Source: a virus. From it: DNA of 29,286 bases. The stretch lies in IMG/VR virus record IMGVR_UViG_3300027996_000125, positions 1 through 29,286 of that record; one strand, given 5' to 3'. The position numbers and the translations under genes were made by a program. The notes beneath the pieces are model-generated. The model was not told the origin of the DNA. It saw nothing but the letters and a program-made list of their open reading frames with translations, and did not search any database. Position 1 is the stretch's first letter; each line of letters opens with the position of its first letter. This document shows positions 1-29,286 of the stretch, in pieces.

Positions 1-266
1 TTTTAGGTCAAACTAAACTTATTTGCTTTGCTCAATTAAACGCTACTCTTGCTAACGGACACGATGTTATCGTAGCTTTAGGAACAGTAAACGGAATGGA
101 GCTTAACGCAGGTACTATTGATTCAGGTGCAGCTTGGGGAGATAGAGGAGGTTACACTCTTACTTTTGACGGAATGGAAGCACTTCCTTTTCCAATGGTT
201 GCAGACTACACTACAGACCCATTTGACAATTCAGCGTTTACAATGGGAACAATAGTTACTTCTTAA
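1..266 (+). CDS. 3' part of a phage structural protein (tail tube-like), truncated by window start
   Basis: An open frame runs in from the window edge (complete codons begin at base 3) and stops at TAA 264-266, giving 87 residues. The end is rich in G, T and D and contains WGDRGGYTLTFDG followed by a Pro-rich stretch (ALPFPMV). This is typical of the C-terminal half of a small beta-rich virion protein encoded just after the capsid gene in Bacteroidetes phages, probably a tail-tube or head-tail protein. That assignment rests on pattern memory and position. The open frame at 29088-29286 looks like the N-terminal part of the same gene: the last base of the window plus bases 1-2 complete one codon and keep the frame. 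A rho-independent terminator follows at 296-326. Confidence 0.7.
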   Translation, partial: LGQTKLICFAQLNATLANGHDVIVALGTVNGMELNAGTIDSGAAWGDRGGYTLTFDGMEALPFPMVADYTTDPFDNSAFTMGTIVTS

Positions 267-295
267 TCAGTATTCTTTTATATATTTCTTGAATG

Positions 296-326
296 GGGTG
301 GCTTAGTTGCTACCCTTTTCTTTTAT
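296..326 (+). terminator. Rho-independent terminator after the structural gene
   Basis: A 7-bp stem GGGTGGC (296-302) / GCTACCC (309-315), with one G.U pair and the loop TTAGTT, is followed at once by a T-rich tract (TTTTCTTTTATT, 316-327). It lies 30 bases after the stop at 266 and just before the promoter-like motif at 349. It is the best terminator in the window and marks an operon boundary. Confidence 0.75.
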
Positions 327-348
327 TAACCAAACAGAAACGAAGTTT

Positions 349-360
349 TTCTATTATATA
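349..360 (+). promoter_or_regulatory. Repeated promoter-like element, copy 1 (TTCTATTATATA)
   Basis: An exact copy of the 12-mer found also at 13928, 16778 and 27384, and with one change at 25510. It sits between a terminator and the ATG at 364, only 3 bases before the start codon. If it acts as a -10 element the transcript would start at or near the ATG and be leaderless. The upstream sequence CAAACAGAA (330-338) recurs before copy 4. Confidence 0.55.
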
Positions 361-363
361 GTA

Positions 364-852
364 ATGATACAAGCATACACAGAAACAGACTTTAAGGCGT
401 ACCTATCTACAGAAGACAATCGTATCAACACTTCTGTAGCTAAGACACAGATAAGACACTTAGTAAAGTTTATAAACGATATGGACGGAAGCATAGATTA
501 TGTTTACCCTATTGAAACTCATAACCTAATGACTGATAGATATACTGAAATGGGATTCTATTACTTTTCGTCGCCTGATTTTTACGGTGGACAAGTAAAT
601 CTTTTACCTTCAGGGTATTGGAAGTATGAAGTTTATGAAGTAAGTTGGATAGGAACAGTTACTATTGATAAACTTCACGCACCTGAAACAGAAGATGATG
701 TTTTAAGTCCTGCTGCTAACGATAAAGGAGTAGTACAGGGTTTAGTAACTAAAGGTAAGATGTATGTAGCAGAAAAAGACGGAACAGAACAAGTACAATA
801 TACACAACATCCTGAACCTTCAGGAACAAATTATATATATTACGGACAATAA
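364..852 (+). CDS. Head-tail adaptor-like structural protein (162 aa)
   Basis: The protein starts MIQAYTETDFKAYLS. The frame is open further upstream to a TTG at 307, but that TTG lies in the loop of the terminator (296-326) and upstream of the promoter-like element, so ATG 364 is preferred. Visible features are an N-terminal helical stretch ending in an NDMDG turn, an aromatic middle (YYFSSPDFYGG) and a beta-rich C-terminus. No enzyme motif is seen. It lies between a terminated structural gene and the portal region, in a run of head genes, so a connector, adaptor or decoration role is inferred from position only. Confidence 0.6.
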   Translation: MIQAYTETDFKAYLSTEDNRINTSVAKTQIRHLVKFINDMDGSIDYVYPIETHNLMTDRYTEMGFYYFSSPDFYGGQVNLLPSGYWKYEVYEVSWIGTVTIDKLHAPETEDDVLSPAANDKGVVQGLVTKGKMYVAEKDGTEQVQYTQHPEPSGTNYIYYGQ

Positions 853-863
853 AATAAAAAATT

Positions 864-1148
864 ATGGCAATAGAAAATGTACAACAACTCTTAACAGAGC
901 AATTAGGAAAAAATAGATGTGATGTAATTACTACAACAGCAATGACTTCAAAAGACTATTATGCAGTTCACTTTGTAACAGAAAGTGTTATAGCAGAAAT
1001 AGTTGCTTCTAACATACAAACAGGAGCAGGAAGTGCTGCAAGTTCTTTACATACGACTATGGCAGCAGGAACAACTTTATTCTTAAATGTAACTGCAATT
1101 ACTTTGGCGAGTGGCTTGGCTATTTGTTATTATGACCAAGTAGTGTAA
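864..1148 (+). CDS. Small virion-region protein of unknown function (94 aa)
   Basis: Start ATG 864 follows an A-rich leader (AATAAAAAATT) usual for Bacteroidetes translation initiation. The protein has a helical N-terminus (about 1-20), then Ala/Thr/Ser-rich beta-like sequence without charged patches, ending CYYDQVV. Its stop overlaps the start of the next gene by one base (TAATG), so the two are probably translationally coupled. Size and composition fit a small capsid decoration or head-completion protein, but no family is recognised. Confidence 0.55.
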   Translation: MAIENVQQLLTEQLGKNRCDVITTTAMTSKDYYAVHFVTESVIAEIVASNIQTGAGSAASSLHTTMAAGTTLFLNVTAITLASGLAICYYDQVV

Positions 1149-1822
1149 TGTTAGCGTTAAAACAGGCATTAAGTTTAGTATCAATGAAGACTTTAGGCGG
1201 ATGGTCACCTTCTGATGAAACTTCTTTAGTTGCTTGGTATAAGAATCAAGCAGGAATTACGTTGAATGGTGCTGACGTTTCTGAATGGAGTGATAGTTCT
1301 AGCAATAGTCACGATATGGTACAAGCTACTGCGTCAGAACAGCCGCTTTACAGTGCAGGAGAATTGACATTTGACGCAGATGATACTCAGAACTTACAAA
1401 CTCAATCACAAATAAGTCTTACAGGGGAATTTACAATAGGGATGAGGATAAGACCTTCTTCTTTTAATAATGTAATTTTAGCTGATAATACAACTTCTAA
1501 CGAGTTCTTTAAGTTTACAGCAAGTAATAACATCAGAATCAAAATAGATGGCAGTACAGTCAATATAGACTTAGATAGTGGTACTTTTGGGAACGACTAT
1601 TTAGTAATAACAAGGAACGCTTCAAACGTAATAAACTTGTATCATAATGGAACAGTCCAAGCAGTAACTCCAACTTTAGTAGGAACTTCTGATATAGACG
1701 CTATTGGTGTAAGAGCTACAGACGTAAATCCTTACGCAGGAAGTGTATGGGAAATTCAGATATATAAAACAACAAGTACTGCACTTACTGCTAATGTAAA
1801 CAATAGACTTTCAAACATATAA
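1148..1822 (+). CDS. LamG/concanavalin-like lectin-fold virion protein (224 aa)
   Basis: After a short N-terminal segment the sequence LVAWYKNQAGITLNG, then VSEWSDSSSNSHD, is the opening pattern of the LamG/concanavalin A-like jelly-roll domains common in marine Bacteroidetes phages and bacterial adhesins. The rest is beta-strand-rich with regularly spaced Asn, Thr and Asp, as in a sandwich fold (about residues 25-210). Such domains bind glycans or decorate capsids. Placed just before the portal gene, this copy is probably displayed on the head or neck, possibly attaching the particle to surface polysaccharide. The fold is a family-based call; the ligand is unknown. Confidence 0.65.
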   Translation: MLALKQALSLVSMKTLGGWSPSDETSLVAWYKNQAGITLNGADVSEWSDSSSNSHDMVQATASEQPLYSAGELTFDADDTQNLQTQSQISLTGEFTIGMRIRPSSFNNVILADNTTSNEFFKFTASNNIRIKIDGSTVNIDLDSGTFGNDYLVITRNASNVINLYHNGTVQAVTPTLVGTSDIDAIGVRATDVNPYAGSVWEIQIYKTTSTALTANVNNRLSNI

Positions 1823-1824
1823 AA

Positions 1825-3684
1825 ATGGATAAAATACTTTCAATAAATTTAGAAACATCTACAGCTCCAATAGTACAAGAAGTAAGAGGACGTGATTATA
1901 TAGAATACGGAACAGAAGATTGGAAAAATCTCTATCCTCAGTTCTTAATTGACCTTTACTATAATTCTAGTACACACGCTGCAATCGTAAACGCTACAGC
2001 TGAAATGATAGCAGGAGAGGACTTAATAGCTGAAGAAGAAGATACTAACTTAGAATCTTATGTAAAGCTTAAAAAGTTCTTAAGACACGCTAATTCTAAT
2101 GAAAGTTTACACCAAGTAATAAAGAAAGTGGCTTTTGATTTTAAACTTCAAGGAGCTTACGCTTTACACATTGTATGGAATAGAGAAAGAACAGAAATAG
2201 CAGAGGTTTATCACGTACCCGTTGAACGTGTAAGAGCAGGAAAACCAAACGCAATGGGTAAGGTAGACTGTTACTATATAAGTGCTGATTGGTCAAACAC
2301 TAGAGCAAATAAACCTTATCCTGTACCTGCTTTCAATGTGAATGATAGAACTTCAGGAAGTCAGTTACTTTATACAGGTGCTTACAGTCCTAATATGGAT
2401 TGCTATCATACACCTGATTATCTAGCAGCGAATAATTGGTGCTTAGTAGACCAAAAGGTTGCAGAGTTTCACTTAAACAACATAGAAAATGGATTTAGTG
2501 GGAGCTATTTTGTTTCTTTTGCTAATGGTATTCCTACGCAAGAGGAAAGAAGACAGATAGAACAAAGCTTAGTAGAGAAATTTACAGGGGCTTCAAACTC
2601 AGGAAAGTTTATTTTGACGTTCTCAGACGATAAGACTAGAACACCTGAGATAACTCCTATAAGCGTTTCTGACGCTGACAAGCAATACCTAGCACTTCAG
2701 GAGCTATTAGTTCAGAATATCCTTACAGGACACAGAGTAACGAGTCCAATGCTTATGGGAATTAAATCTGATACAGGACTTGGTTCTAATGTAGATGAAC
2801 TTAACGCAGCAGGGAACTTCTATCTTAATACAGTTGTAAAGCCATTCCAATTACATATCTTAAATACTTTACAGACTTTATTTTCAGTAAACAATATAGA
2901 TTTACCTGTTCAGTTTGTACAATTAAAACCTATTACAGTAGAATTTACTTCAGAAGACTTGAAAGGAGTTATGACTGAAGACGAAATCAGAGAGGAAGTT
3001 GGATTAAAACCTTTAGCAGATGATGTAGCAGAAGATTTTACTACAGAACTATCAACTGAAAAGACAGAACTTGATAAATTTATTGAAGAATTTGGAGAAG
3101 ATATGTCTGAAGAATGGGAATTAATAGAAGAAGAAGTAGTAGATGGAGAACACCAAGACTTTAACTATGAAGAAGTATTAAACGAATTAATGAACGAGAA
3201 GGTAGAATTAGCTTCAACAGGTAGAGCTATTCCAAGCCGTAAGTCTGAACAAGACGGACTATCTAAAAAGTCTTTTGATTACTTCAGAGTTCGTTATGTA
3301 TATTCACAAGATAACTTTTTGACTAGTAAGACAGGAGAAAAAAGAGATTTTTGCAAGAAAATGACAGCAGCTAAAAAGCTTTACAGAAAGGAAGATATAA
3401 TTAATATGGGTTCTAAGGAAGTTAATAAAGGTTGGGGTCCTAAAGGAAATTCAGATACTTACTCAATTTGGCTTTACAAAGGAGGAGGTAACTGTCATCA
3501 CTTTTGGAGCAGAAGAATATTTAAGACTGTAATAGGAGAAAGTAAGACAACTAAAATAGAAGACGCTGATATGATTGGCTACACTAAAGCAAAGTCAGAA
3601 GGCTTTACTGCTGAGAAGAACGACAAGCTAGTAGCAACACCACCTAAGAAAATGAAGAACAACGGATTTTTAAAACCTAGATAA
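1825..3684 (+). CDS. Portal protein with C-terminal extension (619 aa)
   Basis: Residues about 1-390 read as a phage portal protein: an acidic N-terminus, a region with FKLQGAYALHIVW, the segment LTGHRVTSPMLMGI and the late LNTLQTLF helix are typical of SPP1/HK97-type portals in Bacteroidetes phages. The portal forms the dodecameric DNA gate at the capsid vertex and docks the terminase. Residues about 395-450 form a very acidic linker. Residues about 465-619 make a separate C-terminal domain with FDYFRVRYVYS and NCHHFWSRRIF, resembling the domain fused to portal or MuF-type proteins in related phages. The fusion explains the length (usual portals about 400-500 aa). The 3-bp gap to the previous gene indicates one operon. 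Confidence 0.8.
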   Translation: MDKILSINLETSTAPIVQEVRGRDYIEYGTEDWKNLYPQFLIDLYYNSSTHAAIVNATAEMIAGEDLIAEEEDTNLESYVKLKKFLRHANSNESLHQVIKKVAFDFKLQGAYALHIVWNRERTEIAEVYHVPVERVRAGKPNAMGKVDCYYISADWSNTRANKPYPVPAFNVNDRTSGSQLLYTGAYSPNMDCYHTPDYLAANNWCLVDQKVAEFHLNNIENGFSGSYFVSFANGIPTQEERRQIEQSLVEKFTGASNSGKFILTFSDDKTRTPEITPISVSDADKQYLALQELLVQNILTGHRVTSPMLMGIKSDTGLGSNVDELNAAGNFYLNTVVKPFQLHILNTLQTLFSVNNIDLPVQFVQLKPITVEFTSEDLKGVMTEDEIREEVGLKPLADDVAEDFTTELSTEKTELDKFIEEFGEDMSEEWELIEEEVVDGEHQDFNYEEVLNELMNEKVELASTGRAIPSRKSEQDGLSKKSFDYFRVRYVYSQDNFLTSKTGEKRDFCKKMTAAKKLYRKEDIINMGSKEVNKGWGPKGNSDTYSIWLYKGGGNCHHFWSRRIFKTVIGESKTTKIEDADMIGYTKAKSEGFTAEKNDKLVATPPKKMKNNGFLKPR

Positions 3685-3687
3685 ACT

Positions 3688-4260
3688 ATGGCATACGTAT
3701 TATTTATATCAGAAGCGAAATTAAAGGACTCTACAGCAATTAATCTTAATGTTGATGTTGAGCTATTACTTCCTTATGTTCGTCAAGCACAGAAGCTATA
3801 TGTAGAAACTAAGCTAGGCACTGACTTGAATCAAAAGCTTAAAGACTTAATTGTAGCAGGAACAGTAAATGACACAGAGAATGAAGCTTACGCAACTTTA
3901 CTTAATGACTACATTGGTGATATGTTACCGAATTGGGCGTTTTATCACGCTATCCCTTTCTTAAGATTTAAGATTGAAAATGGAAATATATACTCTAAGA
4001 CCTCAGAAACAGGAACAGCTTTAAGTACTGAAGAAAGCCAACACCTAAGAGAAGAAGTAAGAAATACAGCTGAATACTACACAGAGAGAATGATTGACTA
4101 CATTTGCAATAATAATTCTAGTTTCCCTGAATACTCTACAAATACAGGTGCAGATGTGAACCCTGACAGAAACGCTTACTATAATGGAATGAACCTTGAA
4201 AGACCAACACCACAAGGAACTAGACTTACTTTAAGAAACTTTCTAAATTCATCTGATTAA
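3688..4260 (+). CDS. Head-tail connector-like protein (190 aa)
   Basis: The mostly helical protein begins MAYVLFISEAKLKDS and has LLPYVRQAQKLYVETKLGTDL followed by helices with LPNWAFYHAIPFLRF. This layout is characteristic of the small adaptor encoded immediately downstream of the portal in many Bacteroidetes phages (the HK97 gp6/SPP1 gp15 position). It would plug beneath the portal ring and receive the tail. It follows the portal gene by 3 bases. Its stop codon overlaps the ATG of the next micro-gene (TAATG). The role is inferred from position and helical pattern. Confidence 0.65.
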   Translation: MAYVLFISEAKLKDSTAINLNVDVELLLPYVRQAQKLYVETKLGTDLNQKLKDLIVAGTVNDTENEAYATLLNDYIGDMLPNWAFYHAIPFLRFKIENGNIYSKTSETGTALSTEESQHLREEVRNTAEYYTERMIDYICNNNSSFPEYSTNTGADVNPDRNAYYNGMNLERPTPQGTRLTLRNFLNSSD

Positions 4261-4397
4261 TGAAGAAGCATTATAAACCTAAACAAAAGAACATAACTAA
4301 ATTAAAATCGTACTTAAATGCCGATAAGAAAAACAATACAGGAAGTGTCCGAAGTAGCAGTAGTAAACGGAACAGTCCTAAGCGTAACAACATTTAG
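4260..4397 (+). CDS. Small very basic peptide overlapping the holin gene (45 aa)
   Basis: ATG 4260 overlaps the preceding stop (TAATG), suggesting coupled translation. The 45-residue product begins MKKHYKPKQKNITKLK, is Lys/Arg/Ser/Asn-rich, has no hydrophobic segment and ends at TAG 4395. Its last 80 bases overlap, in a different frame, the holin-like gene starting at 4318. Its role is unknown. It could bind nucleic acid, act as a regulator or antiholin, or mainly serve to carry ribosomes into the holin gene. Confidence 0.5.
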   Translation: MKKHYKPKQKNITKLKSYLNADKKNNTGSVRSSSSKRNSPKRNNI

Positions 4398-4497
4398 CAA
4401 TTTAGAACTAGCTTTAAAGATTCTTCTTTTAGTTGTGTCAATAGCTTATACAATTGACAAGTGGAGATTAAGTAGAAAAAGAAATGAGAATAATTAA
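4318..4497 (+). CDS. One-helix holin-like membrane protein (59 aa)
   Basis: ATG 4318 begins MPIRKTIQEVSEV. The middle contains one strong transmembrane segment (LALKILLLVVSIAYTI, about residues 31-46) and the C-terminus is a short basic tail (KWRLSRKRNENN). This one-TM topology with a positively charged tail, directly before an enzyme-like lysis gene, is typical of small holins in Bacteroidetes phages. Its 5' half overlaps the basic peptide gene (4260-4397) in another frame, and its 3' end overlaps the next start (4484) by 14 bases. Hole formation in the inner membrane is inferred from topology and context. Confidence 0.7.
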   Translation: MPIRKTIQEVSEVAVVNGTVLSVTTFSNLELALKILLLVVSIAYTIDKWRLSRKRNENN

Positions 4498-5017
4498 ATG
4501 GCTAAAATCACTAATAACACTTATAATGGCGTTAAAAGAAAAAGGAAGGGGGTACACTCCAAAAACGCAAGTAAAGGCAGGAGAGGGTTTAAAACAGCCT
4601 ACAGAGGTCAAGGGCGTTAATCTTTTAATCATCAGAGATACATTTACGGAAAACTCTACAATAGGAGAGCTTTTTATAAATGGGGAAAGGTTTTGTGATA
4701 CCTTAGAGAACCCTTATATTAATAACGAAAGAAATATATCTTGTATTCCTGAAGGGAGGTACAAAGTAAGACTAAGACTACCAAGAGAATCAGCTACAAG
4801 AGAATACTTACATTTGTTAGTTCAAGACGTTCCTAATAGGGATTGGATATTATTTCATAGAGGTAATAAAGCTGAAGATACTAGGGGTTGCATACTCTTA
4901 GGACAAGGAAGTGAACAGGACGTTGTTTATAACTCACGCTTAGCTATGGACTTAGTTATCAAAGAAATACTTAATTTAGGCGGCGAAAACATTAATTTAA
5001 TAATTAAAAATAAATAA
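4484..5017 (+). CDS. DUF5675-type protein, probable lysis-cassette enzyme (177 aa)
   Basis: Residues about 1-20 (MRIIKWLKSLITLIMALKEK) are amphipathic/hydrophobic and could anchor or export the protein. The domain at about 45-175 matches the DUF5675 pattern: LLIIRDTFTENSTIGEL, FCDTLENPY, CIPEGRYKV, WILFHRGNKAEDTRGCILLG. The H-R-G-N ... G-C-I arrangement recalls the His and Cys of L,D-transpeptidase-like active sites, but catalysis is unproven. The gene sits between two small membrane-protein genes, one of them holin-like. It is therefore the best endolysin-like candidate; no classical lysozyme or amidase is seen elsewhere in the window. Confidence 0.65.
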   Translation: MRIIKWLKSLITLIMALKEKGRGYTPKTQVKAGEGLKQPTEVKGVNLLIIRDTFTENSTIGELFINGERFCDTLENPYINNERNISCIPEGRYKVRLRLPRESATREYLHLLVQDVPNRDWILFHRGNKAEDTRGCILLGQGSEQDVVYNSRLAMDLVIKEILNLGGENINLIIKNK

Positions 5018-5018
5018 A

Positions 5019-5213
5019 ATGAAACAGTTTTTTCAGAAGTATCTTATCGGGCAGATGTTAAAGTCAAAGAAGTTTTGGTACGCAATCAGTTCAGTAGTAG
5101 TACCTGCTATTGTAACATTCTTAGGAGTTGATGAAGCAACAGCTACAGAATTGTATCACGCTATCTTAGTTCTTATTGTAGGTCAAGGAATTGCAGACGT
5201 AGCTAAGAAATAG
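5019..5213 (+). CDS. Small membrane protein, second holin-like candidate (64 aa)
   Basis: The N-terminus is basic (MKQFFQKYLIGQMLKSKKFW). Two hydrophobic segments follow (about residues 22-37, AISSVVVPAIVTFLGV, and 46-60, YHAILVLIVGQGIADV), separated by an acidic turn (DEATATEL). This short two-helix protein is commonly found beside lysis genes in Bacteroidetes phages. It starts one base after the DUF5675 stop. It could be a holin, antiholin or holin partner of the 59-residue protein; the sequence alone does not decide. Confidence 0.6.
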   Translation: MKQFFQKYLIGQMLKSKKFWYAISSVVVPAIVTFLGVDEATATELYHAILVLIVGQGIADVAKK

Positions 5214-5214
5214 T

Positions 5215-6300
5215 TTGACTAAACAAGGAAAAAGACTAAGACTTTCCCCTGAAGAAGTTGAGTTAATCAATGAATCTAGGGGGAAGGACTTGTCCAATAT
5301 TAACGGCAATACTGCTTTAGATTTACACCTTAAAGATAGAGGTATAGATAAAAAAGATATTGTAAGCGTTAAGCATTGGCAAAATATGTCAGGTGAATTA
5401 CGCTTTTCAATAGTTACAAAAGAACAATACGGAACTGATAAGCTAGATTTACTTGAAGATATTCAAAATCTAATTGAAAACTACTCCCCTAAATATCCAA
5501 AAATTAAAAGAGTAAAGGGAGAACACTTGTTAGTAATAAACCCTGCTGATATACATATTGGAAAACTTGCAGTAGCTTTAGAAACAGGTGATGACTATAA
5601 TACTGAGATAGCTTACAATAGAGTCTTAGAAGGCGTTACAGGTCTTATTAGTAAAGCTAAGGGGTTTAGTATAGATAGAGTGTTATTTTGTGTAGGTAAT
5701 GACATACTACATATTGACAATGTATATAATACAACTACAGCAGGAACACCACAAGACGCTGACGGTAAATGGTGGCAACACTTTGAAGTAGCTTTAAAAC
5801 TATATGTTAAATGTGTTGAGATACTAAGACAAGTTGCTCCTGTTGATGTAGTACATTCAATGTCTAATCACGATTATCAAAGCGGATTTCATTTAGCACA
5901 CTCTTTAAAGTCTTGGTTCAGAAATACTAAAGATGTTACTTTTGATATATCTGTAGCACATAGGAAGTATTATAAGTATGGTTCTAATCTAATAGGACTT
6001 GAACACGGTGATGGTGCTAAAATGGATAAGCTACCTATGTTAATGGCAAACGAAAAACCGCAAGAATGGGCGGAAACTAAATACAGATATTGGTATTTAC
6101 ATCACTTACATCATAAAGTTAAGCATAGATGGTTAGACGGCAAAGACTTTATAGGTGTAACAGTTGAGTATATGCGTAGTCCTTCAGGAACTGATAGTTG
6201 GCACAATAGAAAAGGTTTTTGTGGCGTACAAAAAGCAGTAGAAGGCTTCATACATTCCAAAGAATCAGGGCAAATAGCAAGACTCGTTCACTATTTTTAA
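5215..6300 (+). CDS. Calcineurin-like metallophosphoesterase (361 aa)
   Basis: Metal-binding motifs appear in family order: D-x-H in ADIHIG (112-114), GND (161-163), NHD (218-220), then the GLEHGDG segment (about 261-267) and a His-rich HHLHH (296-300). This is the calcineurin-like phosphoesterase superfamily, which includes nucleases, phosphodiesterases and phosphatases. Phage members of this size are usually suspected to act on nucleic acid or nucleotides. The start is taken as TTG 5215 because the first in-frame ATG would remove about 57 N-terminal residues. It lies one base after the preceding stop, so it is the last gene of the head/lysis operon. The substrate is unknown. Confidence 0.8.
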   Translation: MTKQGKRLRLSPEEVELINESRGKDLSNINGNTALDLHLKDRGIDKKDIVSVKHWQNMSGELRFSIVTKEQYGTDKLDLLEDIQNLIENYSPKYPKIKRVKGEHLLVINPADIHIGKLAVALETGDDYNTEIAYNRVLEGVTGLISKAKGFSIDRVLFCVGNDILHIDNVYNTTTAGTPQDADGKWWQHFEVALKLYVKCVEILRQVAPVDVVHSMSNHDYQSGFHLAHSLKSWFRNTKDVTFDISVAHRKYYKYGSNLIGLEHGDGAKMDKLPMLMANEKPQEWAETKYRYWYLHHLHHKVKHRWLDGKDFIGVTVEYMRSPSGTDSWHNRKGFCGVQKAVEGFIHSKESGQIARLVHYF

Positions 6301-6445
6301 ACCCTTTTAACCCCTTTTTCAATCTTTTTTTAAATTTATTTTAGTATCATTTACTAGATAAGGAATAACTATTTGTTAAATATTCTGTTAATAATTGTGT
6401 TTATATCAATTATGTTTTGTAGTTTAGCACCATAAATTTAAAGAA
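6301..6445 (+). promoter_or_regulatory. Longest intergenic gap; probable promoter region for the early genes
   Basis: A 145-base AT-rich gap. It holds pyrimidine runs just after the stop at 6300, the sequence TTTAGTAT (6340-6347) that recurs in the gap at 7140-7147, and a TTTG...TAATTGTG pair (6372-6397) that partly fits the Bacteroidetes -33 TTTG / -7 TAnnTTTG promoter. No convincing hairpin terminator is seen. It separates the structural/lysis genes from the small early-type genes, so a promoter is expected here, but the exact element is uncertain. Confidence 0.35.
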
Positions 6446-6553
6446 ATGAAAAAGATATTAGAAATACTATTCGGAATGGCAGCACTTTACAGCTGCTTAT
6501 ATTTACTACTTGCGTCTATTACGCTTTTAGAACTTTTTTTAGGACTAAGATAA
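6446..6553 (+). CDS. Small membrane peptide (35 aa)
   Basis: ATG 6446 follows the A-rich leader TTTAAAGAA, a sequence also present before the gene at 25546. The product begins MKKILEILFGMAALYS and continues with Leu/Ile-rich sequence, a single membrane-spanning segment covering most of the peptide (about residues 5-33). The stop overlaps the next ATG (TAATG at 6551-6555), so it is probably real and coupled. It could be an early-expressed membrane peptide affecting host physiology or superinfection; no homologue is recognised. Confidence 0.55.
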   Translation: MKKILEILFGMAALYSCLYLLLASITLLELFLGLR

Positions 6554-6792
6554 TGAAATACAAGATAACAAACAAAAAGACAGGTTCTTCAGAGGTTATG
6601 AACCACGAACAAATTTGCGACAGAATAATGACTTGCAAAGGAAAATTCTTTGACAAATATTCAAAAGAACATTTTAGCGATACTCCAATACAAGACGAAT
6701 TGAATGTAAGACAGTTTTGTTGGCTTGATATAATTATGACAATATGTACTACTTCAGTTGTTCTTTTACTAATATTTGAATACTTCATATAA
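6553..6792 (+). CDS. C-terminally anchored small membrane protein (79 aa)
   Basis: The N-terminal 50 residues are polar with paired Lys (MKYKITNKKTGSS) and two Cys. The C-terminal segment (about residues 57-79, DIIMTICTTSVVLLLIFEY) is hydrophobic, predicting a tail-anchored protein facing the cytoplasm. It overlaps the previous stop by one base and the next start by one base, within a coupled run of three small genes. The opposite-strand open frame at 6519-6788 is its shadow. Function unknown. Confidence 0.6.
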   Translation: MKYKITNKKTGSSEVMNHEQICDRIMTCKGKFFDKYSKEHFSDTPIQDELNVRQFCWLDIIMTICTTSVVLLLIFEYFI

Positions 6793-7133
6793 TGGGAAAA
6801 GAATTGATATGCGAGGACTACTATTTTTACTCAAATAATTATAGTACAAAGACAACTTTTAGAGGAGTTTTATTCTGTAACGACAATGATTTGCAAGACG
6901 CTTCAACTTGTATTAGACTTTACGGAACTAAGGAACAAGTATCTAAAGCCTTAGATGAGTATGTAGATAAGACAGGACTAGCCCTTGATGAATGTTACAC
7001 TTACGAGATAGAAAAGGAAGGCACATTCTTTTATGACGCCAAAAGAAACATAGAAATAGCAAAATCATTAAGTATGTATAATGAAATATATTTAGAAAGA
7101 AATAAAGTAGCATTAGTAATTAACTTAATTTAA
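6792..7133 (+). CDS. Hypothetical protein (113 aa)
   Basis: A soluble mixed alpha/beta protein, rich in Tyr, Asp and Glu in its first half (EDYYFYSNNYS) with a YGTKEQVSKALDEYVDKTG helix in the middle. No membrane segment, zinc site or enzyme motif is visible. It is the last of three tightly packed small genes between the metallophosphoesterase and the recombination/replication block. The position suggests an early accessory or host-takeover protein; no family is recognised. Confidence 0.55.
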   Translation: MGKELICEDYYFYSNNYSTKTTFRGVLFCNDNDLQDASTCIRLYGTKEQVSKALDEYVDKTGLALDECYTYEIEKEGTFFYDAKRNIEIAKSLSMYNEIYLERNKVALVINLI

Positions 7134-7204
7134 AATAAATTTAGTATTTTTAACAAAATTATAAACAGGCAAAAACCCTAGCCAATTAACATAGGTAGAA
7201 ATAT
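7134..7204 (+). promoter_or_regulatory. Leader of the replication operon with a candidate promoter
   Basis: A 71-base gap containing TTTAGTAT (7140-7147), identical to an octamer in the previous large gap (6340-6347), with A/T-rich flanks (AAATAAA before, TTTTAAC after). It sits directly upstream of the erf-replication gene run. The shared octamer may mark an early promoter class distinct from TTCTATTATATA, but two occurrences of an AT-rich octamer are weak evidence. Confidence 0.3.
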
Positions 7205-7777
7205 ATGAAAACAAAAGAAAAGCAGGACTATTTAATAGCTATACAAAGCGAATTAAAAGCTCCTAAGAACCAATTTAACAATTTTGGTAAGTATAAGTAC
7301 AGAAGTGCTGAAGACATCTTAGAAGCTGTTAAACCATTATTAAAGAAGTATAATTGCTATTTAACTATTACAGAAACCACAAAGGAGATTGCAGGGTACT
7401 TAGTTTTAAACTCAAAAGTATCAATTTCAGATGGAGAAACTAATATTTCAGTAGAAGCTCAAGCAGGTATTAATCCTGAACGAAAAGGAATGGATATAGC
7501 TCAGAGTTTTGGTAGTAGCAGTTCTTACGCTAAGAAGTATGCTTTAGGTAATTTATTTTTATTAGATGATACTAAAGACGCTGATAGTAATAAAGTAAAT
7601 GAACCTATTGCTAAAGCTAAACTTACAATGACTACAGATATTTACAATTCAATGTTAGAAGCAATAAATATAGGGAAAGGTAATATAGTCTATGAAAAGA
7701 TGAATAACTACAAAATGACAAATAAGCAATCAGAAAAACTTTCTGAAATGATAACAAATACACGAATTAAACAATAA
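7205..7777 (+). CDS. erf: Erf-family single-strand annealing protein (190 aa)
   Basis: Residues about 5-130 match the ERF (essential recombination function) family: an N-terminal KAPKNQFNNFGKYKYRS segment, EDILEAVKPLLKKY, and the signature SSYAKKYALGNLFLLDDTKDAD near 108-129. ERF proteins form rings that anneal complementary single strands, supporting phage recombination and genome circularisation or repair. It is the first gene of the replication block and is followed by an SSB-like gene, its natural partner. The C-terminal 50 residues are a Lys-rich, variable helical tail. Confidence 0.88.
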   Translation: MKTKEKQDYLIAIQSELKAPKNQFNNFGKYKYRSAEDILEAVKPLLKKYNCYLTITETTKEIAGYLVLNSKVSISDGETNISVEAQAGINPERKGMDIAQSFGSSSSYAKKYALGNLFLLDDTKDADSNKVNEPIAKAKLTMTTDIYNSMLEAINIGKGNIVYEKMNNYKMTNKQSEKLSEMITNTRIKQ

Positions 7778-7811
7778 TTAATAAAGACCTGCACAAACAG
7801 GCACAATAAAA

Positions 7812-8153
7812 ATGGAAGTAACAGGAAAATTAGTAAAGAAGTTAGCTGCTGAATCAGGAGTTAGCAAATCAGGAAAAGAGTGGAAGAAACAATCTATCTT
7901 AATTGATACAGGTGGAGAGTTTAATAATGAAGTCTGTGTTAGTGCTTTTGGCGATAAGATGGATTCAATGAATAAACTAGAAGTTGGTATGACAATATCA
8001 GTTCTTTGTAATGTTTATTCAAGAGAATATAACGGTAGATATTTTCACAATATTGATGGTTATTTTTTCACTAATCAGAGTAACAAAGTATCAGGAAATT
8101 TATTAGACAATAAAGATACTATGATGAATGGAGATACTGATATGCCCTTTTAA
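7812..8153 (+). CDS. SSB-like OB-fold protein (DUF3127 type, 113 aa)
   Basis: The N-terminal about 85 residues (MEVTGKLVKKL, SKSGKEWKKQSILIDT, VGMTISVLCNVYSREYNGRYFHNI) follow the beta-barrel pattern of DUF3127/SSB-like proteins found in Bacteroidetes and their phages. The last residues DTDMPF form an acidic tail ending in Pro-Phe, the hallmark by which single-strand DNA-binding proteins recruit replication and repair partners. It lies between the annealing protein and the replication initiators. Binding of single-stranded DNA at the fork is a confident family inference. Confidence 0.8.
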   Translation: MEVTGKLVKKLAAESGVSKSGKEWKKQSILIDTGGEFNNEVCVSAFGDKMDSMNKLEVGMTISVLCNVYSREYNGRYFHNIDGYFFTNQSNKVSGNLLDNKDTMMNGDTDMPF

Positions 8154-8154
8154 G

Positions 8155-8661
8155 ATGACTACTGAAGATAATTTTAAAAACCTTTGCAACCTCACTACAA
8201 ATGTATTGGGGTTGCCTAAAGGCTCGTTAGGTGAAAAGACAAGGAAACAAGACATACAGGTAGCTAGAACTGTTGCTAGTGTTATTGCAAGAACTGAAGA
8301 AGATATACATCAGACTGTAATAGCTAAAGTTATCAATAGAGATAGGTCTTTGATTTACCACTACGAAAAAATGCATAAGAGTAATTACGCAACTTGGGGG
8401 AAATATAGAAATGTATTCAATAAAGTTTACACAGCTTACAAAGATATTAGCGAAGCAAAGAAGACTTTCTTAGATTCAGACTTCCTTAAGAGTCACCTGT
8501 TGAAGAATGGAGTTAAGGAAAGCAAATCACAAGTATTGTTAGAGGTAACAAGTGGAGAAGCTTTATGTATTATAAAAACTTCTTACTTTGACTTCTCTAA
8601 TCAATTAGAAAATGTTAAACTTGCAATGTCAAATTATAACTATTCAGCAAAAATATTATGA
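8155..8661 (+). CDS. DnaA domain IV-like HTH protein (168 aa)
   Basis: Start ATG 8155 (MTTEDNFKN) is preferred to the upstream in-frame ATG 8128, which lies inside the SSB C-terminal codons and would add nine residues. Residues about 28-90 (TRKQDIQVARTVASVIAR, then VIAKVINRDRSLIYHYEK) resemble DnaA domain IV: a first helix with VAR..A, then a helix-turn-helix in which RDRSLIYH corresponds to DnaA's GRDHSTV-type recognition motif. No AAA+ domain is present. Next to an initiator-like and a DnaC-like gene, it probably binds the phage origin. The C-terminal half is not recognised. Confidence 0.65.
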   Translation: MTTEDNFKNLCNLTTNVLGLPKGSLGEKTRKQDIQVARTVASVIARTEEDIHQTVIAKVINRDRSLIYHYEKMHKSNYATWGKYRNVFNKVYTAYKDISEAKKTFLDSDFLKSHLLKNGVKESKSQVLLEVTSGEALCIIKTSYFDFSNQLENVKLAMSNYNYSAKIL

Positions 8662-9341
8662 AGCATTTATTAAGCAGTTCAGCGTTTTTAATAGTAAACA
8701 AGCAATTAGCGAAGCAGGTGGGGTTGAAGGGTGCAATCCTACTTGCTGACCTAATTAGCAAAGAAGAATACTTTATAGCTAACGGTATGACTGATGGTTG
8801 GTTCTTTAATACTGAAGCTAATATAGAGCGTGATACTACACTAACTTCATATCAGCAAAGAAAAGTCCTTAAAACGCTTAAAAAGTACCAAATAATAGAA
8901 ACTAAGCGTAAAGGAATACCTGCCAAGCAATACTTCAAGATAAATGAAGCTAACTTGTTGAAAATCTTAAGTTGTGAAGAAACTGAACAACTAGTGGTTA
9001 ATAAAGTTAAGGACTTGTCAGAAAGTAACTTAACAACTATTAATAAGAATAAAGAAATAAGAATAACTAATAATACTATATCTAATAGGCGTGATAAATT
9101 TGTTTCAGAGGTTTTATCTTTTGATTATGAAGAAAGTATTTTAAATGGATTCATTGACTATTGGACAGAACCTAATAAGTCTAATACAAAAATGAAATTT
9201 GAATTAAATAAAACTTGGAGTACAAAGCTAAGACTTAAGACTTGGGCAACTAATCAAAAGAAATGGGATAAACCTAAAAATAATAATACTTTATCACATA
9301 GACATCAGAAAGGTCAAGACTATGGTGATGGAACATTTTAA
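8658..9341 (+). CDS. Winged-helix replication initiator / replisome organizer-like protein (227 aa)
   Basis: The N-terminal about 100 residues (FLIVNKQLAKQVGLKGAILLADL, then DGWFFNTEANIERDTTLTSYQQRKVLKTLKKYQII split by turns) are the winged-helix pattern of phage replisome-organizer proteins (DnaD/O-like). The middle is low-complexity (Lys, Asn, Thr). Residues about 150-205 form a further domain with FIDYWTEPN and KTWSTKLRLKTWA, commonly seen in such initiators. It overlaps the previous stop (ATGA at 8658-8661) and is followed by the helicase loader, the classic initiator-loader pair. Origin binding and helicase recruitment are inferred. Confidence 0.75.
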   Translation: MKHLLSSSAFLIVNKQLAKQVGLKGAILLADLISKEEYFIANGMTDGWFFNTEANIERDTTLTSYQQRKVLKTLKKYQIIETKRKGIPAKQYFKINEANLLKILSCEETEQLVVNKVKDLSESNLTTINKNKEIRITNNTISNRRDKFVSEVLSFDYEESILNGFIDYWTEPNKSNTKMKFELNKTWSTKLRLKTWATNQKKWDKPKNNNTLSHRHQKGQDYGDGTF

Positions 9342-9924
9342 AAAGAATATGAGAACAATAGAAGATACATTTAAACAAGCTGACTTTCTTAAACCTAAAG
9401 TTTACAACAGGTATAAGCTAGGAACTAAAGAAGAATTAAAAGAAATGTTTATTAAGGCATTTGAATATTATGATAGAACTATTGATAAGTATGAACACCT
9501 TCCTGCTTATGATGAAATTATTGATTGGCTAGTAGATACAAAAGGTAGAGGTCTTATGCTTATGGGGGAATGTGGCTTAGGTAAATCAACAATATTAAAC
9601 TATGTTATTCCTGCTATATTCAGAACTAAAACAAATAAAGTCCTTAGAAGCATACCTGCTAAAGAATTAGGAGCAGTAGATAGGAATGTTGCGCCTTTTA
9701 TTATAATTGATGACTTAGGTACTGAAAGCATTAAGAATGATTATGGTACAAAGATAGATGCTGTTGCTGATGCAATATCTTATGCAGAGGACAGTTCAAA
9801 GACATTACTAATAACAACTAACCTATCACCAAATTCACTTAAAGAAAGATATGATGAAAGGACTTTAGACAGATTAAGAAAGTGTAAGGTAGTAATTATT
9901 AAGGGTAAAAGCTTTAGAAAATGA
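9322..9924 (+). CDS. DnaC-like AAA+ helicase loader (200 aa)
   Basis: The AAA+ core is complete: Walker A GECGLGKS (82-89), Walker B FIIIDDLG (126-133), sensor TTN (165-167) and an arginine-finger segment ERYDERTLDRL (175-185). Family members load the replicative helicase onto origin DNA. No replicative helicase is seen in this window, so the host DnaB is the likely client. The start overlaps the initiator gene by 20 bases; ATG 9322 is kept, though ATG 9328 or 9349 would spare the ATPase core. The stop overlaps the next micro-gene (ATGA). Confidence 0.85.
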   Translation: MVMEHFKKNMRTIEDTFKQADFLKPKVYNRYKLGTKEELKEMFIKAFEYYDRTIDKYEHLPAYDEIIDWLVDTKGRGLMLMGECGLGKSTILNYVIPAIFRTKTNKVLRSIPAKELGAVDRNVAPFIIIDDLGTESIKNDYGTKIDAVADAISYAEDSSKTLLITTNLSPNSLKERYDERTLDRLRKCKVVIIKGKSFRK

Positions 9925-9980
9925 TAGGGTGGGTATTAATAACAGCCATTGTAATGTGGCTAATAAGAAAATTGAAATGA
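9921..9980 (+). CDS. 19-residue membrane micropeptide between loader and methyltransferase
   Basis: ATG 9921 overlaps the loader stop as ATGA, and its TGA (9978-9980) overlaps the methyltransferase ATG (9977) as ATGA. The peptide MIGWVLITAIVMWLIRKLK is one hydrophobic helix with a basic C-terminus, long enough to span or lie in the membrane. The perfect double overlap argues for a translated coupling gene and not a chance frame. Function unknown. Confidence 0.5.
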   Translation: MIGWVLITAIVMWLIRKLK

Positions 9981-10582
9981 AGATATTAAATTTATATGCG
10001 GGAATAGGTGGTAATAGAACCCTATGGGGTGATGAACACGAAATAACAGCAGTAGAAATAAATGCTGAAATAGCAGGGATATATAAAGCTAAATTCCCTA
10101 AAGATAATGTAGTAGTAACTGACGCACACTATTACTTACTAGACAACTATAAAGATTTTGATTTTATTTGGAGTAGCCCTCCTTGTCCTAGTCATAGTAA
10201 ATTATGTTATAGTCAAAACACAAAACAATATATAGATGTAACTTTATACCAACAGATAATATTACTAAAGTCTTGGTTTAAAGGTAAATGGGTTATAGAG
10301 AATGTTATTCCTTACTATGAGTATTTAGTTGAACCATCTTTTATTATAGGAAGACACCCTTTTTGGAGCAATTTTAATGTTACGCCTTTAGATGTAAAAA
10401 ATATAGATGTAGCTAGGAGTACTACTCAAGAGCTATCAGATTATTTAGGTGTACCTATGCCAAGATATAAAGCAGCTAAAACATTGAGAAATTGTGTAGA
10501 GCCAAATACAGGTTTACATATATTAAATTGTGCAGAAGGTATAATAAAAGAAAATAATGTAGAACAAAACAAACTATTTTAA
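9977..10582 (+). CDS. C5-cytosine DNA methyltransferase, compact (201 aa)
   Basis: Start ATG 9977 gives MKILNLYAGIGGNR. The open frame extends to 9929, but that would overlap the micropeptide and add unrelated residues. Motif I (LYAGIGG, 6-12), the SAM-binding acidic residue in AVEIN (E27), motif IV with catalytic Cys (SPPCPSHS, C70) and motif VI (ENV, 108-110) are visible. It would methylate cytosine C5 in phage DNA for protection from host nucleases. At 201 residues it is much shorter than typical enzymes (over 300); the target-recognition part is minimal, as in other small phage versions. With the Mom-like gene it points to multiply modified virion DNA. Confidence 0.82.
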   Translation: MKILNLYAGIGGNRTLWGDEHEITAVEINAEIAGIYKAKFPKDNVVVTDAHYYLLDNYKDFDFIWSSPPCPSHSKLCYSQNTKQYIDVTLYQQIILLKSWFKGKWVIENVIPYYEYLVEPSFIIGRHPFWSNFNVTPLDVKNIDVARSTTQELSDYLGVPMPRYKAAKTLRNCVEPNTGLHILNCAEGIIKENNVEQNKLF

Positions 10583-10583
10583 A

Positions 10584-10673
10584 ATGAAGATATTAACAAT
10601 CGTATGGGGAATAATAATTCTAATTTGTATTTTAGAAGCATATTTTTGTTCTAAGTTTGAAGATGAAATTTGA
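10584..10673 (+). CDS. 29-residue membrane peptide
   Basis: ATG 10584 lies one base after the methyltransferase stop. The product begins MKILTIVWGIIILICILEA and ends in a short charged tail (KFEDEI), a single N-terminal transmembrane helix. Its TGA (10671-10673) lies inside the start region of the nuclease gene (ATG 10663). It has the same size class and topology as the peptides at 6446, 9921 and 13119. Function unknown. Confidence 0.5.
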   Translation: MKILTIVWGIIILICILEAYFCSKFEDEI

Positions 10674-11091
10674 ACGAAAATCACATAGAGAAAGACAGAA
10701 CAAAGCTTTAAAACAGTTTTGTAAACACTTTGGATTGACTTATGGTTCACATCAGGAATACGCTCATATAGACGCAGTTCTTTATGACAAGGGAAAGATA
10801 ACAGGATTTGCAGAAGTAAAGGGAGTACATAAGAATATAGAAGATGGACAAGACGTTATAGTAGCAATGAGAAAGATAGTAAGAGGGCAACAGCTTCAGG
10901 TAAGTAGTGGAAAACCTGTAGCTATCATTTGGGCGTTTAACAATGCTATTGTCTATGAAAGAATAAACAACTTAAAAGGAATCTTTTATTATGGAGGAAG
11001 AAAAGTAAGAGAAGGAAGCACCTTTGACCAAGAAATGCTCGTTAAAGTATTAATTAAAAACCTAATAAGAATTGAAGAAGACAGTCAGTAA
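10663..11091 (+). CDS. PD-(D/E)XK-type nuclease (142 aa)
   Basis: ATG 10663 (MKFERKSHRERQNK) is chosen over the in-frame TTG two codons upstream. The core HIDAVLYDKGKITGFAEVKGV shows Asp, a beta hairpin, then E-V-K, the D...ExK metal-binding signature of the PD-(D/E)XK/VRR-NUC nuclease fold. A conserved Gln-containing segment follows (GQQLQVSSGKPVAIIW). Such small phage nucleases process recombination or replication intermediates. It is followed at once by a NinG gene and lies after the annealing protein block, which supports a role in recombination. Confidence 0.7.
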   Translation: MKFERKSHRERQNKALKQFCKHFGLTYGSHQEYAHIDAVLYDKGKITGFAEVKGVHKNIEDGQDVIVAMRKIVRGQQLQVSSGKPVAIIWAFNNAIVYERINNLKGIFYYGGRKVREGSTFDQEMLVKVLIKNLIRIEEDSQ

Positions 11092-11482
11092 ATTAAAAAA
11101 GGAGTTAGACAAGTGGTTCAGTCTTTACATTAGACTTAGAGGAGCTAACGAATACGGAATGATTCAGTGCTTCACTTGTGGAATAGTCAGAGGATATAAG
11201 GACGGAATGCAGAACGGACACTTTCAAAGTAGGAAACATTTGTCTACTCGCTTTGATGAGGAGAATTGCCAAGTGCAGTGCGTGAAATGTAACGTCTATG
11301 CTTGGGGTGAGCAGTACAAGTTCTCGTTAGCTTTAGACTCAAAATATGGAGAAGGTAAAGCTGAGGAATTACAATTTTTAGCTAGAACAACTTTAAAGAT
11401 AAGTCGTGTTGAATATGAAGAAAAGATAAGTTATTACAAATCACTTGTTGATAAGTTAAAAAAAGAAAAGGGAATTGAGTAA
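11072..11482 (+). CDS. ninG: NinG/Rap-like recombination protein (136 aa)
   Basis: Matches phage lambda NinG (Rap): an N-terminal KKELDKWFSLYIRLRGANEYG helix, CFTCG (C33, C36), NGHFQSRKHLSTRFDEENC and VQCVKCN (C66, C70, C73), forming an HNH-like zinc-bound nuclease core. Lambda Rap is a structure-specific endonuclease for recombination intermediates. The start is TTG 11072: the only in-frame ATG (residue 30) would cut into the conserved domain. The start overlaps the nuclease gene by 20 bases, so the pair is probably coupled. Confidence 0.85.
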   Translation: MKKTVSKLKKELDKWFSLYIRLRGANEYGMIQCFTCGIVRGYKDGMQNGHFQSRKHLSTRFDEENCQVQCVKCNVYAWGEQYKFSLALDSKYGEGKAEELQFLARTTLKISRVEYEEKISYYKSLVDKLKKEKGIE

Positions 11483-11492
11483 ACTTTTTTAT

Positions 11493-11500
11493 TAAGTTTG
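11493..11500 (+). promoter_or_regulatory. Possible Bacteroidetes -7 promoter element (TAAGTTTG)
   Basis: An exact TAnnTTTG match in the 22-base gap before ATG 11505. The partner TTTG at the right distance is lacking (TTGA at 11474 is the nearest, with short spacing). If used, transcription would start near the ATG. Weak evidence. Confidence 0.25.
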
Positions 11501-11504
11501 ACGT

Positions 11505-11861
11505 ATGATAGAACCGATTTATTCAAGTGCTGAACACAGAGCAACAATTGAAGCTTATTTAGAAATGTGTATGGAGTTCGCTAAAGAACTATCAACTAAA
11601 AGCAGGTACGAAGGTTACTTGGAAGTGTTAGAAATAATTATTGACTATCATAATGGCTATGGAACAGGGTTGAAGGAGAGTAATTATTGGGATTGGATGA
11701 TGATAATACCGATTAATGTTTCAGTAGCTACTAACGGATTCTTTGCAGGAATAGAAACTAAAGGTAATAGAGGGGTTGTAAGGTCTTATAGATTAATACT
11801 AGACGAAATAGTACAACAGGTTGCAGACAAGATAGATAAAATGGAAGTTGTAAATGACTGA
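11505..11861 (+). CDS. Hypothetical protein (118 aa)
   Basis: A helical soluble protein beginning MIEPIYSSAEHRATIEAY, with an aromatic stretch (NYWDWMMIIPINVSV) and a second helix near the C-terminus (LILDEIVQQVADKIDKM). No catalytic or zinc motif is seen. It overlaps the start of the sigma-like gene by 8 bases, so the two are probably co-translated. No family recognised. Confidence 0.5.
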   Translation: MIEPIYSSAEHRATIEAYLEMCMEFAKELSTKSRYEGYLEVLEIIIDYHNGYGTGLKESNYWDWMMIIPINVSVATNGFFAGIETKGNRGVVRSYRLILDEIVQQVADKIDKMEVVND

Positions 11862-12423
11862 TGTTTATTTAGAAATATCAAAGCTATCAGGTAAGTTTAG
11901 GACTATGGCTTATGGACTCACTAATGATGAGAATGAAGTCAATGAAGCAGTACAAGAACTTATGCTTTACCTACTTCAGATGAACCCTGCAACACTTAAA
12001 GCTATTTATGACAAAGACGGAATAGATGGTGTAACAAGATACGGAGCAGTAGCGTTAAGACGAGCATTGACAAGTCCTAGAAGTAATTACTATTACAAGT
12101 ACAGAAAGTATTATAGTCATATAGATAGTCTTACAAGTACAATTACTTATGATGTTGTGGAGTCAGGCGAGATAATACCTTCTAAGCACCTTTACAACCT
12201 CCCTAACGAAGTAGTAGACGATTATCAATGGACTAGCCTTGAAAAGATAGACGAAGCCTTAGAAAGCTTTACTTGGTACGATAGGAAGATATTTGAATTA
12301 TACTATTATGAAGAAGGAAACACTTTAGATAGTTTAGCAGCAAAGACAGGAATAAGTAGAAACAGCTTATTCACGACAATAGACAAAGTAAGGGTACAGT
12401 TAAAAAATATGTTAAATGAATAA
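11854..12423 (+). CDS. Sigma-70-like (ECF-type) transcription factor (189 aa)
   Basis: The N-terminal helix region (KFRTMAYGLTNDENEVNEAVQELMLY split around residue 25) resembles sigma region 2 of ECF-type factors (R..A..LT.D...A.D..Q). The C-terminal residues about 143-187 contain a region 4-like helix-turn-helix: DRKIFELYYYEEGNTLDSL, then AAKTGISRNSLFTTIDKVR. Phage proteins of this kind redirect host RNA polymerase to late promoters. The repeated TTCTATTATATA elements before structural operons are the obvious candidate targets. The middle part is divergent, so DNA binding is more certain than sigma activity. Confidence 0.7.
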   Translation: MTDVYLEISKLSGKFRTMAYGLTNDENEVNEAVQELMLYLLQMNPATLKAIYDKDGIDGVTRYGAVALRRALTSPRSNYYYKYRKYYSHIDSLTSTITYDVVESGEIIPSKHLYNLPNEVVDDYQWTSLEKIDEALESFTWYDRKIFELYYYEEGNTLDSLAAKTGISRNSLFTTIDKVRVQLKNMLNE

Positions 12424-12820
12424 GTTCTTTGTAGGGCAACAGACATACGAAAAGAGAATTGCAATCTGTAAGGGTTGTGCTTATTATTTCAAACCTTCAG
12501 GACAATGTAAAAGATGTTTATGTTTTATGAAAATAAAAGCAAGGATAGGTTCACAGAGTTGTCCTCAAAAGTATTGGGATAAAACAAGTGAAGTTGAAGT
12601 TAGGCAAGATATACCTGAAGAAATAATTGAAGAAGTATTAAACTTATGGAAAGACTTAAAAACAGGTAGAGCAAAGAACCAAGCAGCTAAAAAGAAAATG
12701 ATTGAACTATACAATACAATTTCAGGAAGCAATTATAATACAAAGACTAATTGTGGTTCGTGCATTTCAACCTGCTTTGATGGAATAAAAAAGATACACA
12801 ATGAATACTCTAAGGACTAA
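12416..12820 (+). CDS. Cys-rich zinc-ribbon protein (134 aa)
   Basis: CKGCAYYFKPSGQCKRCLCF (about residues 19-38) has two Cys pairs typical of a zinc ribbon, followed by basic residues and SCPQKYW. The second half has a helical domain and another Cys cluster (CGSCISTC, about 115-122). The start overlaps the sigma-like gene stop by 8 bases. The pattern occurs in phage proteins near the sigma-like gene in related Bacteroidetes phages, perhaps as a transcription partner or DNA-binding factor. The zinc site is seen; its function is inferred. Confidence 0.6.
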   Translation: MNKFFVGQQTYEKRIAICKGCAYYFKPSGQCKRCLCFMKIKARIGSQSCPQKYWDKTSEVEVRQDIPEEIIEEVLNLWKDLKTGRAKNQAAKKKMIELYNTISGSNYNTKTNCGSCISTCFDGIKKIHNEYSKD

Positions 12821-12832
12821 TACTAATAAATA

Positions 12833-12899
12833 TAGGGTAAGACCTACATAAAGCGTTTATTTTACCTAGAGTAGTAGAAGGGGGGTTTGGTCGCCTCCC
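12833..12899 (+). other. Two consecutive RNA hairpins in a non-coding gap
   Basis: The 86-base gap 12821-12906 folds into two hairpins. The first pairs TAGGGTAA (12833-12840) with TTACCTA (12862-12868), with one bulged G, and has an inner ATAAA-GCG-TTTAT stem-loop (12848-12860). The second pairs GGGGGG (12880-12885) with CCTCCC (12894-12899) around the loop TTTGGTCG. The second ends 7 bases before ATG 12907 and has no U tract. This suggests a translational or attenuator element, or a small structured RNA, more than a terminator. Confidence 0.4.
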
Positions 12900-12906
12900 T
12901 AATACA

Positions 12907-13122
12907 ATGAACCGAATAGAAATGTTAATTGGCTCAAATAAAACAATAGATATGGAAAGAACTTATAAAACAATCAAGTGGGTATTGAACAACCACATTA
13001 AAAAGAATGTCAGAAGTCTTTGGACTTGGGAGAACGATAACTTTACTTGTATCTTTGAAAATTATAGCGGAGACGCAAGGATATATACACCACATCAACT
13101 TTTAAATATACTAACAAAATGA
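12907..13122 (+). CDS. Hypothetical small protein (71 aa)
   Basis: A soluble protein beginning MNRIEMLIGSNKT with a Trp-rich middle (WTWENDNFTCIF) and an ending HQLLNILTK. The start follows a GC-rich hairpin by 7 bases, unlike the A-rich leaders elsewhere, so its translation may be controlled by that structure. Its stop overlaps the next start (ATGA). No family recognised. Confidence 0.5.
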   Translation: MNRIEMLIGSNKTIDMERTYKTIKWVLNNHIKKNVRSLWTWENDNFTCIFENYSGDARIYTPHQLLNILTK

Positions 13123-13256
13123 TATTAGAACTAATTATAATACTAGCAGCCTTAGTCTTACTTGCTGTAATAATACTTTTAAAGCTAGAAACGGATATGA
13201 GTAAGCAAAGCAATAAAGACTTGTTTAATAATATAAAAGATAGAGGCAATGAGTAA
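13119..13256 (+). CDS. Single-TM small membrane protein (45 aa)
   Basis: ATG 13119 overlaps the preceding TGA as ATGA. The N-terminus is one strong hydrophobic helix (LELIIILAALVLLAVIILL, residues 3-21) followed by a polar, charged tail of about 24 residues with SKQSNKDLFNNIKDRG. The stop overlaps the next gene's start (13249). The topology resembles small phage inner-membrane proteins, including i-spanin-like or holin-accessory types. It lies far from the lysis cassette, so the role is open. Confidence 0.55.
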   Translation: MILELIIILAALVLLAVIILLKLETDMSKQSNKDLFNNIKDRGNE

Positions 13257-13452
13257 AATTCCAAACTACTACAAAGGAATCAGATACGGCTATGAAGCTC
13301 GTAAGGTCATAGAGGACTTTGAACTTAGCTACAATACAGGAACAGCTGTTACTTACTTACTAAGAGCAGAAAGGAAACACGCTAGTCCTATTGAGTGCAT
13401 ACAGAAAGCAATCAATCACTTAGAGTTTGAATTAGATAAATTAAAGAAATGA
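13249..13452 (+). CDS. DUF3310-type protein (67 aa)
   Basis: The sequence PNYYKGIRYGYEARKVIEDF followed by NTGTAVTYLLRAERKH and IQKAINHLEFEL matches the compact DUF3310 fold common in phages. The family is sometimes annotated as a nucleotide kinase-like protein, but its function is not established. Length agrees with the family (about 60-80 residues). Overlaps the neighbours on both sides by 4-8 bases, within a run of small coupled genes. Confidence 0.75.
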   Translation: MSKIPNYYKGIRYGYEARKVIEDFELSYNTGTAVTYLLRAERKHASPIECIQKAINHLEFELDKLKK

Positions 13453-13676
13453 TGAAAGACACAATAGAATTAGTTACTTGGAAAGGAGTAGTTAAAAAAT
13501 ATGGGTATAAAGAAGGAGAAAATAAAGGAACTAGATTTGGGTTACAATTAACTTTAGATGGTATGAACGACACTCAATTTATATGGTGTGAAACTAGCTT
13601 AGAACGAAAGAAGCTTTTTAAAACAATAATCCGAATTGCTAAGAATGAAGGAAGGGATTTAAAAATAATAGAATAA
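13449..13676 (+). CDS. Hypothetical small protein (75 aa)
   Basis: Begins MMKDTIELVTWKGVVKKYG; two adjacent ATG codons (13449, 13452) make the start uncertain by one residue. Predicted beta strands (RFGLQLTLDGMNDTQFIW) are followed by a Lys/Arg-rich helix (LERKKLFKTIIRIAKNEGR). No motif recognised. Overlaps the DUF3310 gene (ATGA). Confidence 0.5.
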   Translation: MMKDTIELVTWKGVVKKYGYKEGENKGTRFGLQLTLDGMNDTQFIWCETSLERKKLFKTIIRIAKNEGRDLKIIE

Positions 13677-13677
13677 G

Positions 13678-13911
13678 ATGACACTATACTTTTGTGAATG
13701 TGGAAACACTATGGAAATAGGAAAGGCTACAATAGTCCTAAGAGATAAGAAATGGGTAACTAAGGAAGCACTTTGTGAATGTGGTAAGTATATGGATAGC
13801 AAACCAACTGAAGGAATGCCAAGTCTTAAAAGAACAGAACCTAGTTTAAGTATGAAACGAGATAAGCTATGGGAAGGAGCAACAGACAAGATAAGAAGCA
13901 AAACCGAATAA
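13678..13911 (+). CDS. Small zinc-ribbon protein (77 aa)
   Basis: Two CxCG pairs, FCECGNTME (about residues 6-9) and LCECGKYM (about 33-36), are spaced as in a four-Cys zinc ribbon. A basic polar tail follows (KRTEPSLSMKRDKLWEG). It is the last gene before a promoter-like motif and the modification cassette. Zinc binding is likely; the partner is unknown. The reverse-strand frame at 13659-13901 is a shadow. Confidence 0.55.
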   Translation: MTLYFCECGNTMEIGKATIVLRDKKWVTKEALCECGKYMDSKPTEGMPSLKRTEPSLSMKRDKLWEGATDKIRSKTE

Positions 13912-13927
13912 AATAAATTAACAAAAA

Positions 13928-13939
13928 TTCTATTATATA
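13928..13939 (+). promoter_or_regulatory. Repeated promoter-like element, copy 2 (TTCTATTATATA)
   Basis: An exact copy of the 12-mer, 15 bases before ATG 13955 of the ParB-like gene and downstream of a 17-base gap after the zinc-ribbon gene stop. Preceded by AACAAAAA. It would drive the modification cassette and terminase genes. Confidence 0.55.
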
Positions 13940-13954
13940 CTAAGACATTACATT

Positions 13955-14497
13955 ATGAAACAACAAGTTAAGATCAGTAAAGTAAAGGGAAACCCTAACA
14001 ATCCTAGAATAATAAAAAACGATAAGTTTAAAAAGCTAGTCAAGTCAATACAGGATTTTCCTGAGATGTTAAAGTTAAGACCTATTGTAGTTGATGAAGA
14101 AATGATTGTCTTAGGCGGCAATATGAGATTAAAGGCAAGTAAAGACGCAGGGCTAAAAGAAGTATGGATAGAAGTAGCAGAAGGACTTACTGAAGAACAA
14201 AAGAAAGAATTTATAGTTAAAGACAATGTAGGATTTGGCGAATGGGAATGGGATATACTAGCGAATGAATGGGATAGCGTTCAACTAGCTGATTGGGGTT
14301 TAGATGTATGGCAGAATGAAGATGACTTAGAAGAACCTGACTTTAATGAATTAACAGAAGATAATAATAATAAACCACCAACAATAAAAATAACATTTGC
14401 TAATGAAAATGATTTGCAAAATGCTGAAGAACAAATAGCAGAAGTCGTAAGTAAATATGAAAAGGCAATATACTCAGTAAGTGCAGGAGAATTATGA
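13955..14497 (+). CDS. ParB/Srx-fold protein of a DNA-modification cassette (180 aa)
   Basis: Residues about 5-75 carry the ParB N-terminal domain pattern: NPNNPRI, FKKLVKSIQDF, LRPIVVDEEMIVLGGNMRLKA (split here as the VLGGNMR..A signature, 52-61), then AGLKEVWIEV. ParB/Srx-fold proteins include CTP-dependent DNA clamps and nucleases; phage versions are repeatedly linked to DNA modification genes and terminases. Residues about 95-125 are Trp/Asp/Glu-rich. The ATG of the mom-like gene overlaps its stop (ATGA at 14494), so the two proteins are made together. It may guide or regulate the modification enzyme; a partition role is unlikely here. Confidence 0.78.
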   Translation: MKQQVKISKVKGNPNNPRIIKNDKFKKLVKSIQDFPEMLKLRPIVVDEEMIVLGGNMRLKASKDAGLKEVWIEVAEGLTEEQKKEFIVKDNVGFGEWEWDILANEWDSVQLADWGLDVWQNEDDLEEPDFNELTEDNNNKPPTIKITFANENDLQNAEEQIAEVVSKYEKAIYSVSAGEL

Positions 14498-15132
14498 TAT
14501 TAAAAAAGGCTTCACATAAAGCTATTAAATATGCTTGTTTAAAATTTCACTATGCTAAAAGTGTGCCTGTAAATGTTTTAGGTTTTTCAGTTTTTAATAA
14601 AAAAAATGAATGGTGCGGTGTAGTATTATACGGAACAGGTGCTAATAATAATCTGAGTAAAGCATATTCTTTACCTCAGGGAAATGTTATTGAATTAGTT
14701 AGAATGGCGTTAAATGGTAAACAAGAAAGCACTAGCAAAGCACTAGCATTAAGTTTAAGAATACTAAATAAATATGTGCCACTTTGTAAAATGGTAGTAA
14801 GTTATGCTGATAAAGACCAAAATCACAAAGGCATAATTTATCAGGCAACAAATTGGATATATACAGGAACATCAATGAAAGACAAGCACGATAGCAGTTG
14901 GATTGTAAATAATAAAAGGTATCACGGTAGAATTATATCAGATTGGGTAAAAGATAAGGGAGGGCTTAAAGGATTAACAAGAGAGCAATTTATAAAGAAG
15001 TATTATGATAGTAATGCAAAAGCATATATAACAAAAGGAAAATTAAAATATATATATCCACTAACAAAAGAATTAAAAGATAAGTGTTTAAAATTAAAAA
15101 AACCTTATCCTAAAAATGCGAGTAAAGCATAA
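14494..15132 (+). CDS. mom: Mom-family adenine hypermodification enzyme (212 aa)
   Basis: Resembles the phage Mu Mom family (GNAT-like fold): FHYAKSVP (18-25), WCGVVLYGTGANNN (40-53), VIELVRMALNGKQESTSKA (65-83), VVSYADKDQNHKGIIYQATN (101-120, split by context) and the C-terminal KYIYPL (185-190) and KPYPK (203-207). Mu Mom converts adenine in DNA to N6-carbamoylmethyladenine (a glycinamide adduct), blocking restriction. Its small-molecule donor is, as far as I know, unsettled. The start overlaps the ParB-like stop. The last four codons and stop (15118-15132) form the acceptor and first D-stem bases of the tRNA-Gly-like RNA, a link between the enzyme and that RNA that is unlikely to be accidental. 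Confidence 0.85.
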   Translation: MILKKASHKAIKYACLKFHYAKSVPVNVLGFSVFNKKNEWCGVVLYGTGANNNLSKAYSLPQGNVIELVRMALNGKQESTSKALALSLRILNKYVPLCKMVVSYADKDQNHKGIIYQATNWIYTGTSMKDKHDSSWIVNNKRYHGRIISDWVKDKGGLKGLTREQFIKKYYDSNAKAYITKGKLKYIYPLTKELKDKCLKLKKPYPKNASKA

Positions 15133-15189
15133 AGAGTAATGCGTTGGCTATTCCAAGTCAAAGAAGGGGTGCAATTCCACCTACTCGCT
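15118..15189 (+). tRNA. tRNA-Gly(UCC)-like RNA overlapping the mom gene 3' end
   Basis: A cloverleaf is visible. Acceptor: GCGAGTA (15118-15124) / TACTCGC (15182-15188), 7 perfect pairs. D stem: GCAT (15127-15130) / ATGC (15139-15142). Anticodon stem: TTGGC (15144-15148) / GTCAA (15157-15161), one G.U, loop TATTCCAA with anticodon TCC at 15152-15154. T loop: TGCAATT (15170-15176) closed by G-C. The discriminator is T (15189) and no full CCA is encoded. G1-C72, C2-G71, G3-C70, U73, C35 and C36 are bacterial glycine identity features. Odd points: position 8 is A; the D loop AAAGAGTA lacks a G18G19 pair; the anticodon loop has 8 nt; the variable region is about 3 nt; T-stem pairs 49-65 (A.C) and 51-63 (G.A) are mismatched; GTGC replaces GTTC. 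It is probably charged with glycine but poor in translation. It is likely cut from the mom mRNA. Confidence 0.72.
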
Positions 15190-15205
15190 CAAAATATAAA
15201 AAGTA

Positions 15206-15559
15206 ATGGAACAAAATAGAACAAAGATTAACAAAGAGAGATTACTCAAAGCATTAGAAAGTTCTTTAGGAGTAATAACAACAGCTTTAAAAGCAACTGA
15301 CCTAAGTAGAACAAACTTTTATAAGTGGTTAAAAGAAGATGAAGAATTTGCAGCTAAGGTTGAAGAAATAGAAAACATACAACAGGACTTTATAAAGTCA
15401 AAGTATTATGAATGTGTAAAGGATAAAGTACCTTCAGTTGTAATACACGCAGCTAAGACTAGACTTGGTTGGAATGAAACAAACAGAGTAGATATAACTT
15501 CAGGCGATAAAGCTATTAATATGCCTGTTATAACATTTGTTGAAACTGATACTGAATAA
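15206..15559 (+). CDS. terS: Terminase small subunit (117 aa)
   Basis: An N-terminal helix-turn-helix (KERLLKALESSLGVITTAL, then LSRTNFYKWLKEDEEF) is followed by a helical oligomerisation region and the ending GWNETNRVDITSGDKA...PVITFVETDTE characteristic of small terminase subunits in Bacteroidetes phages. It recognises phage DNA and recruits the large subunit for packaging. It overlaps the large subunit gene by 23 bases and starts 16 bases after the tRNA-like RNA. Confidence 0.85.
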   Translation: MEQNRTKINKERLLKALESSLGVITTALKATDLSRTNFYKWLKEDEEFAAKVEEIENIQQDFIKSKYYECVKDKVPSVVIHAAKTRLGWNETNRVDITSGDKAINMPVITFVETDTE

Positions 15560-16748
15560 GAAATACAATCCATTATTTTCATCTGATGCTCGTTACTTTA
15601 TAATTACAGGCGGTAGGGGTTCAGGTAAGTCTTTTGCTGTTACAGTCTTTCTTACTTTACTTACTATGACTAAAGGGATTAGAATACTCTTTACTCGTTA
15701 TACAATGACATCAGCTCACTTGTCAATTATTCCTGAGTTCTTAGAAAAGATAGGGCTTCTAGGATTTGATGAAGCTTTTAGCATTAATAAAGCAGAAGTA
15801 GTTAATATAAAGAATAATTCAGATATATTATTTAGAGGTATCAGAACTTCAGCAGGAAACCAAACAGCAAGTCTAAAGTCATTACAAGGAATAAGCACTT
15901 GGGTATTAGATGAAGCTGAGGAGCTTGTTGATGAGAATATCTTTGACACTATTGATTTAAGTATAAGAGAAAAGACAATACACAATAGAGTTGTATTAAT
16001 ATTAAACCCTGTTACAAAAGAACATTGGATATATAAGAGGTTTTTTGAAGATAAAGGCGTAGAGGGTGGTTTTAACGGCTTTAAAGACAATGTATGCTAC
16101 ATACATACTAGCTACCTAGATAATATAATAAACCTCTCACAGAGCTTCCTAGAGCGTATTAAGAGCATAAAGCATACTAACTTTAAAAAGTATCAGCACA
16201 AAATACTTGGGGGGTGGTTAGACAAAGCAGAAGGAGTAGTCTTTGAGAATTGGAGTATAGGAGAATTTAATCCTGATGGCTTACAAACTTCTTGCGGTAT
16301 GGACTTTGGTTTTAGTGTAGACCCTGACTCATTGACTGAAGTAGCTATTGATAAAAGGAAGCGTAAGATATACTTAAAAGAACATATCTACAAGAATGGT
16401 ATTAAGTCAAACGAATTAGCTAAAATCATATTAGACAAAGTAGATAACAAACTTATCATTGCTGATTCAGCAGAGCCAAGACTAATAGCAGACCTTAGGC
16501 ATTTAGGAGTAAACATAAAACCTGTAAAGAAAGGAACTATTGAAAGTGGGATAACTAGAATGCAAGATTATGAACTTGTCATAACTCCTGAAAGCACTAA
16601 CATAGCTAAAGAGCTAAACAATTACATATACGCTGACAAAGGTTCTAAACTTTATGTAGACAACTACAATCACGCTATTGACGGTATAAGGTACAATGTA
16701 ATATACCACCTAGATAATCCAAACGCAGGGAAGTATTACGTGCAGTAA
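15537..16748 (+). CDS. terL: Terminase large subunit (403 aa)
   Basis: ATPase domain: Walker A GGRGSGKS (25-32), adenine-side FTRYTMTSAH, Walker B WVLDEAEE (122-129). Nuclease domain (RNase H fold): D256 in GMDFGF, D310 in IIADSAEP, D382 in NHAIDGIRY, the expected three acidic residues. It pumps DNA into the prohead and makes the termini, with a PBSX-like family pattern. No ATG is available near the N-terminus; TTG 15537 or TTG 15540 within the terS 3' end is the likely start, implying translational coupling. Length is normal. Confidence 0.93.
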   Translation: MLKLILNKKYNPLFSSDARYFIITGGRGSGKSFAVTVFLTLLTMTKGIRILFTRYTMTSAHLSIIPEFLEKIGLLGFDEAFSINKAEVVNIKNNSDILFRGIRTSAGNQTASLKSLQGISTWVLDEAEELVDENIFDTIDLSIREKTIHNRVVLILNPVTKEHWIYKRFFEDKGVEGGFNGFKDNVCYIHTSYLDNIINLSQSFLERIKSIKHTNFKKYQHKILGGWLDKAEGVVFENWSIGEFNPDGLQTSCGMDFGFSVDPDSLTEVAIDKRKRKIYLKEHIYKNGIKSNELAKIILDKVDNKLIIADSAEPRLIADLRHLGVNIKPVKKGTIESGITRMQDYELVITPESTNIAKELNNYIYADKGSKLYVDNYNHAIDGIRYNVIYHLDNPNAGKYYVQ

Positions 16749-16777
16749 AAAAAATCGTTAAACTAAAAACAACTAAT

Positions 16778-16789
16778 TTCTATTATATA
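16778..16789 (+). promoter_or_regulatory. Repeated promoter-like element, copy 3 (TTCTATTATATA)
   Basis: An exact copy of the 12-mer in the 45-base gap after terL, ending 4 bases before ATG 16794. The start codon is fixed by the protein (MKVKIKKEGK), so a transcript begun from this element would have almost no leader. Confidence 0.55.
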
Positions 16790-16793
16790 GTGT

Positions 16794-17393
16794 ATGAAAG
16801 TCAAAATTAAAAAAGAAGGTAAAGTAAAAGAGTTCAAGCTGATTAATAGTTGGGAAGATGTAACTCTTGAAAAGTGGTTGCAACTTATTGACTTTGAAAC
16901 AGGTACAAAGACTGAAGAAGCTACTGAAACAATAGCAGCGTTATCTAACATTCCTAAGCAGTTAGTAAAGGAATTAGCATTGTCCGATGTAGCTGTTATA
17001 ATGAGCAGAATAGCAGAACTACAGCAAGAGCAAGACACAAAGCTAAAAAGGATAATAGAGATTAACGGAATTGAGTACGGCTTCCATCCTGATTTAGATT
17101 CTATAAGTTTAGGAGAATATGCCGATATTGAGCAATTCATCAAGAACGGAATAGAAAAGAACCTGCCTGAATTAATGGCTGTTCTGTATAGACCTGTAAA
17201 AGAAAAGAAGAATGATATATATATTATTGACGCTTATGATGGCGATATTCGGCTCAGGACGGAAGAAATGAAACAGATGTCAGCTCAACAAGTGCAAAGT
17301 GCATTGGTTTTTTTTTACACTTTAGGGAAGGAGTTGTCAGAGATTTTGCCATTGTATTTGATGGAGCAGCTGAAGGAAACGAAGACGCAATAG
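16794..17393 (+). CDS. Tail assembly chaperone, short form (199 aa)
   Basis: A helical, soluble protein starting MKVKIKKEGKVKEFKL with WEDVTLEKWLQLIDFE, then EYGFHPDLDSISLGEYADIE, the layout of gpG-type tail chaperones in Bacteroidetes phages. These bind the tape-measure protein during tail assembly and are not found in the virion. Near the end the codons GTT TTT TTT TAC (17307-17318) contain a run of nine T. A -1 shift there opens a second frame to 17572. The zero-frame product stops at TAG 17391. The tape-measure gene is unusually far downstream (23695). Confidence 0.7.
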   Translation: MKVKIKKEGKVKEFKLINSWEDVTLEKWLQLIDFETGTKTEEATETIAALSNIPKQLVKELALSDVAVIMSRIAELQQEQDTKLKRIIEINGIEYGFHPDLDSISLGEYADIEQFIKNGIEKNLPELMAVLYRPVKEKKNDIYIIDAYDGDIRLRTEEMKQMSAQQVQSALVFFYTLGKELSEILPLYLMEQLKETKTQ

Positions 17394-17572
17394 CTTCAGA
17401 ATCCTTTGCAGAGAAATGGGGATGGTTTGGAGTGATGTATAGATTGACAAATGGAGAGATAGTAAACTTAGAACGAATAACAAACTTAAGTCTATTAGAG
17501 TGTTTAACTTGGCTTAGTTATGAAACAGATTTAAACTCGCAAAATAAAGTAAAGAGAAATGGTAAACAATAA
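16794..17572 (+). CDS. Tail assembly chaperone, predicted -1 frameshift fusion (about 259 aa)
   Basis: Slippage on T-TTT-TTT (17309-17315) moves ribosomes into the -1 frame, which stays open until TAA 17570-17572. It adds about 85 residues, including FDGAAEGNEDAIASESFAEK and KWGWFGVMYRLTNGEI. The extension's pattern (AEKWGWFGVMYRL..., ECLTWLSYE) is itself a familiar second chaperone domain, and no ATG start for it is needed. This mirrors lambda G/GT, where the fusion recruits tail tube subunits to the tape measure. The extension end overlaps the next gene by 14 bases. Confidence 0.7.
17309..17315 (+). other. Programmed -1 frameshift slippery site (T-TTT-TTT)
   Basis: A heptamer X-XXY-YYZ made only of T in the zero frame of the chaperone gene, part of a run of nine T (17308-17316). 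Homopolymer T slip sites are used in other phages. No strong downstream hairpin was identified by eye. Confidence 0.65.
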
Positions 17573-18107
17573 GACATACAACAATGTAGTAAACACCTTA
17601 CTAAGATTAGGTGAGTATCACGAACAAATCAGCACAACTTCAGTAGGTGATATATATGACCTCAATCTTGAAGTTATGCAGAAGTTCCCATTGCTTCATA
17701 TCAACCCTGTAAATGTATCAACAGGAGATAGCCAACTTACTTACAACTTTCAAATCTTTATTATGGATATGGTAAGCGAAAAAGAAGATTGGACTGAGAA
17801 CAATGCTTCAGCTGACTTCCCTAAGCTTTACAAGACTTTAAGCAATGAGCAAGATGTATTTAACGAAGTGCTACAAATCTGTACTGACTTTATAGGAATG
17901 CTTAGACACTCAGAACAACAATCGTTACAAGGAACAAACGACATAAACGCTCCTATATACTTTACACAAGACCAATTCACAATAGAGCCGTTTCAAGAAA
18001 GGTTTGATAACTTATGCTGTGGATGGGTATTTAATATAGGAGTCTTAGTTCAGAACGACTTTCAGACTTGTACAATACCTGTAACTTCAGAAGGTGCAGG
18101 ATATTAA
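17559..18107 (+). CDS. Tail or neck structural protein, unassigned (182 aa)
   Basis: Begins MVNNKTYNNVVNTLLRLGEYHEQISTT; the middle shows beta strands (LTYNFQIFIMDMV) and helices, and the end WVFNIGVLVQNDFQTC is strand-like. Its overall size and place, before the gp10-like protein, fit a tail-terminator or connector protein. It overlaps the frameshifted chaperone end by 14 bases and its stop overlaps the next micro-gene (TAATG). No enzyme motif. Function inferred from order only. Confidence 0.55.
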   Translation: MVNNKTYNNVVNTLLRLGEYHEQISTTSVGDIYDLNLEVMQKFPLLHINPVNVSTGDSQLTYNFQIFIMDMVSEKEDWTENNASADFPKLYKTLSNEQDVFNEVLQICTDFIGMLRHSEQQSLQGTNDINAPIYFTQDQFTIEPFQERFDNLCCGWVFNIGVLVQNDFQTCTIPVTSEGAGY

Positions 18108-18178
18108 TGAAATGGAAAATAGGATGGCTAACAATACAGATAGGATGGAAGGGATGGAAAATAACTATTGATTTATGA
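18107..18178 (+). CDS. 23-residue Trp-rich micropeptide
   Basis: ATG 18107 overlaps the previous TAA, and its TGA (18176-18178) overlaps the next ATG (18175). The peptide starts MKWKIGWLTIQIGWKGWK and has four Trp in 23 residues alternating with Lys and Gly, an amphipathic membrane-surface pattern. It may be a coupling peptide or a real tail-region product; function unknown. Confidence 0.45.
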   Translation: MKWKIGWLTIQIGWKGWKITIDL

Positions 18179-18708
18179 ATACTGACAACATAGAAAGATA
18201 CTTAAATAGCTTCGGTAAGCAAGTAGTGAATCGTTCTAAGGGTAACTTACAGAAAGCAGGTAAAGGTGGGAAGTTAGAAGAATCTATTAGCTTTAAAGTT
18301 ATTCAAGAAGGGGAGAATTATACAGTACAATTCTATATGTCTTACTATGGTCAGTTTGTAGACAAAGGAGTTTCAGGAACACAAAAGAAAAGAACTTTTA
18401 AAAACTACAAAAGCAAAGTAATAAAAAGTCCTTATAGTTATAGAAACGCTAAAGGACACTCACAACCTCCTAGCAAGGCTTTAGATGGTTGGGCTGTAAA
18501 GAAAGGAATAGCTCCAAGAGACGCTAAGGGAAGGTTTATGAAAAGAAAGACTTTAACATTCTTATTAGCTAGAAGTATTGGTAGAAACGGAATACAAGGA
18601 ATAAGTTTCTTTCAAAAGCCTTTAGGACTTGGTTTAAAGCAGTTCGGTAAAGACTTACTAGGAAGCGTCAAAGAAGATATAATTAATAGTTTAACAACAG
18701 TAAAATAA
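18175..18708 (+). CDS. HK97 gp10-like neck/tail completion protein (177 aa)
   Basis: A basic protein with a helix at the N-terminus (IERYLNSFGKQVVNRSKGNL), a strand motif YTVQFYMSYYGQFVDKGVSG and a Lys/Arg-rich middle (GTQKKRTFKNYKSK), the usual pattern of HK97 gp10-type proteins that complete the head-tail interface. The conserved YGQFVDKGVSGT segment (about residues 57-68) is the best family clue. Its stop overlaps the next start by one base. Confidence 0.6.
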   Translation: MNTDNIERYLNSFGKQVVNRSKGNLQKAGKGGKLEESISFKVIQEGENYTVQFYMSYYGQFVDKGVSGTQKKRTFKNYKSKVIKSPYSYRNAKGHSQPPSKALDGWAVKKGIAPRDAKGRFMKRKTLTFLLARSIGRNGIQGISFFQKPLGLGLKQFGKDLLGSVKEDIINSLTTVK

Positions 18709-20117
18709 TGGCATACACAATAGAACAAGCACCTTTATATACACTAAACACAGTAGGACAAGAAGTAGTATTTACAGTCTTAGACGCAACAACAGTTAGC
18801 ACATACTTCAATGTTAAGTATGTAGCTGAAGTACATATTAGTGATGAAGATATAAACTTAGCAACTTCAACAGCGATAGTAGGTACATTCAAGACTACAC
18901 CAAACAATGCAGGAGCAGGAATATTTGACTTCAGACCTATTGTAGAAAGCTTTGTTAGTCCTGATAACTTAGCTGCATTAGATAGTGAATACAAAGGTAC
19001 AGCAACTACAGCTACTACTTCTCATCCATTACATTTGATTGATAAGTATTCTCTTAATGATAATGTAGTTAGATATTTAAAAATAAGATTCAAAATAGAA
19101 GGTTCTACAACTGCAACAGGAACTGTAAGTATTATTGATACAGAAGATTCAGCACAATATACTTTATTCAATGGCTATTTAAAATATACAGATTTATTGA
19201 AAACATTTAATGGAGATTTTGGGTATGATACTCAAAAGTTTAACTTGAACGAATTTGCGTCTATTGGAGATATTGTTGGTGAATACTTAACTAACGCACC
19301 ACTTACTCAATACGCAAATGTTACAGACTACGGAACAATATCATTCATTTCAACAGAAGTAGGAACAGATGGAATACTAGCTAATATGATAGTAAAGTAC
19401 TATGATAGTTCAGGAACAGAAATAGGTACTGAAGATGATATCCCTAATACTGACGCTAATGGAGGATTCACAACATTTACAACTGCAACTAAAAACCAAT
19501 TAATTCATTTCGGGTGCTATCCTGCAAACCTTACAAATTGGAGTACTAATTTTGCAGCTGTACTTGCTTTAGGAACACTTGATTATTATGAAGTATATGC
19601 AGAAAACGCAGCAGGAAATAAAATAACCGAAACTCTTAGAGTAAACTTACTATGCCCAACACTTAAGGGCTACGAACCTATAAGACTTACTTGGTTGAAT
19701 CAATGGGGTGTTTGGGATTACTACACTTTCACTATGAAGTCCACTAAGACTATCTCAACTAAAGGAAGTACATACCAACAACTTGCAGGAACTTGGAATG
19801 AATCTATATATCAACCAAACGGCTACAAAGGGGGTAAGAAAGCATTTAGAGTTAATGCAATGGAAAAGATAAGTATGAATACAGACTTTGTTAATGAAGC
19901 AGAATCAGAGTGGTTTGAGGAGCTTATTAACAGTCCTGAGGTTTACATATTAGAAGGCTATCAAACAGACCCTTCCTTTTCATCACTTAATACTTATGTA
20001 ACTCCTGCAAGACTTACAACTTCTAACTATACTAAAAAGACTGTAGCAAACGATAAACTAATTCAATATACATTTGAAGTAGAAAAGAGTAAAACACTAA
20101 GAACACAATCAATATAA
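18708..20117 (+). CDS. Large tail structural protein (469 aa)
   Basis: A beta-rich protein, Thr/Asn/Gly-heavy, with an N-terminal Ig-like or fibronectin-like region (AEVHISDEDINLATSTAIVG) and the segment RLTWLNQWGVWDYYTFTMKS (about residues 321-340), common to a conserved tail protein of marine Bacteroidetes phages. The stop overlaps the next gene by one base. It probably belongs to the distal tail or baseplate region. Function inferred from position and composition; no catalytic motif. Confidence 0.6.
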   Translation: MAYTIEQAPLYTLNTVGQEVVFTVLDATTVSTYFNVKYVAEVHISDEDINLATSTAIVGTFKTTPNNAGAGIFDFRPIVESFVSPDNLAALDSEYKGTATTATTSHPLHLIDKYSLNDNVVRYLKIRFKIEGSTTATGTVSIIDTEDSAQYTLFNGYLKYTDLLKTFNGDFGYDTQKFNLNEFASIGDIVGEYLTNAPLTQYANVTDYGTISFISTEVGTDGILANMIVKYYDSSGTEIGTEDDIPNTDANGGFTTFTTATKNQLIHFGCYPANLTNWSTNFAAVLALGTLDYYEVYAENAAGNKITETLRVNLLCPTLKGYEPIRLTWLNQWGVWDYYTFTMKSTKTISTKGSTYQQLAGTWNESIYQPNGYKGGKKAFRVNAMEKISMNTDFVNEAESEWFEELINSPEVYILEGYQTDPSFSSLNTYVTPARLTTSNYTKKTVANDKLIQYTFEVEKSKTLRTQSI

Positions 20118-22828
20118 TGAGCGTACAACTTATATTATATCCGCAAAATTATTCAGGGTACTTTAACGCTTTATCAAGTTCACCAACTGAAGTAGTAGTA
20201 AACGGAATAAACTTTGCTGATTTAGACACTACAGTTACTTACACAAGTGCAGCAGCAAATCCTTATACTGACAGTTTAACTAATTCAGCTCCTAGTATTG
20301 TAAACACTTGGTACAGATTTAGAAAAGGAACATCAGCATATCCAACAGTAGTCTTAGGTAACTTAACCTTAGAAACAGGTTCAGGAGATATTTCAGGAAT
20401 ATATCAGCAACTTTCAAATCTAACGATAGGAACGCAATATACTATAACGATAAACATAGACACAGCCGTAGTAGGTGGTAATGTGAAAGTAGGAGTTTAT
20501 TCAGGAACAACTTTACAGACTTCAACTACTTACAATTCTAATGTAACGCAAATAACAAAAACATTTAACGCAGCTGCTACTGAATTGACTATAATGATTA
20601 GTTATTCAAATGCTACTGCTACTGACTTAGTTATAACGGATATTTCTACACAACCTGTAATAGGAGCAATACCTTCAGGAAGTGCTAGTATATTAGACAA
20701 CGGACAAGTAATTTGCGACCTTTATGAAGATGAGGATATTCCTTTAAGTCTTAGTGTTGATGACTTTAAAAATGTAGCTGAAAAAGTACAATCTTATTCT
20801 AAGGCTTTTAATCTTCCTGCTACAAAAAGAAACAATAGAATCTTTGACCAAATCTTTGAAATAACTCGTTCAGATGACGGGGTTATTTTCAACCCTTATA
20901 AGAAATCTCAATGCGTACTTAAGCAAGATGGTTTTATTTTATTTGAGGGTTACTTAAGATTGTTAGACGTAACAGACAAAGACGGAGAGATAAGTTACAA
21001 TGTAAACCTTTATTCAGAAGTAGTCGCTTTAGCAGACGTGTTAAAACAAAGGCAATTTAGTGACTTAGATTTTACTGAATTAGAACACGACTACACAGTT
21101 ACACAGGTTCAGTTAAGTTGGAATGACGCAGGGGGTGGTTCAGGTATGACTTACACAAACCCTAGTACTTCAGGGTTCAGACAAACATACGGAACTGTGC
21201 GTTACCCTTTTGTAAATTGGAATAATCAATATACGATACACCCAACAAGTGTAAACCTTCCTAATTTAGAAAGTACGTTTAGACCTTTTATAAATATCAA
21301 GTATTTAGTAGACAGGATATTTAACGCACCTGATACACCTTTTAGTTACACTTCAGACTTCTTTGGTGCAGCTGATTTTGAAAATTTGTATATGGATTTC
21401 AATTGGGGTTCAGCACAAGCACCTAATAATAATTTAGGCGAAGGTTTTGGTGAAAATGACAACACAACAGGTATAACTGCAGGTTTAACACCAAGTGCTT
21501 TACATTTTGACATTGAAACATTTTCTAATGCTAGTGATTTGGGTTTTAATTTTAGCACTTCAAGATTTACTGCTTCTTTTGATAACCAACTATACTTTAT
21601 TCAAGGTACTTTCAAATTTAGTTATTCAGGTTACACTTCAGGACAAGTTGGTGTTATGGGTTGGGAAAAGTACGATAACGCAGGAAATCCAACAGGATAT
21701 TTTCCCATTCATAATCAATTATTTCCTGTAAACCCTAGTAATTCTTTTGGTAATATTGCTAGTAGTTTTAACGCAACAATTTCATTAAATACAGGCGAAA
21801 GCTTAAGACCGTCTTTTTATAAACTTGACGCAGGGGTTACATTGACACAATTAACAACACAACAATTAGCTGCATTTTCTTCTAATGGTGCTACAGTCAT
21901 TACAGGAACTTCAACTACAACTTCTGAAACTTTAATTCAAAACCTAAGAGGTGAACTAGGGCAATGGGACTTCTTAAAAGGTATTATGACTATGTTTAAT
22001 TTGGTAGCTTTAGCAGACCCTGACAACCCTAATATCATTAAGATAGAGCCTTATACAGACGTATTTATAAATAGTACTGATAGTGTTCAGTTGGATTGGA
22101 CAGATAAGATAGACGTTTCAGAAATGAAACTTACACCGTTAGCAGACTTAAATAAAAAGACTATTTTCAAGTTTGTAGAAGATGATGATGACTTTGCTTT
22201 TACTAATTACAAGAATCAAGTAGGAGGTCATTTATACGGAAGCAAGAAATATGACGCAGGAAATGAATTTAATATCTTACAAGGAGAAGATGAAGTAGTA
22301 GCAGAACCTTTTGCAGCTACAGTTATAAAACGTTTAATGTCGCAATACCCACAACTTATAACACCTGCACTTTATTCGTATAATGCTGATGACGGTACTT
22401 CAGAGGGGTTTGAAAATAGCCCTAGAATTATGTATAACAATGGAATAAAGGCAACAGGTGTTGATTGCTATGTACCTGCACAGAATGGTTCAGGAGCAGT
22501 TTACTTAACAAACTTCTTACAGTTTAGTCATTTGTCAGACGTTCCCACAGTTACAGGTTCATTAGACTTCCACTTTGGAGAATGTCAGTTATTGGTTGGT
22601 GCTTCAACACCTAACAACTTATTCAACTTGTATTGGTTGCCTTATTATTCAGAGCTTTACAATCCTAATACAAGAATTATGACTATCAAAGTTAATCTAA
22701 CTCCTGCTGATATTAATACCTTTAAATTCAATGATACTGTATTCCTTAAGAACAGAGTGTTTAGAGTAAACAAGATTGATTACAAACCAAACGATTTAGC
22801 AACTGTAGAATTTATACTTATACCATAA
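20117..22828 (+). CDS. Tail tip/baseplate hub protein with an N-terminal CBM-like domain (903 aa)
   Basis: The largest gene. Residues about 55-190 form a jelly-roll, carbohydrate-binding-module-like domain (LTIGTQYTITINIDT, VKVGVYSGTTLQ, ELTIMISYSN). Then comes a hub-like region: GQVICDLYEDEDIPLSLSVD and SYSKAFNLPATKRNNRIFDQ (about 195-260), a pattern also seen in tail-tip proteins of related phages. The C-terminal third is beta-rich. Placed between tail proteins and a fibre-like protein, it likely forms the tail tip and binds host glycans. The CBM-like domain may be an insertion, since the hub pattern would still read without it. Confidence 0.65.
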   Translation: MSVQLILYPQNYSGYFNALSSSPTEVVVNGINFADLDTTVTYTSAAANPYTDSLTNSAPSIVNTWYRFRKGTSAYPTVVLGNLTLETGSGDISGIYQQLSNLTIGTQYTITINIDTAVVGGNVKVGVYSGTTLQTSTTYNSNVTQITKTFNAAATELTIMISYSNATATDLVITDISTQPVIGAIPSGSASILDNGQVICDLYEDEDIPLSLSVDDFKNVAEKVQSYSKAFNLPATKRNNRIFDQIFEITRSDDGVIFNPYKKSQCVLKQDGFILFEGYLRLLDVTDKDGEISYNVNLYSEVVALADVLKQRQFSDLDFTELEHDYTVTQVQLSWNDAGGGSGMTYTNPSTSGFRQTYGTVRYPFVNWNNQYTIHPTSVNLPNLESTFRPFINIKYLVDRIFNAPDTPFSYTSDFFGAADFENLYMDFNWGSAQAPNNNLGEGFGENDNTTGITAGLTPSALHFDIETFSNASDLGFNFSTSRFTASFDNQLYFIQGTFKFSYSGYTSGQVGVMGWEKYDNAGNPTGYFPIHNQLFPVNPSNSFGNIASSFNATISLNTGESLRPSFYKLDAGVTLTQLTTQQLAAFSSNGATVITGTSTTTSETLIQNLRGELGQWDFLKGIMTMFNLVALADPDNPNIIKIEPYTDVFINSTDSVQLDWTDKIDVSEMKLTPLADLNKKTIFKFVEDDDDFAFTNYKNQVGGHLYGSKKYDAGNEFNILQGEDEVVAEPFAATVIKRLMSQYPQLITPALYSYNADDGTSEGFENSPRIMYNNGIKATGVDCYVPAQNGSGAVYLTNFLQFSHLSDVPTVTGSLDFHFGECQLLVGASTPNNLFNLYWLPYYSELYNPNTRIMTIKVNLTPADINTFKFNDTVFLKNRVFRVNKIDYKPNDLATVEFILIP

Positions 22829-23682
22829 TGGCAACAATACCATACATAACAGGATTTACTGTAAAACCTTTATCTACTTCAGGTTTAGGAGTAGTAACAT
22901 TTACAGACGGAACTAATGATATAACTCCAAATCAATTACAATGTGAAGCTTATGGGTACACTTACGATAAAGCTTCAGGCACTTGTTCTATATTTAGATA
23001 TAATACAAATCTGAATCGTAGCTTTGACAATGCAAACAACAATACTCAAGGTGCAGGAAACACTACGGAAACAGGTACTAATAATACTTATATAATGGGT
23101 GAGAACAATACTGTAAAAGGTATGTCTAGGAATGGTCAAATTACAGGGAATGGAAATGTAATATCCAATGGTATTAATAACGCACAAGTTTCAGGAGTAA
23201 TGGGTAAAGCTATAAGACAAGGAGAAGCAGTCTTAGGTGGTGGTTCTTATGGTGTAGGAGCAGGTTACACTCAGAGTTCTAAGGTTCAGTTAAGTGTTAA
23301 AACTACTGATGAAACACCTACAAAATTGTACGCACAGGATATTGTTGGTGAATACATCACTTTACAAGCAAACTCTATTTTAGGGTATGAAATATACGTA
23401 ACAAGATTAGAAACAGGTGGCGCATCAGGAACGGCAGGACAATTTAGTTATAGAAAAAATAATGGTGCTGTAAGGGTTACTGACGCAGGGGCTATTATTA
23501 TTTATGATTTTCAGACAAAGAATATAGCCAAGAAAGGAGTGAACGCTAGTTTTCAAATTGTAGATAGTACAACAGCAAGTATTCCAAGTATAACAGTTGA
23601 AGTAACAGATAGAGCAGGTGTAAATAACTTATGGTCTGCAACAGTTTATTTACACGAATTAGCAACTAATATAGCATTTTAA
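22828..23682 (+). CDS. Tail fibre-like protein with short beta-roll repeats (284 aa)
   Basis: Residues about 70-140 contain repeated Asn/Gly motifs (NNTYIMGENNTVKG, NGQITGNGNVISNG, NNAQVSGVMGK), the pattern of a parallel beta-roll or YadA-like head stalk, as found in trimeric phage fibres. A C-terminal beta domain follows (YEIYVTRLETGGASG, ... ATVYLHEL). It would form a host-contacting fibre or spike. The stop overlaps none of its neighbours; the gene is followed after a short A-rich spacer by the tape measure. Confidence 0.6.
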   Translation: MATIPYITGFTVKPLSTSGLGVVTFTDGTNDITPNQLQCEAYGYTYDKASGTCSIFRYNTNLNRSFDNANNNTQGAGNTTETGTNNTYIMGENNTVKGMSRNGQITGNGNVISNGINNAQVSGVMGKAIRQGEAVLGGGSYGVGAGYTQSSKVQLSVKTTDETPTKLYAQDIVGEYITLQANSILGYEIYVTRLETGGASGTAGQFSYRKNNGAVRVTDAGAIIIYDFQTKNIAKKGVNASFQIVDSTTASIPSITVEVTDRAGVNNLWSATVYLHELATNIAF

Positions 23683-23694
23683 AAAAATAAAATT

Positions 23695-25488
23695 ATGGCA
23701 AAGGAAGTTTTAGAAATGGAGGTTAAGTCAAATATTGGTGATGTTGCAAAAGATACTGACAAACTAGCTACAGCATCAGGAAAAGCTGAAAAAGGTGTAG
23801 GGAAAATAGGTAAAGCTTTTAAAGGAATGGGTACGGCTATGAAAGCAGCAGGAATAGGTTTAGTAGTTGCATTATTTGTTACACTTAAAGAAGCTTTAGA
23901 AAGAAACCAAAAAGTAATGAACGCTGTTAATACAGTAATGACTACTGTATCTACAACTTTTAATCAAGTAGCAGATGTACTTGTTGATGTATATAATTGG
24001 GTTACAAAATCTTCAGACAGATTTGATGGACTGACTAAGGTGATAAGTGGATTAATGACAATAGCCTTAACTCCTTTGAAATTAGCTTTTTATAGCATAA
24101 AGCTTGGTGTAGAGGGTGCTATGTTAGCTTGGGAGGATAGTTTTTTAGGAGGAGGTGATGAAGGGAAAATAGCAGCGTTAAGAGTTAGTATGGCTGAAAC
24201 AGCAAATGATATTAAAGAAGTAGGGTTAGCAGCTATTGACGCAGGAAAAGATATTGGTAATAATATAGGAGACGCTATTGGTGAGATAGGAGCTATTGGT
24301 GAAATGGCTATTGATGGTATTTCTAAAATAAGTGTTAAGTCAAACTACGAACAAGCAAAAGCAACAACTGCTGCACAAAACAGTTCAAAACTAGCAGAAG
24401 CACAAATACAAGGATTAATAGAAAAGAACGATTTACTTTCAGAAACACAAAGACAAATAAGAGATGATGAGACTAAGACTTTTGCTGAAAGAATAGCTGC
24501 AAACAAGGAGTTAGGTGACATACTTGATAAGCAAGAAGAAGAAATGTTAAAGTTGGCAGATACTAGAGTTGCTTCTGCTAAATTAGAATTAGACGCAAAT
24601 AAAGATAATATAGAACTACAAGTTGCTTATCAACAAACTTTAAATGATAGAGCAGGAGTAGAAGCTCAGGTAGCAGGGTTCAGAAGTGAACAATTAACTA
24701 ATGAAGTTTCTTTGAATAAAGAATTACTAGAAAGTCAAAAGGAAATAAGAGCTGAAGGACTTTCAGGTTTGCAAAGAGAATTAGAAGAACTAAAAACTGC
24801 TTATGAGTTAAAGAAAGAGATGGCTAGGAAGTCAGGAATGGACACGACAGCTATTACAGAGCAATACGAAGGACAGAAAACTGAAACAATTAATAAAAAC
24901 ATAGAGGAGCAAAAAGAAGCACAAAGAGAACTTTCTGAGTATAAAGCAGAACTTTTAAAACAGGGAATTGATATTGTCGCAAAAATGATGGAGGTACAAT
25001 CAGTACAGCTTGAAAAAGATTATAATAAAGAGATTGCACTAGCAGAAGCGAATGGTGATGACTTGGAGGGTATTGAAAAGAAGTTTGAAGGAAAGAGAAG
25101 GGAACAAGCTAAGAAAATGAAAGCTATGAAAATTGCTATGGCTCTTGTAGACACTTATCAGTCAGCTGTATCTGCATATGCAGCAGGACTGAGTGTAGGA
25201 GGACCTGCAGGTTTAGTATTAGGACCTATTTCAGCAGGGCTAGCAGTAACAGCAGGACTTGCAAATGTAGCTATGATTGAGAAACAACCACTTGGTGGTG
25301 GTGGTGGCGGAGCAGGTGGAACAGCAGCAGGTGGTGGAGCTAATACGCCTGCACCTCAAATGATGTCAGGAGCTTTTGATATATCAGGAGGAGTAGCACC
25401 TGAAGCAACTAAAGCTTATGTAGTAACAGATGAAATGACAAACAGTCAAAACCAATTAGCAAACATTAGAAGAAGGGCTACAATTTAA
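23695..25488 (+). CDS. Tape measure protein (597 aa)
   Basis: Long, alpha-helical and Lys/Glu/Ala-rich, with an N-terminal coil (VKSNIGDVAKDTDKLATASG), a hydrophobic segment (about 50-67, MKAAGIGLVVALFVTLKE), central coiled coils (about 225-430) and a second hydrophobic region (about 490-530, AVSAYAAGLSVGGPAGLVLG). A Gly-rich stretch (GGGGGGAGGTAAGGG) lies near residue 540. This is the standard makeup of a tape-measure protein, which sets tail length. At about 0.15 nm per residue the tail would be roughly 90 nm. It lies at the end of the tail genes instead of next to the chaperones, an unusual order. Confidence 0.75.
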   Translation: MAKEVLEMEVKSNIGDVAKDTDKLATASGKAEKGVGKIGKAFKGMGTAMKAAGIGLVVALFVTLKEALERNQKVMNAVNTVMTTVSTTFNQVADVLVDVYNWVTKSSDRFDGLTKVISGLMTIALTPLKLAFYSIKLGVEGAMLAWEDSFLGGGDEGKIAALRVSMAETANDIKEVGLAAIDAGKDIGNNIGDAIGEIGAIGEMAIDGISKISVKSNYEQAKATTAAQNSSKLAEAQIQGLIEKNDLLSETQRQIRDDETKTFAERIAANKELGDILDKQEEEMLKLADTRVASAKLELDANKDNIELQVAYQQTLNDRAGVEAQVAGFRSEQLTNEVSLNKELLESQKEIRAEGLSGLQRELEELKTAYELKKEMARKSGMDTTAITEQYEGQKTETINKNIEEQKEAQRELSEYKAELLKQGIDIVAKMMEVQSVQLEKDYNKEIALAEANGDDLEGIEKKFEGKRREQAKKMKAMKIAMALVDTYQSAVSAYAAGLSVGGPAGLVLGPISAGLAVTAGLANVAMIEKQPLGGGGGGAGGTAAGGGANTPAPQMMSGAFDISGGVAPEATKAYVVTDEMTNSQNQLANIRRRATI

Positions 25489-25509
25489 AATCAAACAGAA
25501 CGACAATTT

Positions 25510-25521
25510 ATCTATTATATA
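25510..25521 (+). promoter_or_regulatory. Repeated promoter-like element, copy 4 (ATCTATTATATA)
   Basis: Eleven of 12 bases match the motif. It ends 24 bases before ATG 25546. It is preceded by CAAACAGAA (25493-25501), nearly the same upstream sequence as copy 1. It follows the tape-measure stop and would drive the capsid-assembly genes. Confidence 0.5.
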
Positions 25522-25545
25522 ATATCAAACCTTAAATTTAAAGAA

Positions 25546-25953
25546 ATGAATACACCAACACCATTAGGAAAGACTTACGAGCAATACAAAAAAGAATTGA
25601 AATCATTTAAAGAATTTAACTTGAGTTCACAAAGAATTGAACTAGGAATTGCAAAAGACTTAGCTTCAGCTGATAAAAAAAGTCAAGGTATAATAAAGCA
25701 AACCACAAAAATTGTTGAAAAAATAGAAAAAGCTTTTGAAACTTACAATACTGCTTGGGAAAAAACAAGAAGTCAAGTACAAGTTATAGAAAAGCAAATT
25801 TCTTTAAATGAGTCAAAGATAAAAGAAGCAGGTTCAGCTGCAAAAGAATTAGGTGTTAATGTTAATGATATAAAAGGCGTTACTATTCTTGAAAGTATCA
25901 ATAAAGAATTATCAGCAGAAATAAATGGTTTAAAATATCCTTCAATTAGATAA
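25546..25953 (+). CDS. Coiled-coil assembly protein, domain copy 1 (135 aa)
   Basis: An alpha-helical protein with RIELGIAKDL (30-39) and KELGVNVNDIKG (100-111) at the two ends of a 70-residue coiled coil. The same two anchors occur in the C-terminal part of the next protein and in the protein at 26936. It precedes the XkdF-like protease by one base. It is likely to be a scaffolding or head-assembly accessory protein. No enzyme motif. Confidence 0.6.
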   Translation: MNTPTPLGKTYEQYKKELKSFKEFNLSSQRIELGIAKDLASADKKSQGIIKQTTKIVEKIEKAFETYNTAWEKTRSQVQVIEKQISLNESKIKEAGSAAKELGVNVNDIKGVTILESINKELSAEINGLKYPSIR

Positions 25954-25954
25954 T

Positions 25955-26929
25955 ATGACACCAACTAAAATAGTAGAATTAATTATTGCAGACGACAGTC
26001 AAGAACTAGCTATTGACGCTATCAGTTTAGTAACGAGTCCTGCTATTGAGCAAGACTTTGTGTTCTTTGGTAAAGAAAAGAATAACTTAACATTCGCTAA
26101 GGTAGATGAGGAGAAAAGAATGTTGGTTAGTCCTGCACTGATTCCTAACAAGCAAATATTCAGACACGACCCTAATACAGACTCAGACTACTATGTTTTC
26201 TTTTCAAAAGACACAGTAAGGAAAGCTTCTGAACTTTATTTAAAACATAACAATCACCACAAAGCTACTTACCAACATCAAGATAGAGTTTCAGGCGTTC
26301 TAACAGTTGAAAGTTGGATTAAGGAAGGTGACCAAGACAAGTCTAAGTTATACGGTTACGACTTACCTAACGGCACTTGGTTCGTTAAAATGAAGATAGA
26401 GAATGATGAGCTTTGGAATAAAATCAAAGAAGGAGAATTAAAAGGTCTTTCAATAGAAGGCTACTTTACTAATAAATTTGAACAAATGCAAAAGAAAGAA
26501 TTTACAAACGAAGAAGTTAAGACAGCACTAAAAGAATTGTTAAGTGTTCAGAAGGTTGAGTTAGGTGTAGTACAAGATATACAAAGTATGTTATCAGATG
26601 GTGAAAGAGGTATATCAGAAGCAAATAGAATAGGTGGTAACATCCAAAGCTTAGTTAATGATATAGATAAAGCAGTAGATAGCATTGATAGTATGAAAGT
26701 ACAACTATCTAATATTTCAAATCCTATAAATATGCTAGGGGCAGCTATACAAGATTTTGAGTTTATAAAAAGAAACCTAGAACAACAAGTAAAAGATTTA
26801 GGAATACCTATAAAAGACATAAAAGGATATTCTGAAGCAGAAACACAACATAAAGTTTGGATAAAAGAAAAGAAATGGTTAGAGGGTAGGGAAGACGCAG
26901 GTAAGAGTGCTTTGAAAAGAATAAAATAA
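25955..26929 (+). CDS. XkdF-like prohead protease with coiled-coil domain copy 2 (324 aa)
   Basis: Residues about 1-175 match the XkdF-like prohead protease pattern: DAISLVTSPAIEQDFVFFGK, a His in KATYQHQD (H108) and a Ser in ELKGLSIEGYF (S166), the expected His and Ser of this herpes-assemblin-like fold. It would cleave scaffold and capsid proteins during prohead maturation. From about 185 a coiled-coil tail has KVELGVVQDI (200-209) and KDLGIPIKDIKG (280-291), which match the flanking small proteins. The tail probably acts as a fused scaffold (delta-like) domain. Starts one base after the previous gene. Confidence 0.72.
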   Translation: MTPTKIVELIIADDSQELAIDAISLVTSPAIEQDFVFFGKEKNNLTFAKVDEEKRMLVSPALIPNKQIFRHDPNTDSDYYVFFSKDTVRKASELYLKHNNHHKATYQHQDRVSGVLTVESWIKEGDQDKSKLYGYDLPNGTWFVKMKIENDELWNKIKEGELKGLSIEGYFTNKFEQMQKKEFTNEEVKTALKELLSVQKVELGVVQDIQSMLSDGERGISEANRIGGNIQSLVNDIDKAVDSIDSMKVQLSNISNPINMLGAAIQDFEFIKRNLEQQVKDLGIPIKDIKGYSEAETQHKVWIKEKKWLEGREDAGKSALKRIK

Positions 26930-26935
26930 TATAAT

Positions 26936-27361
26936 ATGAAACCAACACAAGAACAAATACTAAAAGCTTTAAACAAGCTAGTAAGAGAAAACAAAACTGA
27001 ACTTAAGACTGAGAAGGTTGAGTTGGGGTTAGCTGATGATTTAAAAAAGTTAAATACAGAAGCAGATAAAATTGCAGTAAGTGTAAATAAAGACAGTATT
27101 AATTTATCAAAATTGTTTCAAGAATTAAGAAATTTATCAGATGACTTTAATAAGATTAATGAGAGAAGAAATGATGATATTAAAAAAGGAAAATCTACTT
27201 TAAAAGAAATTAATACTATATTAGATAAAACAGAAAAACAAGCGAAAGAACTAGGCGTAGCACCAAAAGACATACCGAATTTTAGTAAAAGTTCTAAAAT
27301 AAGTCAAGATTTAAGGTCAGCAGTAAATGATATGCAAAAATATTCTGATATTAAAATCTAA
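26936..27361 (+). CDS. Coiled-coil assembly protein, domain copy 3 (141 aa)
   Basis: A helical coiled-coil protein whose KVELGLADDL (27-36) and KELGVAPKDIPN (104-115) repeat the anchors seen in the two preceding genes, with a similar 77-residue spacing. It is Lys/Glu/Asp-rich without hydrophobic segments. The set of three suggests tandem duplication of a scaffold-type domain, one copy fused to the protease. It is followed by the fifth promoter-like element. Confidence 0.6.
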   Translation: MKPTQEQILKALNKLVRENKTELKTEKVELGLADDLKKLNTEADKIAVSVNKDSINLSKLFQELRNLSDDFNKINERRNDDIKKGKSTLKEINTILDKTEKQAKELGVAPKDIPNFSKSSKISQDLRSAVNDMQKYSDIKI

Positions 27362-27383
27362 AAATCAAACAAATAAATAACTA

Positions 27384-27395
27384 TTCTATTATATA
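27384..27395 (+). promoter_or_regulatory. Repeated promoter-like element, copy 5 (TTCTATTATATA)
   Basis: An exact copy in the 55-base gap before ATG 27417, preceded by AATCAAACAAA. It would give extra transcription of the scaffold and major capsid genes, which need high output. Confidence 0.55.
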
Positions 27396-27416
27396 ACAGA
27401 ACCTAAAAAATAAACT

Positions 27417-28088
27417 ATGGATTTAAAGACGCAAATTTTAGTAGCACTTGGACTTGACAAAGAAGAAACAATTTCTTTAGAGTGGCAAGCAAAATCAGAA
27501 GACGGAACTATCTTTGTTTCAACTGCTGAGGAATTAGAAGCAGGTGTAGATATTTCAGTATTAACTGAAGATGGAACTACAATTTTATTGCCTGTTGGAA
27601 CTTACAAGACTGATACAGGAGTATCTTTCAGAGTTGAGGAAGAAGGTATTGTTGCTGAAGTAATTGAGTCTGAAACTGAAGAAGAAGTAGTTGAAGAAGA
27701 AGTAGAAGCTTCAGAAGAATTAGCAGAAGAATTAGAAGTTGAAGATGACGCTTTTGAAAGATTAGTAGAAAGAGTACAAAACTTAGAGGACGCAATCGCA
27801 GACTTAAAAGAAGAAAAAGTTGGAGGTGATGATGAGGTTGAAGAAATGTCAGAAGAAGTTGAAGAAAGAGGAACAACTCCTAAGTCTATTAAAACTACAG
27901 AAGTAGTTGAGTTCTCAGTAGAAGAATTAAAAGCTGAAAATGATAAGTTAAAAGCTGAGTTAGCAGCACAACCTGCTTCAGCACCTTTAGATACTAATAA
28001 ATTCAGTTCAGAAAGAAAACCAATGTCTAAAAAAGACTACTCTAAGTTGTCTAAAAGAGAAAGGTTCTTACAAGATTTAAATAAATAA
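27417..28088 (+). CDS. Acidic capsid scaffold-like protein (223 aa)
   Basis: The N-terminal about 85 residues form a small beta-rich domain (SLEWQAKSEDGTIFVSTAEE, PVGTYKTDTGVSFRVEEEG). Residues about 85-150 are extremely acidic (EEEVVEEEVEASEEL) with a coiled coil (RLVERVQNLEDAIADLKEEK). The C-terminus is basic (ERKPMSKKDYSKLSKRERF), a typical scaffold C-terminal capsid-binding helix. It directly precedes the major capsid gene. The scaffold role is inferred from charge, coil and position. The reverse frame 27628-27876 is a shadow. Confidence 0.65.
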   Translation: MDLKTQILVALGLDKEETISLEWQAKSEDGTIFVSTAEELEAGVDISVLTEDGTTILLPVGTYKTDTGVSFRVEEEGIVAEVIESETEEEVVEEEVEASEELAEELEVEDDAFERLVERVQNLEDAIADLKEEKVGGDDEVEEMSEEVEERGTTPKSIKTTEVVEFSVEELKAENDKLKAELAAQPASAPLDTNKFSSERKPMSKKDYSKLSKRERFLQDLNK

Positions 28089-28114
28089 TAATTAATAAAT
28101 AAAAAACAAAAATT

Positions 28115-29026
28115 ATGGCTTTCACTACGACAAGCAACTTTGCAGGAAAGGCAGCAGGATTTTACATCTCAGCAGCTTTAAACCAAGCAAACTCACTAGA
28201 CTACTTAACTATGATTGAAAACATCAAGTATAAGTCTAACATTCAAAAAATGGCAGGTTCATCTTTAGTAGCAGACGCTACTTGCGACTTTACTGACGCA
28301 GGTACTCTTGCATTAACTGAAAATGTACTTGAGCCTAAGAACTTACAAATTAACCTTGACTTATGTAAAGCTACTTTACTTGATTCTTGGGAAGCATTAC
28401 AAATGAAAGCAGGAGCAGGAGCACCACCACCTGCAAGTTTTGATGATTACGTTATCTCTTATATGGGAGAAATTATCGCTAATGGAGTTGAAGAATCAGT
28501 ATGGTCAGGAGCTGACGCTACAGGAGGACAATTTGAAGGGTTCTTAACAGCTACTACAGGAGCATTTGCAGTAGATGGTACAGTAAACACTTCAACTGCT
28601 TCAGCAGCTTATACAGCAGCTAACATTATTGCTAACTTACAAACTTTAACAGCTGATATGGCAGCTAATATCTCAGCAGTATTGAGAAAAGAAGACTTAC
28701 ATATCTATATGAGTCCTAAGACTTACGCTTTTTATATTTCAGCAGTATCTACTTTAGGATATGTAAACGCTTACAATATGAATGGAGATTATGTTCCTGT
28801 ATTTGAAGGGTACAAAATTGCTGTTTGTAACGGAATGCCAAATGACCAATTAGTAGCAGCTGAGAAGTCTAACTTATTCTTTGGAACTGACTTATTAAGT
28901 GACGCTACAAGAATTACTTTGATGGATATGGCTGCTTTGGATGGTTCTGATAATATGAGATTAGTTGCTCGTTACTCAGGAGGTGTTCAGTTAGGTATCG
29001 GAGCTGATATCGTTCACCAATCATAA
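28115..29026 (+). CDS. Major capsid protein, HK97-like fold (303 aa)
   Basis: Begins MAFTTTSNFAGKAAGFYISA, includes ENVLEPKNLQINLDLCKATL and FDDYVISYMGEIIANGVEESVW, then a Thr/Ala-rich loop and LRKEDLHIYMSPKTYAFYIS. The end contains NMRLVARYSGGVQLG. The pattern is that of HK97-fold capsid proteins in Bacteroidetes phages, and its place after the scaffold and an A-rich leader fits. It forms the icosahedral shell. No long N-terminal delta domain is visible, in keeping with separate scaffolds upstream. Confidence 0.85.
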   Translation: MAFTTTSNFAGKAAGFYISAALNQANSLDYLTMIENIKYKSNIQKMAGSSLVADATCDFTDAGTLALTENVLEPKNLQINLDLCKATLLDSWEALQMKAGAGAPPPASFDDYVISYMGEIIANGVEESVWSGADATGGQFEGFLTATTGAFAVDGTVNTSTASAAYTAANIIANLQTLTADMAANISAVLRKEDLHIYMSPKTYAFYISAVSTLGYVNAYNMNGDYVPVFEGYKIAVCNGMPNDQLVAAEKSNLFFGTDLLSDATRITLMDMAALDGSDNMRLVARYSGGVQLGIGADIVHQS

Positions 29027-29040
29027 TTAAATAATACGGA

Positions 29041-29062
29041 TGGAGGGGGTAAAACCCTTCCA
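29041..29062 (+). other. Intergenic hairpin after the major capsid gene
   Basis: TGGAGGGG (29041-29048) and CCCTTCCA (29055-29062) pair in an 8-bp stem with one G.U, around the loop GTAAAA. No U tract follows; the next bases are CCCTTAACCT, then A-rich leader. It may stabilise the capsid mRNA 3' end or attenuate transcription to lower output of the next gene. Confidence 0.5.
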
Positions 29063-29087
29063 CCCTTAACCTAAAAAAAATAATAAA

Positions 29088-29286
29088 ATGGCTTGTATAG
29101 CACTAACAAAAGGTAGGGGTCTTGATTGTTCAAGAACGAGTGGAGGAATCAAATACGTGTATTTCGCAGTTTATGACCAAGTAACATCTATACCACAAAC
29201 AGCAGGAGAAGTAACTGACATTGAAATGGGAACTGACGTTCTTTATAGATACGCTATGCCTTTAGGTACAGCTAGTCTTTCTGAAA
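29088..29286 (+). CDS. 5' part of a phage structural protein (tail tube-like), truncated by window end
   Basis: ATG 29088 follows the A-rich leader AAAAAAAATAATAAA. The 66 visible codons encode MACIALTKGRGLDCSRTSGG, then KYVYFAVYDQ and EVTDIEMGTDVLYRYAMPLG, a beta-rich virion protein start often found right after the capsid gene in Bacteroidetes phages. The last base begins a codon that window bases 1-2 would complete, and the frame at 3-266 then continues. Directly joined, the product would be 154 residues; some relatives I recall are longer, so a short missing stretch is possible. Confidence 0.7.
   Translation, partial: MACIALTKGRGLDCSRTSGGIKYVYFAVYDQVTSIPQTAGEVTDIEMGTDVLYRYAMPLGTASLSE

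Follow-up and report, generated by a model that had tools for sequence, protein, structure and literature searches.

The mom gene of the virus studied here overlaps the start of a gene for a tRNA-Gly-like RNA, and RNAs of this family, with the same structure and conserved glycine identity elements, co-occur with mom across many phyla. We put at roughly 85% the probability that the RNA is a dedicated, phage-encoded, non-decoding tRNA-Gly which is charged by the host GlyRS and serves as Mom's glycine donor; what doubt is left concerns the biochemistry. The window (the whole stretch of DNA that was analysed, a virus record of 29,286 bp) contains the following features in this region; R1 is a covariance model made from 55 diverse copies of the RNA, the window copy being one of its seeds.

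13955..14497, + strand: ParB-like gene (ParB/sulfiredoxin domain), an ORF with a 4-nt overlap with the start of mom
14494..15132, + strand: mom, 212 aa, GNAT-fold DNA modification enzyme (PF25680, phrog_1384)
15118..15189, + strand: tRNA-Gly-like RNA, 72 nt including discriminator U73 (RF00005, model R1)
15118..15124, + strand: acceptor stem, 5' strand GCGAGTA; 7/7 pairs with 15182-15188, the inner four covarying
15127..15142, + strand: D arm, stem GCAT/ATGC; its pairs all covary and were not selected for
15144..15161, + strand: anticodon-like arm TTGGCT-ATTCCA-AGTCAA, with C35, C36 and A37; six covarying pairs
15166..15181, + strand: T arm GGGG-TGCAATT-CCACC, with a bulged A at 15179
15182..15188, + strand: acceptor stem, 3' strand TACTCGC, pairing with the 5' strand
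15189..15189, + strand: discriminator T (U73)
15206..15559, + strand: TerS, a neighbour outside the system (PF20901 and phrog_4044, both weak matches)
15537-16748: TerL, downstream of mom

The first-pass annotation of this DNA called the gene at 14494-15132 a member of the Mom family, and this assignment is secure: the protein is a full-length Mom by its match to PF25680 (E 7.4e-35; 120.9 bits against a curated cut-off of 27.1) and phrog_1384 with an E value of 2.9e-46. Its AlphaFold model (mean pLDDT 92) has the phage Mu Mom structure 8bv8 as its top structural match (Z 19.3, rmsd 3.0, 174 residues), the second-best match having a Z of 11.9, and Foldseek pairs it with Mu Mom at E 3e-11. Ser81 of the window protein is invariant among 31 homologues and is aligned with Mu Ser114 in the GenBank numbering; with a numbering offset of +10 the latter would be S124 of the 8bv8 title, where the S124A protein is called "inactive". 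FemX and L/F-transferase are absent among the structural matches listed for the window Mom, which is no argument against a relation. The window Mom would be expected to make N6-carbamoylmethyl-adenine. The ParB-like gene just upstream matches phrog_17622, phrog_498, phrog_940 and phrog_620, and ParB_N at E 2.4e-5, just under the Pfam cut-off; a ParB-like ORF lies just 5' of mom at 382 of the 453 mom loci whose 5' flank is long enough (a pseudo-replicated count). The arrangement suggests that this gene is a third component of the mom/RNA module.

The same annotation had described a tRNA-Gly-like cloverleaf beginning within the last mom codons, and this is confirmed by two models and by covariation. 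The Rfam tRNA model RF00005, run with permissive filters, covers 15118-15189 end to end with 35.8 bits (gathering threshold 29), and R1 scores the element at 72.7 bits (E 1.4e-16), its sole match in the window. An Rfam scan of the window with default filters did not detect the element, and ARAGORN found nothing there. The cloverleaf had also been credited with a UCC anticodon; the glycine identity elements are present as claimed, but the anticodon loop has 8 nt (6 nt plus an extra closing pair) instead of the canonical 7, and the T stem carries its bulged A. No CCA is encoded at the 3' end of the window copy. A descriptor that requires GCG...CGC, an acceptor stem and a CCA-containing hairpin gave no match in 1.2 Mb of shuffled sequence and this, together with the covariation, excludes a chance origin.

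The RNAalifold structure of the 55 diverse copies has a 7-bp acceptor stem, a D stem, a 6-bp anticodon stem and a T stem with one bulged A on its 3' side. In this alignment 97.4% of the cells are paired (67.2% after shuffling, 34-48% in slid controls), and 17 of the 20 pairs change on both sides. The copies had been selected for acceptor and T-arm pairing, and GCG and CGC were also search criteria, so the fairest evidence comes from the D and anticodon stems, which the selection ignored and which are nevertheless 99.4% and 92.4% paired, respectively. A canonical T stem with a G-A mismatch was considered and rejected, since at the A column the unbulged pairing is found in none of the 55 copies and the bulged pairing in all 55. 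Among 60 distinct copies chosen without regard to T arm or discriminator, all 60 have the bulged A and all 60 have U73. In distant copies, 63-67 nt long, the D arm is reduced or missing but the acceptor (GCG, CGCU), the bulged T arm, the CC and U73 are retained; a canonical T stem is present in two actinophage copies.

Bacterial GlyRS reads G1-C72, C2-G71, G3-C70, U73, C35 and C36, and every one of these is present in the window copy. All aligned copies have G1 C2 G3 at the 5' end and C70 G71 C72 U73 at the 3' end (GCG and CGC being search criteria), while C35-C36 is present in 51 and A37 in 49 of the 55. The rest of the anticodon loop is less regular: it has 7 nt in 35 copies, 8 nt in 17 and 6 nt in 3, and U33 is found in 25 of the 55. 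A loop that looks able to decode glycine codons (7 nt, U33, NCC) is present in 17 of the 55 sampled copies; the window copy lacks one, and it likewise lacks the canonical 5-bp T stem of a decoding tRNA-Gly. Of 244 distinct bulged copies, 101 encode TCCA. Where genomes were inspected, the element mirrors its host: tRNA-Gly and element both encode CCA in Clostridium and neither does in Bacteroidota. The T-stem pairs are where EF-Tu weighs aminoacyl-tRNAs, and the bulge of this family falls among them; the bulged A and the irregular anticodon loops would probably exclude the RNA from translation, and they may mark it for Mom.

One could suppose instead that the element is an ordinary phage tRNA-Gly which serves translation and merely travels beside mom. 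Its Rfam score over threshold, the many copies that ARAGORN calls tRNA-Gly, the decodable loops just mentioned and Microbacterium phage Appa, in which a canonical tRNA-Gly(ccc) lies convergent to mom, all fit this idea. We nonetheless think it very unlikely, given the universal T-stem bulge in the 55-copy alignment, the frequency of 8- and 6-nt loops and of bases other than U33, and the copies without a D arm that keep GCG, CGCU and CC. Mom is, moreover, the nearly exclusive neighbour of the RNA (below), and the ordinary tRNA-Gly genes of four bacterial genomes lie away from mom and show a canonical T stem. When R1 was run on those four genomes, all six matches of at least 61 bits adjoined mom, and the inspected matches of 53 bits or less lay away from it and, where they could be identified, were ordinary host tRNA genes. 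The R1 score alone cannot separate ordinary tRNA-Gly from the family, since Listeria phage LP-083-2, which has only ordinary tRNAs, has a tRNA-Gly with a canonical T arm that scores 55.5 bits.

Searches that started from mom found the RNA at most loci. The descriptor, applied to close mom relatives from IMG/VR, was positive at 106 of 112 loci with a mom match, and ARAGORN called an adjacent tRNA-Gly (tcc, ccc or acc) at many of the same sites, including some descriptor-negative ones; with both methods, the RNA is present at 79 of the first 80 close mom loci (L072 is the exception). A further 80 loci from a wider mom alignment, a few of them shared with the first set, have the RNA in about 64 cases, and two of the 16 negative ones end at the mom 3' end. 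Bacterial and MAG contigs with mom carry it at 29 of 65 loci; by record title these 29 belong to Bacteroidota, Bacillota, Acidobacteriota, several proteobacterial groups, Calditrichaeota, Planctomycetes and Chloroflexi. In a tree of 78 Moms with identities under 55%, 59 have the RNA, with at least 12 gains or losses. The cloverleaf is conserved beside most other mom genes, and the first of the first-pass annotation's own grounds for abandoning its proposal, a lack of such conservation, does not apply. Three Chloroflexi/Dehalococcoidia contigs (L362:2406-2478, L364:2388-2460 and L363:1880-1952) have the RNA 5' of mom rather than 3', and in some flavobacterial-type phages (L094:1479-2917, L161, L174 and L185) a single RNA is preceded by a pair of different Mom homologues, arranged in tandem or close together.

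The search in the other direction gave the same association. Two short T-arm motifs were scanned against IMG/VR with no protein criterion, and 187 of the 200 copies so found have mom within 59 bp. The other 13 include six near a contig end and two with mom at 375 and 1320 bp; for five of the 200 (L423, L438, L457, L469 and L475) no recognisable mom is present in the surrounding DNA that was fetched. The motif positions of the mom-less bulged copies are L423:809-837, L438:832-860, L457:4495-4523 and L475:11168-11196. The L438 copy adjoins a C5-methyltransferase-like ORF, and a partner enzyme other than Mom is possible there; the neighbours of the copy at L469:12970-12998 are a ParB-like ORF and another, short one, perhaps encoding a GNAT protein or Mom relative that has diverged.

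The layout of the loci bears on whether the RNA might act in cis, as a tRNA-like structure of the mom mRNA that would be a processing site, a 3' stabiliser or an autoregulatory site bound by Mom. In the window the first 15 nt of the RNA (GCGAGTAAAGCATAA) double as the final four mom codons and the stop codon, the stop is overlapped in many other copies as well, and in the usual layout among close relatives the RNA starts inside the last dozen bases of mom; the overlap with the stop codon would fit a cis element. In other relatives, however, the RNA follows mom directly on the opposite strand, and one large RNA subtype is mostly convergent to mom (59 of its 76 copies, against 17). Convergent copies are not part of the sense mom mRNA and so have no cis action on it, which argues for a trans-acting RNA; the GlyRS identity bases and the encoded UCCA end would also be unexpected in a cis element. 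We consider this explanation highly unlikely, and the dedicated, trans-acting tRNA-Gly remains our preferred one.

In the window the RNA lies just 5' of the TerS gene, a position that would also suit a DNA element, such as a tRNA-gene-derived site for integration, packaging or recombination. A control set of 80 loci was picked solely because their TerS is 95-100% identical to that of the window; 13 of these have mom and RNA, 67 have neither and none is discordant, although the loci are not independent events and we attach no formal probability to the split. The covariance model found the same 13, plus one contig that starts inside the element. Linkage of the RNA to TerS rather than to mom was rejected, the RNA being absent from every mom-less locus with a near-identical TerS. 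An apparent class of RNAs without mom (L090, L160, L163, L173, L179 and others) also dissolved on inspection, since a second, diverged Mom subfamily (Pfam Mom E values of about 1e-47 to 1e-49) is encoded directly upstream of the RNA there. The split in the control set and these diverged Moms at seemingly mom-less loci together show that the RNA tracks Mom and not TerS. Absence of the RNA from the 67 near-identical contexts without mom, its presence beside mom at loci with other neighbours and RNA-type covariation in all stems make a DNA element extremely improbable. Where the slot before TerS is free of mom and RNA (L085, L088, L095, L099 and similar loci), it often holds a DNA methyltransferase-like C terminus (ELDEKYCDVIIERWEQFTG, recognised by eye), as if DNA-modification modules were swapped at this place.

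Several named phages belong to the family. The annotated tRNA-Gly after mom in Salinibacter phage B2_17 is a bulged member, and the copy that overlaps mom in Arthrobacter phage Shade is unannotated and its T stem is canonical. Two tandem bulged copies (L212:2162-2299) lie unannotated between mom and TerS in Psychrobacter phage Y8A, which corrects the statement that this phage has no tRNA genes (PMC10434257). Neither beside mom nor elsewhere in the record was the RNA found in Mu, JD024, phiEf11, ICP1, Geobacillus PK3.6, Paenibacillus Callan, Enterococcus SHEF2, Salmonella VSiP, Polaribacter P12002L or a Porphyromonas phage, negatives that are not absolute since the whole-record search missed the Shade copy that another search found. 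Acinetobacter JeffCo has a weak distal match alone (15.4 bits), and Mom lineages without the RNA also include Listeria and Yersinia ones. The lack of the RNA in Mu, ICP1, phiEf11 and others means that some Moms do without a dedicated RNA; these presumably use host Gly-tRNA. The idea from which this analysis started, that a glycine-charged RNA works with Mom, is strongly supported in its core by co-occurrence in both directions, by the fixed identity elements and by the citation of a preprint (below), but it does not extend to all Moms.

The working of the system, from expression and charging through avoidance of EF-Tu to the transfer and the order of its chemical steps, is what we infer from these patterns. 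The RNA would be transcribed together with mom or convergently to it and then processed, and it would gain its CCA either from the gene or, where host genes do not encode it, by addition. Host GlyRS would then load glycine by way of G1-C72, C2-G71, G3-C70, U73 and C35/C36, and Mom would take the glycyl group from the RNA to N6 of adenine, where it would end as carbamoylmethyl, perhaps by way of a glycyl amide and a Smiles-type rearrangement as the first-pass annotation proposed. Carbamoylmethyl is a glycinamide unit and is equal in mass to glycyl. The resulting N6-carbamoylmethyl-adenine in the phage DNA would shield it against restriction. We lean, with distinctly less assurance than for the donor role, toward a broader picture of private glycyl-tRNAs for DNA modification: brought by the phage, marked by the bulged A, in some cases stripped of the D arm, charged by GlyRS, ignored by EF-Tu and required by the cognate Mom, they would make up a separate aminoacyl-tRNA pool.

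The Mom donor had been taken as unsettled by the first-pass annotation, and an older review guessed glycyl-CoA (PMC7824862). Use of a charged tRNA by Mom has, however, already been reported, according to the citation of a 2023 preprint (Silva et al. 2023, bioRxiv 10.1101/2023.03.24.534169) as ref. 435 of PMC12707154, and by that citation the tRNA-dependent chemistry of Mom is not new here. The mom-linked RNA family does appear to be new, as far as the citation of Silva et al. allows comparison, and among the papers searched none brings together tRNA-Gly, Mom-like and phage. A last alternative is a partner RNA with some role other than that of donor: it could regulate Mom or serve as its scaffold, or it could be a decoy by which host tRNA or host DNA is spared. 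The conserved bulge does suggest specific recognition by a protein and expressed Mom is toxic (PMC12707154), yet the conserved glycine identity bases, U73 and the often encoded CCA fit charging, and Mom reportedly uses charged tRNA (as cited in PMC12707154), so that we give this alternative only a very small chance beside the glycine-donor reading.

Mu Mom with its charged tRNA resembles the window system in enzyme family, fold, the aligned serine and, going by the cited preprint, tRNA-dependent DNA modification; unlike the window phage, which has its own non-canonical tRNA-Gly, Mu has no tRNA-like gene detected anywhere in its genome and needs a host tRNA. CmoY, like the proposed Mom/RNA pair, puts glycine onto phage DNA, but it uses free glycine and ATP, targets carboxymethylcytosine and involves no tRNA (PMC12783734). 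With RF00005 and bacterial tRNA-Gly(UCC) the family shares the acceptor, D, anticodon and T arms and the glycine identity elements, and it differs from them in the bulged T stem, the irregular anticodon loop, the members without a D arm and the linkage to mom. Staphylococcus has a non-translational tRNA-Gly that is used by FemX-type peptidyltransferases. That RNA is likewise a glycine tRNA variant outside translation which serves a transferase; the present one differs in being phage-encoded, in lying beside the gene of its enzyme, in its T-stem bulged A, in its DNA acceptor and in having the GNAT enzyme Mom as partner.

If the glycine-donor reading is true, these RNAs form a large family of phage non-coding RNAs, spread over many phyla, that carry an amino acid to DNA, and the mom/RNA linkage is independent genomic support for tRNA-dependent DNA modification. 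The mom/tRNA pairs would then be ready material for reconstituting such modification and for testing how an enzyme picks out its private aminoacyl-tRNA among those used in translation, and the forms without a D arm bear on the minimal substrate of GlyRS. Elsewhere in the window, at 9929-10582, is an ORF that resembles a DNA cytosine C5-methyltransferase (AGIGGN and PCPSHS motifs, recognised by eye).
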